From Marinoscillum furvescens DSM 4134 (GTDB lineage Bacteria; Bacteroidota; Bacteroidia; Cytophagales; Cyclobacteriaceae): a stretch of 64,000 bases of DNA. Positions 1 through 64,000 of the stretch are shown piece after piece. Under the pieces are notes generated by a model. It searched no databases. It was given only the letters and a program-made list of their open reading frames with translations, and was not told where the DNA came from. The position numbers and the translations under genes are program-made. The stretch is taken from positions 225,255 through 289,254 of the forward strand of contig NZ_QREG01000002.1 of NCBI RefSeq assembly GCF_003386095.1, given 5' to 3'. Positions within the stretch are counted from its first letter, which is position 1. Each line of letters begins with the position of its first letter.

Positions 1-3000
1 CTTCAGTACTCACTACTGCTACTGATTCGGTAGACGTTACTTCCGCTGGACCGGAAACGTTCGCTACTGCTCTGGCTTCAGATGACTACACCGTAGTAGT
101 CGTTGACAACTCTTCGGGATGTGCTACGCAGCCTTACACCGTATTCATCGATGAAGTGCCTGCTAAACCAGAGTTCTCGGTAACAACTCAAGATGACAAT
201 ACCGTGTGCGATGATGGTATCGCAGGAGCATTCAATGGGCTAATTGAAGTTTCACCTTCCACTTCTGGCACATCGGCGAATTATACCTACCAGTGGTATG
301 AAGGAGCTAGCACAACAACGGCCATTGCAACCGAAACTGACTCCACCATTAATGCCATTGCAGGAGGCACATATACAGTGTTAATAACATCAAATGCTAA
401 CGCATGTGACACAGCGATTACCGTAACCATTGCTGATGCTCCGGATAATCCTACCATATCCGCCAGTACTATCAGTGATGTTGACGTTTGTACAGGAAAT
501 GCTGGATATCCAAATGGAGGAGTTGACATTACTGTTGCCAATGGGTCTGGTAATTACTCGTATGAATGGTACTACGGATCCGGTGTTGATAGCTCTAAAG
601 AACTTGATAATTCTGATGATATATTTACCCAAAAAGGAATAGCAGGAACAGCAAGTGTAAACGTTTCGGGAGCAAGTTCAAACACTATCTCAGGACTCAA
701 TCCAGGAAATTACACAGTGAGAATTCTAGATACCGATAGAGGATGTTACTCTACACCGCAAACTTTCACAATTGCAGAAACACCAAGTGGATTAAGTGTC
801 ACAGCTCAAGTAGATCAGGACAACTTTAGCTGCGATACTGGTAATCCCAATGGAATTGTAAGCGTCAGTGCATCAGCAGGTGCCACTACTCCACGTTTTG
901 AATGGTATGCCGGCACTAGTGCAATTGGAACTCCAATAGCGTCAACTTCGACAGTAAACAACCTTAAACACGGAACTTATACGGTTAAATTCATCGATGA
1001 TGCGACAAATTGTTTCGTTACTGATCAAGTAACTGTAGATGAATTCGTTCCGACTGTCAACATAACAACTAGCGCAACTCCTCAAAACAACTGTAACGAC
1101 CCTGATGGAACAGCTTCAGTTGATACGGAAAGTATCTCTTTTTCCCCTGCAGGTCCTCCTACTGGATTTACAGCACCGGGTACATTTACCTATCAATGGT
1201 ACTATGGAGTGGGAACCACGACAGCATTAATAAATGGTACAGACCCGGGGAATGACTCCAACCCAGCGGGAGTTACAAGCGCTACTGTCACAGGTTTGGC
1301 AGCTGGAGACTACACGGTTGTAGTTACTGAAACTCAAAGTGGTTGCGTCAGTGCGTCTCAAACAGTAACAATTGGTGATAATGTTTCGGCAAATGCTCCA
1401 GATTTGGAGTTCAATGTTTCCATCTTACCAGGTGACTGTTCAGGTGTTGGCACATTCCAGGTGAGATTAGCTTCTAACCCTTCAGGTCATTCTTTTGCTT
1501 TTGAATTTTATGAAGGTGCTCAAAATTTTGCAGCTGACTCAACCTTTGGTACAGGACTACAAACAAATGATGAATTAGCATCCAATCCTGGTACTCCTAT
1601 TACGGTAACTACCACAACAACCAATGCCATTGGAGGCACATATTCAGACAATCAGATTGAAGATGTAGTTTCTGGAGTTTACACTATTGTAGTTACTGAT
1701 CAAACCACGAACTGTCGTTACCAGGAGTATTACAATCTAGGGTATGCAGGTCAACAAACTACAACAACAATCACTGTTGAAAATGTGGATCAATGTCCGG
1801 AAAATGGAGTTGCCAGAGTTGGGCTTGCAGATGACCCTACAAATGCAGGATATCAAGATGGTGATGTAGATGATATCTCCGAGTACATTTTATATCTCTA
1901 TGCTGGAACGGGTATTCCTGCAGACAGAACTGCGCCTTACTCTTATAATGGATCAGTATTTCCTGTAACCTATAATGCTCAGAATGGTGAAATACGAGAT
2001 GGTAATGGGGCATTAATTACGACATCTGACATACTTAATACTGATGATGAAGCAATATTTGAAGGACTCCCTGCAGGCCCTTATATTGCCGTAGCAAGAG
2101 AAAAACTAAACCCTGCATTTTCACCTGGCTCTACACTCGAGTGCTGGTCTGCAGCCTCTTTAGATGAAGAAATCCTTGATCTTGCCCATGAACCGATAGT
2201 TGATGCCTTCACCATTACCGATAATACCAATTGCGACATAAGTGCATCTGGCGCAAATGGACGGCTTGCTGTTACGATTGTAGAAGACCCCAATGAAAAT
2301 GCCAACCCGGCTACCAACCAACAACCACCTGGTTATCGTTTTACATGGACAAGAGATTCAAATGGGCAAACTGTTTATTCTGAAGACATCTTTACTGAAA
2401 CCGCGACATCCACTACACCTGATTCACTCAGCCCTGATGATTACACAGTCACCGTTGAAAGAGCATTAGAAACCTTCGACATCAATTATACTCCTGGTAG
2501 TGGGATATTTAATGATGGCGAGCGAGTTACATTTTCTGGAGGTGCTCATGGTGTAATTATTACTGACAATTCTGGAAGTGATATGTACATCTACATTACA
2601 TCGGGGACTTTCTCCGATGGGGAGACAATCACAGGTACAACTTCAAGTGCTACCGCAACAGTAGACAGCAATGCTGCTGGAGCAATCCACCTGAATGGAT
2701 GTTCAACAACACAATCATTCACTATTGGGAATAACCCGGAACAACATTTCATAACTAATGCCACAGTGATTGATTACAATAACTGTGACGGCATACCAGC
2801 TAGTACTGTCACGATCAATGATGGAGATATAGAAGTGGCTAGCGTTGGTCAGACAGCTAGTGATTACACTTTCCAATGGTTTAAAGGAAACACTTCCAAT
2901 GACGTTACTGCCACTGTTGGGAATGGGGCTACAGCGAATATGAATCTTACAGGATCCCCTTTTGCGAATACTTATTACGTTATCGCAACGAGATCGTCTA

Positions 3001-6000
3001 ACGGTTGCTCCACTCCTGCATTTGAAATCATTATAGATGACAACACCTCAGAACCTCAAGTATCTATTACCTCTACCTCAGATGACACTTCATGTGACCC
3101 GGATGCGAATGAAGGAAATGGTTCTATAACTTTCGAAATTTCCAATGCAGACCTAAATACAGATTACGACTATCAATGGTATGTTGGAACCGGTACTTCA
3201 GGCACGGCATTAACAAATGCCGGAACAATCAGTGGTGCTGTAGGAAGCTTAAATGGAGCAGCTCCAGCAAATTACGCTTCAACATTGGATGGAATCGATG
3301 GAGGTACTTACACTTTAGAGGTTATAGACAGATCGACACCAAATAACACATGTTCTGTTGTTGCCACAGTTTCCATCAATGAGGTTATTTCTCGTCCTAC
3401 AATAGTAATTGCCGACAACCTAGATCTTAGAAACAACCAAAACTGTACAAATGAAAATGGTTACATCGAAGTACTAGACGTTAAAGAAAATGGAGCTGAT
3501 CAGAATGTTGCTGGATATACATTTGAATGGTTCCAGAATGATGGAATTACAGCCATTGCAGGTACGGTAAGTAGTACAGGCACCGGGACAGACAATCGTG
3601 TTGATGACCTTACCGGTGGCACCTATAAACTCAGAATCACGAACAATTCCACTGAATGTGTAAGCTCTCAGTTAATTGACATCACCATCGACGATGTACA
3701 GGTAGACCCTGTCGTGCAACTCGCTTCTAAAACTGCTGATGCATTCTGTGACGGAGCCGATGAAAACGGTGACGGTACCATCGATGTAAACATCACCGAA
3801 GCGGGTGCTGCTGCTAACCTTGGAGACTACACCGTAGAATGGTACAGAGGTGCATTCACGAACAGACCTGCGGGTGGCACAGGTGATGCTTCTTTCATGT
3901 TCGACAACCAGGGCAACACCACTGGTGCGGCTAGAGGATCAGCAGACATTGGAGCTGACATCACCCAGCTCGACTCGCTCGAGTTTGGTAGCTATACCGT
4001 ATACATACAGAAAGATGGAACTACCGCGCCAAACGCAGGATGTGACATCATCGCTACTTACAACATCATCAACGATCAGCCTACATTCTCGGTAGATGTT
4101 TCTGATGCCTCTCAGGTAGTCACTATGGACAACCAAAACTGTGACAACCCGAACGGAGCAATCAAAATACTCGGTGTGGAAGTGGATGGTGCGTTCGTAG
4201 ACTTTGCTTCAAACACTAACTACTCGGTAACATGGGCGGGTGGTCCAGCTACTCATACCGTCAGCGTAGCTTCTGACTCTATATCAGCGCTTGTTGGTGG
4301 TACATACACAGCTACAATCACCAACACTTCTACTAGCTGTAGTGTCGCTACCGTCGAAATAACCATCGACGATGTACAGGTAGACCCTGTCGTGCAGCTC
4401 GCTTCTAAAACTGCTGATGCATTCTGTGACGGAGCCGATGAAAACGGTGACGGTACCATCGATGTAAACATCACCGAAGCGGGTGCTGCTGCTAACCTTG
4501 GAGACTACACCGTAGAATGGTACAGAGGTGCATTCACGAACAGACCTGCGGGTGGCACAGGTGATGCTTCTTTCATGTTCGACAACCAGGGCAACACCAC
4601 TGGTGCGGCTAGAGGATCAGCAGACATTGGAGCTGACATCACCCAGCTCGACTCGCTCGAGTTTGGTAGCTATACCGTATACATACAGAAAGATGGAACT
4701 ACCGCGCCAAACGCAGGATGTGACATCATCGCTACTTACAACGTCATCAACGATCAGCCTATTTTATCTATCGAATCAAATGATTACGTTCTGGTCAACA
4801 ACACCAATTGTTCACCAGGAAATGGAACGATACGAATAGATACGATCAGAGAAGATGGGGTGATCTATGCCATGAGTTCCAATATTGGAAACTACACCTT
4901 TAGCTGGACAGGGCCTGGAGGTCCACTTGCGAGTACATCTAACCAGATCACTAATCTGGAAGCAGGAACTTACACCTTAAATTTCAGCAACAATACAACA
5001 GGGTGTCCTTCTACCTCTATAGATTTCGAATTTGAAATAACTGACGAAAGCGTAGAACCTGTCATCCAGCAAACCGCACGCACAGCTGATACTTACTGCG
5101 TCAATGGCGTAGATGGCTATACTGGAGATGGATCACTGACCCTTCGTATACGTGAAGATGGTGCAGATGCTACACTCAGCGACTACACTGTACAGTGGTA
5201 TAGAGGCACTTCAGTGCCTGCTGGAACCACCACAGATGCTAACTTCTTAGCCGATGAATCTACTGCCATTGGTAGTAACTCCGGTCAAGCCAACGCAGGT
5301 AGCGCATATGTTGATGGCAACATCCTATCATTGGATAGCTTAAGTGCAGGATCGTACACAGTCATCGTAGAGAAAGTTTCTGGTACTGACAATTTGGGAT
5401 GTAGCCATACCAATACTTTCGAAGTAGCATCTGATCCGGCACAGTTGACCATAGACCTCTCTACTCAGGTAACTTTTGATGACAACTACAACTGTGAAAA
5501 CCCTAATGGATACATTCAAATCACAGGGGTATCAGAGGATAACGCCACTCCATTTAGCATTGCAGACTACAGCTTTAGCTGGGAAAAAGATGGCTCTGCA
5601 TTCAATGATCCAAATGACGGAAGAATATCTAGCATAAGTGGCACCAACGACAGGCTGGATAGCCTGGCCGCTGGCACCTACTCTGTAGAAGCCACCAACC
5701 TGATCACTGGATGTGTGATGAGCTCTACTATAGAGATTCTTATAGAGGACTCTCCTATCAATCCTGAGATCATTTTTGGTAGCAAAACAGCTTCAACGCT
5801 TTGTAACAATGCAGCCACTGACGGAACAGGAAGTCTAAATGTATCCATAGAGGAAGATGGAAGTGCAGCCACTTTGAGTGACTACACCTTTACCTGGTAT
5901 CGTGGCACCACCACCAATGCAGGAAATGAAATCTTCCCGAACGATGGAGGTACCAGAGGTAGTGCAGACACCACCAGTTCCTGGACTTCACTAGATAGCC

Positions 6001-9000
6001 TGGCCACTGGTCAGTACACACTAGTGATCCAAAAAGTGAATACTTCATCACCGAACGCTGGATGTATTGCACAGCGAACATTTGAAATCATTGAGAACCA
6101 ACAGTTCCCTGTATTGAATGTTCCAGTTACACAAGTAACCAACAGTACTACTTGTCAAACACCAGGAAATGGTCAGATCACGCTTAATGCGAGCAATATC
6201 ACCATCGGTGGTACAGCTCAAACTGATCTGGGAGACTTCAGCTGGACCATAACAGCTACCAATGGATCTACCATTAGTGGACAAACTTCTCCTTATAGCC
6301 CTACCCTATCTGGAGCAAGCGCAACACTTACAGACCTTTCGCCTGACGTCTACACCATTTCCATTGAGTCGAATGCTACGGGCTGTTTTGCGTCTTCCAT
6401 CAACGTGGAAGTTCATGACCGATCACAAAACCCGATCATCGGTGACATTGAAATTACGCCTAACTCCAACTGTAGTGGTGGTAACGTGGCACAGGGAAGT
6501 GCCGAAATCCTCTCTATCGACGGAGCGGTGCCTTCTGCAGGAAACTATTCTTATCAGTGGTACATTGGCACCACAGCTACTGCTGGCAGTGAAGTGAGCA
6601 ATACCTTTGCAGTGAGTGACTCTACTGAATTACTTCAGGATGTACCAGATAGTGTTTATACTGTGCGCATTATCAACAATGATGCAGCTAACAATACTGG
6701 ATGCGTTAGTACGCAAACTGTACGAATCACCAACGATCCAGAGTACCCTGCTATTACTAGTTATGAAGTCAACAACAATGCTTTCTGTACTAGTGAAAAC
6801 GGAACGTTCAACATTCTGAAAATCCGACATGCAGGCACGACGTACGAAGCGAGCAATACGGCAGACTCTACTACAATGGTCAATGACTTTAGCATAAGCG
6901 TGACTGACGCTAGTGGCAATACAGTGACAGATACTGATACCAGTACTCCGCTAGAAATTGATGGTCTGGGAGCTTCTGGCAACCCTTACACCATAGTCGT
7001 TACAAGATCCGCAGACTCACAGTGCGCATCAGCTCCACTTTCATTCAATGTAAGCGATGAACCATTCAACCCGATAGTTCAAATCGTGCAAGTGGAAGCC
7101 GACTCTACGTGTAATGGTTCGGGCACTGCCAATGGTATACTCCGAGCAATTCCTGACAATCAGCAGAACCCTACAGGGTACAATTACATCTGGAGAAATA
7201 GTGCAGGAAACACCGTAGGCACAAACAATGACTCACTGATGAGCCTCAATGCAGGGACTTATTCCGTTGAAGTTATAGACACGTTAAGTGGTTGTAGCAC
7301 TACGGCTGAGTTTGTTCTGGAAAATGTGCCTAGTGAGCCGGAAATCACAACCCTCACCAAAGCGGATGTAACCACGTGTCAACCATCTGATGGATTGTTT
7401 GAAATCACAGGAGTCAGCACGGGAGCTTTGAGTGATTATACCTTTGCTTTCTACGATACCGATCCATCGGTAGGGTCCCCTACTCCTGTACAGGATAGTG
7501 CCAGCCCTGCGTTAAGTGCTTCGGCCACTCCGGCATATGACGTCACTCCAGGCACTTACTATGTGAGAGGCACCAACGTCAATACAGGATGTATCACTCC
7601 AATCCGACAAGTGACCATCGAAGACAATACGACTCCACCGGTCGTACGTCTGGAAGGCTTTACTTATCAGAGAAACTGTGATCCGTCAAGGCCAAATGGA
7701 ACCTTTACAGTATCTGCTGACAATAGCCAGGATACGACAGCCTACTCTTTTGAGTGGACAGACGAAAATGGTACGGTAGTAGAAGCAAACAACTTCACTG
7801 CTGATAGTTTGGCAAGAGGCAATTACACAGTAACTGTCACCAATCTATCTACAGGATGTACTGCTGAGGCTACGTACTTCATGGAGGATGATTACCCAGA
7901 TCCACTGGATATCAAAATCACCTCTGAAGGTAATCGCTATTGTGAAGATCCTAATGGACAACTAGCAGCTACGATTATCAATATTCCTGATGGGAAGTCT
8001 CTGAGTGGCTATAACTTCTACTGGTATGTGGGAGCACAAAGCAACCCGGATACTGCGCAAGCTGATCATATAGGCACTTCCTGGACCAACCTCAACAATG
8101 GTACCTATACACTATATGTGGTAGATACTGAGGATCCATACTGTCAGTCAGATATCCTGACTGCCGAAGTGGCTGATGAAACCGAAAGCAGTAGACCAGA
8201 TTTCAGAGTAGACATTCTGAATACCGTTACCATCTGTTACGAAGATCAACCAAACGGTAGAGCTGTTATTGGATTTACAGCCAAACCAATATTCAATTAT
8301 CAGTTTGACTGGTATGCTGGTACTGACACCACTGGTACAGTACTTCATACTGGCAATAACATCGACAGTCTGGCAGTGGGTGTTTACACTGTAGTGGCCA
8401 CCGACCTGGAGTCTGGATGTGAAGCCATGCAGCAGTTCATCATGGACGAGTCCATTGCTCTGCCAAGTTTACCTTCGGTAACGGTAGTTGAGCATCGTAC
8501 CAACTGTTCCGTGCCAAACGGCAGAGCATTTGCCAGAGTAAATGGTGAAACAGATGGCTATCGATTTGAATGGTATGCTGAAACTGACATGACTACTCCA
8601 GCCTTCATAGGTAGCGAAGTAGAAGGACTCGACTCTATCAACTATGTTGTAAGAGCCGTGAACATAGCTACCGGATGTGAATCTGCAGATAAGCCAGTGG
8701 AAGTAAGAGGTGAAATTGTAGACCCTGCGTTCACCATCGATGTGACCATGTCTAACTGTCTGAGAAATACAGACAACTCGATCAACCTCTTCACAGGTAG
8801 TGCACGCATCATCTTTGAAGAAAACAATCAAATACTTGCTGCATCCTGGATAGATCCAGATGGTATTGAATACAGCACTGATCCAGTGCTGGGCAATGCC
8901 AGACCTGGAAACTGGTCAGTTACCTTCACAGCTGACAATGGATGTGAATACACTGCAGATTTTGTAATCGGAGCTTCTATCAAGATTTACAACGCCGTAT

Positions 9001-9260
9001 CAGCAAACGGTGATGGTAAGAACGATTACCTCATGATCGATTGTGTGGAATACTTCCCTAACAACAGAGTAAGTATCTACAACAGAGATGGATCGCTGGT
9101 ATACGAAATCGAAGGTTATAACAACAATGACCGAAGATTTGAAGGTCAGAACAATATTGGAAGATCAGGATTGGATCTGCCAGTTGGCACCTACTTCTAC
9201 TTTATCGATAAAGGTGATGGATCTGAAGTAGTACAGGGATATTTAGAGTTAGTTCGTTAA
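1..9260 (+). CDS. Giant SprB-like repeat adhesin with T9SS C-terminal sorting domain (5' end outside window)
   Basis: The frame is open from base 3 without a credible start (the first possible one, GTG at 156, lies inside a repeat), so the gene begins upstream and at least 3,080 residues are visible. The protein is a string of roughly 90-110-residue immunoglobulin-like modules. Each has a Cys-x-x-x-x-Gly entry, a core of the type Y-x-[FY]-x-W-Y-x-G, a strand resembling L-x-x-G-x-Y-T-V, then T-G-C and an I-x-D exit. This resembles SprB/gliding adhesin repeats. The last 90 or so residues (about 8985-9260) carry SANGDGKND, IYNRDG and PVGTYFY, typical of the gliding-associated, type B T9SS sorting domain. 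Inferred role: surface adhesin or gliding filament exported by T9SS. The porP/sprF gene 14 bases downstream fits this. It contains a nearly exact 400-bp internal duplication and a foreign-looking insert near 2462-2690. Confidence 0.9.
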   Translation, partial: SVLTTATDSVDVTSAGPETFATALASDDYTVVVVDNSSGCATQPYTVFIDEVPAKPEFSVTTQDDNTVCDDGIAGAFNGLIEVSPSTSGTSANYTYQWYEGASTTTAIATETDSTINAIAGGTYTVLITSNANACDTAITVTIADAPDNPTISASTISDVDVCTGNAGYPNGGVDITVANGSGNYSYEWYYGSGVDSSKELDNSDDIFTQKGIAGTASVNVSGASSNTISGLNPGNYTVRILDTDRGCYSTPQTFTIAETPSGLSVTAQVDQDNFSCDTGNPNGIVSVSASAGATTPRFEWYAGTSAIGTPIASTSTVNNLKHGTYTVKFIDDATNCFVTDQVTVDEFVPTVNITTSATPQNNCNDPDGTASVDTESISFSPAGPPTGFTAPGTFTYQWYYGVGTTTALINGTDPGNDSNPAGVTSATVTGLAAGDYTVVVTETQSGCVSASQTVTIGDNVSANAPDLEFNVSILPGDCSGVGTFQVRLASNPSGHSFAFEFYEGAQNFAADSTFGTGLQTNDELASNPGTPITVTTTTTNAIGGTYSDNQIEDVVSGVYTIVVTDQTTNCRYQEYYNLGYAGQQTTTTITVENVDQCPENGVARVGLADDPTNAGYQDGDVDDISEYILYLYAGTGIPADRTAPYSYNGSVFPVTYNAQNGEIRDGNGALITTSDILNTDDEAIFEGLPAGPYIAVAREKLNPAFSPGSTLECWSAASLDEEILDLAHEPIVDAFTITDNTNCDISASGANGRLAVTIVEDPNENANPATNQQPPGYRFTWTRDSNGQTVYSEDIFTETATSTTPDSLSPDDYTVTVERALETFDINYTPGSGIFNDGERVTFSGGAHGVIITDNSGSDMYIYITSGTFSDGETITGTTSSATATVDSNAAGAIHLNGCSTTQSFTIGNNPEQHFITNATVIDYNNCDGIPASTVTINDGDIEVASVGQTASDYTFQWFKGNTSNDVTATVGNGATANMNLTGSPFANTYYVIATRSSNGCSTPAFEIIIDDNTSEPQVSITSTSDDTSCDPDANEGNGSITFEISNADLNTDYDYQWYVGTGTSGTALTNAGTISGAVGSLNGAAPANYASTLDGIDGGTYTLEVIDRSTPNNTCSVVATVSINEVISRPTIVIADNLDLRNNQNCTNENGYIEVLDVKENGADQNVAGYTFEWFQNDGITAIAGTVSSTGTGTDNRVDDLTGGTYKLRITNNSTECVSSQLIDITIDDVQVDPVVQLASKTADAFCDGADENGDGTIDVNITEAGAAANLGDYTVEWYRGAFTNRPAGGTGDASFMFDNQGNTTGAARGSADIGADITQLDSLEFGSYTVYIQKDGTTAPNAGCDIIATYNIINDQPTFSVDVSDASQVVTMDNQNCDNPNGAIKILGVEVDGAFVDFASNTNYSVTWAGGPATHTVSVASDSISALVGGTYTATITNTSTSCSVATVEITIDDVQVDPVVQLASKTADAFCDGADENGDGTIDVNITEAGAAANLGDYTVEWYRGAFTNRPAGGTGDASFMFDNQGNTTGAARGSADIGADITQLDSLEFGSYTVYIQKDGTTAPNAGCDIIATYNVINDQPILSIESNDYVLVNNTNCSPGNGTIRIDTIREDGVIYAMSSNIGNYTFSWTGPGGPLASTSNQITNLEAGTYTLNFSNNTTGCPSTSIDFEFEITDESVEPVIQQTARTADTYCVNGVDGYTGDGSLTLRIREDGADATLSDYTVQWYRGTSVPAGTTTDANFLADESTAIGSNSGQANAGSAYVDGNILSLDSLSAGSYTVIVEKVSGTDNLGCSHTNTFEVASDPAQLTIDLSTQVTFDDNYNCENPNGYIQITGVSEDNATPFSIADYSFSWEKDGSAFNDPNDGRISSISGTNDRLDSLAAGTYSVEATNLITGCVMSSTIEILIEDSPINPEIIFGSKTASTLCNNAATDGTGSLNVSIEEDGSAATLSDYTFTWYRGTTTNAGNEIFPNDGGTRGSADTTSSWTSLDSLATGQYTLVIQKVNTSSPNAGCIAQRTFEIIENQQFPVLNVPVTQVTNSTTCQTPGNGQITLNASNITIGGTAQTDLGDFSWTITATNGSTISGQTSPYSPTLSGASATLTDLSPDVYTISIESNATGCFASSINVEVHDRSQNPIIGDIEITPNSNCSGGNVAQGSAEILSIDGAVPSAGNYSYQWYIGTTATAGSEVSNTFAVSDSTELLQDVPDSVYTVRIINNDAANNTGCVSTQTVRITNDPEYPAITSYEVNNNAFCTSENGTFNILKIRHAGTTYEASNTADSTTMVNDFSISVTDASGNTVTDTDTSTPLEIDGLGASGNPYTIVVTRSADSQCASAPLSFNVSDEPFNPIVQIVQVEADSTCNGSGTANGILRAIPDNQQNPTGYNYIWRNSAGNTVGTNNDSLMSLNAGTYSVEVIDTLSGCSTTAEFVLENVPSEPEITTLTKADVTTCQPSDGLFEITGVSTGALSDYTFAFYDTDPSVGSPTPVQDSASPALSASATPAYDVTPGTYYVRGTNVNTGCITPIRQVTIEDNTTPPVVRLEGFTYQRNCDPSRPNGTFTVSADNSQDTTAYSFEWTDENGTVVEANNFTADSLARGNYTVTVTNLSTGCTAEATYFMEDDYPDPLDIKITSEGNRYCEDPNGQLAATIINIPDGKSLSGYNFYWYVGAQSNPDTAQADHIGTSWTNLNNGTYTLYVVDTEDPYCQSDILTAEVADETESSRPDFRVDILNTVTICYEDQPNGRAVIGFTAKPIFNYQFDWYAGTDTTGTVLHTGNNIDSLAVGVYTVVATDLESGCEAMQQFIMDESIALPSLPSVTVVEHRTNCSVPNGRAFARVNGETDGYRFEWYAETDMTTPAFIGSEVEGLDSINYVVRAVNIATGCESADKPVEVRGEIVDPAFTIDVTMSNCLRNTDNSINLFTGSARIIFEENNQILAASWIDPDGIEYSTDPVLGNARPGNWSVTFTADNGCEYTADFVIGASIKIYNAVSANGDGKNDYLMIDCVEYFPNNRVSIYNRDGSLVYEIEGYNNNDRRFEGQNNIGRSGLDLPVGTYFYFIDKGDGSEVVQGYLELVR
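3684..4083 (+). repeat. Copy 1 of a 400-bp near-identical internal repeat in the adhesin
   Basis: This segment matches 4362-4761 with an offset of 678 bases. By eye only two mismatches are found: A/G at 3719/4397, synonymous in a Gln codon, and A/G at 4065/4743, Ile versus Val. It encodes one complete module, from VQVDPVVQLASKTADAFC to the NDQP exit. Neighbouring modules in the same gene are much more diverged, so this duplication is recent or kept identical by recombination. Confidence 0.93.
4362..4761 (+). repeat. Copy 2 of the 400-bp near-identical internal repeat in the adhesin
   Basis: This is the second copy of the segment at 3684-4083. The 278 bases between the copies encode a different module type, so the duplicated unit is a two-module super-repeat of 678 bases (226 residues) whose second half was retained almost unchanged. 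Both copies keep the reading frame. Confidence 0.93.
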
Positions 9261-9274
9261 ATTAAGCGTGAGAA

Positions 9275-10201
9275 ATGAAAAAGTTAATATTCACATTAGG
9301 CATTCTTATGGTAAGCTTTTCGAGCTTCGCCCAGCTGCGTCCGCTTACCTCTACCTATCCGTTTAACGGACTGCTCATCAACCCTGCATATGCGGGAAGC
9401 TTGAACCTCCTATCAGTAACTGCGGTGCATAGAAGGCAGTGGCTAAACGTAGATGGGGCTCCTACTTTTACCGCGCTCACGGCACACAATTCATTCATGT
9501 CAAACCGCATAGGTGTAGGTTTATATGCTGCCAATGACCAAATCGGTGCTCATGTCACCAATTCTCTTTATGGCAGCTATGCATATAAAATAAAAACGGG
9601 AATTGGAATACTGGCTTTGGGACTGCAAGGTGGGTTTGATAGCCGCAGGTCGGATTTCTCCGAATTAGAGGTTTTTGACAGTAGCGACCCCTACTTCAGC
9701 GGTACGGTAAACCGGTTTACTCCAAACTTTGGAACCGGAGTTTACTTTGCCAACCCAAACATGTATGCAGGCATTTCAGTACCCTACCTACTTGAAAACA
9801 AAACACTTGTTCTCGAAGATGAAGATGGCTTAGCCTCAGACTCTCGTGAAAGCAGGTATTACTATGCTACCGGTGGAGTGATTTTCCCGGTGGCTCCCAA
9901 TATCAAGTTGAGTCCTTCAGTGCTGCTTCGCATTCAGGAGCAAAACCGTATTGCTTATGATATTTCAGGCATAGTCATCTTCGAAGACATAGCTTATGTA
10001 GGACTCAGCTACCGAAACTCCAACGACATCACCTTCATTGGCCAGTTAATTCTTAATGAAAACTTCCGCGTTGGCTATGCTTATGACGCCACTACGAGTG
10101 AAATCAATACTGAAACCACAGGATCACACGAAGTACTGGTCAACTACCGCATCAAGCTGCACAACTATAAGAAGGATCCGGAGTGCCCCGTATATTTTTA
10201 G
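9275..10201 (+). CDS. PorP/SprF family type IX secretion-associated membrane protein
   Basis: This 308-residue protein has a cleavable signal peptide (MKKLIFTLGILMVSFSSFAQ) followed by the PFNGLLINPAYAGS motif that marks the PorP/SprF family. The rest alternates short amphipathic strands as in an outer-membrane beta-barrel (SVTAVHRRQW, GVGLYAANDQIG, YVGLSYRNSNDI, FRVGYAYDATTSEI). SprF-type proteins are dedicated partners needed for surface delivery of their SprB-like adhesin. The gene starts 14 bases after the adhesin stop, so the two are probably co-transcribed and act as a substrate/partner pair. It ends 3 bases before the stop codon of the convergent holin-like gene. Confidence 0.92.
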   Translation: MKKLIFTLGILMVSFSSFAQLRPLTSTYPFNGLLINPAYAGSLNLLSVTAVHRRQWLNVDGAPTFTALTAHNSFMSNRIGVGLYAANDQIGAHVTNSLYGSYAYKIKTGIGILALGLQGGFDSRRSDFSELEVFDSSDPYFSGTVNRFTPNFGTGVYFANPNMYAGISVPYLLENKTLVLEDEDGLASDSRESRYYYATGGVIFPVAPNIKLSPSVLLRIQEQNRIAYDISGIVIFEDIAYVGLSYRNSNDITFIGQLILNENFRVGYAYDATTSEINTETTGSHEVLVNYRIKLHNYKKDPECPVYF

Positions 10202-10204
10202 ATG

Positions 10205-10549
10205 CTACTTGCGTGAGCCACTCAGGTCTGCAAGGAGTGCATTGGTAAGTGAAAGCAACAAACTAAAGAGTAGTGCCCACCAAAACCCCGTAACGGCAAA
10301 GCCTGGAACGATCACATCAGCCAAAAGGATCATCAGCGCATTGATCACAAGGAGGAAAAGCCCCAATGTAAAAACCGTGAGCGGAATAGTGAGGATGATT
10401 AACAATGGCTTCACGGTGAGGTTTAAGAGGGAAAGGATCAGCGCCACGATAACAGCCGCCAAAAAACCCTCGATATACACGCCAGGAAGTAGGTAGGATA
10501 CGATAATAACCGCTAAAGAGGACAACAAAAGTCTTACAAGAAAATTCAT
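10205..10549 (-). CDS. Phage holin family 4 (YvlD-like) membrane protein
   Basis: This 114-residue protein is almost entirely hydrophobic, with four predicted membrane segments separated by short loops. An LTVKPLLIILTIPLTVFTLGLF stretch lies in the middle, which is the hallmark of the YvlD/4-TMS holin superfamily IV (PF04020 as I recall it). Members are widespread chromosomal membrane proteins of unclear function and are not evidence of a prophage here. It lies 24 bases downstream of the DinB-fold gene on the same strand and is probably the last gene of that small operon. No lysis partner is present. Confidence 0.85.
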   Translation of the reverse strand: MNFLVRLLLSSLAVIIVSYLLPGVYIEGFLAAVIVALILSLLNLTVKPLLIILTIPLTVFTLGLFLLVINALMILLADVIVPGFAVTGFWWALLFSLLLSLTNALLADLSGSRK

Positions 10550-10573
10550 CTAAGTGAGTTTTAGTCTATAATA

Positions 10574-11095
10574 TCAATCTAAATATCGCTGCTGAAGTAT
10601 ATCCCAATGATGCTGCAAATGTCCGGCCATCACATAAAGTAGCGCTCTTACTGAAAACACAGCTCCATTAGCCTCGCCAGTTCGCACACTTTCTTCTTCA
10701 TTCAGTGTTTGGGCAAACTCCAGATTAGAAACTCGCAAGCCTTCAAATTCGGCAACCAGTGAGGAGAGTGATCGTTCATCAAACCGGCCTGCCGCTACAT
10801 ATTCATCCTGATCATAACCACTCAATATCGCCTTGTCACCTCGGGCAAACCGAAGCGCCCTGTACGCCATGACACGCTCCGTATCGATGATGTGCCCAAG
10901 CACCTCTGCCACACTCCATTTGCCAGCTTCATATTTGTACAAAAGCTTCTCATCAGGAATTTGTTTGATATACTCAACAAATTCTTTGGACTGCTTCTTT
11001 AGGAAAGCCAGTATGTTCTCATCTCCTACCTCCGATATATACCCACTATAAAAATGCGCATACTCTGCGGGTGCCGGTTTATTGATCTTGTTCAT
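10574..11095 (-). CDS. DinB-like putative metal-dependent four-helix-bundle protein
   Basis: This 173-residue protein has the DinB/YfiT layout. A first helix ends in GKWSVAEVLGHIIDTERVM, with candidate metal ligand His68, and a C-terminal helix holds GHLQHHWDIL, with candidate ligands His159 and His163. The family includes bacillithiol/mycothiol-dependent S-transferases and many uncharacterised enzymes, so the substrate cannot be named. Its start overlaps the end of the gamma carbonic anhydrase gene by 17 bases, which implies translational coupling. The annotated start gives a normal family length. Confidence 0.85.
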   Translation of the reverse strand: MNKINKPAPAEYAHFYSGYISEVGDENILAFLKKQSKEFVEYIKQIPDEKLLYKYEAGKWSVAEVLGHIIDTERVMAYRALRFARGDKAILSGYDQDEYVAAGRFDERSLSSLVAEFEGLRVSNLEFAQTLNEEESVRTGEANGAVFSVRALLYVMAGHLQHHWDILQQRYLD

Positions 11096-11603
11096 TTTTA
11101 AACCAATTTGCGTATTTCAAATAATTTCCTGCTATTCTTTTGAGCATCTCTTTATTCTTACCATCCACTTCCTTTACTTTCTTAGCCGGCACGCCTGCAT
11201 AAATGCTATTGGCTTCTACTACAGTGCCTTCTAAGACCACTGCTCCGGCTGCTACTATAGCCCCACTTTTCACCACAGCTCCGTCCATCACCATTGCACC
11301 CATTCCTATCAGCACACCATCTTCCAGTGTGCACCCATGCACTATGGCATTGTGTCCTATAGACACGTCACTGCCTATATTCGTCGGTGCCTTTTCAAAC
11401 GTGCCATGAATCGTGGCATTGTCCTGAATATTCGTACGATCTCCTACTTTGATGTAATTCACATCGCCGCGCACCACAGCACCAAACCACACCGTGCAGT
11501 CATCTCCCATTTGCACCTCTCCTACCACTGTGGCATTATCCGCCAGCCAGCAGTCCTTACCAAAGACTGGTTTTTCTCCACGTACAGATTTAATCAGGGC
11601 CAT
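11079..11603 (-). CDS. Gamma-type carbonic anhydrase family protein (left-handed beta-helix)
   Basis: This 174-residue protein is built of hexapeptide repeats of the [LIV]-G-x-x-x-x type across residues 20-140, ending in the NSIYAGVPAKKVKEV cap typical of YrdA/CaiE-like gamma carbonic anhydrases. The three zinc-ligand positions are present as His66 (ATIHGT), His84 (SIGHNA) and His89 (IVHG). Arg45 and Asp47 in VVRGDVN match the conserved trimer-interface pair. Many bacterial members have low or untested carbonic anhydrase activity. It is the first gene of the minus-strand trio and is divergent from the YceI gene. Confidence 0.88.
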   Translation of the reverse strand: MALIKSVRGEKPVFGKDCWLADNATVVGEVQMGDDCTVWFGAVVRGDVNYIKVGDRTNIQDNATIHGTFEKAPTNIGSDVSIGHNAIVHGCTLEDGVLIGMGAMVMDGAVVKSGAIVAAGAVVLEGTVVEANSIYAGVPAKKVKEVDGKNKEMLKRIAGNYLKYANWFKNEQDQ

Positions 11604-11702
11604 ATCATTTCGTTTTTAAAACCTTATAAATTGCAAGGACGTTAAGGTAATCGTTTTCACTAAAAAAGTGAACGAGAACACGAATCAACCACTCGCAAAC
11701 TT

Positions 11703-11710
11703 TAATTTCG
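11703..11710 (+). promoter_or_regulatory. Possible -7 element of the yceI-type gene
   Basis: TAATTTCG resembles the Bacteroidota -7 consensus TAnnTTTG with one substitution and lies 20 bases before the preferred start at 11731. No clear TTTG is seen at the -33 position, so this is weak. It argues against translation starting at the upstream in-frame GTG at 11668. Confidence 0.35.
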
Positions 11711-11730
11711 CACGAGCAAAAACAACAACC

Positions 11731-12465
11731 ATGATTCGAATATTATCTATTGTCGCTTTGGTGATTATCACCGTAGCATCATGTACCCAACCAGCGAAAG
11801 ACAACCTGGAAGCTACAGAAGCTCAGCGTGTGCAGCGCATCCATGAGCTGGCTGATCACCTGGCCATCGACACCACCAACTCAGTAGTTACCTGGATTGG
11901 CAGCAAACCTACTGGTCAGCACAATGGCATTATCGCGCTCGACTCAGGTACAGTTTCTATCTATCAGGACACCCTTGTAGCAGCCTTTATCCGAATAAAC
12001 ATCTCCTCTCTACAGGTGATGGATATAGAAGACCCTGATAAAAATCAAAAACTTAAAACGCATCTGCTGTCAGATGATTTCTTTCATGAGTCTGCACATC
12101 CCTTTGCTTCCTTTGAGGTGACAGATATTAGCACATACGACTCCACATTGGTAGCATCCGATCAGGAGCAGTACCCTTCTGAATTTGCTCCAGCAAAACT
12201 GAGCGAATTTATGGTAGCATCACCCACTCACATCGTCAGCGGAAATCTCACCATGCGTGGCACCACCAAAAACATTTCCTTCCCGGCCAAAATCGAAAGA
12301 GAAAGTAAGCGTTACGTGATTGAAGCTAAGTTTAACATCGATCGCACAGATTGGAAATTGTCCTACAACAGTGAAGCAAACGTAGTGGACAAAGCCAAAG
12401 ACCGGTTCATTTACAACACGGTAAATGCAGGCATATACCTGGAAGTGCCCATAGAAGACAAATGA
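11731..12465 (+). CDS. YceI family lipoprotein
   Basis: Starting at the ATG at 11731 gives 244 residues beginning MIRILSIVALVIITVASC, a lipoprotein signal with Cys18 as the acylation site. The in-frame GTG at 11668 would put 21 polar residues ahead of it and is rejected. The mature part holds the YceI lipocalin-like features: VVTWIGSKPTGQHNG near the start, LKTHLLSDDFFHESAHPFASFEV in the middle, and the GNLTMRGTTKNISFPAKI and DRTDWKLSYNSE strands towards the end. YceI proteins bind long polyisoprenoid or lipid-like molecules in the periplasm. It stands alone between divergent and downstream promoters. Confidence 0.9.
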   Translation: MIRILSIVALVIITVASCTQPAKDNLEATEAQRVQRIHELADHLAIDTTNSVVTWIGSKPTGQHNGIIALDSGTVSIYQDTLVAAFIRINISSLQVMDIEDPDKNQKLKTHLLSDDFFHESAHPFASFEVTDISTYDSTLVASDQEQYPSEFAPAKLSEFMVASPTHIVSGNLTMRGTTKNISFPAKIERESKRYVIEAKFNIDRTDWKLSYNSEANVVDKAKDRFIYNTVNAGIYLEVPIEDK

Positions 12466-12502
12466 TAATACTGCCAAAATGGCACAGTCTTAAATTTCAT
12501 TT

Positions 12503-12510
12503 TATCTTTG
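12503..12510 (+). promoter_or_regulatory. Candidate promoter -7 box for miaB
   Basis: TATCTTTG fits the Bacteroidota TAnnTTTG element exactly and lies 31 bases before the miaB ATG. The -33 region has no clean TTTG. If real, it would drive miaB and the tightly packed genes behind it. Confidence 0.45.
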
Positions 12511-12541
12511 CCTTTCCTTAAAAATTGAAACTACTTCGAAT

Positions 12542-14005
12542 ATGACGCAGGTGATAGCAGATCTTGAGCTTTTGGACAAAAAGACCGAAGAGCAAGACGA
12601 GAGTTGTGGAGTGAAAATTTCGAAAGAAAGCAACAACGACCAGGCCCGAAAACTATACATAGAAAGCTATGGATGTCAGATGAATTTTTCTGACAGTGAG
12701 ATCGTTACATCCATTTTACAGAAAGAGGGCTTTGATACCACTTCTTCTTTCGATAAGGCAGATGTCATTCTGCTCAACACCTGCTCGATACGTGAGAAAG
12801 CCGAACTAACAGTAAGGAAACGACTTACACAGTTCAATAAAATCAAGGAAGATCGTCCGGAAGTCACCATTGGGGTCCTCGGCTGTATGGCAGAACGCCT
12901 CAAAGCAAAGCTACTCGAAGAGGAAAAAATCGTGGACCTGGTAGTAGGGCCAGATGCCTACCGTGACTTACCTAACCTCGTAAAACAAGCCGAAGACGGT
13001 GAAAAAGGAGTGAACACGTTCCTCTCTAGAGAGGAAACCTATGCAGATATCTCACCCGTTCGCCTCAACTCCAACGGCGTAACGGCATTCATCTCTATCA
13101 TGCGTGGATGTGACAACATGTGCTCTTTCTGTGTGGTGCCCTTCACACGTGGACGAGAACGCTCCCGAGACCCACACTCCATAGTAAAAGAAGCAGAAGA
13201 ATTGTTTCAAAATGGATTCAGGGAAGTAACACTACTTGGCCAAAACGTGGATTCTTACAAATGGTCTGCAGAAGAAAACAACAAAGCCCGACTCGAAAAA
13301 CAAGGAGTTGATGAAGTGGTAAACTTTGCCAACCTACTGGAGATGGTAGCTAAAGTAAGCCCGGACTTGCGCGTGCGCTTTTCCACCTCCCACCCAAAAG
13401 ACATCACTGATGAGGTATTGCACACCATGAAGCAATACGAAAACATCTGTAAATACATCCACCTGCCTGCTCAAAGTGGAAACAGCAGAGTACTCGAACT
13501 GATGAACCGCACCTACGACCGTGAGTGGTACATCAACCGTGTGGATACAATCCGAGACATATTGGGGGAAGATTGCGGCATTAGCTCAGACATGATTGCT
13601 GGTTTTTGTACCGAAACCGAGGAAGAGCACCAGGATACGCTCTCGTTGATGGATTATGTAAAATACGACTTTTCATACATGTTTTTCTACTCCGAGCGAC
13701 CTGGTACACTGGCTGCCAAAAAGTACGAAGACGATATCCCTCTGGAAGTAAAAAAACGAAGACTTCAGGAAATCATTGCCAAACAGCAAGAGCACTCCCT
13801 GGAGCGCAACAAGCGAGATATCGGCAAAACTTTTAAGGTACTGATAGAAGGAACAAGTAAGCGCTCAGATGAAGACTTACAAGGCAGAAATACCGCCAAT
13901 AAAGTAGTAATCTTCAAAAATACAGGACAACAAAAGGGTCAATACGTAAACGTTAAAATTCATGACTGTACAGCAGCGACCCTTTTCGGAGAAATCGTAG
14001 AGTAA
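12542..14005 (+). CDS. miaB: tRNA-2-methylthio-N6-dimethylallyladenosine synthase MiaB
   Basis: This 487-residue radical-SAM methylthiotransferase acts on N6-isopentenyl-adenosine 37 of tRNAs. The N-terminal MTTase domain has its three auxiliary-cluster cysteines at Cys45 (ESYGCQMN), Cys81 ([10 protein letters not shown]) and Cys115 (LGCMAERL). The radical-SAM CxxxCxxC motif is Cys190, Cys194 and Cys197, followed by [10 protein letters not shown], which is diagnostic of MiaB rather than MtaB or RimO. A TRAM-like domain closes the protein. An N-terminal extension of about 35 residues precedes the catalytic domain. The next gene begins at the base after its stop codon, so the two are likely co-translated. 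Confidence 0.96.
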
Positions 14006-15316
14006 ATGGACTACAAGATAGACTCAGAAATTCAAACCGTAAAACAACGATTTGAAATCATTGGCAACTCTCCGAAGCTAAACAATGCTATACGGGTAGC
14101 CATGCAGGTGGCACCTACAGACATGAGCGTGCTGATCACTGGCGAAAGCGGAGCCGGTAAGGAGTCTTTCTCCAAAATCATTCACAGCTTATCACACCGC
14201 AAGCACGGGCAGTTTATAGCAATCAACTGCGGAGCTATACCTGAAGGCACGATCGATTCCGAGCTATTTGGTCACGAAAAAGGAGCATTTACTGGGGCTC
14301 ACGAAGCGCGAAAAGGCTACTTTGAGGTAACTAATGGAGGCACCATTTTCTTGGATGAAATCGGGGAAATGCCCGTAAGTACTCAAGCCAGACTACTCCG
14401 CGTGCTGGAAAACGGAGAATTTATCAAAGTAGGGTCTTCCAAAGTACTCAAAACCGATGTGAGAATCATAGCCGCTACCAACGTGGATCTCACAGAAGCA
14501 ATCGAAAAAGGCAAGTTTAGAGAGGACCTGTACTACCGACTAAATACCGTTCCCATCATGGTGCCGCCTTTGCGAGAGCGCGGCGAAGATGTATTGCTCC
14601 TGTTTAGAAAGTTTGCCACCGACTTTTCTGACAACTACCGAACCAAACCCATAAGCCTCACAGACTCAGCAAAAGAAATGCTGATGAAGTTTAGGTTTCC
14701 AGGCAATATCAGGCAGCTCAAAAACCTGGTAGAGCAAATGAGTGTCCTGGAGATGGACCACCAAATAGACGCTGACACCCTGCTCAAATACCTTCCAAAG
14801 ACCACCAGTTATTTGCCGGCACTGGTTAGTGGAGAAAAGGGCTCGGATGAGCACAAAAACTTTTCAGAGCGCGACATACTTTACAAAGTGCTGTTCGACA
14901 TGAAAAGAGACATGTCTGAAATGAAGGGGTTGATCCATCAGATTTTGTCTGAAGACACCTCCCGAAGTGAAATACTCTCTCAGCATAAGCGTTTGTTTAA
15001 CGACATGGACACCCCGGCCCCACCGCCGGCATATCCATCAGAGCCTCGTGAAGAGCCTACGCCGAACCCACTAAAACCAATCATGTTGGAAACCGGCAAG
15101 GAGCGAACAGAAGAAGATACAGACACCTACGATATCGAAGATATCACGCACGAGACGGAAGATGATGACTCCCTTTCGCTAGAAAAGAAAGAAAAGGAAC
15201 TTATCATCATGGCACTCCAGAAAAACAATAACAAGCGTAAATATGCAGCCAGAGATTTGGGCATATCCGAGCGCACACTATATCGCAAAATCAAGCAATA
15301 TGAGATCGATAACTAA
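14006..15316 (+). CDS. Sigma-54-dependent transcriptional activator without receiver domain
   Basis: This 436-residue protein consists of an AAA+ sigma-54 interaction domain starting near residue 18. It has Walker A GESGAGKE (46-53), the sigma-54-contacting GAFTGA loop (93-98), Walker B IFLDE (114-118) and an FPGNIRQLKNL region. An acidic, proline-rich linker (about 270-390) follows. The protein ends in a Fis-type helix-turn-helix (ARDLGISERTLYRKIKQYEI). There is no N-terminal receiver, GAF or PAS domain, so activity must be controlled by level, partner or the linker. The ATG directly follows the miaB stop, and the 3' end overlaps lptE. This position between miaB and lptE/secG recurs in Bacteroidota as I recall, and an envelope role is possible. 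Confidence 0.92.
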   Translation: MDYKIDSEIQTVKQRFEIIGNSPKLNNAIRVAMQVAPTDMSVLITGESGAGKESFSKIIHSLSHRKHGQFIAINCGAIPEGTIDSELFGHEKGAFTGAHEARKGYFEVTNGGTIFLDEIGEMPVSTQARLLRVLENGEFIKVGSSKVLKTDVRIIAATNVDLTEAIEKGKFREDLYYRLNTVPIMVPPLRERGEDVLLLFRKFATDFSDNYRTKPISLTDSAKEMLMKFRFPGNIRQLKNLVEQMSVLEMDHQIDADTLLKYLPKTTSYLPALVSGEKGSDEHKNFSERDILYKVLFDMKRDMSEMKGLIHQILSEDTSRSEILSQHKRLFNDMDTPAPPPAYPSEPREEPTPNPLKPIMLETGKERTEEDTDTYDIEDITHETEDDDSLSLEKKEKELIIMALQKNNNKRKYAARDLGISERTLYRKIKQYEIDN

Positions 15317-15824
15317 TAGCATAGCCCTACTTTTACTCTTTTCACTGACAGGGTGCGGTGTATATAGCTTCACAGGAGCGTCTATTTCGCCTACCGTAAA
15401 AACGATCTCCATTGGTACGTTTTACAACAACGCCACACTAGGCCCGTCCAATATGAGTGTAGTCTTTACGGAAATGATCAAAGACTACTACCAACAAAAT
15501 ACAAGCCTGACACTGGTAGACGAAAATGGCGACCTACAGCTGGATGGCTATATTGCCGACTATACCATCACACCCGTGTCAGCCACAGCATCCGGCAACA
15601 ACGATCAGGCTGATTTTTCTAGCATGTCGCGCATTACCATCACGGTTTTTGCCAGCTACATCAATACACAGGACGATGAATTTGACTTTGAGCGAAAGTT
15701 TTCGTTTTTTGTTGATTACGACCAAAACTCTACAGATTTGTCATCTGAAGAGCAACAATTTTCCGAAGAGATATTTGACCAGATCATTCTCGATATCTTC
15801 AATGCCTCTGTGGCAAATTGGTAA
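15300..15824 (+). CDS. lptE: LptE-like LPS-assembly lipoprotein
   Basis: From the ATG at 15300, which overlaps the end of the preceding gene by 17 bases, the protein has 174 residues. It opens with MRSITNSIALLLLFSLTGCGVYSFTGASI, a lipoprotein signal with Cys19, followed by the GVYSFTGASI...TISIGTFYNNA strand that marks Bacteroidota LptE/DUF4136-like proteins. A longer reading from 15243 would place 19 non-signal residues ahead and is rejected. In the family, LptE plugs LptD to insert lipopolysaccharide into the outer membrane. It is probably translationally coupled to the sigma-54 activator. Confidence 0.85.
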   Translation: MRSITNSIALLLLFSLTGCGVYSFTGASISPTVKTISIGTFYNNATLGPSNMSVVFTEMIKDYYQQNTSLTLVDENGDLQLDGYIADYTITPVSATASGNNDQADFSSMSRITITVFASYINTQDDEFDFERKFSFFVDYDQNSTDLSSEEQQFSEEIFDQIILDIFNASVANW

Positions 15825-15864
15825 TTTTTCTTAATTTAGATTTTAATCAACTCAATAGTTCCTC

Positions 15865-17274
15865 GTGAATAAGCAGAAATTTGTTGAACACCTGAGAAAA
15901 CCCGGAGAAGTAACCGAGCAATCGCTATCAGAACTGGAAGACCTTATCCAAGCTTACCCTTATTTTCAGGGAGCAAGAACGCTGCTAGCTAAAGCCAGTA
16001 AGCAACTAAAAAATAAAAAAGCTGGCCTCAGGATAAACTCTGCTGCCATCTATGCTACCGACCGTGCACTGCTCAAACGCTACATCAACGATGAGCTCAT
16101 TTTTCTCAACCCACTCCAGGTACATGAATCACATGAGGCAGATCACGAGCGCGATCTCAGCAAAGCCATAAAGAAAAGTACCACTCCCCCTGTGGTGCCT
16201 GCCAAACAAGACAAAAAGCAACCGAAACCAACACCACAGGAGGAGCTCCCCAAACAAGAAGCTACTCCTCCGAAAGCAAAACAGGAAACCAAAGCAGAGC
16301 CACCTGCTTCGAAAAAGGTAGACATTCCTATAGTTTCTACAGAGCCCGGACCTCCTTCAGATCTAGATCATATCATAGATGAACTCTATCAGGACCTGGA
16401 AGAGCTCAAGTCCAACAGAGCCAAACTAAAAGAAATAGAAGATCAGCTGGCCGAAGAAGAAGCCGTTTCCAATGCCGTAAAAAAAGCTACAGCCAAAGCT
16501 GCCGCTAAGGACAAACCTGCTGGAGAGACTAAAAAAGCAGCCGCTAAAAAGGAAACAGCTAAAGATAAGCCCCAGGCCAAAGACGAAGAAAAAGCAGCAA
16601 GCAAGCCTGCCACTAAATCTGCTAAAAAAGAAACACCTAAAGCGAGCGCTTCAAAATCAAAAAAGGCAACCGCTAAATCAAGCACTACCAAAGCCAAGAC
16701 TAGCGAAACAAAATCAACAAAGGCTAAAAAGGAAGAAACATCGGATGCTGAACCCGTAAAAAAAGCTTCCGAATCGAGATCCGCACGAACAAGTCGTAAA
16801 AAGTCTACCTCAGCGAGTACTGCAAAAAAGGCTACTACCAAGAAATCTACGACAGCAAAATCTTCAGCTTCCAAGTCCACAGCAGCCAAGAAAAGCACTT
16901 CGAAAACCAGCAAAACCAAGCCGGCCAGTAAAAAAACTGCTACGAAGAAAGACGAAGGCAATAAGACCGAAGGAAAAGAAGACAAAGGAGAGCGTCCGAA
17001 AGTTGATCAAAACTCCATAATTGACAACTTTATCAAAACAAACCCATCGATCACTCCCGCACAGGCCAAGCCTCCTGTGAAAAGCGAAGAGGACCTTTCA
17101 GGAGACAGCACACTACTTCACCCAGACATAGCCTCAGAGTATCTAGCCGAAATCTATCTGGAGCAAGGCAGTATAGAGCGCGCCATTCAAATATATGAAG
17201 CACTAATGGTGAAATTTCCTGAAAAATCGGTTTACTTTGCCGACGTTATTAAAAAATTAAATAAAGAGAGATAG
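15865..17274 (+). CDS. Lys/Ala-rich protein with C-terminal tetratricopeptide-like repeat
   Basis: This GTG-started, 469-residue protein has three parts. Residues 1-100 form a helical domain (SLSELEDLIQAYPYFQGARTLLAKAS...AAIYATDRALLKRYI), recognisable in Cytophagales proteins next to secG. Residues about 200-375 are a low-complexity Lys/Ala/Ser/Thr stretch resembling histone-H1 tails. The last 55 residues contain a TPR-like pair (DIASEYLAEIYLEQGSIERAIQIYEALMVKFP). There is no signal peptide, so it is probably cytoplasmic. It sits one base before secG and 40 bases after lptE, suggesting an envelope-biogenesis context. The function is unknown; the basic segment could bind nucleic acid or membranes. 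Confidence 0.8.
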   Translation: MNKQKFVEHLRKPGEVTEQSLSELEDLIQAYPYFQGARTLLAKASKQLKNKKAGLRINSAAIYATDRALLKRYINDELIFLNPLQVHESHEADHERDLSKAIKKSTTPPVVPAKQDKKQPKPTPQEELPKQEATPPKAKQETKAEPPASKKVDIPIVSTEPGPPSDLDHIIDELYQDLEELKSNRAKLKEIEDQLAEEEAVSNAVKKATAKAAAKDKPAGETKKAAAKKETAKDKPQAKDEEKAASKPATKSAKKETPKASASKSKKATAKSSTTKAKTSETKSTKAKKEETSDAEPVKKASESRSARTSRKKSTSASTAKKATTKKSTTAKSSASKSTAAKKSTSKTSKTKPASKKTATKKDEGNKTEGKEDKGERPKVDQNSIIDNFIKTNPSITPAQAKPPVKSEEDLSGDSTLLHPDIASEYLAEIYLEQGSIERAIQIYEALMVKFPEKSVYFADVIKKLNKER

Positions 17275-17275
17275 A

Positions 17276-17635
17276 ATGTACGCGCTGATTGTAAGTATTA
17301 TCATCCTCGTAGCTTTGCTACTGATCCTTGTTGTGTTGGCACAAAACCCAAAAGGAGGAGGACTTTCCAGCCAGTTTGGTGGAAGTGGCACCCAGCAGAT
17401 CATGGGAGTAAAAAAGACCGGCGACCTGCTGGAAAAACTAACGTGGGGATTTGCCATAGCACTTTTGGTGCTGACTTTGGCTACAAACTTTTTTATTACT
17501 GAAAACACACAACAGTTCTCTTCACCCAACATCGAAAACGCTCAGGGCACCGTACTTCCTTCGCAAAGCATACAACCTTCTGCTGAGGACGGATCTATCG
17601 AGGATCTTGGCTTAGAGGGTGACTCTACCAACTAA
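17276..17635 (+). CDS. secG: Preprotein translocase subunit SecG
   Basis: This 119-residue protein has two membrane segments (residues about 2-22 and 57-75) joined by the SecG-specific loop LAQNPKGGGLSSQFGG...QQIMGVKKTGDLLEKLTW, followed by an acidic, Ser/Pro-rich tail typical of Bacteroidota SecG. It is the small stimulatory subunit of the SecYEG inner-membrane channel. Its start follows the preceding stop by one base, so it is operonic. Its stop overlaps the stop of the convergent hypothetical gene by 4 bases (CTAA). Confidence 0.93.
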   Translation: MYALIVSIIILVALLLILVVLAQNPKGGGLSSQFGGSGTQQIMGVKKTGDLLEKLTWGFAIALLVLTLATNFFITENTQQFSSPNIENAQGTVLPSQSIQPSAEDGSIEDLGLEGDSTN

Positions 17636-18345
17636 TCAGTAGAAAGCTTACGCAGTATTATTCTCTTTGCCACTGGCAGTACAGTCTGTGGCAAAGGGAA
17701 CTTTAGCTTACTCACCACACAAAAAGTTGCCGGGTTTGGCAATTCCTTAAAACGCCGCACCAGATCCAGCTTGATCTGCTCAAATGTCCGGCTGATATCC
17801 TTAAAGTCATCTGCTACAAACGTGGTATTCATAGCGCGGTATTTCTCATCTGCCCGCTCAAACACCGACAACTGATAGCGGTACACCTTCACATCACGAG
17901 CAGCATCCTGATTGAACAGGAAATACCCTTCATTCTTATAGATAGGCGATAAGCCCACCTCTTCTACCTCCAGATGCTCCTCCACCAGGTCATAGAGCTC
18001 CTTCCCCTCTTCTATCGTTTCTTCTAGCTGAGGCAGCGCAAACCCAATAATCTCCTCAATCTCGGCCATCACTTCATCATCATGAATGATGCGCTTGTAA
18101 GTAAACTGCAACTTTTCAAAATCAGCCTTTGAGATAGACTTGGGAAAGTTCTCATAGTACAACTCCTTGTTGGCTTTAACCTGCTGCAGATTGCGGTAAT
18201 GCATGATCAAGTCTGACAAAAACGGAAAAAGCTCCGAGGCATCAAATCGTTTTCGTATGTCTTGCAAATAAGCCAGCAACACATACTTCTTATACTCATA
18301 ATCGATCATCCCATCTGTGAGCCAGTCATGTTTCAAGTTTGTCAT
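17632..18345 (-). CDS. Conserved hypothetical protein (Bacteroidota)
   Basis: This 237-residue soluble protein has no signal peptide or membrane segment. It is rich in helix-forming charged residues (YKKYVLLAYLQDIRKRFDASELFPFLSDLIMHYRNL and ADFEKLQFTYKRIIHDDEVMAEIEEIIGFALPQLEETIEEGKELYDLVEEHL) and ends in a short basic tail. I recognise the general look of a conserved Cytophagia protein found near secG/groES but cannot assign a function. It is convergent with secG, sharing stop-codon bases, and divergent from groES, with 223 bases between that hold two inverted repeats. Confidence 0.75.
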   Translation of the reverse strand: MTNLKHDWLTDGMIDYEYKKYVLLAYLQDIRKRFDASELFPFLSDLIMHYRNLQQVKANKELYYENFPKSISKADFEKLQFTYKRIIHDDEVMAEIEEIIGFALPQLEETIEEGKELYDLVEEHLEVEEVGLSPIYKNEGYFLFNQDAARDVKVYRYQLSVFERADEKYRAMNTTFVADDFKDISRTFEQIKLDLVRRFKELPNPATFCVVSKLKFPLPQTVLPVAKRIILRKLSTD

Positions 18346-18401
18346 ACGCTGTGGTGTTTTTTATCACTAAAAAATTAATAAGCAATTCACAAAATGGCAA
18401 A

Positions 18402-18420
18402 CTGTCAGATAGACTGACAG
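18402..18420. promoter_or_regulatory. Inverted repeat 1 upstream of groESL (possible operator)
   Basis: A perfect 7-bp inverted repeat CTGTCAG-N5-CTGACAG lies 149 bases before the groES start. It shares the TGTCAG/CTGACA half-site with the second repeat at 18442-18466. The centres are about 43 bp apart, roughly four helical turns. It does not match CIRCE (TTAGCACTC-N9-GAGTGCTAA). Confidence 0.6.
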
Positions 18421-18441
18421 ACACCAACTACCAAACTGATA

Positions 18442-18466
18442 TTTTGTCAGGTAATTACTGACAAAA
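18442..18466. promoter_or_regulatory. Inverted repeat 2 upstream of groESL (possible operator)
   Basis: A perfect 9-bp inverted repeat, TTTTGTCAG and CTGACAAAA with a 7-bp spacer, lies 103 bases before groES. A TTTG at 18492 and a loosely matching TATTCG at 18518 could be the promoter just downstream. The repeat might therefore be a binding site for a dimeric heat-shock regulator acting on groESL, on the divergent gene, or on both. No regulator is identifiable in the window. Confidence 0.62.
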
Positions 18467-18568
18467 CAATAAAATCAGGCATTTTTCTCCCTTTGGCATA
18501 TAAAATGCTCATAGGCCTATTCGAAAGATTAGTTTAACAAATTAACTAACCATATAACAACAACGAAC

Positions 18569-18847
18569 ATGTCAAAAGTTAATTTCAAACCATTGGCTGA
18601 TAGGGTTCTGGTAGAGCCTGCGGCAGCAGAAGAGAAAACCGCATCAGGTATCATCATTCCTGACACTGCAAAAGAAAAACCTCAGCGAGGTGAGGTTGTC
18701 GCTATTGGTACTGGTAAGAAAGACGAGCCTATCAACGTGAAAGTGGGCGACCAGGTACTTTATGGCAAATACTCAGGCACTGAAGTGTCTATAGATGGTA
18801 AAGAGTATTTGATCATGAAAGAAGCTGACATTTACGGAATCGTATAA
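18569..18847 (+). CDS. groES: Co-chaperonin GroES
   Basis: This 92-residue Cpn10 has the full signature: [40 protein letters not shown] with the mobile loop at about residues 18-32, then [34 protein letters not shown]. It forms the heptameric lid of the GroEL folding chamber. It is 42 bases upstream of groEL and follows an upstream region with two TGTCAG inverted repeats that probably control the operon. Confidence 0.98.
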
Positions 18848-18877
18848 CCCGAATTACCTAATTCTTAAAAATCTTAA

Positions 18878-20530
<1,653 letters not shown>

Positions 20531-20550
20531 TCAAAACGCTTCAGTATTTT

Positions 20551-20589
20551 AAAAAAGGTCGATTCAGTTCTGAATCGACCTTTTTTTTT
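20551..20589 (+). terminator. Rho-independent terminator of groESL
   Basis: A perfect stem GGTCGATTCA / TGAATCGACC closes a 4-base loop and is followed by nine Ts. The flanking As pair with the T run, so the element could work in both directions. Confidence 0.93.
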
Positions 20590-20685
20590 GTATCACTATC
20601 AAATTTTTGATGAGACTCTATGTTCATCGAAGTTAACGCAATAATTATTAGACGATTTTCAGACTTTTCTTATTTTTAGGAAATC

Positions 20686-21246
20686 ATGAAAATCTCCATA
20701 CCTAACCTTATCATCGAGTTTGTCTCGGTGGTGTTCGCCGTATTGCTCGCTCTGGGCCTAAATGCCTACAAGCAGTCGCTAGACAATGAAGCCACAGCAA
20801 CGGCTTTAAAGGAAGCCATCATATCCGAATGTCATCAAAACTATTTGAAAACTGATTCATTGCTGACCAACAACAGCGAATACTCAGTACTCCTCGACTC
20901 CTTAGTACAGCTCGATAGTGAAGACATTCCCTATGTTCCATTTTTCTATCATTTCGAATTGCTCACACATGGGGCCTGGGAAGCAGCTCAGCGTAGCAAT
21001 GCGGTACAGGATTTAGACCCGCAGTTTCTTTTGGACGCAGCTGACATCTACCACACCCAGCAGTTTTACACTGATTTTGCTGCTAGCTTTTTTAGCAATG
21101 TGGGCACTTTTCTCGCCCATCAAAACTCCCTGGATCAGTCCAATATGGCCCTGGCAATGTATTACTACACAGGTGTTCTTAACAACTCAGTAGACGACCT
21201 CAGATTGAAGTATGAGGAATTTCTAGACAAGTACGAAAGCAACTAA
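20686..21246 (+). CDS. Single-pass membrane protein of unknown function
   Basis: This 186-residue protein has a membrane anchor at residues 7-26 (LIIEFVSVVFAVLLALGLNAY) followed by a helical extracytoplasmic or cytoplasmic domain with no recognisable motif. The arrangement (short N-terminus, one anchor ending in LN.., then ALKEAIISECHQN) resembles the Bacteroidota DUF6090-type membrane proteins, but the match is by general appearance only. It lies 29 bases before the SPFH gene on the same strand and may be co-transcribed with it. Confidence 0.7.
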   Translation: MKISIPNLIIEFVSVVFAVLLALGLNAYKQSLDNEATATALKEAIISECHQNYLKTDSLLTNNSEYSVLLDSLVQLDSEDIPYVPFFYHFELLTHGAWEAAQRSNAVQDLDPQFLLDAADIYHTQQFYTDFAASFFSNVGTFLAHQNSLDQSNMALAMYYYTGVLNNSVDDLRLKYEEFLDKYESN

Positions 21247-21275
21247 TCTATTCTTAAATAACCAATACTTTACAC

Positions 21276-22622
21276 ATGATATTCATTGGAATTCTCGCCC
21301 TCCTGTTTGGGCTGTTTATGTTTTTTCTCCGGCCCAACCTCGCGGAGACTGACGAGTTTGAAGGCGAACTAAGAGTACGCAAAAAAGCCCCTCCATTTTT
21401 ACTCATGTTTAGCAAGCGCATATCGCTAGCGATTAGCACTTTAGGGCTCATTTTCATTTTACTTCCCTACATGTTTTTCTGGGCAGAACCCGGCTACCAG
21501 TACTTTTTGGTCTACCCCACCGGAAACACCGATGTGGTCATGAATCAGGGCATCAAGTTTAGAGGTTTTGCCAAAGTAATCTCCTGGCAAAAATACATCG
21601 ATGTAAAAGTGGTCGATAGTGGTGAAAGCAGCAAAGAAATTGAAGGTGCTATGAAACCCATACCGATTCGGTTCATCGATCAGGTAACTGCCGAGGTTCG
21701 GCTTTCCGGGAGGTTTCAGCTACCTACTGTCCCTGAGGATTTCATTGCGCTAGCTATCAAGTACCGAAGCATGGAAAACCTCGTACAAAACACCCTCATT
21801 CCTACGGTACGCGAGCAGGCCATCAACACTGGATACATGTATGCTGCGCAGGATTACATCTCTGGTGAAGCTCAGAGCTTTCGCCAAACACTGGACGAGC
21901 AGCTCAAAGATGGAGCCTATGCTGTGATCAAAATAGAAAACAGAGACACGGTGTACAATGATGCCATTCAGGAAGTGGATGCACGAACCATCAAGGAGAT
22001 TCGCACCCGCTACACGGTGGAAAAAGTAATCGAAAATGGCTTTCCTAAACGAATCCCTCATGAGCTCACTGAAAACAACATCATCGTCTCCCAGGTGATT
22101 GTAGATGATGTAGTATTAGAGCCGACCTTTAAAAAACGCCTGGAAGCCCAACGCGATGAATCTGCTAAACGTCAGATAGAACAACAAAAAGTAGAGACGG
22201 CCAAGGCGGCTCAAACCAGAATCATTGCTGAAGGGGAACGTGACAAAGCCCAGGAGCGCGTGACTCAGGAAAAAGAACAGGTAAAGCAGCTCATAGCGAT
22301 CGAAACCAAACTCAAACAGGAGCGCACCAACAAAGAACTGGCCGCCATTGCCCTGGAAACCGAGCGACTGAAAGCACAACAGCGAAAAGTCACTGCAGAC
22401 GCCAAAGCATACGAAAACGCCAAACTCGTTTCCGCAGGGCTTACGCCACAGGAAAAAGCCGAGTGGGAATACAAAACCTCTGTAGGTGTAGCTACGGAGC
22501 TAGCAAAACTCAAATTCCCTCAAACCATGATCATAGCTGATGACAAAAAAGGTGGTACGCCACTCGAATCCCTTATCGGAGCAGCCATGGCCAAACAGCT
22601 TACACAGGGACAGAAAAAGTAA
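21276..22622 (+). CDS. SPFH/prohibitin-domain membrane protein (flotillin-like)
   Basis: This 448-residue protein has two N-terminal membrane segments (about residues 2-17 and 50-70), then an SPFH domain. That domain contains the strand VKVVDSGESSKEIEG, IRFIDQVTAEVRLSGRFQLP and the conserved YRSMENLVQNTLIPTVREQ helix. A long charged coiled coil follows (about 285-385), rich in Ala/Glu/Lys/Gln and holding IAEGERDKAQERV. The C-terminus is hydrophilic. SPFH proteins form oligomeric rings or membrane microdomains that scaffold proteases or transport complexes. No NfeD or FtsH partner is adjacent. A hairpin with T-run follows the stop. Confidence 0.85.
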   Translation: MIFIGILALLFGLFMFFLRPNLAETDEFEGELRVRKKAPPFLLMFSKRISLAISTLGLIFILLPYMFFWAEPGYQYFLVYPTGNTDVVMNQGIKFRGFAKVISWQKYIDVKVVDSGESSKEIEGAMKPIPIRFIDQVTAEVRLSGRFQLPTVPEDFIALAIKYRSMENLVQNTLIPTVREQAINTGYMYAAQDYISGEAQSFRQTLDEQLKDGAYAVIKIENRDTVYNDAIQEVDARTIKEIRTRYTVEKVIENGFPKRIPHELTENNIIVSQVIVDDVVLEPTFKKRLEAQRDESAKRQIEQQKVETAKAAQTRIIAEGERDKAQERVTQEKEQVKQLIAIETKLKQERTNKELAAIALETERLKAQQRKVTADAKAYENAKLVSAGLTPQEKAEWEYKTSVGVATELAKLKFPQTMIIADDKKGGTPLESLIGAAMAKQLTQGQKK

Positions 22623-22634
22623 ACCTATTTATCA

Positions 22635-22684
22635 AATGCCTCCTAAAGACTACCTTTACACAGGTGGCATAGGAGGCATTTTTT
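22635..22684 (+). terminator. Probable terminator after the SPFH gene
   Basis: AATGCCTCCT pairs perfectly with AGGAGGCATT across a 26-base loop that itself can form a short inner stem (ACC/GGT). A run of Ts ends the right arm. The long loop lowers certainty. Confidence 0.65.
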
Positions 22685-22724
22685 GTCTTTGCCATGGATT
22701 TTACCTAACTACTAACATGATACT

Positions 22725-23312
22725 ATGAGTACAAGTACTGCTTTCCAAAAAGTAATTGACGCTATAGACACCATTAATGGCCAGGACCCGAATCAAGAAG
22801 AAGTCAATGGTCAGGCATACCCCAAGGAATTGCTCTATAGCCAACGAATGACAGATAAATTGCTCGAATTTGAGCCTGAAGCATCCGAGTTACTCCAAAT
22901 AGCCGCTCGCGGACAACATATCAAACGTTGGTCCATTCCAAGAGAAAGCTACTCCATGGACCGCAAAGGCTACCTCAAATGGCGCACCGTGCTAAAGATG
23001 AAACATGGAGAAATCGTGGGTGACCTCATGACTTGTACTCATTACCCCAAAGAGGATATTCAGCACGTAAAAGACCTGCTGATGAAAAAAAACCTCAACA
23101 AAGATCCAGAAGCTCAAACCCTTGAAGATGTCATTTGCCTGGTATTTTTAGAGCACTACATCGATGACTTTGCAGCGGAGCATACCGACGAAAAAATGAT
23201 TAGCATCCTACAAAAAACGTGGGGCAAAATGTCCGAAAAAGGTCATGAGGCCGCACTTAAGCTCCCGCTCTCTGAAAAGGTTAAAGAGTTGGTAGGAAAA
23301 GCGCTTGCCTGA
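22725..23312 (+). CDS. DUF4202 domain-containing protein
   Basis: This 195-residue soluble protein matches the DUF4202 family as I remember it. An N-terminal FQKVIDAIDTINGQDPN is followed by PKELLYSQRMTDKLLEFEPEASELLQIAARGQHIKRWSIPRESYSMDRKGYLKWR and a C-terminal LEDVICLVFLEHYIDDFAAEHTDEKMISILQKTWGKMS. The many conserved His, Asp and Arg residues suggest a metal-dependent enzyme related to HD-domain hydrolases, but no activity can be named. It is transcribed alone, between two hairpins. Confidence 0.88.
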   Translation: MSTSTAFQKVIDAIDTINGQDPNQEEVNGQAYPKELLYSQRMTDKLLEFEPEASELLQIAARGQHIKRWSIPRESYSMDRKGYLKWRTVLKMKHGEIVGDLMTCTHYPKEDIQHVKDLLMKKNLNKDPEAQTLEDVICLVFLEHYIDDFAAEHTDEKMISILQKTWGKMSEKGHEAALKLPLSEKVKELVGKALA

Positions 23313-23422
23313 CATGCATGCATATTGAGCATAAATTCTACTGCGAATAAACCCAAAAAAGGGTTACTAATCTCTACAGGCAATACAAGAGCACTTTAGA
23401 ACAAGCGAAGCGACTTGTCGCT

Positions 23423-23473
23423 AAAAAAATGCCTGTCTCTAACTTCGGCATGAAGAAAGCGACAGGCATTTTT
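23423..23473. terminator. Bidirectional intrinsic terminator
   Basis: AAAAATGCCTGTC pairs with GACAGGCATTTTT around a 23-base loop, with A-run and T-run on the two flanks. It sits between the 3' ends of the DUF4202 gene and the convergent lipoprotein gene and can serve both. The rest of this 207-base gap holds only a small AGCGAC/GTCGCT palindrome. Confidence 0.75.
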
Positions 23474-23520
23474 GTATAAGGGTAAATTTTATCCCCTGGT
23501 TTATGTTTTGTTATCTGCTA

Positions 23521-24048
23521 TTACGATCCAGTCAGAAATGAAGAAAGATCAACAGCCACGAATTTACCTGAGGTACTTAAGGTGTTGGTTTGAGCAAACT
23601 GCTGAACGGTAGCCGTAAAATCTCCCTTAACAACGCCATCTGATACTTCTGTGATGTGTAGCGTATAGTCCGTCTTATCTTCATCATAGTCAAAGACTGG
23701 GCCATTTGTACTAAAATCGGCACTATCCAAATCGGTAGAAATGCTGTAAGCGTCAGCATGCTCGGCTTTGGTATAGGTCCCCACAGCGAGCTCAGGAAGC
23801 GATATATATAAAGACACAGTGTCGGTACCATTCACGAGATCAGCGCTGATCGTCACGGATTTTTCATCATTAAACTCAAACTCTATGTATCCAACAACTT
23901 CACTGTCTGGCTTAGTAAAAACCTTGCCTTCTACTGTTACTTCTGCTGACGAGTCTGCCAGCGTCACTTCATCGCTTTCTTCACATGAAAGTGTGAAAAT
24001 GGCAATTACGAACATTGCGATGAAAACTAATTTCGATTGGTTAAGCAT
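23521..24048 (-). CDS. Hypothetical lipoprotein
   Basis: Starting at 24048 the protein has 175 residues and begins MLNQSKLVFIAMFVIAIFTLSC, a lipoprotein signal with Cys22. A start 45 bases upstream would add a non-signal stretch (MLDLYFYSHITNITS) and is not preferred. The mature part is acidic and strand-rich (EVTVEGKVFTKPDSEVVGYIEFEFNDEKSVTIS...YTLHITEVSDGVVKGDFTATV), resembling small Bacteroidota lipoproteins with a beta-sandwich fold. The function is unknown. It is convergent with DUF4202 and divergent from the gene at 24203. Confidence 0.75.
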   Translation of the reverse strand: MLNQSKLVFIAMFVIAIFTLSCEESDEVTLADSSAEVTVEGKVFTKPDSEVVGYIEFEFNDEKSVTISADLVNGTDTVSLYISLPELAVGTYTKAEHADAYSISTDLDSADFSTNGPVFDYDEDKTDYTLHITEVSDGVVKGDFTATVQQFAQTNTLSTSGKFVAVDLSSFLTGS

Positions 24049-24202
24049 ACTTGTAATATTTGTTATGTGTGAATAAAAGTACAAGTCTAACATATTTCTC
24101 AGTTTTTACACACACCCCTTATAGGTGTTTACCAGTAAATTCAATGAATTTTTTCAGCGGGCATTATTTCAGTTGCATCTTGCTTCCTCCATCTTTACAC
24201 AC

Positions 24203-24862
24203 ATGAAATTGATTTTAACCTGCATGATGCTCCTTGCGGGCACTCTAACCTTCAGCCAGGGAGTATCCTTCTCTTACCTCCTCCCCAAAAATGGCTACCT
24301 GTCGGCTCCTGTTAGTCCTTTTAGCATTCGTGGAATAGGCTTTGGCGAAAAAGCCGGTCTACAGACAGGCATCACGCTGTACAGCATCCCCGGCCTGGGG
24401 ATGGAGGAGTTGCCTTTTAGCTCTGACAAACCAATGGTTGGACCCCATTTTGCTATACTGGTACCCGGTCAGCTGTTTTTCACCATCCCTGTCAAAAACT
24501 GGCAGTTTAAATTTTTGGCCGGTGGCTTTCTCTGGTGGAACATCAACCCTCGGCTTAATGAAGGAAACCTGGATCGGGGATATAGGGAATTCGAACAGGC
24601 AGAGAGCCTAAACACAGACTTCTCGCTGAAAAATAAGCTGGGCAAGGGCCTTACAGGAGGACTGGAGATCACTTTCGCGTGGAGCCGTGAGCTATCGCTT
24701 ACGGCCCAGGCTTCTTACCTAAAAGGGTCTGCCGAAGCCCCACTCTCAGGCACCTACACCGGCAGTAAAAATGGCCAAACGTTTACCACCTCGGCCGACG
24801 AAAATGCAGCTATACTACTCGAAGGACTCGAACTTTCTTTTGGAGTGATATTTTCCAGGTAA
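24203..24862 (+). CDS. Hypothetical secreted or outer-membrane protein
   Basis: The ATG at 24203 gives 219 residues with a signal peptide (MKLILTCMMLLAGTLTFSQ) cut before GVSFSYLLPKNGYLS. An upstream start at 24125 would precede the signal with 26 extra residues and is rejected. The remainder alternates hydrophobic strands (FKFLAGGFLWWNINPRLNEG, GLTGGLEITFAWSRELSLTAQASYLKGSAEAP, LEGLELSFGVIFSR) and ends with an aromatic-free strand, as expected for a small beta-barrel. No family is recognised. A strong shared hairpin follows. Confidence 0.72.
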   Translation: MKLILTCMMLLAGTLTFSQGVSFSYLLPKNGYLSAPVSPFSIRGIGFGEKAGLQTGITLYSIPGLGMEELPFSSDKPMVGPHFAILVPGQLFFTIPVKNWQFKFLAGGFLWWNINPRLNEGNLDRGYREFEQAESLNTDFSLKNKLGKGLTGGLEITFAWSRELSLTAQASYLKGSAEAPLSGTYTGSKNGQTFTTSADENAAILLEGLELSFGVIFSR

Positions 24863-24870
24863 ACAAAAAA

Positions 24871-24930
24871 AGGCTGGCAGAAAAGCACATTTGAAATGGT
24901 ATGACCATCACGCTTTTCTGCCAGCCTCTT
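24871..24930. terminator. Bidirectional terminator between two convergent genes
   Basis: A perfect 15-bp stem GGCTGGCAGAAAAGC / GCTTTTCTGCCAGCC (24872-24886 and 24912-24926) has an A-run before it and CTCTTT after it. It lies between the 24203 gene and the peptide transporter. Confidence 0.88.
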
Positions 24931-24953
24931 TAAAAATCCTATTGACAAGGGAT

Positions 24954-26438
24954 TTACTTCACGTCACCCATCCATTTTCTCATAAAGCCTGAGAAAATCA
25001 AAAACATAATACCAGCGCCAGTACCCAGCATCACTACAGACATAAACAGGTTAGGTACCTCGGACGCATTTTCCGGATCAAAACCACCGGCAAACAACCC
25101 GGCAATGAGGTTTCCAAGAGCCGTGGCCACAAACCAAATACCCATCATTTGGCTATAGTACTTCCTCGGAGCCAGTTTAGTAGTAGCACTCAATCCCACA
25201 GGGCTGAGCGTAAGCTCACCAGCGGTATGAAATAAATAAGTGAAAATCAACCAGCCCATTCCAGCTTTGGCGCCCTGCGCGGCAATCAATGCAGCGAAGT
25301 ACATAATGAGAAAACCAAACGCCATGGAAATAAGTCCGAGTCCAAATTTCACTGGAGTGTTTGGGTTGAGTCCCTTGGCAGAAAGGCGGATCCACAACGC
25401 ACCAAACACAGGTGATAATACGATGATGAAAAATGGATTGAAGTTTTGGAGCAAGCCGGCTGGTAACTCATAGCCAAAAATAAATCGGTCTGTATAGTCT
25501 CTGGAAAACAAGTTGAGTGTGGAACCTGCCTGCTCAAATCCAGCCCAAAAGATCGCAGCACCAATAAAGAGCAAAAAGATCACAAAAACTTGCTTACGCT
25601 CTTTCACATCCAGGCCTCCAGCGATAAAAATATTTGCAAAATAAGCCAGCGTAATGACCACTATCAGCACGCCCACACTCTTGGCTATGCCTGTAGCAGT
25701 AGTCACATCTACCACTCCAAAGTATTGCAAGGCAAAAATGAGGGCGATCGCTCCAACAGTGAGTAAGTATGTAAACGTATTGCTTGTTCTTTCACCGGGG
25801 AGTTTCACCCGTTTTTGAGGCTTTTCGCCAATACCTTTTAATGTACCCTGAGTAAGCTTGTACTGCACCAGGCCTAAAAACATTCCTACAGCTGCAGCAC
25901 CAAAGCCCATGTGCCAGTCTACCTTTTCTCCCAGGAAGCTCACCACGGTCTGTCCGAGTAACGAACCGATATTGATGCCCATATAAAAGATCGAAAAGCC
26001 AGCGTCACGACGCGCACCTTTGTCATCGCCGTAGAGGTCACCTACTATAGAGCTGATGTTGGGTTTAAGGAAGCCGGTACCGATGGCTACAAAGGCCAGT
26101 CCTGTAAAAAAAATCTCCTGATGACCAGGGATAGCCAAAACCAAGTGGCCAATCATGATCAAAATACCTCCGTACCAGATAGACTTCTGCTGACCAAAAA
26201 TATTGTCGGCCAGCCATCCACCAGGCAGTGAAAGCAAATAAACGGCAGCTGTATAAAGTCCGTATACCGCAGCGGAGGTTTCCACATCCAATCCCAGCCC
26301 CTGTTGGGCGGTTTCTGTGGTCATAAATAGTATCAGGATGGCACGCATGCCATAGTAGCTAAAGCGTTCCCACATTTCTGTGAAAAACAAGGTTGCCAGA
26401 CCTCTGGGGTGGCCTAAAAACGTCTTTTCAGAACTCAT
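24954..26438 (-). CDS. POT/PTR family proton-dependent peptide transporter
   Basis: This 494-residue protein has about 14 hydrophobic segments. The family signature is near the N-terminus, EMWERFSYYGMRAILILFM, equivalent to the proton-coupling ExxERFxYYG motif. GTGFLKPNISSIVGDLYG is the second POT signature, followed by DAGFSIFYMGINIGSLLG. The C-terminal half has GELTLSPVGLSATTKLAP. POT transporters import di- and tripeptides with protons. The gene is monocistronic, convergent with the 24203 gene and divergent from pckA with 254 bases between them. Confidence 0.94.
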   Translation of the reverse strand: MSSEKTFLGHPRGLATLFFTEMWERFSYYGMRAILILFMTTETAQQGLGLDVETSAAVYGLYTAAVYLLSLPGGWLADNIFGQQKSIWYGGILIMIGHLVLAIPGHQEIFFTGLAFVAIGTGFLKPNISSIVGDLYGDDKGARRDAGFSIFYMGINIGSLLGQTVVSFLGEKVDWHMGFGAAAVGMFLGLVQYKLTQGTLKGIGEKPQKRVKLPGERTSNTFTYLLTVGAIALIFALQYFGVVDVTTATGIAKSVGVLIVVITLAYFANIFIAGGLDVKERKQVFVIFLLFIGAAIFWAGFEQAGSTLNLFSRDYTDRFIFGYELPAGLLQNFNPFFIIVLSPVFGALWIRLSAKGLNPNTPVKFGLGLISMAFGFLIMYFAALIAAQGAKAGMGWLIFTYLFHTAGELTLSPVGLSATTKLAPRKYYSQMMGIWFVATALGNLIAGLFAGGFDPENASEVPNLFMSVVMLGTGAGIMFLIFSGFMRKWMGDVK

Positions 26439-26596
26439 TCTGTTGGTTTATTGGGTTATATAATCATCCGGTGATCCCACCGCTAAAAGCCGACAATTAT
26501 AACTAATTAATGATAAATAGCAGGCCCCAATGTTACATCCGCCTTTCTTTTGGTGCATTCCACATCTTTTCTTTCTTTTTTTTAATCAATCCTGTC

Positions 26597-26604
26597 TAAC
26601 TTCG
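26597..26604 (+). promoter_or_regulatory. Possible -7 element for pckA
   Basis: TAACTTCG is one base from the TAnnTTTG consensus. The expected -33 position is a T-rich tract without a G. A transcript from here would have a leader of about 120 bases before the preferred pckA start, including the hairpin at 26690-26709. Confidence 0.3.
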
Positions 26605-26689
26605 CCTTGCAAACGTTTTCAAACCTAAAGACACACCCCTTATAGTCTGAAGGTCTACTTTGAAACTAAAAACAACTAAACTATAACTA

Positions 26690-26709
26690 CCAAATGCACG
26701 GGCATTTGG
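26690..26709. promoter_or_regulatory. Perfect 8-bp hairpin/palindrome around the first ATG of pckA
   Basis: CCAAATGC and GCATTTGG are separated by ACGG. The left arm contains the in-frame ATG at 26694. The element may be an mRNA hairpin in the leader or an operator. It supports the downstream start at 26730. Confidence 0.5.
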
Positions 26710-26729
26710 CCTCAAAAACCCATAGCATG

Positions 26730-28358
26730 CAAGAATACGGATTGAAGTCTCAAAAAGCCGGTTTGGAGTCTGCCGGGATCAAAGTCAAAAAAGCAAACTG
26801 GAACCTCACTGCGGCCGAACTTACCGAAATCGCCGTGAGAAATGGTGAAGGTCATTTGACAGATACAGGCGCACTCATGTGTGACACTGGCAAGTTTACC
26901 GGGAGGTCTCCAAAAGATCGATTCATTGTAAAGGACGACCTTACCAAAGACGATGTATGGTGGGGAGATATCAACATTCCCATTTCACCCGAACATTTCG
27001 ACCGACTTCACACCAAAATGATCGGTTTCCTGGAAGACAAAGAAGTCTATGTGCGCGATGCGTATGCCGGTGCAGACAAAACACATCGGCTGAAGCTGCG
27101 TGTGATCAACACCATGGCATGGCACAACCTCTTTGCTTACAACATGTTCATCACGCCTCCGGATTACAAGCTGGAAGATTTTGAGCCTAACTTCACCATC
27201 ATCTGCTGCCCGGGATTTGAGGCAGATCCAGAAACAGATGGCGTGCGCCAAAGCAACTTCGCCATTGTCAACTTCACCAAACGCATGATCCTCATAGGCG
27301 GGACAGGCTACTCAGGTGAAATGAAAAAAGGCATCTTTTCGGTACTCAACTTCCTTCTACCTACTCAGGAGGGTGTCTTGCCAATGCACTGCTCAGCCAA
27401 TATGGGAATAGAAGAGCGTGATACGGCTATCTTCTTTGGTCTGTCAGGCACAGGTAAAACCACGCTTTCTGCTGATCCTAATCGTCTGCTGATCGGCGAT
27501 GACGAGCACGGATGGACCGAAAAAAATGTCTTCAACTTTGAGGGTGGATGCTATGCCAAGGCCATCAACCTGACCGAAGAAAACGAGCCTGACATCTGGA
27601 ATGCGATTCGCTATGGTGCCATTCTGGAAAACACGCGATTTATCCCCAATACGCGTACCGTGGACTACACCAATGTGGAGGTGACGGAAAACACACGAGT
27701 TTCTTACCCGATCGATCACATTCGCAATATGATCAACCCGTCTATCGGGGGAATTCCTAAAAACATCTTTTTCTTGACCTGTGATGCCTTTGGCGTGATG
27801 CCTCCTATCCAAAAGCTATCTAAAGGGCAGGCCATGTATCACTTTATCTCTGGCTACACCTCTAAAGTAGCCGGTACGGAGGCAGGAGTTACTGAGCCTC
27901 AACCGGTCTTCTCAGCTTGCTTCGGAGCACCATTTATGCCACTGCACCCTACACGCTATGCAGAGATGCTGGGTAAAAAAATGGAAGAAAATGAAGTAAA
28001 CGTCTGGCTGGTAAACACAGGGTGGACCGGAGGACCGTATGGCGTAGGCTCCAGGATCAAGCTAAAGTACACACGCGCTATGATATCAGCAGCACTTTCT
28101 GGCGTACTCAACAATGTGGGCTATCGCACACACTCCATCTTCGGAGCTGAGATGCCGCTCACCTGCCCTGAGGTGCCAAACGAAATCCTGAGTCCTAGAG
28201 AAACCTGGAAAAACGACAAGGCATTTTATGAAAAAGCCAATGAGCTGGCTCGCAGGTTTCAAACAAACTTTGACAAGTTCCGTGAGTTTGCCAATGAAGA
28301 AATCCTACAGGGTGAGCCCAAAGAAAACCTCAACTATGTAGGCAAGATAAACGCGTAA
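26730..28358 (+). CDS. pckA: Phosphoenolpyruvate carboxykinase (ATP)
   Basis: This 542-residue enzyme interconverts oxaloacetate plus ATP with phosphoenolpyruvate, CO2 and ADP, the first committed step of gluconeogenesis. Motifs are TGKFTGRSPKDRFIV (substrate site), MHCSANMG, the kinase P-loop GLSGTGKTTLSADPNR, the metal-binding GDDEHGW and the adenine-site region NTGWTGGPYGVGSRIKL. The start at 26730 (MQEYGLKSQKAGLESAGI) matches the usual M-x-x-YGL opening of the family. An in-frame ATG at 26694 would add 12 residues but lies in a perfect hairpin. The gene ends in a strong terminator. Confidence 0.95.
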   Translation, partial: QEYGLKSQKAGLESAGIKVKKANWNLTAAELTEIAVRNGEGHLTDTGALMCDTGKFTGRSPKDRFIVKDDLTKDDVWWGDINIPISPEHFDRLHTKMIGFLEDKEVYVRDAYAGADKTHRLKLRVINTMAWHNLFAYNMFITPPDYKLEDFEPNFTIICCPGFEADPETDGVRQSNFAIVNFTKRMILIGGTGYSGEMKKGIFSVLNFLLPTQEGVLPMHCSANMGIEERDTAIFFGLSGTGKTTLSADPNRLLIGDDEHGWTEKNVFNFEGGCYAKAINLTEENEPDIWNAIRYGAILENTRFIPNTRTVDYTNVEVTENTRVSYPIDHIRNMINPSIGGIPKNIFFLTCDAFGVMPPIQKLSKGQAMYHFISGYTSKVAGTEAGVTEPQPVFSACFGAPFMPLHPTRYAEMLGKKMEENEVNVWLVNTGWTGGPYGVGSRIKLKYTRAMISAALSGVLNNVGYRTHSIFGAEMPLTCPEVPNEILSPRETWKNDKAFYEKANELARRFQTNFDKFREFANEEILQGEPKENLNYVGKINA

Positions 28359-28384
28359 GTGTTTTTTGATTCAAAAATGATGAG

Positions 28385-28414
28385 ACGGCAGCCTGGCAGG
28401 GCTGCCGTTTTTTT
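28385..28414 (+). terminator. Rho-independent terminator of pckA
   Basis: The stem ACGGCAGCC / GGCTGCCGT closes a 6-base loop and runs straight into seven Ts. The T-run overlaps the stop codon of the convergent oxidoreductase gene. Confidence 0.92.
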
Positions 28415-29399
28415 ATGCCTCCATTCGAATCACTGTTTTCCCAAACTGACTGCTATCGGCCATACGCTCAATGGCCTCCACCCCACTACTGAGAGCATAC
28501 ACACCATCAATGGCTGGACGGATCTGGTGCTCTTCTACAAAAGCCACCATCTGCTCAAACTCCCGATCACTGCCCATTGTAGAGCCAATGATGCTTGCCT
28601 GCGACCAAAAAAGCCTGAAAAGGTCTAGCTCTTGAGGCTTGCCAGTGGTACTACCATAATGCACGATCTTTCCTCCAGGTTTGATCAGCTTTAGGTAATC
28701 ATTGAGCGCATTACCTCCCGCGCTATCCACAATAGCATCAAAGCCACCTACGGATTTAGCTTCTTTTACCCACTCGGCTCCCTGGTAGTTAAACCCCGCG
28801 GTAGCGCCCAGTTTGCGCGCTTTATTGAGCTTATCTTCGCTACTTGATGTCACATACACTTCTGCTCCCGCAGCTATGGCCATCACTGCAGCCATCTGTG
28901 ACACGCCACCACCTACTCCTGTAACCAGCACCTTTTTGCCGGCTGTCACTTTTGCTTTCACGAATGTCGCCCGAAAGGCCGTAAGCCCTGCCAGTGGCAA
29001 AGCAGCTCCCTCTTCATCTGACAGGTGAACAGGCTTTTGCATTAGGCGATCTTCATCCACAGCGATGTACTCCGCCAGCGTACCTTGTGTGGGCATGCCC
29101 AGCACCGAATAGTCTGATGATTGGTGTTGTTCGCTTGCTCCCCAGTTCACATTTGGGTTGATCAGCACCGTCTTACCCTTCCAGGTGTCGGGCCCATCTA
29201 CTACTACCCCGCATCCATCAGAGCCGAGGACCACCTCAGGTTGTATGCCCGGGTATTTACCTACAGATATCCAATAGTCGCGGCGATTGAGAGCGGCAGC
29301 TGATAGCTTCACCAGGCACTGGCCAGGCTTCAAGGTTGGCTTGGGGAGCTCAGCCAGGGTAAGTGCATTAGTTTCGTTTGACAGTATGATTCCTTGCAT
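28413..29399 (-). CDS. Medium-chain dehydrogenase/quinone-oxidoreductase-type enzyme
   Basis: This 328-residue protein from the ATG at 29399 (MQGIILSNETNALTLAELPKP) is a zinc-independent MDR enzyme. It has a GroES-like N-terminal domain (VKLSAAALNRRDYWISVGKYPG, VLGSDGCGVVV) and a Rossmann domain with VLVTGVGGGVSQMAAVMAIAAGAEVYVTSSSEDKLNKARKLGA, which binds NADPH. Catalytic zinc ligands of alcohol dehydrogenases are not evident. The substrate is unknown; quinones or enones are typical for the family. A longer start at 29456 adds 19 residues not seen in the family. It is convergent with pckA. Confidence 0.88.
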   Translation of the reverse strand: MQGIILSNETNALTLAELPKPTLKPGQCLVKLSAAALNRRDYWISVGKYPGIQPEVVLGSDGCGVVVDGPDTWKGKTVLINPNVNWGASEQHQSSDYSVLGMPTQGTLAEYIAVDEDRLMQKPVHLSDEEGAALPLAGLTAFRATFVKAKVTAGKKVLVTGVGGGVSQMAAVMAIAAGAEVYVTSSSEDKLNKARKLGATAGFNYQGAEWVKEAKSVGGFDAIVDSAGGNALNDYLKLIKPGGKIVHYGSTTGKPQELDLFRLFWSQASIIGSTMGSDREFEQMVAFVEEHQIRPAIDGVYALSSGVEAIERMADSSQFGKTVIRMEA

Positions 29400-29460
29400 A
29401 CTCTGTTTGTTTTTGGGTTGTAGCGGAAAATTGTCAAGAATGCCTGAAAGCTCCAAATGA

Positions 29461-29490
29461 AAAAAACCTCCGGCCCAAAGGCACAGAGGT
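29461..29490 (-). terminator. Terminator downstream of dnaB
   Basis: Read on the minus strand, ACCTC and GAGGT form an outer stem around an inner GCC-TTTG-GGC stem, followed by six Ts. It separates dnaB from the oxidoreductase gene transcribed in the same direction. Confidence 0.7.
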
Positions 29491-29523
29491 CTCGTTTTGA
29501 TCAGAAAAGAAAATTAAGAGTAA

Positions 29524-31074
29524 TTAAAAAGGCATAGCATCATCTCCACCTCCGCCGCCTTCATTTTTGTTGGCTTTGCTAGGAAGAGTGATGGTAAAGT
29601 CTGTATTGCCACCGCCACCAGTTTGAGGAAAGGTCTGTCCATAGTTATCGCCACCCATCGGCTGATCCAAATCTTCAAACTTGGTAAACTTACCGATAAA
29701 TTTCAACGGAACATCTTCCAGTTTACCATGACGGTTTTTAGCGATAATCACGATTCCAGTGCCCTGCATAGGCATTCCGTTTTCGTCTTGCGTAATACCG
29801 TAATATTCCGGACGGTAGAGGAACATTACCATATCGGCATCCTGCTCTATAGATCCTGATTCCCTCAAATCCGAAAGCTGAGGTCGCTTATCGCCTCCCC
29901 GTGTCTCTACCGCACGACTAAGCTGCGACAGGGCTATCACCGGCACATTCAGTTCTTTAGCGATCATTTTCAGGGATCGCGAAATCTGAGCAATTTCCTG
30001 CTCACGGTTGCCACCGTTGTTGGAGCTCTCGCCACTCATGAGCTGCAAGTAGTCAATCACAATAATGGAAACACCATGCTGTGCTACAAGTCTACGTGCC
30101 TTGGCCCTCAGTTCGAGGATACTCAAACCAGGTGTATCGTCTATAAATATGGGTGCTTCTGATAGCTTACTGGTTTTACTGATGAGCTGTTGCCATTCGT
30201 AAGCTTCCAGGTTCCCTTTTCGGAGCTTATCCGACTCCAGCTCAGCCTCACCAGACACCATCCTGTGTACCAGCTGTACAGAGGACATCTCCAGAGAGAA
30301 TATGGCCACCGGTATATTAAAATCTACTGCGGCATTTCGGAGGGCCGACACCACAAAAGCAGTCTTACCCATACCCGGACGTGCCGCTATGATAATCAAA
30401 TCCGAACGCTGCCATCCCGAAGTATTGCGATCCAGCGCTGTAAAACCACTCGGGATTCCCGTAAGTCCATCGCTTTGGTTTTTACGTTCTTCGATCTCCT
30501 GAATGGCCTGATGCATCAGCGCACTCATGTTGTCGAAGTTTTTGCGAATATGTGATTCAGACACATCAAACAACGACTGCTGTGCCTTGTCTAACAGATC
30601 GAAAACATCTGTAGTATCTTCATAGGCGTCATGCTGAATATCCGAAGAAATCTGAATCAGGTCACGCTTAATCGATTGCTCTGCAATGATCCGTGCGTGA
30701 TACTCGATATTGGCCGCTGAGTTTACTTTGGTAGTCAGCTCTGACACATAGTATGCCCCTCCTACCAACTCCAGGTGGCCATTTTTTCTTAGCTGATGCA
30801 CCACCGTCTTGATATCCACAGGCTCACTGTTGTTAAACAGCTTGACGATGGCTTCAAAAATCATCCGATGAGCATCCTTGTAAAAGCTCTGAGGCTTTAA
30901 AACCTCTATAACGTTGGTCAGCGCATCACGCTCCAGCATCAGTGCCCCCAGTACTGCCTCTTCCAGCTCTATTGCCTGTGGCGGTAGTTTTCCAAGCTGT
31001 CGGGAGATATCCGAAACCGGAGATCTGCGGGGCTTATTTGTTGCTTTTAGGGTTGATGTGTTGCTTCCTTCCAT
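29524..31074 (-). CDS. dnaB: Replicative DNA helicase DnaB
   Basis: This 516-residue ring helicase has an N-terminal domain (residues about 30-130, PPQAIELEEAVLGALML), a linker, and a RecA-like motor. The motor has Walker A ARPGMGKTA (231-239), Walker B IIVIDYLQLMSG, the ALSQLSRAVETRGGDKRPQLSDLRESGSIEQDAD block with the arginine-finger region, and FRPEYYG-like FLYRPEYYG. After the motor, a flexible Gly-rich tail ends in GGDDAMPF, closely resembling the acidic tip of single-stranded-DNA-binding protein. DnaB unwinds the fork and recruits primase. The upstream gap contains a row of DnaA-box-like 9-mers. Confidence 0.97.
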   Translation of the reverse strand: MEGSNTSTLKATNKPRRSPVSDISRQLGKLPPQAIELEEAVLGALMLERDALTNVIEVLKPQSFYKDAHRMIFEAIVKLFNNSEPVDIKTVVHQLRKNGHLELVGGAYYVSELTTKVNSAANIEYHARIIAEQSIKRDLIQISSDIQHDAYEDTTDVFDLLDKAQQSLFDVSESHIRKNFDNMSALMHQAIQEIEERKNQSDGLTGIPSGFTALDRNTSGWQRSDLIIIAARPGMGKTAFVVSALRNAAVDFNIPVAIFSLEMSSVQLVHRMVSGEAELESDKLRKGNLEAYEWQQLISKTSKLSEAPIFIDDTPGLSILELRAKARRLVAQHGVSIIVIDYLQLMSGESSNNGGNREQEIAQISRSLKMIAKELNVPVIALSQLSRAVETRGGDKRPQLSDLRESGSIEQDADMVMFLYRPEYYGITQDENGMPMQGTGIVIIAKNRHGKLEDVPLKFIGKFTKFEDLDQPMGGDNYGQTFPQTGGGGNTDFTITLPSKANKNEGGGGGDDAMPF

Positions 31075-31160
31075 TCAAATTTTTACTAAAAATCAAAGGC
31101 AAACCTACGAAGAGATGAGCTGAAGAAATTCGCTAAAGTCATATAAATTTTCACACTTTG

Positions 31161-31222
31161 TTATCCACAACGAAGCGCCTTATAAGTCAGTTCATTCACA
31201 AGTTATCGACATGTTATTCACA
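31161..31222 (+). promoter_or_regulatory. Cluster of four DnaA-box-like 9-mers upstream of dnaB
   Basis: TTATCCACA (31161-31169) and TTATTCACA (31214-31222) match the DnaA-box consensus TTATNCACA exactly. TCATTCACA (31192-31200) and TTATCGACA (31203-31211) each differ by one base. All are on the same strand, and the last three start exactly 11 bp apart with 2-bp gaps. AT-rich stretches flank the cluster on both sides. It may be an oriC-type DnaA array or a DnaA-controlled promoter region for dnaB and the divergent gene. Confidence 0.7.
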
Positions 31223-31232
31223 TTGAAAAAAA

Positions 31233-31263
31233 TTTGCCGCCGAGCCAATTTCCCTTATTTTTG
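31233..31263 (+). promoter_or_regulatory. Consensus Bacteroidota promoter
   Basis: TTTG at 31233-31236, a spacer of exactly 19 bases, and TATTTTTG at 31256-31263 reproduce the TTTG-N19-TAnnTTTG consensus. Transcription would begin near 31270, 15 bases before the ATG at 31285. This rules out the apparent earlier TTG start at 31234 and shows the DnaA-box cluster lies immediately upstream of this promoter. Confidence 0.75.
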
Positions 31264-31284
31264 GAGCAATCAGAAAAACCGCTC

Positions 31285-31884
31285 ATGCAAATAAACACGG
31301 ACCTTATTAAGCATAAACAACGCATCTACATAGGAGGCACCAATGGTGTGGATGAAATTTTCGAACTGGTAAAGTTTGTACTCGATCACGTGAACAAACC
31401 TGCTGATTTTTTTACTGTAGGCGCAGACAACACACTCACTGATGCCCCGGTAGTATTTATAAAAGGCGGAGATGAGCTGGACGGAGATGATGCCATCTTT
31501 CATCAGCTGGACATCCACATACTTCTACTTCATAGAATTAAAGACAAACTACCCAAAGGATACGACACCATAGATGCCTATGTAGCTCAGTATGAAAAAC
31601 TGGCAGATAGTCTTCCTAAAGCGGGTACTTTTATTTTCAATGTGGATGACAACATGGCCACTCTCATCGGTAAAAAAGAACGTGAAGATGTGAAAAACAT
31701 TGAATATTCCGCTCTGCCATCCACAAAGACATCATCTGGATTTACCTTTAATATTGGGTCGGGTGCTGTGGCCGTATCTACAAGTGACGAAAAGTTCCCA
31801 AAATACCTGGCTGGTGTTCAGGCAGTACTTAAGCGCATAGGCATTAGCGATGCTCAAATACTTAGTGCACTGAAAGACTACTAA
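31285..31884 (+). CDS. Degenerate Mur-ligase central-domain protein (probable pseudoenzyme)
   Basis: This 199-residue protein starts MQINTDLIKHKQRIYIGGTNGVDEIFELVKFVLDH. The layout follows the ATP-binding domain of Mpl/MurC-type ligases: a strand and loop at the P-loop position, an aligned LDIHILLLHRI...DTIDAYVAQYEKLADSLPKAGTFIFNVDD segment resembling the 'DH-F.....Y...F..L...P.GG.LI.N..D' region, and little else. The P-loop reads GTNGVDE (18-24) instead of GT[HN]GK[ST], so ATP binding should be lost. The N-terminal UDP-substrate domain and most of the C-terminal domain are absent. The role is unknown; a regulatory or structural role in cell-wall synthesis is a guess. It has its own consensus promoter. 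Confidence 0.65.
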   Translation: MQINTDLIKHKQRIYIGGTNGVDEIFELVKFVLDHVNKPADFFTVGADNTLTDAPVVFIKGGDELDGDDAIFHQLDIHILLLHRIKDKLPKGYDTIDAYVAQYEKLADSLPKAGTFIFNVDDNMATLIGKKEREDVKNIEYSALPSTKTSSGFTFNIGSGAVAVSTSDEKFPKYLAGVQAVLKRIGISDAQILSALKDY

Positions 31885-31941
31885 CACACGACTGTCGTTC
31901 ACATACTACAACACCCAAATTCCAACACGCAAAGCCAATCC

Positions 31942-32745
31942 ATGCAACTCAAACTAAAAAACCCACTCGTCGTATTTGATCTTGAAACTACAGGCACCAC
32001 CATCTCACAAGATCGCATCGTGGAGATGGCACTTATCAAAGTTATGCCTGATGGATCTGTGGAAGAAAAGTGCAGACGGATCAACCCCACCATACCCATC
32101 CCTACAGAAGTGAGCCTGATCCATGGTATCTACGACGAAGACGTAAAAGACGAACCTACTTTTAAGCAGGTAGCCAAATCACTAGCCACCTGGCTGGAAG
32201 GCTGCGACCTGGCCGGCTTCAACATCTTGAAGTTTGACGTGCCGATGCTCGTGGAAGAATTTTTACGTGCCAACGTGGAATTCGATGTAGACAACCGCAA
32301 ACTGGTAGATGCACAGAAGATTTTCCACCTGATGGAAAAACGCAACCTTACCGCGGCCTATAAATTTTACTGTGGCAAAGACCTGGAAGGTGCTCATAGT
32401 GCACTAGCAGACACTCAGGCTACTTACGAAGTTTTACTTTCGCAGATCGAAAAGTACAACGGAGAGAAGGTAGTGGACCTACTCGGTAAAGAACTTGGCG
32501 TCATTGAAAACGACGTAAACACCCTACATGCATTAACCAACAAGAAAATGGTGGATCTGGCTGGCAGAATTGTCTACAATGACAAAAACCAGGAGGTATT
32601 CAACTTTGGCAAACACCGAGGCAAGCCTGTAGCAGAGGTATTGCAACGTGAGCCGAGTTTTTACGACTGGATGATGAAAGGAGACTTTCCGCTAGACACA
32701 AAACGCAAACTGACTCAAATCAGGCTGCGCAATAGTTTTGGGTAA
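31942..32745 (+). CDS. DnaQ-like 3'-5' exonuclease
   Basis: This 267-residue protein has a DEDDh exonuclease domain at residues 1-175. Motif Exo I is VVFDLETTGT with Asp and Glu ligands, Exo II is AGFNILKFDVPML with the conserved Asn and Asp, and Exo III is GAHSALADTQAT with the His-x4-Asp pair. The C-terminal 70 residues contain FNFGKHRGKPVAEVLQREPSFYDWMMKGDFP, a DUF3820-like FGKYKG...YL.W module common after such exonucleases in Bacteroidota. It could be a proofreading epsilon-like or repair nuclease; no polymerase gene is nearby. It is 57 bases after the Mur-like gene on the same strand. Confidence 0.9.
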   Translation: MQLKLKNPLVVFDLETTGTTISQDRIVEMALIKVMPDGSVEEKCRRINPTIPIPTEVSLIHGIYDEDVKDEPTFKQVAKSLATWLEGCDLAGFNILKFDVPMLVEEFLRANVEFDVDNRKLVDAQKIFHLMEKRNLTAAYKFYCGKDLEGAHSALADTQATYEVLLSQIEKYNGEKVVDLLGKELGVIENDVNTLHALTNKKMVDLAGRIVYNDKNQEVFNFGKHRGKPVAEVLQREPSFYDWMMKGDFPLDTKRKLTQIRLRNSFG

Positions 32746-32841
32746 CACCCCGGCCCGAAAAATAATGGATTAAATACTACTTCAACCCAACAATTGGTCT
32801 GGGCGAGTAGTATATTTAGCAACTAACCATTCTTTTTATTT

Positions 32842-35013
32842 ATGGCCAAAACCATCATAGTATCTAACCGGCTACCTGTGAAAATCTCACAGGAGAAGGA
32901 CGAATTCACCTACAAACCCAGCGAGGGCGGACTGGCTACTGGTCTGGGCTCCATTTACAAACAAGGTGACAACATCTGGATCGGGTGGCCCGGGCTTCCG
33001 GTTTCGAAAACAGAACACCGACAGGAGATTACAGAAAATCTCAAGAAAGAAAGCATGCGCCCGGTCTTTCTCACCGCCAATGAAATCGAAGACTTTTACG
33101 AGGGCTTCAGCAATGAAACGCTGTGGCCAAACTTTCACTACTTCAACCAATACATTGTCTTTGACAATGGCCTGTGGAAAGCCTATCAAAAAGTAAATCG
33201 TAAGTTTGCGAAGGAAATAGCTGAAGTACTGGAACCAGACGACACCATCTGGGTACACGACTACCAACTCCTACTCCTTCCTGAAATGCTTCGGGAATTT
33301 GCACCGAAGGCCAGTATCGGCTTTTTTCTGCACATCCCTTTCCCATCTTACGAGTCATTCAGGCTACTGCCCTGGAGACGTGAACTACTCAACGGCATGC
33401 TAGGGGCCGATTTTCTGGCGTTTCACACCTATGACGACATGCGCCACTTCCTGTCCTCTGTAAACAGACTCGCAGGCCTTGGCAATAGCAATGGCCAAAT
33501 CAACGTGGACAACCGAAAAGTCATGGTAGATGCCCTACCAATGGGAATAGACTATGACAAGTACGCTCAGGCAGCTGCATCTCCAGAAACTCTGGCTCGC
33601 GAAGTACGCTATCGTACTTCTGTAGGTGAGCAGCGTCTGATCCTATCTATAGACCGACTGGACTACTCCAAAGGAATACCACAGCGCCTCAAAGCGTTTG
33701 AGATCTTTTTGGATGAAAACCCAGAGTACAGAGAAAAGGTATCCTTGCTGATGGTAGTGGTACCTTCGCGTGATCAGGTAGGCAAATACAAAGAACTCAA
33801 AGAAGAAGTAGACCTTCTGGTAGGCCGTATCAATGGTAAATATGCGCGCCTCAACTGGACCCCTATTCACTACTTCTACAGGTCCTTCCCACTGCATGCG
33901 CTATCGGCATTTTACCGTATGGCCGATGTGGCACTGGTCACACCTATGCGGGATGGTATGAACCTGGTGTGCAAAGAATTTATTGCCAGCAAGCTGGATC
34001 AAAAAGGTGTACTAATCCTTAGTGAGATGGCCGGTGCTTCTAAAGAGCTCTCTGATGCCATCCTCATCAACCCTAACGACTTACACGAACTAGTAGACGC
34101 CATAAAACGTGCGCTGACTATGCCAGAAAAAGAGCAAATCGCTCATATGTCTGTCATGCAGGATTCGCTCAAGCGCTACAACATTCATCATTGGGTAAAC
34201 ATCTTTATGGAGCGTTTGAACTTTATCAAAACAGAGCAAAAGGCTCTGGAAACACAGCTCGTAGATGAAGGCATTCGCCAAACCCTCACCGAAAACTACA
34301 AAAAAGCTAAAAAGCGACTTATTTTTCTGGACTATGACGGCACGCTGGTTGGGTTTCATAGTGACCCCACGAAAACAAAGCCTGACAAAGAGCTTCGCAG
34401 CATTTTGAGTAAGCTCACCAAAGACAAGAAAAACAGAGTAGTGGTCATCTCTGGTCGTGGTAGAGAAAACCTGGAAGAATGGCTAGCAGACTTTGACCTG
34501 GAAATCATCGCTGAGCACGGCGTATGGATCCGCGAAAAAGGCAGCGAATTCAAAACCCTCACCCACCTAAACGACGGATGGAAAGACGCCATCATGAAGG
34601 TACTGGAAGGGTATGTAGACCGTACTCCGGGTTCGTTTGTAGAGAAAAAAGACTACTCACTGGTATGGCACTACCGCAAAGTAGAAACTGGACTGGGTGA
34701 AGCCAGAACCCGAGAGCTCACCAGCCACCTTAAGTACATCACGGTAGACAAAAACCTAAAAGTACTGGAAGGCAACAAGGTGGTAGAAATCAAAAACTCT
34801 GAGATCGACAAAGGAAGAGCAGCGACTGTATGGCTCAATAAGCACCAGGCCGATTTCATCATGGCCTGTGGAGACGACTGGACGGATGAAGACACCTTCA
34901 AGGCGATGCCTTCAGAGGCATTCACCATCAAGGTAGGCAGCACTTCTTCTGCAGCACAGTATCGTGTGACTGACTTTACAGAGATTAGACAAATTCTCAA
35001 AGACCTGACTTAA
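32842..35013 (+). CDS. Bifunctional trehalose-6-phosphate synthase / phosphatase (OtsA-OtsB fusion)
   Basis: This 723-residue fusion enzyme makes trehalose from UDP-glucose and glucose-6-phosphate in one chain. Residues 1-470 are a GT20 synthase: IIVSNRLPV, GGLATGLGSIY, WVHDYQLLLLP, GIDYDKY, the nucleotide-sugar segment RLDYSKGIPQRLKAFE and MRDGMNLVCKEFIA. From about residue 490 a HAD phosphatase follows, with the nucleophile motif FLDYDGTLVGF, then VISGRGRENLEEWL, AEHGVWIR and ACGDDWTDEDTFKAM. Trehalose is a compatible solute and stress protectant. The gene is convergent with a GH15 hydrolase and shares a strong hairpin with it. Confidence 0.95.
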   Translation: MAKTIIVSNRLPVKISQEKDEFTYKPSEGGLATGLGSIYKQGDNIWIGWPGLPVSKTEHRQEITENLKKESMRPVFLTANEIEDFYEGFSNETLWPNFHYFNQYIVFDNGLWKAYQKVNRKFAKEIAEVLEPDDTIWVHDYQLLLLPEMLREFAPKASIGFFLHIPFPSYESFRLLPWRRELLNGMLGADFLAFHTYDDMRHFLSSVNRLAGLGNSNGQINVDNRKVMVDALPMGIDYDKYAQAAASPETLAREVRYRTSVGEQRLILSIDRLDYSKGIPQRLKAFEIFLDENPEYREKVSLLMVVVPSRDQVGKYKELKEEVDLLVGRINGKYARLNWTPIHYFYRSFPLHALSAFYRMADVALVTPMRDGMNLVCKEFIASKLDQKGVLILSEMAGASKELSDAILINPNDLHELVDAIKRALTMPEKEQIAHMSVMQDSLKRYNIHHWVNIFMERLNFIKTEQKALETQLVDEGIRQTLTENYKKAKKRLIFLDYDGTLVGFHSDPTKTKPDKELRSILSKLTKDKKNRVVVISGRGRENLEEWLADFDLEIIAEHGVWIREKGSEFKTLTHLNDGWKDAIMKVLEGYVDRTPGSFVEKKDYSLVWHYRKVETGLGEARTRELTSHLKYITVDKNLKVLEGNKVVEIKNSEIDKGRAATVWLNKHQADFIMACGDDWTDEDTFKAMPSEAFTIKVGSTSSAAQYRVTDFTEIRQILKDLT

Positions 35014-35034
35014 AATTCAGGTTATCAAAATCTA

Positions 35035-35069
35035 AAAAGCCCCGGAATGCTGCGTATTCCGGGGCTTTT
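35035..35069. terminator. Bidirectional terminator between otsAB-type gene and GH15 gene
   Basis: AAAAGCCCCGGAAT pairs perfectly with ATTCCGGGGCTTTT over a 7-base loop, with A-run and T-run on opposite sides. Confidence 0.92.
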
Positions 35070-35091
35070 ATTTTATTCACCTCCGCATTAA

Positions 35092-36873
35092 TTAAAGAAA
35101 ATCTGGTTTATCCAGCTTGCGAGCTATACGAGTGGCCGCATTGAGCAAGCCTACATGGCTGTAAGCCTGAGGGAAATTCCCCCACATGCTGCCATCGCTT
35201 TCTTTTACATCTTCACTCAGCAGCCCTACATGATTGGAGTACGACAGGATATTCTCGAAATATTTGATAGCCTCATCCAGTCTACCTACACAAGCAAGGG
35301 CTTCTACATACCAGAAAGCACAGATCAGGAAGGTAGTCTCAGGCTCACCAAAATCATCCTGGTGCTTGTAGCGGTAAAACAATCCGTCTTTAGCATGCAG
35401 TTCTTTTTCCAAGCCGATCAGATGGTCTTTAGCCGCTTGTGTATTACCATCCAAATAGTTCATCATGATCAATTGTAGCGTACTTGCATCCATACGGTCC
35501 ACACCTTTGGCCTGAGCGTAAGCCTTTTTGGAAGGCACATAACACTTCTCAATCATTTTCGCAGAGCGTTCTTTCAGCTTGGCTGCCTTTTCGCCCATGG
35601 CACGATCTCCGATCACCTTCGCGATTTTCACCGCAGCACTACTTCCCGCCCAGTGAAATAAGTAAGTATAACAGTGATGCTGACTCAAGTTTCTAAACTC
35701 CCAAAGACCAGCATCGGTCTCATCAAATGTCTTCTCGATCATATCAAGCGTTTTGATGATCAGCTCCGAAGAGTCAAACCGCTCGGTAAAGATGATACGC
35801 TTGTCTTCATAAAGTGGCAACAGCGAAATCAGCACCTGTCCGTACACGTCATTTTGTATGTGAGTGTAAGCATCATTTCCTATTCTCACTGGTTGATTCC
35901 CCTGATAGCCAGCCAGTGGTATCTCCTTTTCGATCAGCTTTTTTTGACCAGATATTCCATACAAAGGTTGATACCGGTCGGATTCTTCTATGGTCGTATT
36001 GAGGATGTAATGAAAATACTTTTCTGACTCTTCAAAGTGCCCAATATTATTGAAGGCGTTGAGCGTGTAGAAGGTATCCCGCATCCAGCAGTAGCGGTAG
36101 TCCCAATTTCGCGTGCTACCGGGAGACTCTGGCAAACTGGTAGTAGCTGCAGCTATAATGGCTCCGGTATCTTCGTACTGATGTATTTTCAGAATCAGTG
36201 CCGAGCGAATTGCTTCCCGCTGATAGAAATTAACGATGGCTGCTGTTTTGACCCAGTTTCTCCAGTAATTCTTCGTCTTGGATAAAAACAAGTCTACAGT
36301 TTCCTCTAGTGAAGCTTCTAAAGGAGGACCATAGGTAAGCACCATGTACTTGGTTTCATTAAGCACAAAGCTGTCCTCATTGATTACATAGTTTAGAGAA
36401 ATATTGGTAGTGAGCCGAACATGCGCCTCCAGGCCTAAGAATCGAATGTGATTGCTACCCATGGAAGGCTCAGGCACCGTATTGCCGTAATCACCTCTCG
36501 GCGAACATTTCACCACCACTCTAGGACTTCCCTCCAACCGTTCGATCTTTCGAATCATCATCAGTGGACGGTAATAACGATCCGTCTGATAAAACCTCGG
36601 TGCAAAATCCGTTACCTTATACCGCCCAGTCTCGCTAGTCACTTCGGTACACAATATATTCGTATTCTCCACATAGTACTGTTTGGATTGCATCTCACTT
36701 TCCAAAGGCTTCACAGAAAACTCACCACCCTTTTCCTGATCTAGCAATCCTCCGAAAATGAAGCTACTATCAAAGCGTGGCCAGCACATCCAGGAGATGT
36801 TGGTATCTTTATGAATGTGAGCAGTAAAGGCACAGTTGCCAATTACACCAAAATCATACGTATGTCTTTGCAT
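35092..36873 (-). CDS. Glycoside hydrolase family 15 protein (trehalase or glucoamylase type)
   Basis: This 593-residue protein has no signal peptide, so it is cytoplasmic. It follows the bacterial GH15 layout: an N-terminal beta-sandwich (GVIGNCAFTAHIHKDTNISWMCWPRFDS), then an (alpha/alpha)6 barrel. In the barrel are GSTRNWDYRYCWMRD (252-266), PLYGISGQ, GYQGNQPVRIGNDA and GLWEFRN carrying a candidate catalytic Glu. A second candidate Glu lies in LLSEDVKES before GNFPQAYSHVGLL. Some GH15 enzymes hydrolyse trehalose. Convergence with the trehalose synthase gene makes trehalase a reasonable but unproven call, with isomalto- or glycogen-type glucosidase as the alternative. Confidence 0.9.
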   Translation of the reverse strand: MQRHTYDFGVIGNCAFTAHIHKDTNISWMCWPRFDSSFIFGGLLDQEKGGEFSVKPLESEMQSKQYYVENTNILCTEVTSETGRYKVTDFAPRFYQTDRYYRPLMMIRKIERLEGSPRVVVKCSPRGDYGNTVPEPSMGSNHIRFLGLEAHVRLTTNISLNYVINEDSFVLNETKYMVLTYGPPLEASLEETVDLFLSKTKNYWRNWVKTAAIVNFYQREAIRSALILKIHQYEDTGAIIAAATTSLPESPGSTRNWDYRYCWMRDTFYTLNAFNNIGHFEESEKYFHYILNTTIEESDRYQPLYGISGQKKLIEKEIPLAGYQGNQPVRIGNDAYTHIQNDVYGQVLISLLPLYEDKRIIFTERFDSSELIIKTLDMIEKTFDETDAGLWEFRNLSQHHCYTYLFHWAGSSAAVKIAKVIGDRAMGEKAAKLKERSAKMIEKCYVPSKKAYAQAKGVDRMDASTLQLIMMNYLDGNTQAAKDHLIGLEKELHAKDGLFYRYKHQDDFGEPETTFLICAFWYVEALACVGRLDEAIKYFENILSYSNHVGLLSEDVKESDGSMWGNFPQAYSHVGLLNAATRIARKLDKPDFL

Positions 36874-37030
36874 GGGTTATCGTTAAAAAGTTACTAGTAT
36901 TTCAGATCAATGAATCTAACATTTTATTATCAATTCATAAAATAAATTGATATTTCCTTATAAAGAAAGCAATATAAAATTGATTTATCAATAAAATTAA
37001 CAAAAACTACTCTTAGCTCCTTGTCTATTT

Positions 37031-37891
37031 ATGGCTATTATTCAGCTCGAAAACGTACAAAAATCCTTTGAGCAGAAACCCGTACTACGGCGGATTTCAA
37101 TGGACATACATGAGGGTGAGACGGTGGCACTCCTGGGGAAAAGTGGTTCAGGCAAAACTACCCTACTCAAACACCTCAATGCGCTACTGAAACCGGATGA
37201 TGGAAGGGTTTGTTTTCAGGGCACTCCTATTGACACGCTAAAACCTCACATCCTCCGCAGACAAATGGGCTATGTGATACAAGATGTAGGTCTTTTACCC
37301 CACCTTAGTATAGAAGAAAACCTCACAATGCCTCTGCGGATAACAGGCCGATCAGCCAGCCAGGACACTATAATAGAGTTAATCGAGCTTGTAGGACTCC
37401 ATGAAAAATACCTCAATCGCATGCCACATGAGCTCAGCGGCGGACAGCAGCAGCGTGTGGGAATAGCTCGAGCGCTGGCCACAAACCCACAAGTCATCCT
37501 AATGGACGAGCCGTTCAGCGCGCTAGACAACATCACCCGCATACAGTTGCAGGATGACTTTCTAAACCTCAAAGGCCTTGCAGCAAAAACGATCATCATG
37601 GTTACTCACGATGTTTTTGAAGCTTTCAAACTGGCCGACCGGATTGCACTCCTGCACGATGGTGAATTGATGCAATTTGACACACCTATCAATCTGCTAA
37701 CAAAACCTGCCAGCAACCATGTGGCTGATTTTCTAAAAAACGACCATCTGCTGCTAAAAATGCATCAGATTACCTGCCATCAGCTTGGACATCACTCTAC
37801 CAAAACCGTATTTCATGCACTGGAAAGTGATGAACTGAAAAGCACTGAAAAACTGGCAATTATGCAAGCATTCCTGAATTTCCACTCATGA
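37031..37891 (+). CDS. ABC transporter ATPase, OpuC/EgtV-like
   Basis: This 286-residue nucleotide-binding subunit has Walker A GKSGSGKT (36-43), Q-loop [13 protein letters not shown], signature [15 protein letters not shown] from residue 135, Walker [12 protein letters not shown] and the switch [10 protein letters not shown]. The QDVGLLPH and ADRIALL features place it with importers for quaternary amines (OpuCA, ProV, EgtV). It ends about 70 residues after the switch without the paired CBS domains of osmosensing OpuCA/OpuA ATPases, so ionic-strength sensing through CBS is not expected. Its stop overlaps the permease start by 4 bases (ATGA), so the two form one operon and one transporter. Confidence 0.92.
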
Positions 37892-39432
37892 GCACCTGGC
37901 AGTATATAGTGGACCATAGGGAAGAAATTCTGTTACAAACAGAGGAACATTTACTTATAACCCTGACAGCTATTGCGCTGGCAACAGCTGTAGGTGTCTC
38001 GCTAGGTATTTTAATAACCCGAAAACCCTGGATGGCCAAAGGTATTCTCGGGCTGGTAGGGATCATTCAAACCATCCCCAGCCTGGCGTTATTGGGCTTC
38101 ATGCTACCCCTGCTCGGCATTGGCACCCTACCCGCGGTGGTAGCACTCTTTCTCTATGCACTTTTACCTATCGTGAGCAATACCTACATAGGCATCACCA
38201 ACATCTCTAAGCCGGCCGTAGAAGCAGCTATCGGCATGGGCATGACCCGATCTCAAATCCTGCGTTATGTAGAACTTCCGCTGGCCCTACCTACCATACT
38301 TACTGGCATCAAAACTGCTACTGTAATCAATGTAGGAGTGGCCACACTATGCGCCTTTATTGGTGCGGGAGGTCTGGGTCAGTTAATTTTCCGGGGCATA
38401 TCGCTCAACAACACACCAATGATCCTTGCAGGAGCCATACCTGCCTCATTTCTGGCCATCAGTCTGGATGCATTTTTAGGTCTCGTACAGCGTCATTACA
38501 AAAGCAAAATGCTGTGGATTGGTTTATTCGTTGTTGCCGCTATTTGGCTAGCAGTTTCACTATGGCCTGAAAGATCCCCCACTTCATCCTTGACTGCTGG
38601 TTTTAATTCTGAATTTATTGAACGAGCAGATGGATTCGTGAGACTGGACAGCACCTACAACCTTCCGCTCACCATCAAAGAAATGGAGATAGGCTTAATG
38701 TATCAGGCATTGCACGAAGGCAAGGTAGATGTGATCGATGGATTCAGTACAGACGGGCGAATCAAGGCCTATGACCTGAAACTACTCAAAGATGACCAAC
38801 AATACTTTCCTCCCTATGAAGCAGCTCCTATCGTAAACAATGCTACGCTCACACTACACCCACAACTCCGGCAAGTCATCAATATGCTAAAAATCACCAA
38901 TGATGAAATGGTGGAGCTCAACTACGAGGTAGATCAGAACAAAACCGATCTCCAAACAGCCGCCTTTGACTTTCTTCAGTCAAAAGGACTGCAAGCTCAC
39001 AAAGGTGCCGGCCATAGTGATTCTCCGCACATAGTGATTGGTTCGAAAGCATTTACGGAAAACTACCTCATGGCACATCTCTTTGCCCAGCTGATTGAGG
39101 GCAACACCAATCTCCAGACAAAACTTATTTTAGGCTTTGGAGGAACAAAAATCATCTTTGAAGCTCTCAAAGCAAAAGAAATAGACATGTATGTAGAATA
39201 TACTGGTACAGGCTTACTCGTACTTCTAGACGAAAAATACACTCCCGATGCAACACCTTCAGAGACCTACCAAAGGGTAAAAAAAGGCTTTCAGCATCAA
39301 TATAACATCACGTGGATGGAACCCATCGGATTCAATAACACCTTCGCGTTGATGATGCGCAGAAACATGGCAGATTCTTTGAATATTCATACCATATCCG
39401 ATCTCTCAGACCATCTACATCACATTAAATAA
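37888..39432 (+). CDS. ABC permease fused to a circularly permuted OpuC/EgtU-type substrate-binding domain
   Basis: The protein has 514 residues. Residues 1-225 are the membrane domain, with the EAA-type loop [30 protein letters not shown] and a last anchor at 209-225. Residues 233-368 correspond to the usual C-terminal half of the OpuCC/EgtU binding protein: [54 protein letters not shown] linker (369-380) leads to the usual N-terminal half (381-514): [59 protein letters not shown]. The order is therefore reversed relative to canonical proteins. Both halves keep their landmark residues, so binding of betaine-like compounds or ergothioneine is plausible. Confidence 0.9.
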
Positions 39433-39462
39433 AGATTTTCACTACATAGTCAACGATTTAGT

Positions 39463-39470
39463 TATATTTG
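39463..39470 (+). promoter_or_regulatory. Candidate promoter -7 box for the K+ channel gene
   Basis: TATATTTG fits TAnnTTTG exactly, 22 bases before the ATG at 39493. No TTTG is found 19 bases upstream. It supports starting the channel at 39493 rather than at the in-frame codon at 39472. Confidence 0.45.
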
Positions 39471-39492
39471 GTTGGTTTGTATCATCAATCAC

Positions 39493-40587
39493 ATGCTAAA
39501 GGAAATTACAAAGAATAAGACGCTAAAGATTATTCTTGAAATCATCGCCGGTTTTTTAGTCTACTTTCTACTGATTACCATTCTTATCTATGTAGAGAAA
39601 GACAGCACTCAGTCGGGTATTCGGGATTATCAAAATGCGATTTGGTTTTCTATCGTCACACTTACTACTGTGGGTTATGGAGACCTTTTCCCTGCCACCT
39701 TATACGGAAGGGCAATTGGTTACATTTTTATCCTCATGAGCATCGGTATTTATGGTTTGTTGATCGGTCAATTCACTACACTTATGGCTACTATTAAAGA
39801 AAACAAAAAACTTGGCTACAATGGCACCTCTTTTGAAGGGCATGCAGTCATCATCGGATGGAACGAATTTGGAAAAATGGTCGTAGAGCAGCTGATTGGT
39901 GTCGGCAAGCAAGTAGCGGTTATTACCAACAACAAAGACCATATAGACATCATCAAAGACAACTACAACTCTCGTGACATTTACATTCTGTTTTCTGACT
40001 TTACGGCATTTGAGTTATTAAAGAAAAGTAACATCGAGCAGTCGTCCATTGTCTTTGTCAACCTGGATGACGATACCGAAAAGCTGGTCTATATCCTGAA
40101 TCTAAAAAAGGTATTTCCAGACCTGGAATACGTAGTAACCCTGGACAATGGAGACCTAAAAAACACGTTTGTGAGCGCTGGGGTAACCAATACGATTTCC
40201 AAACACGAAATCTCTTCCAAACTACTGGCTTCCTATATGTTTGAGCCGGATGTGGCTGCGTATAGTGAGTCCATCATGTCGTTCGCAAAAGGTGATTCGG
40301 ACTATGACATGAAGCAGTTTTTGGTCAACTCCTCAAACCCCTACCTTGGGAAAGCCTATCAGGAAGCTTTTTTTGATCTCAAGCGCCGATACAACAGTAT
40401 TTTGATTGGTATCACAAAGCGTGACAAATACGGTAATAAGCGCCTGATCAAAAACCCTCATGGCGATCTTAAAATTGCTCCTGGCGACTACCTCATAATC
40501 ATCATGAACGGAAAAGCTTTTAAACTGCTCAAGAAGACATTTGCAGTGAATGAAGGCTTCATCAGAGATCAGAAAAAAGAATCATGA
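39493..40587 (+). CDS. Two-TM potassium channel with RCK (TrkA-N/TrkA-C) domains
   Basis: From 39493 the protein has 364 residues. A first membrane helix (about 13-36) is followed by a pore loop with the K+ selectivity filter TVGYGD (59-64) and a second helix (YIFILMSIGIYGLLIGQFTTL). A Rossmann-type RCK-N domain beginning HAVIIGWNEFGKMVVEQL comes next, then a TrkA-C-like domain with LVNSSNPYLGKAY and LKIAPGDYLIIIM near the end. This is the MthK/Kch arrangement: a ligand-gated channel regulating membrane potential and K+ efflux or uptake. Its stop overlaps the lipoprotein gene by 4 bases (ATGA). Confidence 0.93.
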   Translation: MLKEITKNKTLKIILEIIAGFLVYFLLITILIYVEKDSTQSGIRDYQNAIWFSIVTLTTVGYGDLFPATLYGRAIGYIFILMSIGIYGLLIGQFTTLMATIKENKKLGYNGTSFEGHAVIIGWNEFGKMVVEQLIGVGKQVAVITNNKDHIDIIKDNYNSRDIYILFSDFTAFELLKKSNIEQSSIVFVNLDDDTEKLVYILNLKKVFPDLEYVVTLDNGDLKNTFVSAGVTNTISKHEISSKLLASYMFEPDVAAYSESIMSFAKGDSDYDMKQFLVNSSNPYLGKAYQEAFFDLKRRYNSILIGITKRDKYGNKRLIKNPHGDLKIAPGDYLIIIMNGKAFKLLKKTFAVNEGFIRDQKKES

Positions 40588-41045
40588 AACACCTCAAATC
40601 ACTGATACTAACAGGGGCTGCCCTTGCTACCATGATGGGCTGTGAAAACAGAGACATCAATGAAGGCGAGCAATTTAAGCCTCGTGAGATTCATGAAGAC
40701 ATCATGGTACACTTTGACAAGATCACTGTAGATGGAATAGAATACCTCATTTTGGAAAAAGACAATAATAACCCGCATGAGGGATTTGGGTTTATGGCAT
40801 TTAGAGCAAACAAGCTTATGGAAAAGCAGGACTCGCTTCTAGCCCACATGCGCACGATTCAGGAACTACAAATAAAAACACTAGCTGCTGTGAGTAGACG
40901 CTCTGTAGAGGATGTCACTGCAGAAACTGAAGAAATCTTTCTGCGCTATCTAAACATAGAGCAAGATGAGCTCAACCAGCTAGAACAAAACAACCTAAAA
41001 AGCGACAGCAGGACTAACTCCCTGGGTGATACAGAAGAAGAATAA
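40584..41045 (+). CDS. Small lipoprotein of unknown function
   Basis: This 153-residue protein starts MKHLKSLILTGAALATMMGC, a lipoprotein signal with Cys20. The mature part contains a short strand segment (VHFDKITVDGIEYLILEKDNNNPHEGFGFMAFRANKLM) and then a charged helical tail rich in Glu and Gln, ending DTEEE. No family is recognised. It is translationally coupled to the K+ channel through a 4-base overlap and closed by a strong hairpin, so the two form a unit. A periplasmic accessory role for the channel is only a guess. Confidence 0.78.
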   Translation: MKHLKSLILTGAALATMMGCENRDINEGEQFKPREIHEDIMVHFDKITVDGIEYLILEKDNNNPHEGFGFMAFRANKLMEKQDSLLAHMRTIQELQIKTLAAVSRRSVEDVTAETEEIFLRYLNIEQDELNQLEQNNLKSDSRTNSLGDTEEE

Positions 41046-41064
41046 GTTGTTTTAAAAGAGTTAT

Positions 41065-41108
41065 GACATAAAAAAAGCACGAGCGAACACTCGTGCTTTT
41101 TTTATGTC
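41065..41108. terminator. Strong bidirectional terminator
   Basis: A perfect 19-bp inverted repeat (41065-41083 and 41090-41108) with the GC-rich core GCACGAG/CTCGTGC, loop CGAACA, and A7/T7 flanks separates the lipoprotein gene from the convergent GPP34 gene. Confidence 0.94.
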
Positions 41109-41121
41109 TTATTGTTTTTTC

Positions 41122-41751
41122 TTACTTCTGAAAATGCGCCTTGAGCACCTTCAGTGCTTTCGACACGTCTTCTGATACCACTGGCGAATTCACAATATCT
41201 TTCGCCACTTTCACAGCATCTATCAGCTCATCCTTATCTCGAAAAACCTCATCAAGGATGTTGCAGTCATAGATTAGAGACATCAATATCACGAACGAAT
41301 TGGTCGGCTTAGCGCTTTTAAACACAATTGCCTGTAAGCTCTTACGAATTTCTGCCTCAAACGCGTAATTGGCATTGTCCATTCGCTCAGAGAGTGGAAT
41401 CCACATCAGCTTGGTAGCCTCTTTTTTGAGTATACCTCGCTGTACCAGCAATTCATTCAGATCTTCTTGAATGTCTTTGAAAGTATGCGCCAGATTTTCC
41501 ACAGCATCAATCAAACCAACCCCAGACTTTACCTTTTTCAGGATATTGTCTAGAATACCGTTTCCAGTACCTGTTTGATCCAGCACTTCAATCACATTAT
41601 CTTTGATTGCTACTTTCTTCAATAAGTGCAACTCCAGTAATGCCGCACTGATCAAGCCAGGGACAATTGATTTTTCTGCTGCCGCCAGAAGTCTACCTTC
41701 TTCGTCATCAAGTGCAATCAAATACAGTCCTTCAGCAATGCTAATTTTCAT
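41122..41751 (-). CDS. GPP34 (GOLPH3-like) family protein
   Basis: This 209-residue protein matches the GPP34 fold family by its sequence course. SIAEGLYLIALDDEEGRLLAAAEKSIVPGLISAALLELHLLKKVAI is the characteristic N-terminal segment, followed by ILDNILKKVKSG, ELLVQRGILKKEATKLMWIPLSERM and a C-terminal region FVILMSLIYDCNILDEVFRDKDELIDAVKVAKDI. Eukaryotic GOLPH3 binds phosphatidylinositol-4-phosphate on Golgi membranes. Bacterial relatives are mostly uncharacterised. There is no signal peptide. It is 14 bases downstream of the Na+/H+ antiporter gene and probably in its operon. Confidence 0.85.
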   Translation of the reverse strand: MKISIAEGLYLIALDDEEGRLLAAAEKSIVPGLISAALLELHLLKKVAIKDNVIEVLDQTGTGNGILDNILKKVKSGVGLIDAVENLAHTFKDIQEDLNELLVQRGILKKEATKLMWIPLSERMDNANYAFEAEIRKSLQAIVFKSAKPTNSFVILMSLIYDCNILDEVFRDKDELIDAVKVAKDIVNSPVVSEDVSKALKVLKAHFQK

Positions 41752-41765
41752 ATATCAAGCTACAG

Positions 41766-43058
41766 TTAATTTTTTTTCAATAGTAATCCCATCGTAAGTC
41801 CCTGCACCAGAATCGAGAATACTACGCAACAGTAGGTAGCAAAAAGTATGGTTTCCTTGATCACTGGCTCTATCCAGGTAAACTCCGATAAAGACAGGGC
41901 CAAAGCTACAGAAATACCTCCACGTAAACCACCCCAGGTCAATATAGCAATGGTTTTTGGCTCAAAAGTTCTGAAAAAGGACATGATACTAATTGGCACC
42001 GACACCCCAATAAAGCGAGCAGTGAGAACTATGAGAATTCCTGCGATACCGATTAAGATACTGTTAGGCGAGAACGTGTTGGCAATCACAATCATCTCCA
42101 GCCCTACCAGAATGAACAAAATGGCATTGAGTGCCTCATCGAGCAGGTGCCAAAACTTGAACACATATTCACCAGTGGCGTTGGCAAGTTTTTCGTCTCT
42201 ACCTTCATTTCCAATAAAGAGTCCCATTACCACCATGGCTAATGGACCAGACACGTGCAACAGTTCGGCGATTCTACCCCCCACCATCACTAGTGTAAGT
42301 GTTACGAGCACTTCTAGCTCCACATGATCATTGTCGATAAAGTTTAGCAAACGGAAACCTAGAAAACCAAAAATAGCCCCTAGAAGCACTCCTCCGATCA
42401 CTTCTTTGCCAAATAGCAGAGCCACTGACGCTGCGGTAATCTCTCCGCCCCCGTGACCTCCATGCCCGGCAGCATCGCCCCCAAAACTGGCCTGAGCAAT
42501 ACCAAGGATAGTTAGAAAAACTACTACTCCTACACCATCATTGAAAAGCGACTCACCTGCAATCTTAATTTCCAGGTTTTTTGAAAGCCCAAATTTCTTG
42601 ATCAATGCAAGTACTGCAATAGGGTCTGTAGGCGAAATAAGCGCACCAAACAACAGGCAATAAATGTAATCAATCTCTACTCCTAATACGGGAAAGGTAT
42701 AAAACACTAGTGTACCCACAATAAATGTGGACAAGAGCGTACCTACTGTGGCAAGTACCAGTACAGGCACTCGCTCTTCGAGTAGCTTTTTCAAATTCAC
42801 CGAGAGTGCACCGGCAAATAGCAGGAAGTTGAGCATGACGCCCATAAGTACTTCCTTGAAGTCGAATTCTTCTACAATGTGCTCCGCTCCTCTGGTAACA
42901 GCCGGAAAAGCATAACCAAGTATTAGAATAAATACTGACATCATTAAGGCGATGGCCATCAACCCAATCGTACTTGGGAGTTTCAAGGCCGTGATGTTAA
43001 TCAGCGTGAAAATTGCTGCAAGAAAAATCAGCAGCGTGATTAGGTCGAGTATACTCAT
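41766..43058 (-). CDS. CPA1-family Na+/H+ antiporter (NhaP-like)
   Basis: This 430-residue protein has about 12 membrane segments. Core motifs of the CPA1 family include FGALISPTDPIAVLALIKKFGL, IAGESLFNDGVGVVVFLTILGI with the paired acidic residues of the ion site in FNDG, and ILTWGGLRGGISVALALSL with the conserved Arg. An extended His/Gly-rich loop (GGDAAGHGGHGGGE) interrupts the middle of the chain and could bind metals. These proteins exchange Na+ or K+ for protons across the inner membrane. It is the first gene of a two-gene unit with GPP34. Confidence 0.93.
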   Translation of the reverse strand: MSILDLITLLIFLAAIFTLINITALKLPSTIGLMAIALMMSVFILILGYAFPAVTRGAEHIVEEFDFKEVLMGVMLNFLLFAGALSVNLKKLLEERVPVLVLATVGTLLSTFIVGTLVFYTFPVLGVEIDYIYCLLFGALISPTDPIAVLALIKKFGLSKNLEIKIAGESLFNDGVGVVVFLTILGIAQASFGGDAAGHGGHGGGEITAASVALLFGKEVIGGVLLGAIFGFLGFRLLNFIDNDHVELEVLVTLTLVMVGGRIAELLHVSGPLAMVVMGLFIGNEGRDEKLANATGEYVFKFWHLLDEALNAILFILVGLEMIVIANTFSPNSILIGIAGILIVLTARFIGVSVPISIMSFFRTFEPKTIAILTWGGLRGGISVALALSLSEFTWIEPVIKETILFATYCCVVFSILVQGLTMGLLLKKN

Positions 43059-43211
43059 TTGGTGAAAAATAATGGATTAAAAATGACTCCATATTGGCAT
43101 TGCCAAAATAAAAATAAAAGTATTACAAAAAAAATATTGCCTAACTTTTATTCCAGACTAAAAACCAGAAAAATCTTTAAATATTCTTAATAAAAGCCGA
43201 TTTTTAGCCCC

Positions 43212-44519
43212 ATGATTACAATGCGAGACTTTCAGGTTATTGGAATATTTTGTGTTTTTTTAGCTACATCCTTTAGCTGCAAAACGGCCAACCAAACCCT
43301 GGGTGCACTAAAGGTCAAGCGAACCCTTAAGACCTCCCCGATATTCAGCAATCAGTTTACGGGATTTTACCTCCTCGATCCTACCACTGGTGAAGTACTT
43401 CTAAAGCAAAATGAAGCGTTGCATTTTACACCTGCTTCGAACACCAAAATACTCACCACCCTGGCCTGTCTCACTCATCTAAAGGACTCGTTACCTTTTG
43501 GATCTACCTACCTCATGCCTGACAGCACGGTATGCATTCAACCTTTCGGTGACCCTACTTTTCTACATCAAGATTTTCCCGAACAGCCCGTAATTAGAAA
43601 ACTTGCACAGGCACCCCACCTGTCTGTAGCATTACCCGATCGCATTCTGGAGCCATTTGGTCCCGGATGGGCTTGGGACGATTATCAGTATAGTTTTCAA
43701 AGTGAGCGATGTTGGATGCCGATCTATGGCAATGAAGTAAGAATTTACAGTACCGACACACTACACATCGTACCATCTTTTTTCAATCACTATGTCAATA
43801 GGTATGTGGGAGAACGCCCGGGCAGTCTTGTATATCGAGATTTGCATTACAACCTTTTCAATATCTGGATGGAGTACGACACGTCTACCTTTGAACGAAA
43901 AATTCCTTTCGCCTGGAGCGAAGAATTACTCCATACCCTGCTAGCTGACACCCTTCACATCACGATAAGCAGCAGCACAGATGCCCCATCACATAACGCT
44001 GACACTCTTTACAACCAGGCCACCCTCCCCACTCTGGCACTCATGATGCAGCGTAGTGACAACTTCCTGGCCGAACAACTCTTAATCACCACGGCCAGAT
44101 CGAGAGGATATACCAACATAAGTGCCTTTAGTAAAGCACTTATCGAAATATGGAATCTCCCCGATGACATTCGCTGGGTGGACGGATCGGGGCTGTCGCG
44201 ATATAACTTAATGACGCCCAGAGTAATGGCTGTGCTTCTTCAAAAAATCCTGAATCACTCCGACAAAGCATCTATCAAGTACATTTTCCCAAATGGAGGG
44301 GTATCGGGCACCATCAAACACTGGTATGACGCTGATCAACCCTATGTGTTTGCAAAAACCGGCACACTTAGCAACAATCACTGCCTGAGCGGATACATTC
44401 AAACCCGCTCAGGCCGATGGCTTATATTTTCGATCATGAACAACAACTACACGCACCCGGTCACTGATGTGAAGTTGGAAATGGAAAAACTCCTGGAAAC
44501 CATTCGGGATCGCTACTGA
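43212..44519 (+). CDS. D-alanyl-D-alanine carboxypeptidase, PBP4/DacB type (lipoprotein)
   Basis: This 435-residue class C penicillin-binding protein has a short lipoprotein signal (ITMRDFQVIGIFCVFLATSFSC). ASNTK gives the nucleophile motif SxxK at Ser76/Lys79, SDN lies in MMQRSDNFLAEQLL, and KTG in FAKTGTLSNNH. DGSGLSRYNLMTPRVM is the family's second signature. It trims peptidoglycan peptides or cleaves cross-links in the periplasm. It is somewhat shorter than E. coli PBP4 and lacks much of that protein's inserted domains. An in-frame ATG at 43221 is an equally good start. The 3' end overlaps the convergent TolC gene by 7 bases. Confidence 0.92.
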   Translation: MITMRDFQVIGIFCVFLATSFSCKTANQTLGALKVKRTLKTSPIFSNQFTGFYLLDPTTGEVLLKQNEALHFTPASNTKILTTLACLTHLKDSLPFGSTYLMPDSTVCIQPFGDPTFLHQDFPEQPVIRKLAQAPHLSVALPDRILEPFGPGWAWDDYQYSFQSERCWMPIYGNEVRIYSTDTLHIVPSFFNHYVNRYVGERPGSLVYRDLHYNLFNIWMEYDTSTFERKIPFAWSEELLHTLLADTLHITISSSTDAPSHNADTLYNQATLPTLALMMQRSDNFLAEQLLITTARSRGYTNISAFSKALIEIWNLPDDIRWVDGSGLSRYNLMTPRVMAVLLQKILNHSDKASIKYIFPNGGVSGTIKHWYDADQPYVFAKTGTLSNNHCLSGYIQTRSGRWLIFSIMNNNYTHPVTDVKLEMEKLLETIRDRY

Positions 44520-45907
44520 TCTACATGTTTGGAAATCAGCCCTCCGGTAAGTCGCATGAGCTCGATTTTACTCTCCATTAGGTTATAGATTGCTTGCAAT
44601 TTCTGTATAGATGCATTGAGGTGGTTGTTCTGAACCACTCGATAATCAAATGAATTGATCGTACCTCCTTTGAATTTTTCCTGCGTGATGTCCAGATTGG
44701 TAGCAGCAGATGACTCCAGCCGCTGATTGATATCAAAAAGCTGCTTCCTAACCTGATAGCGATCATATGCCTGACGCAGGTCCCTGTCAAGAGTTGTCTT
44801 CATTTGATCGATGCGTATATTTCCTATATCCTCACGCACCATGCTATTTTTAATCGCTCGGTTAATCTTCCCTCCGTTGAAAAGGGTAAAAGACAGTCGG
44901 AAATTCGCAAAGTAATTATCTGTAATAGCATTCAAAGGATCTTCTGGCCCAGGGCTACTGCTGCCATCACTTTGTGGAAAAGACGCTCGGCTTAAATCCA
45001 CTCTACTTCTAGTATGCGAATACCCTGCACTCATGGTCAATGTAGGGTAGCGATCAGCTCTTGCCAGGTCCACATCTGAGCCCAGTATGCTTTGAGAGAT
45101 GTACTGCTTTTTCAAGTCTACATTCCCATCAAACATTTTTTGCTGTAAATCCCCCAACTCATAGGACGGAAAGTCTTCCTTCAGATCGTCAGTAAACACG
45201 TACTCAGTATCCACATCACGCACTCCCATTACCAAGTTCAGGTTACGCACGGCGGACCTTAACACCAACTCCTGATTTACATAATTTACCGAATCACTCA
45301 GGTAATTCCCCTCCTCCAGCAACACATCCGAAGTAACAGAACTACCTAGCTCCTGTTTGGTCTTCACATATACGTAGCGGTCACTGCTCAGCGCCAACTG
45401 ACGCTCATAGACCTGAAGGCGCTCTTGTTCCAATGTAGCCAGATAATATCCAAGTATTACCGTTTGCAGTGCATTGGTTATCACTATCGATGCGTTTCCT
45501 GCACTTTCTGCTTCCAATTGATCCAACCGTCTTCGGGTAGTGATCACCCTAAACCCATCGAACAGCACCCAGTCCATTGTAACACCCGGGTTGATAGAAT
45601 TGGATAGTGTAATGTCTTGCAGCTGAAATGGTGAGGCTGTTTTCACATTGTCAGACAAATTATTGTTTTGGTTTACCCCAAATGAAATTGTCGGCAACAA
45701 TCCTGCTTGCCCCCAATTATTGTTGTTCTCTGCAATGTTTACATTTTGACGCTCTATACGGATATCAAAGTTGTTCTCTAAACACAGAGTAATGGCATCA
45801 GACAGTGAAAGTGCCTGCTGTGCATGTCCGGCTATGGCCAGCACCATCAGCACCATCAAAGCGTTATATTTTATCATTGTTTGTTGCATTATATATCTTC
45901 TAATCAT
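44513..45907 (-). CDS. TolC-family outer-membrane efflux protein
   Basis: This 464-residue protein has the OEP repeat structure: ALSLSDAITLCLENNFDIRIERQNVNIAENN near the start and long amphipathic helices with short barrel strands (SFGVNQNNNL, TMSAGYSHTRSRV, FRLSFTLFNGGKI) in each half. FNGG before the final helices is typical of the family. Several ATGs precede the signal peptide. The first overlaps the RND stop codon in TAATG and implies coupling, but MIKYNALMVLMVLAIAGHAQ is the actual signal. It forms the outer-membrane exit of the tripartite pump encoded by the two genes upstream. Confidence 0.92.
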   Translation of the reverse strand: MIRRYIMQQTMIKYNALMVLMVLAIAGHAQQALSLSDAITLCLENNFDIRIERQNVNIAENNNNWGQAGLLPTISFGVNQNNNLSDNVKTASPFQLQDITLSNSINPGVTMDWVLFDGFRVITTRRRLDQLEAESAGNASIVITNALQTVILGYYLATLEQERLQVYERQLALSSDRYVYVKTKQELGSSVTSDVLLEEGNYLSDSVNYVNQELVLRSAVRNLNLVMGVRDVDTEYVFTDDLKEDFPSYELGDLQQKMFDGNVDLKKQYISQSILGSDVDLARADRYPTLTMSAGYSHTRSRVDLSRASFPQSDGSSSPGPEDPLNAITDNYFANFRLSFTLFNGGKINRAIKNSMVREDIGNIRIDQMKTTLDRDLRQAYDRYQVRKQLFDINQRLESSAATNLDITQEKFKGGTINSFDYRVVQNNHLNASIQKLQAIYNLMESKIELMRLTGGLISKHVDQ

Positions 45908-48900
45908 TAAGCAGACTCTCGGTACTCTTCTAGTCGCTTTTCATCGAGCAGCACACGTTCTACTTCTTCTCTACTAGGTTTTTCTCCAGTCCAAAACCAT
46001 ACGATAGCCCTCCGAATATCATTGAACAAAAGGATAAACACAGGGAAGAAAAGCAGAATAATAAAAGTACCTATCAATACTCCATACGCTACTGATATGG
46101 CCATCGGAATAAGAAACTGAGCCTGAAAGCTCGTTTCCTTGATGAGCGGGTACAACCCCAATACGGTAGTGAGTGAAGTAAGCATAATTGCGCGAAAACG
46201 GGCAATCCCTGCATTATATGCTGCTTGATAAACGCTTTGCCCTTCTTCTTTGATCAGCGAATTAAACTTGGATAAAAACACCACTGCGTCGTTGATAATC
46301 ACGCCAGAGAGTGCTACCATACCCCAGACGCTGAGTAGCGACACGGGCAGCTCCCTGCCACTGATCCAGGACTCCACGCCGTGCCCAAACATGGCACCAA
46401 ACCAGCCTAATGGTATCATGAGCGTAATCAGCAAGGCCTGGTAAAAGGACCTAAAAGTGATCATCAGGATAAAGAATATCAGCAAAAATGCTCCCCCAAA
46501 ATACAATCCTATCTCCTGTCCGGCACGGGCACTTTCTTTTGATTGCCCCCCATAGTCCACATTTACTGATGGAAACCTCGCCTTGAGTTCGGGTATGATG
46601 GTGTCTTGAATCTTGGAAATGATCGGCGGCACTTCTGCAAATGGGTCATGCAGGTCGGCTTCTACTGTGACAGCTCGTGAAGTGTTGTAATGACGAATAC
46701 CAGACACTCCTCTTTCGATTTGATAGTCCGCCACCTGTGTCAGTGGAAAGGATTTTCCATCTGCTGTTTTGATTTTAATATCCTCCAGCTGACCAATACT
46801 ACTACGATCCTCATCTGGATAACGTACCCACACACGCAGTTCGTCATTGCCTTTCATGAAACGCTGCGCCTCTTCGCCAAAAAAGCCCTGACGCATTTGT
46901 CTGGTAATGTCGTCATGAGTAAGCCCCAGAAAGTACGCCTCTGGTCGTAGATCAAAAAGCATCTCTCTCCTACCAATCGGAACATTATCCTGAATTTCTT
47001 TGAGGTCAGGAATATTTTCCAACTCAGCTTTCAAAAATTCCTTTGCCTGCCGAAGCTCGTCATAGTTTTTTCCCAGTAGCATAACCGATACAGGCTTACC
47101 CCAGCGGTTACCACCCCCAATACTGAACTTATCAGCCTCTGGCACAGGACCTATTTCTTTACGTATACGCCCAATCAAGTCAAACTGATTGATGCCATAT
47201 TTATCCAGTTCCTCGTACATTACATTCACATTCCCGGCATGCGAACCACTCTCTCCATCTCCAGAAAACCCAACATTGGTGAAGGTATAAGTAACAATAT
47301 CCTCATCTGTCTCAAACTCGGATTTCATGTCATCGTTCACTTTCCACACGGCCTCATTGAAGCGCTCCAGGTAGGCTTCCACTTTTTGCTCACGCTCACC
47401 AGGCTTAAACGAAATATTGATATTAAAGCTATTGAAAGGTATCTGTGGAAAGAAAGTGGCTTTGATCTGACCTCCTGCCAACAGCCCAACAATAATGGCA
47501 ATAAACCCAAATAGCATTGCTAAAGAAACTGCTCGGTATTTCATACAAAACTGCAGAGCCTTTCCATAAAGCTGGTACCGTAAGTAATCTATAAAGCCAT
47601 TGATGGCACTGCGAATCTTGAAGCTGCGCGTGTCTTCCTTTTTCACACTCAACACCGACTTGCTGGCAAGGTGGGCCGGCAGGATAAAGAAAGCCTCTAG
47701 TAGAGAAAACGCAAGGCTAAATATCACCACATAGGCCATATCCTTCAAAAACTCAAAGCCGCCAGTGAGGAAAAGTAATGGCAAGAAAGCCACGATGGTA
47801 GTAGTCACTGAGGTGAATACCGCCGGCAAAACTTCCAGGGTGCCCCGGACTGCTGCCTGGATCGGGTTCTTTGACTTCTCAAAGTGAGCATAGATATTCT
47901 CGGCGATAACAATGCCATCATCCACCAAAATACCAATCACCAGAATCATTCCAAACAGGGAAATCATATTGACAGTAAGCCCCACGAACGATCCAAGTAT
48001 AAACATCCCCAGGAAAGAGGCTGGGATCCCCCAAGCCACCCAAATAGACAGACGAATACTCAAAAACAAGCCCAATGAAATCAGCACCAATAGCAACCCA
48101 ACCAGGCCATTGGAGGTAAGCAAGTCCAGACGTTGGTTGAGCATATTGTTAAAATCCCATGTGGTGGTCAGCTGCACCGCACTGTTTTGCTCATTAAATT
48201 TCTCCACATAGGCCGACACTGTTTCCGAGATCTCCGTGAGATCCTCGGTTTCAAGTTTTCGCACTTCCAAAAACACCGCCTGTTCGCCATTTAGCAATGC
48301 CTTGCTTGGTTGGTCTGCAAACTGCTCCTTTATCTCAGCAATATCCCGAAGTAGCAACTTGGTGCCGTCAGCATTACTGCGGACTACTATCTCACCGATC
48401 TGATCAGCTTCGGTCTCTTTTGCTTTAGAGCGAATGAGAATCTCTTCAGTTTTTGATTTTACGGACCCAGCCGAAATGTCTCGGTTGTTGAGCCTCACTG
48501 CGGCCACTACCTCATCAAAACGCAGGTTGTATCGTCGCAGCGTTTCTTCACTCACCTCTATAGAGATTTCCAATGGAGGAAAACCCGAAACATTGACCTG
48601 ACTAATCACACCTGTAGCGAGCAGCTCATCCTCTATACTTTCGGCAAATTCCTTGAGTGTTTTCAAACTCACATCCCCTGTGAGCCCAAGCCATTGCGCT
48701 GTAGATCGCTGACGCTGCTTATAAACGATGGGTTTTTCAGCCCCTGCTGGAAACGACGAAATCCCATCCACTGCATTTTTTACTTCAGTGTAGATCTCAT
48801 CGATATCAAAATTATCCAGTGTAAGTATGGAAATGCTTGCACTGTTTTCCGAAGAAGTAGAATTAATCTCATCAATCCCAGCTGTAGACTTCAGCGCCTC

Positions 48901-49116
48901 CTCTATTTTGGTGGTAACACCCTCCTCCATTTCCTCAGGTGATGCGCCCGGGTAGGCTACAGTTATATTGATCACCCGATCTTTAGAGGTAGGAAAAAAC
49001 GACATCCTGGTATTCAAAAAACTCACGATACCGCCCAGAAGGGTGAGAGCTATCAGAATATTTGCCAGAATAGGGTATTTAACAAAATAGGCTACCAATC
49101 CTTTGATCATACTCAT
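45907..49116 (-). CDS. RND-family efflux transporter, inner-membrane pump subunit
   Basis: This 1,069-residue AcrB/HAE-like pump has 12 membrane helices in two halves, each with a large periplasmic loop. N-terminal IKGLVAYFVKYPILANILIALTLLGG and the FFPTSKDRVINITVAYPGASPEEMEEGVTTKIEEAL porter entry are typical. TM4 carries VIGILVDDGIVIAENI, the essential Asp pair for proton translocation. The second half has LSGVIINDAVVFLSKFN. It expels drugs, detergents or metabolites using the proton gradient. It is the middle gene of the operon, 10 bases after the adaptor gene. The substrate cannot be read from sequence. Confidence 0.95.
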   Translation of the reverse strand: MSMIKGLVAYFVKYPILANILIALTLLGGIVSFLNTRMSFFPTSKDRVINITVAYPGASPEEMEEGVTTKIEEALKSTAGIDEINSTSSENSASISILTLDNFDIDEIYTEVKNAVDGISSFPAGAEKPIVYKQRQRSTAQWLGLTGDVSLKTLKEFAESIEDELLATGVISQVNVSGFPPLEISIEVSEETLRRYNLRFDEVVAAVRLNNRDISAGSVKSKTEEILIRSKAKETEADQIGEIVVRSNADGTKLLLRDIAEIKEQFADQPSKALLNGEQAVFLEVRKLETEDLTEISETVSAYVEKFNEQNSAVQLTTTWDFNNMLNQRLDLLTSNGLVGLLLVLISLGLFLSIRLSIWVAWGIPASFLGMFILGSFVGLTVNMISLFGMILVIGILVDDGIVIAENIYAHFEKSKNPIQAAVRGTLEVLPAVFTSVTTTIVAFLPLLFLTGGFEFLKDMAYVVIFSLAFSLLEAFFILPAHLASKSVLSVKKEDTRSFKIRSAINGFIDYLRYQLYGKALQFCMKYRAVSLAMLFGFIAIIVGLLAGGQIKATFFPQIPFNSFNINISFKPGEREQKVEAYLERFNEAVWKVNDDMKSEFETDEDIVTYTFTNVGFSGDGESGSHAGNVNVMYEELDKYGINQFDLIGRIRKEIGPVPEADKFSIGGGNRWGKPVSVMLLGKNYDELRQAKEFLKAELENIPDLKEIQDNVPIGRREMLFDLRPEAYFLGLTHDDITRQMRQGFFGEEAQRFMKGNDELRVWVRYPDEDRSSIGQLEDIKIKTADGKSFPLTQVADYQIERGVSGIRHYNTSRAVTVEADLHDPFAEVPPIISKIQDTIIPELKARFPSVNVDYGGQSKESARAGQEIGLYFGGAFLLIFFILMITFRSFYQALLITLMIPLGWFGAMFGHGVESWISGRELPVSLLSVWGMVALSGVIINDAVVFLSKFNSLIKEEGQSVYQAAYNAGIARFRAIMLTSLTTVLGLYPLIKETSFQAQFLIPMAISVAYGVLIGTFIILLFFPVFILLFNDIRRAIVWFWTGEKPSREEVERVLLDEKRLEEYRESA

Positions 49117-49126
49117 AGCTTAAATA

Positions 49127-50326
49127 TTAGTTTGATGAAGTATTGGTGGCTCCCAGTGATGTGGGCTTAGCCTCTGATCCACCCATTTCCAGGTTGATAT
49201 CTTTCTGTTCCAGCTTGTGCACCACCATATTATTGTGGGCATTGATCAATGGTTCCACAACCAGATCAGCATTCTCGGGCAAGCCACTTACCACTACACT
49301 TTCCTCCATGGTGCGGTGCACAAACACCTCTTTTATTTTTAGAAGGGTATCTTCTACGACGTATACCTCATTCGCATTGTACACGGCATGCCGGGGTATG
49401 ATCATTCCCTGCTCTACTTTCCTTGCAGGAATGGCCGCCTGGATAAACTGTCCATCATATATTTTTTCTTTGCCCGGCTGGATAGAAACAAAAACATCTA
49501 TAGACTGTGTGTTCTGATTGACTACATCACTGATTCGAGTCACTTCGCCGGCCCACCGCTGCTGAGTCTCCGCCGAATAGAGCTCCACAGAGGTGCCCAT
49601 TTGCACCCATGGAATATCTTTGCTTTCTACAGCTACACGCAGCTCATGGCGACCTGTTCTAATAATGGTTCCTATACTCGTACCAGGATTGACAAAAGCC
49701 CCCGACTCCTGATTCACTGCGGTGATACTCCCGTCAAATGGCGCATAATAGCGATACTTGGTGAGGCGCTCCTCAGCACTTTTGATGGTATAAAAAGTAG
49801 AGTAAATCCCCTGAGTAGCTAAAAAGGTCTTTTCCTTATCAGTTTTGGCTTCTGGCAATTCGGGCAAATCACTGTCCACCGTTACCGCTTTAAAATAAGC
49901 ATCCCATTGTGAATAGCTATTTGGATGATCTATCTTCAAGTCGGGCAAAATAGCCGCCAGATCACGTAAAAAGTTGCTTTTTTGAGATTTCAACGTCAGA
50001 GCAGCTTCCTTATCATCGATATAAAAGAGTAAGGCCCCTTTTCTGAATCGTTGCCCCTCTTTGAGTCTCACAGAGCCCTCATACATACGGCCAGATACTT
50101 CTGAAATTAAGTCGATGGACTGAGCAGTTTCTACTCGCCCAAAAGCGGTAATGTAGGTCTGAATGTCTTCGTACGTCACTGATGTAGTGCTTACGAATTT
50201 CTTTACTAGCTTAGGTTTCTTGGTTTCCGGAGCTTCCTTTTGTCCGGCAAAAAATACTGACATGCCTATGGCGCTGGCAAAAATTACCGCCCCTACTGCC
50301 AATATCAACCACTGTCTTTTCTGCAT
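49127..50326 (-). CDS. RND efflux periplasmic adaptor (membrane-fusion protein)
   Basis: From the ATG at 50326 this 399-residue protein has an N-terminal anchor (MQKRQWLILAVGAVIFASAIGMSVFFA). A lipoyl half-motif and hairpin follow (ITAFGRVETAQSIDLISEVSGRMYEGSVRLKEGQRFRKGALLFYIDDKEA), then TKYRYYAPFDGSITAVNQESGAFVNPGTSIGTII and a beta-barrel with VFVSIQPGKEKIYDGQFIQAAIP. This is the HlyD/AcrA layout linking pump and TolC channel. A start at 50428 would add 34 residues without a signal and is rejected. It is the promoter-proximal gene of the efflux operon. Confidence 0.93.
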   Translation of the reverse strand: MQKRQWLILAVGAVIFASAIGMSVFFAGQKEAPETKKPKLVKKFVSTTSVTYEDIQTYITAFGRVETAQSIDLISEVSGRMYEGSVRLKEGQRFRKGALLFYIDDKEAALTLKSQKSNFLRDLAAILPDLKIDHPNSYSQWDAYFKAVTVDSDLPELPEAKTDKEKTFLATQGIYSTFYTIKSAEERLTKYRYYAPFDGSITAVNQESGAFVNPGTSIGTIIRTGRHELRVAVESKDIPWVQMGTSVELYSAETQQRWAGEVTRISDVVNQNTQSIDVFVSIQPGKEKIYDGQFIQAAIPARKVEQGMIIPRHAVYNANEVYVVEDTLLKIKEVFVHRTMEESVVVSGLPENADLVVEPLINAHNNMVVHKLEQKDINLEMGGSEAKPTSLGATNTSSN

Positions 50327-50511
50327 AAATAGGTGATTACTAAATCTGAATGAATTCTTATGGTTTAAAGGAATTGCCCTCCTTTTGTTGCACTGCCGCG
50401 AACTTACTTGACAAGCGGACGAAAACACCGATCAAGCAATTCTTTTAAGTGATAAAAGGTAGCTTTTCAAGGGTACCAAATCGCCCGCCACACCGTATCC
50501 AGAATAAAAGT

Positions 50512-50543
50512 TTTGTGTACTGATGGGCCTTTATATAGCTTTA
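50512..50543 (+). promoter_or_regulatory. Candidate promoter of the BNR-repeat protein gene
   Basis: TTTG at 50512-50515, a 20-base spacer and TAGCTTTA at 50536-50543 are close to TTTG-N19-TAnnTTTG. Transcription would start about 17 bases before the ATG at 50568. Confidence 0.5.
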
Positions 50544-50567
50544 AAAACAACTTAACTCAAACACCCT

Positions 50568-53500
50568 ATGAATTTGCGGTTTATCCTACTGGCATGTCTT
50601 TCTCTTACCATCCTTGCAAACTCCTCGGCCCAGCGCTCAAAAAAACAGTCAGCCGATACCGGCTATAAGCAGAGCTTTTTAGACGGCATCAAATGGCGAC
50701 ACGTAGGGCCATTTCGCGGAGGACGCTCCGCAGCAGTCACAGGCGTACCAGATCAGCCCAATCTGTACTATTTTGGTGCTACTGGCGGTGGAATCTGGAA
50801 AACTACAGACGCTGGCAACACCTGGAGTAATATTTCCGATGGCTACTTTGGAGGCTCCATTGGGGCCATAGCTGTGAGTGATTGGGACCCAAACGTGATC
50901 TATGTAGGTGGCGGTGAAAAAACAGTCAGAGGAAATGTATCCTTCGGATATGGCCTTTGGAAATCTCTGGACGCAGGAAAAAGCTGGAAACCTGCCGGAC
51001 TGCCCAAATCCCGCCACATTTCAAGGATTCGCATACACCCCAAAAATCCCAACATAGTCTATGCTGCTGTGATGGGTGACCTGTACCAACCTACATCCGA
51101 GCGAGGTGTCTATAAATCTACCGACGGGGGAAATACCTGGAATAAAGTGCTTTTTGCCAACCAACATGCCGGTGCTGTAGACCTTTGTATGGACCCTACA
51201 AACCCACGCGTCTTGTATGCCACCACCTGGAGAATTCGTCGAACGCCATATAGCCTGGAAAGCGGAGGTGAAGGCTCCGCCCTCTGGAAGAGCACAGATG
51301 CAGGCGAAACCTGGACCAATATCTCTACAAACAAAGGACTCCCTGAAGGGATCTGGGGAATAGCTGGTGTGGCAGTCTCTCCCCTAAATGCCGAGCGTGT
51401 GTGGGCTATCATAGAAAATGAAAACGGAGGAGTATACCGATCTGAAGACGGGGGAGCTACCTGGAAGCTCACCAATTCTAGTCGGGCATTGCGCCAAAGA
51501 GCCTGGTATTACACACGTATATATGCTGACACCCAGGATGAAGACAAGGTGTATGTACTCAATGTGGACTATCACGTAAGTAAAGATGGAGGAGAAACTT
51601 TTGAATCTGCCAGAGCACCACATGGTGACCACCACGACCTATGGATAGCTCCTGAGAATTCTAACCGAATGATCATTGGTGACGATGGTGGTGCTCAGGT
51701 GAGCTTTGATGCCGGCGCCAACTGGAGCACCTACCACAATCAACCTACGACACAGATCTATAGGGTGACTACAGACAATGCATTCCCATATCGCATATAT
51801 GGTGCCCAACAAGACAACTCCACACTGCGAATAGCCCACCGCACAGATGGAACTTTTATCGGAGAACGAGATTGGGAACCTACTGCTGGTGGCGAAAGCG
51901 CCCACCTCGCCGTGGACCCTACAGACAATGACATTGTCTATGGCGGTAGCTACGATGGCTTTCTGACACGCTACAACCACCGCACCAAAGAAATACGCGC
52001 TATCAATGTATGGCCAGACAACCCAATGGGCTGGGGTGCTGAAGGCATGAAATACCGATTCCAATGGAATTTCCCGATTTTCTTTTCCAAACACGACCCA
52101 AAGAAACTCTATACAGCATCTAACCACCTGCATGTCACCTACAACGAAGGACAATCATGGGAGGTGATCAGCCCGGACCTTACGCGAAATGACCCATCCA
52201 GGTTGGGGCCTTCAGGTGGTCCAATCACCAAAGACAATACTTCAGTGGAATACTACTGCACCATCTTTGCGGCCGTAGAGTCGCTACACGAACCAGAGGT
52301 GATCTACACAGGATCAGATGACGGCCTGGTACACATTACCCGGGATGGTGGCAAAAACTGGACAAACATCACACCAACCGACCTTCCAGAATGGACCATG
52401 ATCAATTCATTGGAAGTAGATCCTCACCGAAAAGGCGGCATCTACCTGGCTGGCACCCGATACAAACTTGGGGACTATTCTCCGATCTTGTTTAAGTCCT
52501 ACGACTATGGTGAAACATGGCAAAAAATCACAAAAGGAATCCCCGAAGAGCATTTTACGCGTGTACTTCGCGCTGACCCTGAGCGTAAGGACTTATTATA
52601 TGCAGGAACAGAATCTGGCATGTACATATCATTTGATGGAGGCAGCTCATGGTCGGCCTTTCAGCAAAACCTGCCAGTAGTGCCTATCACTGATTTGGCC
52701 CTAAAAAACAACAACCTCATAGCCTCCACTCAGGGCCGTGGATTCTGGCTGATTGATGACCTTACACCTTTGCATCACCTAAATGCACAAGTCAACGAAT
52801 CAACCGCATTTCTCTTTAAATCAATGGACACTTACCGCCTCGGTGGTGGAGGTGGCAAAACTTCACTCACAGCAGGTACCAACCACCCTGGTGGTGCATT
52901 GGTGCACTTTTACCTAAAAGATACGACAGGTAAAGACACCGTTCGTCTCACATTTCGCAAAGGAACAGACGTAATTAAGGTCTTTAGCTCGGCTCCGAAC
53001 AAAGACCAACAGGAAGAAAGCCTACCCATCTCTCCTGGGTTCAACACTTTCCAGTGGGACATGCGCTATGCGGATGCCAAAACTTTTGACGGCATGATCC
53101 TGTGGTGGGCAACCACTAAGGGTCCCGTAGCTCCTCCCGGAAACTATGAAGTGGAACTCGCTGTGGGCAACTCTATCCAAACCCAGCAGCTGAAGTTGAT
53201 GAAAGATCCACGAAACAGCTCATCAGTGGAAGACCTGAAGGCACAGTTTGATTTTTTGATATGCGTACGAGACAAACTCTCTGAAACGCACCAGGCCATC
53301 CAAAATATCCGATCGGTACGCGATCGGATAGCGGCAGTAAAAACAGCCCTAAACTCCCAAGAGCATCAGGCGCTGATTGCTCAGGCTGACAGCCTCAGCG
53401 AGCAACTGACGAACATAGAAAAAGCACTTTACCAGACCAAAAATGAGAGCAGACAAGATCCATTGAATTTCCCCATCCGACTCAACAACAAGCTAGGCCA

Positions 53501-53687
53501 CCTGGCCTCCCTTACTGCAATGGGAGACTACCCTCCTACAGAGCAGGCTATACAATTTTACCAGGAAGTCAGAGCCAGAATAGACGAAGAATTAGGTAAA
53601 CTGGACCTTCTGATGAAAAATGATGTAGTGACACTAAATGAAGCCATCATTGCCAATAAAATTCAACTCATCAGCACCGACGAATAA
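50568..53687 (+). CDS. Secreted BNR/sortilin-like beta-propeller protein
   Basis: This 1,039-residue protein has a signal peptide (MNLRFILLACLSLTILANSSAQ). The first 700 residues are a tandem beta-propeller with repeated Asp-box/BNR motifs of the type S-x-D-x-G-x-T-W (KTTDAGNTWSN, KSLDAGKSWKP, KSTDGGNTWNK, KSTDAGETWTN, RSEDGGATWKL, ITRDGGKNWTN, KSYDYGETWQK, ISFDGGSSWSA). Then come an FGM-like segment with FQWDMRYADAKTFDGM and PGNYEVELAVGNS, and a C-terminal helical part. Bacteroidota homologues are annotated as glycosyl-hydrolase-like VPS10/sortilin proteins, often without proven activity. There is no T9SS C-terminal domain, so a periplasmic location is likely. Confidence 0.88.
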   Translation: MNLRFILLACLSLTILANSSAQRSKKQSADTGYKQSFLDGIKWRHVGPFRGGRSAAVTGVPDQPNLYYFGATGGGIWKTTDAGNTWSNISDGYFGGSIGAIAVSDWDPNVIYVGGGEKTVRGNVSFGYGLWKSLDAGKSWKPAGLPKSRHISRIRIHPKNPNIVYAAVMGDLYQPTSERGVYKSTDGGNTWNKVLFANQHAGAVDLCMDPTNPRVLYATTWRIRRTPYSLESGGEGSALWKSTDAGETWTNISTNKGLPEGIWGIAGVAVSPLNAERVWAIIENENGGVYRSEDGGATWKLTNSSRALRQRAWYYTRIYADTQDEDKVYVLNVDYHVSKDGGETFESARAPHGDHHDLWIAPENSNRMIIGDDGGAQVSFDAGANWSTYHNQPTTQIYRVTTDNAFPYRIYGAQQDNSTLRIAHRTDGTFIGERDWEPTAGGESAHLAVDPTDNDIVYGGSYDGFLTRYNHRTKEIRAINVWPDNPMGWGAEGMKYRFQWNFPIFFSKHDPKKLYTASNHLHVTYNEGQSWEVISPDLTRNDPSRLGPSGGPITKDNTSVEYYCTIFAAVESLHEPEVIYTGSDDGLVHITRDGGKNWTNITPTDLPEWTMINSLEVDPHRKGGIYLAGTRYKLGDYSPILFKSYDYGETWQKITKGIPEEHFTRVLRADPERKDLLYAGTESGMYISFDGGSSWSAFQQNLPVVPITDLALKNNNLIASTQGRGFWLIDDLTPLHHLNAQVNESTAFLFKSMDTYRLGGGGGKTSLTAGTNHPGGALVHFYLKDTTGKDTVRLTFRKGTDVIKVFSSAPNKDQQEESLPISPGFNTFQWDMRYADAKTFDGMILWWATTKGPVAPPGNYEVELAVGNSIQTQQLKLMKDPRNSSSVEDLKAQFDFLICVRDKLSETHQAIQNIRSVRDRIAAVKTALNSQEHQALIAQADSLSEQLTNIEKALYQTKNESRQDPLNFPIRLNNKLGHLASLTAMGDYPPTEQAIQFYQEVRARIDEELGKLDLLMKNDVVTLNEAIIANKIQLISTDE

Positions 53688-53728
53688 GTCAAATTGAGCA
53701 TATTTGCGACCTCATCAATGCTCGAATC

Positions 53729-54928
53729 ATGTACAATGTAGTCGTAATAGGTGGTGGAATCGTAGGGCTTGCTTCTGCTTTGAAAATCAAAGAAAGCAAC
53801 CCTAAACTTCGTGTGGCAGTGGTGGAAAAAGAAAAAGACCTGGCCATGCACCAAACCGGTCACAATAGCGGTGTGATCCACTCAGGGCTGTACTACAAAC
53901 CTGGAAGCCTCAAAGCCAAAAACTGTGTGGACGGGTACAATAAGCTGATACAGTTTTGTGAAGAAGAAGAAATCAAATTCGAGCTGTGTGGAAAAATAGT
54001 GGTCGCCACTCGTGAAGAACAGCTACCCACGCTAAACATGCTTTATGATCGTGGACAACACAACGGGCTCACTGGCCTGAAAAAGCTGGTGCGTGACGAA
54101 CTGAAAGAATATGAACCCTATGCAAATGGAGTTCAGGGGATTTTTGTACCACAGACGGGCATCATAGACTACAAAGAGGTAGCGTACAAATACGCCGAGA
54201 AAATACGCCATTTCGGAGGCGACATTTTCCCAGACAACAAAGTACTCGACATCACGGAAAACAAGGGTTTCATACAGGTCACCACCAAGCATCAGACACT
54301 CACTACCCGGCTGGTGGTCAACTGCACCGGATTGTTTTCTGACCAAATAGCCAAACTCACCGGTGTACCCGTCAACTACCGAATCATCCCCTTTAGAGGT
54401 GAATATTACAAAATCAAAGAACAAAAAGAGCACCTGGTCAAAAACCTCATCTATCCGGTACCTGACCCCAACTTCCCCTTCCTGGGCGTTCATTTTACAC
54501 GCATGATAGGCGGTGGCATAGAGGCTGGCCCAAACGCCGTACTAGCCTACAAAAGAGAAGGGTATACCAAATCAGACATCAGCCTCAAAGATCTGGCTGG
54601 GAGTTTAGGATGGAAAGGGTTTAGAAAAGTCGCTGGAAAATATTGGAAAACTGGCCTGGGAGAGTTTTATCGCTCATACTCTAAAAGTGCATTTACCAAA
54701 GCTCTGCAGGAGCTGCTACCAGATATTCAAAAAAATGACCTGGAGCCAGGTGGGTCTGGAGTGAGAGCTCAGGCATGCGACAAAGACGGGGGACTCATAG
54801 ATGACTTCTTGATACTGGAAAGCGAAAAAGTGATCAATGTAGGAAATGCTCCTTCACCAGCGGCCACTTCTTCGCTAGCTATTGGTGAGCACGTTGCCAA
54901 TCTTGCCTTGAAAAGATTCTCAAATTAA
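53729..54928 (+). CDS. lhgO: L-2-hydroxyglutarate oxidase
   Basis: This 399-residue FAD-dependent enzyme oxidises L-2-hydroxyglutarate to 2-oxoglutarate. The N-terminal Rossmann motif is VVIGGGIVGLASAL, followed by VVEKEKDLAMHQTGHNSGVIHSGLYYKPGSLKAKNCVDG, a segment diagnostic of LhgO/L2HGDH. Further motifs are PQTGIIDYKEVA, VNCTGLFSDQIA, FRGEYYKI and the C-terminal EPGGSGVRAQACDKDGGLIDDFLI...NVGNAPSPAATSSLAIG, which closes the FAD site. It is 41 bases after the BNR gene on the same strand. Length matches the family. Confidence 0.94.
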   Translation: MYNVVVIGGGIVGLASALKIKESNPKLRVAVVEKEKDLAMHQTGHNSGVIHSGLYYKPGSLKAKNCVDGYNKLIQFCEEEEIKFELCGKIVVATREEQLPTLNMLYDRGQHNGLTGLKKLVRDELKEYEPYANGVQGIFVPQTGIIDYKEVAYKYAEKIRHFGGDIFPDNKVLDITENKGFIQVTTKHQTLTTRLVVNCTGLFSDQIAKLTGVPVNYRIIPFRGEYYKIKEQKEHLVKNLIYPVPDPNFPFLGVHFTRMIGGGIEAGPNAVLAYKREGYTKSDISLKDLAGSLGWKGFRKVAGKYWKTGLGEFYRSYSKSAFTKALQELLPDIQKNDLEPGGSGVRAQACDKDGGLIDDFLILESEKVINVGNAPSPAATSSLAIGEHVANLALKRFSN

Positions 54929-55021
54929 TCCCACAAAAGTCATGATGGTGCCAATCACATCATGAAATAGTTGTTTCTAAAAACCAACTACTGCTGTCAG
55001 TTCGTTTATAACCATGAAACG

Positions 55022-55531
55022 ATGAAGCGTATGAAGAACTTAAAAACAATAGCACTTGGATATACTATGTTGTTGGCTTTCTCGGCCTGTGCACAGCAAC
55101 CTAAAGAAGCACAGACAGAGAATGATAGTATAGGAAAAATCGAAAAAACGGAATCCGAGTGGAAGGCCGAGCTCACTGACATGCAATATTATGTGCTGCG
55201 CGAGCAGGGAACTGAGCGTGCCTTTACCGGTGAGCTATGGAACAATAAAAAAACCGGCACCTATTCTTGTGCTGGATGTGGACTACCTCTTTTCAAATCA
55301 GAAACCAAATTTCGATCTGGCACAGGTTGGCCCAGTTTTTACCAACCGATCAACACTACCAATGTAGGCACGGAATCCGACAGAAGTCTTGGCATGGTAC
55401 GTACGGAAGTGCACTGTGAGCGTTGTGACGGACACCTTGGACATGTTTTCCCCGATGGCCCTGAACCAACCGGACTTAGATATTGCATCAATTCGGCAGC
55501 ACTAAAATTTGTTCCAGAAGCCAAAGACTAA
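55022..55531 (+). CDS. msrB: Peptide-methionine (R)-S-oxide reductase, lipoprotein form
   Basis: Starting at 55022 (or the ATG at 55031) the 169-residue protein has a lipoprotein signal ending in LLAFSAC with Cys23, so this MsrB repairs oxidised methionine in the envelope. The zinc site is Cys83/Cys86 (CAGC) and Cys132/Cys135 (CERC). The catalytic Cys155 lies in [23 protein letters not shown] and [18 protein letters not shown] are further family signatures. A start at 54971 would add 17 residues ahead of the signal and is rejected. Its 3' end overlaps the convergent hydrolase gene by 4 bases. Confidence 0.94.
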
Positions 55532-56490
55532 AGCGCTAGCACCTCTTTAATAAAACGAAGCGCCCTCAGCTCCATATAGCTGTAAGGCTTGCGCCATATC
55601 GAAAACCCGGCATGTCCTCCATACTTGGGTATCTCCAGGTGAAACAAATCACTGGCTTGTGCAAAAGCCTTAGGATAACATGCCTGTCCCAGCATAGGAT
55701 CATTGGCTGCATTCACTACCAGCACAGGCACATCTAAGCCTTCAAAGTACCGGTCACATGTAGCCTCACGAAAAAAATGATCCTTATCGGCAAATCCATG
55801 CAGTGGTGCTGTATACCGATCATGAAACGCATCAAAGTCTGGCAATTCATCTACTCCAGAAGCATCTACTTCCTCAAACCGCTCAGCTTTCAGCTTTATT
55901 TTCTCTATTAGTTTTTTCAGAAAGCGCTGCTCATACATGCGATTCCCTCTAGCCTGCAGTTGCACAGCACTATCTCTAAGGTTACAAGGCACCGAAAAGG
56001 TGACTGCACCCTTCAACCGGTGATCTCTCGGAGCTTCGCCCAGATACTTCAAACTCATACTCCCTCCCATGGAATACCCCGCGAGCACTACGTGCTGATA
56101 GCCATTCCCCAGCACATGCTGCACTACACGATGCAAATCTGGTGTATCACCATGGTGATAAAACCTGGGTAGCCGATTCATTTCTCCACTGCAACTTCTG
56201 CAGTTCCATGCCAGCACATCCCATCCCTGTGCTTTAAAAAAATGAGCCGTTCGCTTTACATAGAATCGTTGACTATCACCTTCCAGGCCATGGGTGATGA
56301 TCATACATTTATGACTACCTCCCCGTATCCAATCGAGATCCAAAAAATCACCATCCTCCAACTCCAAACGCTCTCGGGAGTAAAAGTCTCCTTTTACTTT
56401 AAAAAACATGCTTGGAATCACGGTTTCCCAATGGGCGTTTAGCATATAGCGCGGCGGACGTTTATAGTCAGAGATGTGTTCTAGTGGCAT
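55528..56490 (-). CDS. YheT-family alpha/beta hydrolase
   Basis: This 320-residue protein opens with [18 protein letters not shown], typical of the YheT/ABHD1-3 esterase group. The oxyanion region is [17 protein letters not shown], and the nucleophile elbow [14 protein letters not shown] carries the catalytic Ser. Later [13 protein letters not shown] supplies a candidate Asp and [10 protein letters not shown] the His, completing the triad. There is no signal peptide. Members hydrolyse small esters or lipids in the cytoplasm; the natural substrate is not known. It is convergent with msrB, sharing CTAA as overlapping stops, and divergent from the TonB receptor. Confidence 0.93.
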
Positions 56491-56615
56491 AATTCAGTCG
56501 TATATCTTTTCTAAATGTGGCAATGTAGGACCAAATGTAAATTTACCCCTCTTATAAACCACTAACTGACAATCATCTTTACACGGCATCACTGGCAAAT
56601 ACTTGAAGCTTTATT

Positions 56616-56623
56616 TAGTTTCG
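56616..56623 (+). promoter_or_regulatory. Possible -7 element of the TonB-receptor gene
   Basis: TAGTTTCG has one mismatch to TAnnTTTG and would give a leader of about 40 bases before the TTG start. The -33 region lacks a clear TTTG. No Fur-box-like palindrome is evident. Confidence 0.3.
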
Positions 56624-56669
56624 CCAGGTCGTATCGGCAGGGTTTTTGCGGAACCGAAAAGAAATTTAA

Positions 56670-59084
56670 TTGAATATCCTTTTGAAGTACATTTCTACCG
56701 TATCACTGATTGTTTGTTCACTATGCGGCATTGCTCAGACGATGCAGGTAATCGATGAAACAACCGGTGAAAGCATTGAAAACGTATATATATACCACGA
56801 AAATCAAAGCTTTAGTACGCTCACAAGCGCTGATGGCACCGCTGATCTGAGTGCGTGCCCGGCCATGGGTATTGTCATCCTACAACATCCCGCTTACCAA
56901 TCCACTTCGTTGGCATACAGTGAACTGATAGTTAAAGATTTTCGCGTAGAGCTAATGGAGCGAATTCTGCTTATCGATGAGGTGACGGTAACGGCCAACA
57001 GATGGGAACAAAACAAAGGAGAAGTTTCTCAGGACATTTTGGCTATCAGCCCAAAAACCGCGAGTTTTCAAAACCCTGAGACCTCAGCCGACCTACTCGC
57101 CGAAACCGGCCAGGTATATGTACAAAAAAGCCAACTTGGAGGTGGGTCACCAATGCTCAGAGGCTTTGCGGCAAATTCAGTACTGCTCGTAGTAGATGGT
57201 GTGCGCTTAAACAACGCGATCTTTAGAAGTGGCAACCTGCAAAACGTCATTAACATAGACCCGAATGCCCTGGAGGGAGCTGAAGTGATATATGGCCCCG
57301 GATCGGTGATGTATGGCAGTGATGCGCTCGGTGGTGTGATGGATTTTCACACAAAAGGCACCAGGTTCACCACACTAGACAAACCACAGGTGCGCGGCAA
57401 TGCTATGGCCCGATATGGCAGTGCTGCCAATGAAAAAACAGGCCACCTCGACTTTAGCGTTTATGGCAAGAAGTTTTCGTACATGGGCTCTATTAGCCAT
57501 ACCCAGCTAGATGACCTGAAAGCCGGAAGTAAACGAACCAGTGGCTTTAAAGGACACTTTGAACGTACTCATTATGTGCGCTCTGCTGGAGGTGCAGACT
57601 TTCTGGTAACCAACAAAGACAAAAACCTACAAAAACACTCCGGCTACAACCTGCTAAATACCATTCAGAAAGTACGACTAAAAACAGGAGCCAAATCTGA
57701 TATCGCATACGGTTTCTACTATAGCAACACCTCAGACATTCCGCGTTACGATCGGCTCACAGAAAAACAGGAAGACTCAGACTCGCTCATCTATGCAGAC
57801 TGGTACTACGGGCCGCAAAAATGGCTCATGCACACCCTTACGTTTAGCACATTTGAGCCTACAGCTGTTTACAGCCAGGCAAAAGTCACTCTGGCATACC
57901 AGCAGTATGAAGAAAGTAGAAACGATCGAAAATTTGGAGATGACAGGCTCCGAACACGCACAGAAACGGTAGACCTCTACAATGTCACTCTAGACCTGGA
58001 CAGGAAAATAGGTAAAGCCAACCTCTACTACGGTGTTGATTTTATCTTCAATGATGTACAGAGCTCTGGGTATCGTAAAAACCTAATAACAGGTGAAAAA
58101 ACAGAAACCAGCAGCCGATACCCTGATGGTGGAAGTACCTATATCACCACTGCAGCATATGCAAACCTCAGCTACAAACCATCTCCACGATGGGTGCTAA
58201 ACATGGGTGCTAGATATAGTGATGTGAGGCTTAAGGCAAGCACTACTGATGCCACAGCAAGCAGCTTTCTTCAGGAAGATTTGGACCTTCAGAATCAAGC
58301 AGTAAATGGGATGGCCGGAGTAATATTCAACCCCTGGGCCAGCACCCGCATCAAAGCACTTCTTTCTACTGGCTTCCGGGCCCCTAATGTAGATGACGTA
58401 GGTAAAGTTTTTGAAGTCGATGACCATGTAGTGGTAGTGCCCAACCCAAATCTTAAGCCAGAATATTCGTACAATCAGGAATTGGCCATACAGCAACGCA
58501 TCGGCAAGGTATATGTAGACCTGGTAGGCTATCACAGCATGCTCACAGACGCCATTGTAAGAAGTGAGTTTACAGTAAATGGCTCTAATACCATTGAGCT
58601 GGATGGAGACACCAAAGAAGTACGTGCTCAGGTAAACGCAGAACAAGCCAAAATCTATGGCGCTTCTGCCCAGGTGAAGACAGAAATCACACCATCACTG
58701 GCATTTACCTCTAGTATTACTTTGAGTAAAGGATATGAGACAGGCTCCAATGAACCTTTACGCCATGTCCCTCCTGCCTTTGGGCGATCTGCCGTGATCT
58801 ACCAAATCAAAAAACTGAGGGCAGAGCTCTACAGCATGTACAACCTACATAAAACGGCAGCCCAAATTCCCTCTAGTGAAATCGACGACAAGCCGCACCT
58901 GTATACAGACGAAGGATCCCCAGCCTGGGCGACACTTAACATCAAGTCGCAGTATGTCTTAAGTGAAACATTCACTGTACAGGCAGGCATCGAAAACATC
59001 TTAGACCTGCATTACAGAACCTACTCATCGGGGATCAGTGCGCCAGGCAGAAACATCTCTGCCACTCTTCGTGCATCCTTTTAA
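56670..59084 (+). CDS. TonB-dependent outer-membrane receptor, haemoglobin/haem-receptor-like
   Basis: This 804-residue protein starts at TTG. No in-frame ATG precedes the signal peptide (MNILLKYISTVSLIVCSLCGIAQ), so the TTG is accepted. An N-terminal carboxypeptidase-regulatory-like strand region (residues about 24-110) is followed by a plug with PMLRGFAANSVLLVVDGVRLNNAIFRSGNLQNVINID and YGPGSVMYGSDALGGVMDF, then a 22-strand barrel closing with an aromatic C-terminus (ATLRASF). The barrel contains FRAP (TGFRAPNVDDVG) and NPNLKPE, the pair recognised in haem/haemoglobin receptors. The ligand is therefore probably haem-like, but this is inference. It is convergent with the SprB-cytochrome lipoprotein gene. 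Confidence 0.92.
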   Translation: MNILLKYISTVSLIVCSLCGIAQTMQVIDETTGESIENVYIYHENQSFSTLTSADGTADLSACPAMGIVILQHPAYQSTSLAYSELIVKDFRVELMERILLIDEVTVTANRWEQNKGEVSQDILAISPKTASFQNPETSADLLAETGQVYVQKSQLGGGSPMLRGFAANSVLLVVDGVRLNNAIFRSGNLQNVINIDPNALEGAEVIYGPGSVMYGSDALGGVMDFHTKGTRFTTLDKPQVRGNAMARYGSAANEKTGHLDFSVYGKKFSYMGSISHTQLDDLKAGSKRTSGFKGHFERTHYVRSAGGADFLVTNKDKNLQKHSGYNLLNTIQKVRLKTGAKSDIAYGFYYSNTSDIPRYDRLTEKQEDSDSLIYADWYYGPQKWLMHTLTFSTFEPTAVYSQAKVTLAYQQYEESRNDRKFGDDRLRTRTETVDLYNVTLDLDRKIGKANLYYGVDFIFNDVQSSGYRKNLITGEKTETSSRYPDGGSTYITTAAYANLSYKPSPRWVLNMGARYSDVRLKASTTDATASSFLQEDLDLQNQAVNGMAGVIFNPWASTRIKALLSTGFRAPNVDDVGKVFEVDDHVVVVPNPNLKPEYSYNQELAIQQRIGKVYVDLVGYHSMLTDAIVRSEFTVNGSNTIELDGDTKEVRAQVNAEQAKIYGASAQVKTEITPSLAFTSSITLSKGYETGSNEPLRHVPPAFGRSAVIYQIKKLRAELYSMYNLHKTAAQIPSSEIDDKPHLYTDEGSPAWATLNIKSQYVLSETFTVQAGIENILDLHYRTYSSGISAPGRNISATLRASF

Positions 59085-60121
59085 TTATCGTCAGCACCTT
59101 CATCTACCCAACAGGATATCAGGTCTATTTGCTCTTGTGTGAGGTCCGGTCTTCCTGCTGGAGGCATGGTACCCGCACCTGTTCTGGCTTTGATCCGAGA
59201 CGCACTGGCTATCACCTCGGCTTTTGTATTGAGTAGAGGTGACCTGGAGTTTCCGTGACACCCCGACACGGCGCAATTATTGGTAATAATGGGCATCACA
59301 TCATCTGCCAGACTAACACCGCTAGAAATCTCCGTAGAAACCGTAGCTGTACATCCGTTACCATCCACTACTGTGAAAGTATAACTACCAGCTGCCAATC
59401 CCGAAAAAGTTGCTGAGTTCGTCAAATCATTGCTGCCTTGCTGATATTGATAGGCACCATCTCCACCGGTAGCGCTCAATACTACTGCGCCATCGGTGGT
59501 TTTACATCCCGCAGGCTCTGAAGATGATATAGTAAGTTGAAGATCATTATCCTGTGCTGCTACCGTCACCTCTAGCTCTGCAGTACACCCAGAAGCATCT
59601 TTTACAGCAAAGGTGTAAGCACCAGGTGCTAGCCCCGTAAACTGACTGCTCGCGTCGAAAGCCCCATCACCAAGCCGATAGGAATAGCCTCCCTCACCTC
59701 CGGAAGCTGACAAAGCTACCTCACCATTAGCAGCATCGCATGAAGCCGGTGTATTGCTCACAACAGACAGCTCAAGACCTCCACTGGCAGGATTAATAGT
59801 AAAAGTAGCGGTGGCCATACAGTCCTGCCCATCCACTGCCGTTACAGTGTATTCTCCGGCAGCTAACCCTTCAAAATCTCCAGACTCCTGAAAGTTCGTA
59901 CCATCAAGACTGTAAGTTATACTTCCTGATCCTCCAGAAGCTGAAACCTGAGCACTACCAGGCTCCGTACATCCCGGAGGCGTGGTGGAGACCACTTGCA
60001 CTATCAGGTCTGATTCATTACAATCTACATCCGGCTCCACCAGATCACTTTCTTTCTCTGAAGAGCAAGCACCAATAAGCATAAGGACAAACAAGTAAAC
60101 GAAAGGAACATAAGGCTTCAT
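59081..60121 (-). CDS. Lipoprotein with three SprB-like repeats and a cytochrome-c-like haem-binding domain
   Basis: This 346-residue protein has a lipoprotein signal with Cys19 (LIGAC). Three SprB-type repeats follow at about 39-110, 117-187 and 195-265, each of the pattern GC...GSAQVSASGG.G...YSLDG....F.GL.AG.YT..V.D..GC. The C-terminal 75 residues resemble planctomycete-type cytochrome c: VMPIITNNC, a CX4CH haem site (Cys283 to His289), GTMPP with Met319 as a candidate axial ligand, and LTQEQIDLISCWVDEGA. It probably sits on the outer membrane. Its stop codon overlaps that of the convergent TonB receptor (TTAA). Confidence 0.88.
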   Translation of the reverse strand: MKPYVPFVYLFVLMLIGACSSEKESDLVEPDVDCNESDLIVQVVSTTPPGCTEPGSAQVSASGGSGSITYSLDGTNFQESGDFEGLAAGEYTVTAVDGQDCMATATFTINPASGGLELSVVSNTPASCDAANGEVALSASGGEGGYSYRLGDGAFDASSQFTGLAPGAYTFAVKDASGCTAELEVTVAAQDNDLQLTISSSEPAGCKTTDGAVVLSATGGDGAYQYQQGSNDLTNSATFSGLAAGSYTFTVVDGNGCTATVSTEISSGVSLADDVMPIITNNCAVSGCHGNSRSPLLNTKAEVIASASRIKARTGAGTMPPAGRPDLTQEQIDLISCWVDEGADDN

Positions 60122-60235
60122 ATCTCGCAGGTTTCATGTAGATACATAAGTAACACATTTTTGTTTGTAAAACCTTATATTTTTTGTCGCAAAGACGTCA
60201 ACTAAGGAAGCTTATCAGTCACCACACTCACTGCA

Positions 60236-60703
60236 TTACAGATCATTGGGGGCATTTAGCACTTCCCAGGTGTGATCAGGGAGGAGCTTCACCGTAGCCA
60301 CCAGCTCGTTGTACTTGCGGCTTCTTCCCCATTCGTTTGGAGCAATCATCGATAAAAAATCAGAACCATCATCGCGTTGATAGAGGTGATAGATCTCTCC
60401 AATCACTGGTTTGAAATTTAGCTGGCAGCTGTAAATTCGTTCAGACACATCTATCCTTTTCCTGAGCTCATTGGCTTGCTTCATTAGTAGCTCCATTTGC
60501 TCATAGATTTGACCAAACTGCTGATCAGTTTGGGCATACATAGCTGACATGGCTTGCCCTTTGATCACGCCTTTATCTTCAGACTTGATCAGTGCGCTAC
60601 CCACATTATGAGCAAATTCGATTAGCCCGGGCAAATCGGTTATTTTCTCGCGTTCTTTTTCCAGGTCAATCTTAGAAATATCTACCTTATTCTTGTCACT
60701 CAT
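60236..60703 (-). CDS. DUF2452 domain-containing protein
   Basis: This 155-residue soluble protein corresponds to DUF2452 by its course: ITDLPGLIEFAHNVGSALIKSEDKGVIKGQAMSAMYAQTDQQFGQIYEQMELLMKQANEL, a helical pair, then SERIYSCQLNFKPVIGEIYHLYQRDDGSDFLSMIAPNEWG and a short strand end. The function is unknown. Its first 8 bases overlap the end of the small membrane-protein gene, so the two are coupled. The 114 bases downstream, up to the cytochrome-like gene, show no hairpin. Confidence 0.85.
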   Translation of the reverse strand: MSDKNKVDISKIDLEKEREKITDLPGLIEFAHNVGSALIKSEDKGVIKGQAMSAMYAQTDQQFGQIYEQMELLMKQANELRKRIDVSERIYSCQLNFKPVIGEIYHLYQRDDGSDFLSMIAPNEWGRSRKYNELVATVKLLPDHTWEVLNAPNDL

Positions 60704-60851
60704 TGACTTTCTCCTCTATGCGCTCTTTTAGGTTCTTTTTGGCTCCAGGCCAGGTAGTGCGTGTACTCATATCATATCCGATGATGAGCATGATTAGCAG
60801 AAATATTGCTGCCAGCACAAAAAAAATCTTCTTAGATCTTTTCATATCCAT
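60696..60851 (-). CDS. Small single-pass membrane protein
   Basis: Starting at 60851 (or the ATG at 60845) this encodes 51 or 49 residues. A basic start (MDMKRSKK) precedes one membrane helix (IFFVLAAIFLLIMLIIGYD), then a short charged tail (WPGAKKNLKERIEEKVNE). The reading frame overlaps DUF2452 by 8 bases, as in tightly coupled operons, which supports it as a real gene despite its size. A longer start at 60899 would run into the divergent DUF3127 gene. The function is unknown. Confidence 0.65.
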   Translation of the reverse strand: MDMKRSKKIFFVLAAIFLLIMLIIGYDMSTRTTWPGAKKNLKERIEEKVNE

Positions 60852-60892
60852 TGGGTGAACTGCAAATTTGGGGCAATAGTTTAAAATTAGAT

Positions 60893-61273
60893 ATGACAAT
60901 AGACGGCAAATTAATTGAGAAATCTGACACTCAGGAAGTGTCTGCGAGTTTTAAGAAGCGAGAGTTTGTGGTGGAATATGCCGAAAACCCTCAATATCCT
61001 GAATTCCTAAAGTTTGAACTAATCCAAAACAACTGCCAACAACTGGATGCATTCAATGTAGGGGATGAAATGACCGTATCATTTAACCTCAAAGGCAGAA
61101 AATGGACCGATCGGCAGGGAGTGGTCAAATACTTCAACAGCTTGCAAGCATGGAGACTGGAAAAAAAGTCCACAGCAGCACCAACTGGTGGAGCGGATGC
61201 ACCTCCACCACCTGCAGCATCTGACGAGTGGATGAAGGAAGATTTCTCATCAGATGATGATCTTCCGTTTTAG
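60893..61273 (+). CDS. DUF3127 OB-fold-like protein with SSB-type acidic C-terminal tip
   Basis: This 126-residue protein starts MTIDGKLIEKSDTQEVSASFKKREFVVE. It looks like DUF3127, with strands QYPEFLKFELIQNNCQQLDAF, VGDEMTVSFNLKGRKW and VVKYFNSLQAWRLE suggesting an OB-like barrel. After a Pro/Ala/Gly-rich linker it ends FSSDDDLPF, nearly identical to the conserved D-D-D-I-P-F tip of SSB that docks replication and repair partners. A start at 60851 would add 14 unlikely residues. It is divergent from DUF2452 and convergent with the gene at 61270 (TTAG stop overlap). Confidence 0.85.
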   Translation: MTIDGKLIEKSDTQEVSASFKKREFVVEYAENPQYPEFLKFELIQNNCQQLDAFNVGDEMTVSFNLKGRKWTDRQGVVKYFNSLQAWRLEKKSTAAPTGGADAPPPPAASDEWMKEDFSSDDDLPF

Positions 61274-61533
61274 GAGTTACGTTTTTTGCGAAAAGTAATG
61301 GGAATGTAGTCCGATCCTGGCAATCCGATATGGGCCAGATCCCACTCCGGATCGTAATTGGCTACAAGCTGACGAATGCATGCCGCCCGATCATCTGTCG
61401 GGTATGGGCATTCGTCCCAGTAGAAAAATTCAACACGATAGTTGTATTGTTTTTTTAGCCCATTTACTCGCACTTCCACCTCAATGTCCTGATCTTCATT
61501 GAGTTGTGGTATTTCTATCCCTATGATGCTCAT
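61270..61533 (-). CDS. Small hypothetical protein
   Basis: From the ATG at 61533 this encodes 87 residues (MSIIGIEIPQLNEDQDIEVEVRVNGLKKQYNYRVEFF). It is an acidic strand-rich start followed by YWDECPYPTDDRAACIRQLVANYDPEWDLAHIGLPGSDYIPITFRKK. The longer reading from 61584 begins in a poor context (MWVCFLFITKTTK) and is less likely. No family is recognised. Codon use and the conserved-looking Trp/Asp/Cys positions favour a genuine gene. Its stop overlaps the convergent DUF3127 stop by 4 bases. Confidence 0.7.
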   Translation of the reverse strand: MSIIGIEIPQLNEDQDIEVEVRVNGLKKQYNYRVEFFYWDECPYPTDDRAACIRQLVANYDPEWDLAHIGLPGSDYIPITFRKKRNS

Positions 61534-61655
61534 CGATTTAGTTAGTTTGGTTGTCTTAGTTATAAACAAAAAACATACCCACACCTATAAATACTTAATT
61601 TACAGCACCTTAAAGTCAGCAACCTAATTACAAAGTGTCCGTTTAAGAACGTAAA

Positions 61656-62177
61656 ATGTCCAAATTCAGATCACACTATTTTTTCATATTCCTGGCTAGC
61701 ATACTTCTGCTGGGGATAGGGTGCACTCGAAAGCCTGAAAAACGACCTTCTCCTCCTGCTAGTGATACACTCGCAGTGAATGACGCGCTCATACACATCC
61801 AATACAGCAGTCCGGGTGTAAAAGAACGCACCATTTGGGGTAAGCTGGTCCCTTATGGAGAAATTTGGCGCACCGGCGCCAACAAAGCTACCTACCTGGC
61901 AACCAACACCACAATCACGCTTGCGGGAAACACACTTACGCCTGGAAAATATGCCATCTTTACGATTCCTACTGACACTACATGGACTCTGATTTTCAAT
62001 AGAGAGTGGGACCAGTGGGGCGCGTACAACTATGACTCTTCTAAAGACGCCTTTAGGACCAAAGTAATCCCTCAACAAGGCACATTTACTGAGCGAATGA
62101 CTTTTTCGTTAACGAAGAACAAACTAAAATTTAACTGGGAAAACCTAACCTACGAACTGCCTCTAGACATCCAATAA
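61656..62177 (+). CDS. DUF2911 domain-containing lipoprotein
   Basis: This 173-residue protein has a lipoprotein signal (FFIFLASILLLGIGC, Cys23). The rest matches DUF2911: IQYSSPGVKERTIWGKLVPYGEIWRTGANKATYLATNTTITLAGNTLTPGKYAIFTIPTDTTWTLIFNREWDQWGAYNYD. The family is a common Bacteroidota envelope protein without a known role. The gene stands alone, with only 1 base between its stop and the stop of the convergent DUF302 gene. Confidence 0.92.
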   Translation: MSKFRSHYFFIFLASILLLGIGCTRKPEKRPSPPASDTLAVNDALIHIQYSSPGVKERTIWGKLVPYGEIWRTGANKATYLATNTTITLAGNTLTPGKYAIFTIPTDTTWTLIFNREWDQWGAYNYDSSKDAFRTKVIPQQGTFTERMTFSLTKNKLKFNWENLTYELPLDIQ

Positions 62178-62178
62178 T

Positions 62179-62643
62179 CTAGAGCTTTCGAATAGCGTCC
62201 ATTGTGACTTTCACCATCAATCTGGAAAGAGCTTGTATGGTATCGTCGCAGGATGTAATCATAAAACGGCGCTTCATAAACTTAGGATCGACAAACCCTA
62301 TATAGACGTCTCCGTGCTCCTCCCATACGAGAATCTCAAGAGGTAGATCTAGCGCTGCAGTTTGCTGACAATTGATCAGTTGAGTAGTAAGCGTTGGATC
62401 CTCAAACAAAATACTCCGTGTAGGCGCAAGCTTCAGTCCACGTTCCCGAGCGATATCATCATGATGCACGGTTTCAAAAAATATCAAATCAGCATCCTGC
62501 TCGATAACAGCCACTAGTCGATTGACCGTTTCATCTACGTCAGCTTCACTGCGATAAACAGACAGATTCTGTGCTTGCCCAATTCGGCTTCCGAAAAGGC
62601 ACACCACTACTATTGTGGCTTTGATAAGGCTGGTAAAACTCAT
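62179..62643 (-). CDS. DUF302 domain-containing exported protein
   Basis: This 154-residue protein has a signal peptide ending at GQAQ. A DUF302 domain follows: SEADVDETVNRLVAVIEQDADLIFFETVHHDDIARERGLKLAPTRSILFEDPTLTTQLINCQQTAALDLPLEILVWEEHGDVYIGFVDPKFM. The motif P-T-R-S-I-L-F is the usual P-x-x-x-x-[IV]-F-G-N-P core of this family with small changes. DUF302 proteins form small alpha/beta dimers of unknown role, some linked to metal or redox stress. It is convergent with DUF2911. Confidence 0.9.
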   Translation of the reverse strand: MSFTSLIKATIVVVCLFGSRIGQAQNLSVYRSEADVDETVNRLVAVIEQDADLIFFETVHHDDIARERGLKLAPTRSILFEDPTLTTQLINCQQTAALDLPLEILVWEEHGDVYIGFVDPKFMKRRFMITSCDDTIQALSRLMVKVTMDAIRKL

Positions 62644-62797
62644 TGCAACTGCTAAAAAACGAAATATTATAATTTCAAGAAAGCTTCCTGATGAATAAAT
62701 AAACTAGAAAGGCATTTTTTGAGGTTGTTCAGTGAAATTCCCTTAGCTTGCCTTCAATTGGTTAGGAATAAACCGTCTGATTTTTCAATAGTACCAT

Positions 62798-62805
62798 TAT
62801 TTTTG
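62798..62805 (+). promoter_or_regulatory. Candidate promoter -7 box for the SpoIIE-type phosphatase gene
   Basis: TATTTTTG matches TAnnTTTG exactly and lies 24 bases before the ATG at 62830. No good -33 TTTG is visible. Confidence 0.4.
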
Positions 62806-62829
62806 TTTGAAGGACTCAATAAAAATCTC

Positions 62830-64000
62830 ATGAATATCTACGCAAAACTGACGCTTCTTTGTGTGGCTTTGGTAGTGCTCACTTCGTCACTACTATATTT
62901 CTTTGTCAACCAGGAACTGGAAAATGCCTTTCACGATGAGCTAGTAACACTGGCTACCGAACAACCTGAACTTATCAGTGCGAGCATTCAGGAGACTGTA
63001 GACCAAATACAAGAAAACCTCCTTTGGGTGATCCTTTCGGTGCTGGGTGGGGCGATCGTTCTTGCACTAGTGGTGGCAAACATCTTTGTGAAGCCCATCA
63101 TCAAACTCAGCAAAGCAGCGGAGCAAATAGGTCAGGGTAACTTACAGGCAGAAATCAAGGTACACTCTAACGATGAAGTGGGAAAACTTGCCGAGCAGCT
63201 TAGAAATGCCTCCCAGGTACTAATCAAACGTCTGGAGGAGCAGAAAAAGCTAAACGAGAAGCTCGAAAGCCAAAAAGACGAAATTTCCACTCAAAAGCAG
63301 CAACTCGAACATGCCAACAAACAAGTAGCTGATAGTATTGTGTATGCACAGCGCATACAGCGATCTATACTGCCAGACCTTTCGGTGATGAACAAACTTG
63401 TAAAGGATGCGTTCGTGATGTATCGACCAAAAGACGTAGTAAGTGGAGACTTCTACTGGTTTGAGCGTGTCCGCCAGGGACGCAATGAATACCTCATCAT
63501 AGCCTGTGCAGACTGTACTGGTCACGGAGTGCCTGGAGCTATTATGTCTATCATGGGTAGCAACCAGCTGACCAACATCGTGTATTACCAAAACTATGTA
63601 GACCCTAATAAAATATTAGCACGGCTAGATAAGGTTATTAAGTTTGAGTTGCAGCGCGATCAGGACAATCAAAATCGGGATGGATTGGAAATTGGTATCT
63701 GCGTAATCAACCTGGATGACCTGAGCATGGAATTTTCAGGAGCAGGGATTCCTCTATACCTTATCAAAAAAGGATCTCAGGAGCTCACCACCTACAAGAG
63801 CCCAAAATACATGATAGGTGGAATAGAAGGCGATGAAAAGGAAGTAGGCAACAAACTAAACAAGGAACAAATCCAGCTGGAGGATGGCGATAAGATCTAC
63901 CTTTCTTCTGATGGATTCCAGGATCAGTTTGGTGGACCTAATGACAAGAAGTTTATGAGCAAAAACTTTAAGCAATTGCTAGAAACCCACTGCATGCTTT
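62830..64000 (+). CDS. HAMP-domain, SpoIIE/PP2C-type serine phosphatase (3' end outside window)
   Basis: The frame opens at ATG 62830 and runs off the end of the window; 390 codons are visible. An N-terminal membrane helix, a short extracytoplasmic loop of about 40 residues and a second helix (LLWVILSVLGGAIVLALVVANIFV) lead into a HAMP domain (KPIIKLSKAAEQIGQGNLQAEIKVHSNDEVGKLAEQLRNASQVLIKRLEEQ). A coiled coil (EQKKLNEKLESQKDEISTQKQQLEHA) precedes a SpoIIE domain with YAQRIQRSILP, YRPKDVVSGDFYWF, CADCTGHGVPGAIMSIMG, DGLEIGICVIN and YLSSDGFQDQFGG. It should dephosphorylate an anti-anti-sigma-like partner in response to an envelope signal; no partner gene is visible. Confidence 0.92.
   Translation, partial: MNIYAKLTLLCVALVVLTSSLLYFFVNQELENAFHDELVTLATEQPELISASIQETVDQIQENLLWVILSVLGGAIVLALVVANIFVKPIIKLSKAAEQIGQGNLQAEIKVHSNDEVGKLAEQLRNASQVLIKRLEEQKKLNEKLESQKDEISTQKQQLEHANKQVADSIVYAQRIQRSILPDLSVMNKLVKDAFVMYRPKDVVSGDFYWFERVRQGRNEYLIIACADCTGHGVPGAIMSIMGSNQLTNIVYYQNYVDPNKILARLDKVIKFELQRDQDNQNRDGLEIGICVINLDDLSMEFSGAGIPLYLIKKGSQELTTYKSPKYMIGGIEGDEKEVGNKLNKEQIQLEDGDKIYLSSDGFQDQFGGPNDKKFMSKNFKQLLETHCML

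What the first reader, a model, noticed from the sequence alone, without database searches (positions are those of the whole stretch)
31161..31222. Phased DnaA-box array next to dnaB
Two perfect (TTATCCACA, TTATTCACA) and two one-mismatch DnaA 9-mers lie within 62 bp in the same orientation. The last three start at 31192, 31203 and 31214, exactly 11 bp apart with 2-bp gaps, as in DnaA arrays of replication origins. AT-rich flanks are present. It could be oriC itself or a DnaA-regulated promoter coupling helicase supply to initiation.
Basis: partly seen in the sequence, partly recalled or inferred. Interest (0 to 1): 0.75.

Follow-up and report, generated by a model that had tools for sequence, protein, structure and literature searches.

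The report
Initiator-protein switch at helicase gene
Next to the gene for the DNA-unwinding helicase DnaB sits a cluster of docking sites for DnaA, the protein that starts chromosome copying; it is probably not the starting point of copying but a control switch tying helicase supply to DnaA, and similar sites often accompany this gene in the phylum Bacteroidota.

Summary
The array is real: four same-strand DnaA boxes (two perfect, two with one mismatch), the last three 11 bp apart. None of 5,000 shuffles of the intergenic region matched it. The genome's only double boxes (2-3 bp gap) with at most one mismatch lie here and at nrdB.

It is very unlikely to be oriC: skew shows no flip along the 396-kb contig, and another DnaA-box cluster, beside a TPR gene on another contig, is the better candidate. 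That cluster recurs in 28 of 30 loci and lies near a skew flip in a congener, 1.68 Mb from dnaB.

Best reading: a DnaA-binding regulatory site of the dnaB promoter. In named Bacteroidota loci DnaA boxes are about 3-4 times denser upstream of dnaB than of other genes. With unnamed relatives added, same-strand pairs peak at 11-12 bp, the spacing E. coli DnaA prefers.

Against: none of five congeners has this array (each keeps one perfect box), 15 of 80 named loci lack boxes, and nothing shows binding or regulation. DnaA sites at dnaB are known in Caulobacter and M. tuberculosis: a new member of a known kind.

The parts
31161..31169 (+). DnaA box 1, TTATCCACA (perfect)
31192..31200 (+). DnaA box 2, TCATTCACA (1 mismatch)
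31203..31211 (+). DnaA box 3, TTATCGACA (1 mismatch), 2 bp after box 2
31214..31222 (+). DnaA box 4, TTATTCACA (perfect), 2 bp after box 3; with box 3 the best 2-bp-gap double box found in the genome
29524..31074 (-). dnaB, replicative DNA helicase (516 aa); proposed target
31100..31107 (-). TAGGTTTG, match to the Bacteroidota -7 box TAnnTTTG, at -33 to -26 from the dnaB start codon; a TAnnTTTG match is aligned there in all six species of the genus examined
   Evidence: motif from PMC9723704 passages
31233..31236 (+). TTTG, putative -33 element of the divergent gene, 10 bp after the array (the -33 motif is recalled)
31256..31263 (+). TATTTTTG, putative -7 box of the divergent gene, 19 nt after TTTG; aligned in all six species
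31285..31884 (+). divergent gene, 199-aa protein with a sub-threshold similarity to the Mur ligase middle domain (20.4 bits, cut-off 24)

Best explanation
The array is a cis-regulatory DnaA-binding site of the dnaB promoter, not an origin. Shown: four phased same-strand DnaA boxes between two divergent promoter-like elements; enrichment of DnaA boxes and of 2-3-bp-gap double boxes upstream of dnaB in Bacteroidota. Inferred: DnaA binds the double boxes cooperatively, as E. coli DnaA does, and so adjusts dnaB transcription to the amount or nucleotide state of DnaA, and perhaps also the divergent gene. Direction: I lean to activation in this species (about 60:40), because the boxes lie upstream of the core promoter (centres about -70, -101, -112 and -123 from the inferred start site); in some relatives (for example L026, L027) the boxes overlap the inferred -33 region, where repression would be as likely.
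For: Array and null. The only double boxes with <=1 mismatch found in the 5.96-Mb genome are here and at nrdB, a gene that DnaA regulates in E. coli (PMC8203912 passages). 80 named Bacteroidota dnaB loci: of 77 with a full 350 nt upstream, mean 1.75 boxes (<=1 mismatch) against 0.61 for 339 other upstream regions, p = 7e-15, reversed motif p = 0.33; significant within Cytophagales, Sphingobacteriales, Flavobacteriales and the Chitinophaga/Saprospiraceae group. 41 unnamed relatives of family and order: mean 2.34 against 0.49 for 254 control regions from four of the relatives, p = 3e-16; double boxes 16 of 41 against 0 of 254. Named set: double boxes 7 of 80 against 1 of 286, p = 1e-4. Offset histogram of 122 regions peaks at 11 and 12 (16 and 10), the 2-3 bp gaps that E. 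coli DnaA prefers (PMC11317965 passages). Boxes persist where the mpl-like signature is absent beside dnaB: mean 1.67 in 67 of the 76 named loci tested, against 0.45 per control region. DnaA is present, with the stretch GGRDHSTVIHA.
Against: No binding or expression data. The phased array is not conserved in the genus: 0 of 5 congeners have a double box there, and the perfect box of each is on the other strand. Some loci have no box within 350 nt upstream of dnaB, among them four Dyadobacter, Hymenobacter terrenus, Spirosoma profusum and Aquirufa: 15 of 80 named and 5 of 43 others. Bacteroidales and the unassigned named group show no significant excess (p = 0.11 and 0.14). Counted over the whole genome, double boxes with up to two mismatches barely exceed the reversed pattern (6 and 6 against 4 and 4); the mismatch levels of the reversed matches were not shown. 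The array is nearer the divergent gene's putative promoter (10 bp) than the dnaB -7 box (53 bp), and by eye I see no clear -33 element for dnaB. Counts are not corrected for common descent.
Confidence: 0.75

Rival explanations
1. The array is the chromosomal origin oriC (or part of it).
For: DnaA boxes with 11-bp phasing, A+T-rich intergenic region, replication gene next door.
Against: GC skew negative in all 20 segments of the 396-kb contig, no flip. A different DnaA-box cluster beside a TPR gene occurs in 28 of 30 loci and lies about 3-4 kb from the skew flip of a congener, 1.68 Mb from its dnaB. In the eight relatives with both genes on one contig dnaB lies at least 1.4 Mb away.
Confidence: 0.03
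2. The array regulates the divergent Mur-ligase-like gene rather than dnaB.
For: It ends 10 bp before that gene's putative -33 element; box centres at about -50, -61, -72 and -103 from its inferred start site. Its promoter-like elements are aligned in six species.
Against: Boxes stay with dnaB when the mpl-like signature is absent beside it: 67 named loci, mean 1.67 boxes, against 0.45 per control region. mpl-like genes away from dnaB were not examined.
Confidence: 0.12
3. A DnaA-titrating or DnaA-nucleotide-switching locus (datA- or DARS-like) that happens to lie here.
For: Non-coding loci outside oriC do this in E. coli (PMC4585315, abstract seen in the listing).
Against: The boxes follow the dnaB gene in genomes where dnaB lies at different distances from the oriC candidate. 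IHF and Fis sites were not tested.
Confidence: 0.07
4. Chance cluster without function.
For: The precise array is absent from five congeners.
Against: 0 of 5,000 shuffles, genome-wide rank, enrichment in relatives.
Confidence: 0.03

Closest known systems
DnaA-regulated dnaB of Caulobacter crescentus (Hottes et al. 2005, as told in passages of review PMC8203912)
   Same: Predicted DnaA boxes upstream of dnaB; dnaB counted in the DnaA regulon there.
   Different: Other phylum; here a phased multi-box array and a broad comparative pattern, but no expression data.
DnaA binding upstream of dnaB in Mycobacterium tuberculosis (PMC7738170, passages)
   Same: DnaA-bound region at dnaB; a DnaA variant that binds it less also under-expresses dnaB.
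   Different: Shown biochemically there; only sequence here.
E. coli 'double DnaA box' (PMC11317965, passages)
   Same: Closely spaced box pairs with 2 or 3 bp between them; the purH pair joins an imperfect and a perfect box.
   Different: Targets named in the passages seen are purH, polA and mutH/DARS2; the passages do not name dnaB as a target. Here three boxes run in tandem.
E. coli nrdAB promoter (PMC8203912, passages)
   Same: Replication-related gene under several DnaA boxes; this genome has a comparable cluster at nrdB.
   Different: Different gene; in E. coli the effect is measured.

Membership tests
oriC | Cluster of DnaA boxes | tested here: met
   Four boxes in 62 bp; for comparison, 28 of 30 oriC candidates of the family hold 5-18 in 450 bp.
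oriC | Sits at the GC-skew flip | tested here: not met
   No flip across 396 kb. In relatives G005, G034 and G040 the samples on either side of dnaB have the same sign (weak in G034); G032 is inconclusive, with a near-zero sample.
oriC | DNA unwinding element and initiation activity | not testable with these tools
   Needs marker frequency or an oriC-plasmid assay.
DnaA-regulated promoter | DnaA boxes in the promoter region of a gene, more than chance | tested here: met
DnaA-regulated promoter | DnaA binding in vivo or in vitro | not testable with these tools
   No ChIP or footprint.
DnaA-regulated promoter | Expression responds to DnaA | not testable with these tools
   No expression data.
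DnaA-regulated promoter | The same array kept in congeners (supporting, not strictly defining) | tested here: not met
   0 of 5 have a double box at dnaB; 5 of 5 have one perfect box.
E. coli-type double DnaA box | Two boxes 2 or 3 bp apart | tested here: met
   Boxes 2-3 and 3-4, both 2 bp apart, same strand.
datA / DARS | Specific box arrangement with IHF or Fis sites (recalled) | not tested
   No IHF or Fis scan made.

The most novel reading that the evidence does not exclude
Across much of Bacteroidota the initiator DnaA controls supply of its own helicase through boxes at dnaB that are rebuilt by binding-site turnover in each lineage. With similar links reported in an alphaproteobacterium and an actinobacterium, a DnaA-to-dnaB wire could be an old or repeatedly evolved part of bacterial initiation control, perhaps above all in lineages that load helicase by DciA.
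Probability: 0.35. Interest if true: 0.6.

Novelty: new member of a known kind. Interest (0 to 1): 0.42.

Why it matters
Two DnaA reviews gave no hit for Bacteroid* in their main text (PMC8203912, PMC5835720), and none of the titles listed by my searches (some lists capped, open-access papers only) is on a DnaA regulon in this phylum. If DnaA sets dnaB expression here, helicase supply joins nucleotide supply (nrdB) as an output of the initiator, and one ChIP-seq experiment can test it. The comparison also yields a candidate oriC for the family, beside a TPR gene near an mnmG-like gene.

Tried and rejected
oriC at this place: rejected by skew. The box cluster near the ClC-channel gene (G000:C5:67835) as the origin: skew positive on both sides apart from one near-zero 5-kb block, so not favoured. 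Regulation of an mpl-like neighbour only: boxes persist without it. A first mpl signature was too strict and miscounted; it was widened, and the mpl counts are not used. One search's controls included the divergent neighbour of the same intergenic region; drop it (286 controls). The double-box test (25 of 122 against 1 of 286; reversed motif 0 of 122) mixes unnamed relatives with controls from named loci only; one search gives matched comparisons, and those are quoted. Skew sampling of G032 and G040 does not put their flip at the TPR gene, so skew supports the oriC candidate in G005 and G034 only; the rest is box clusters. The 350-nt control sets depend on mechanical ORF starts; the nrdB cluster and the oriC cluster of G005 do not show up in them, though see them. 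DnaA-ATP dependence, IHF/Fis sites and predicted structures were not pursued.

Full report
What is there. Between dnaB (29524-31074, minus) and a divergent short gene (31285-31884, plus) lie four DnaA boxes on the plus strand at 31161, 31192, 31203 and 31214. Steps are 31, 11 and 11 bp, so all four lie on about one face of the helix. TAGGTTTG (31107-31100, minus), at -33 to -26 from the dnaB start codon, fits the -7 box TAnnTTTG of flavobacteria (PMC9723704 passages); TTTG and TATTTTTG with 19 nt between them (31233, 31256) are the like for the divergent gene. These elements align in all six species of the genus examined. The genus is probably Marinoscillum: the dnaB contig of congener G001 has the length of a Marinoscillum pacificum record; that is an inference.

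Is it chance? Single boxes are not in excess in the window or the genome. But 0 of 5,000 dinucleotide shuffles of the 210-bp intergenic region gave four boxes, a 4-in-62 cluster or an 11-11 triple. In 912 kb of the genome (including a run reading N) only this place and the nrdB upstream region have four same-strand boxes in 62 bp; the reversed motif has none. Searching the whole genome for box pairs with 2- and 3-bp gaps gave 6 and 6 places at up to two mismatches, against 4 and 4 for the reversed pattern (whose mismatch levels are not shown); the only ones with one mismatch are at dnaB and at nrdB. So the excess in number is slight, and the case in this genome rests on rank, place and clustering. 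Of 176 upstream regions sampled in the genome, double boxes occur in three: two views of this intergenic region, and one between a thioredoxin-like gene (named by eye) and the end of a ClC gene.

Not an origin. Skew is negative in all 20 segments of the 396-kb contig. In congener G005 skew changes from negative to positive at about 2.911 Mb; about 3-4 kb on lies a cluster of near-boxes between a TPR gene and a Big_5 (Ig-like) gene, two genes from an mnmG-like gene (named by recall from its sequence). dnaB is 1.68 Mb away, between two negative samples. The TPR gene was found in 32 of 35 genomes searched, two of these only weakly; of the 30 loci kept, 28 have at least five boxes within 450 bp on one side (one of the two misses, L218, is cut by its contig end). 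In the window's genome that place, on contig C22, has 10 near-boxes and no perfect one, and skew along that contig is weak, without a clean flip. G034's skew changes sign between samples on either side of its TPR gene; in G032 and G040 the sampled flip does not coincide with it. Distances between dnaB and the candidate are at least 1.4 Mb in eight of eight relatives with both on one contig (G005, G014, G016, G017, G032, G034, G040, G045).

Relatives. 58 of 59 genomes (own included) have dnaB. I examined the upstream region in 43 of the 57 relatives with a match, one of them set aside as the same record as a named one, and in 80 named Bacteroidota loci (the best 80 of 590 confirmed). At least one box (<=1 mismatch) lies within 350 nt upstream in 65 of 80 named loci and in 38 of 43 others, the window included. 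Named loci with the full 350 nt: mean 1.75 (n = 77) against 0.61 (n = 339), p = 7e-15; reversed motif p = 0.33. By group: Cytophagales p = 4e-5, Sphingobacteriales 7e-8, Flavobacteriales 7e-8, Chitinophaga/Saprospiraceae 0.0015 (four loci), Bacteroidales 0.11, unassigned 0.14. In 122 regions (named and unnamed, one similar sequence removed), same-strand pairs peak at offsets 11 (16) and 12 (10), with smaller rises at 19-23 and 28-32 and few at 16-18 and 24-27; I did not test this periodicity formally. Boxes point against dnaB more often than with it (151 to 89; controls 65 to 65). These counts are not corrected for common descent.

Turnover. None of the five congeners has a double box at dnaB; each has one perfect box about 90-110 nt upstream, on the opposite strand to the window's boxes. 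What is kept is the presence of boxes, not the array. Some loci have none, for example four Dyadobacter.

How it probably works. DnaA is present (contig C8) with a stretch GGRDHSTVIHA that resembles the box-recognition helix of E. coli DnaA (comparison from memory), and a perfect box lies 72-80 nt before its own start codon. E. coli DnaA prefers pairs 2 or 3 bp apart and binds much less when a base pair is added to the 3-bp purH gap (PMC11317965 passages). I infer cooperative DnaA binding that raises or lowers dnaB transcription. In M. tuberculosis a DnaA variant that binds the dnaB promoter less under-expresses dnaB (PMC7738170 passages), which with the upstream position here tips me to activation. 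Overexpressed DnaB inhibits replication initiation in E. coli (PMC4828956 abstract), so control of its level is plausible. The genome has DciA; DnaC-type loaders were not searched.

Place among known things. DnaA sites at dnaB are reported for C. crescentus (PMC8203912 passages) and M. tuberculosis. This is the same kind of site in Bacteroidota; the new part is the breadth and the double-box spacing. None of the titles that my searches listed is about it in this phylum, but lists were capped and the library is open-access only.

Noticed in passing
L037 (G000:C1:470939-470979), also L038, L039, L041: DnaA-box cluster upstream of nrdB (ribonucleotide reductase small subunit) in the window's genome; the like in two congeners (L038, L039, nrdB judged from resemblance of the flanks) and in one genome of another family (L041).
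   Followed up: partly
L043 (G000:C5:67835-67941), also L044, L046, L047: DnaA boxes near the end of a ClC-channel/CBS gene: two direct boxes 20 bp apart and an inverted one 78 bp on, with identical spacing in L043, L044 and L046, and in L047 with one mismatch in the inverted box. No skew flip there in the window's genome.
   Followed up: partly
L211 (G000:C22 about 97.2-97.6 kb); L196:14479-14884: Candidate oriC of the family: box cluster between a TPR gene and a Big_5 gene, in G005 two genes from an mnmG-like gene.
   Followed up: partly
L110-L117: TTATTAACA occurs upstream of dnaB in 7 of these 8 Sphingobacteriales loci, perhaps a lineage-specific DnaA-box variant.
   Followed up: no
window 31942-32745; L025, L028: An exonuclease gene (RNase_T with ExoX-like C-terminus) lies one gene from dnaB here; by eye a similar gene is the direct divergent neighbour of dnaB in two relatives.
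   Followed up: no
window 31285-31884: A short protein with weak Mur-ligase-middle-domain similarity stands where 16 of 28 relatives tested show an mpl-like signature (the name mpl is recalled); possibly a reduced relative of it.
   Followed up: no
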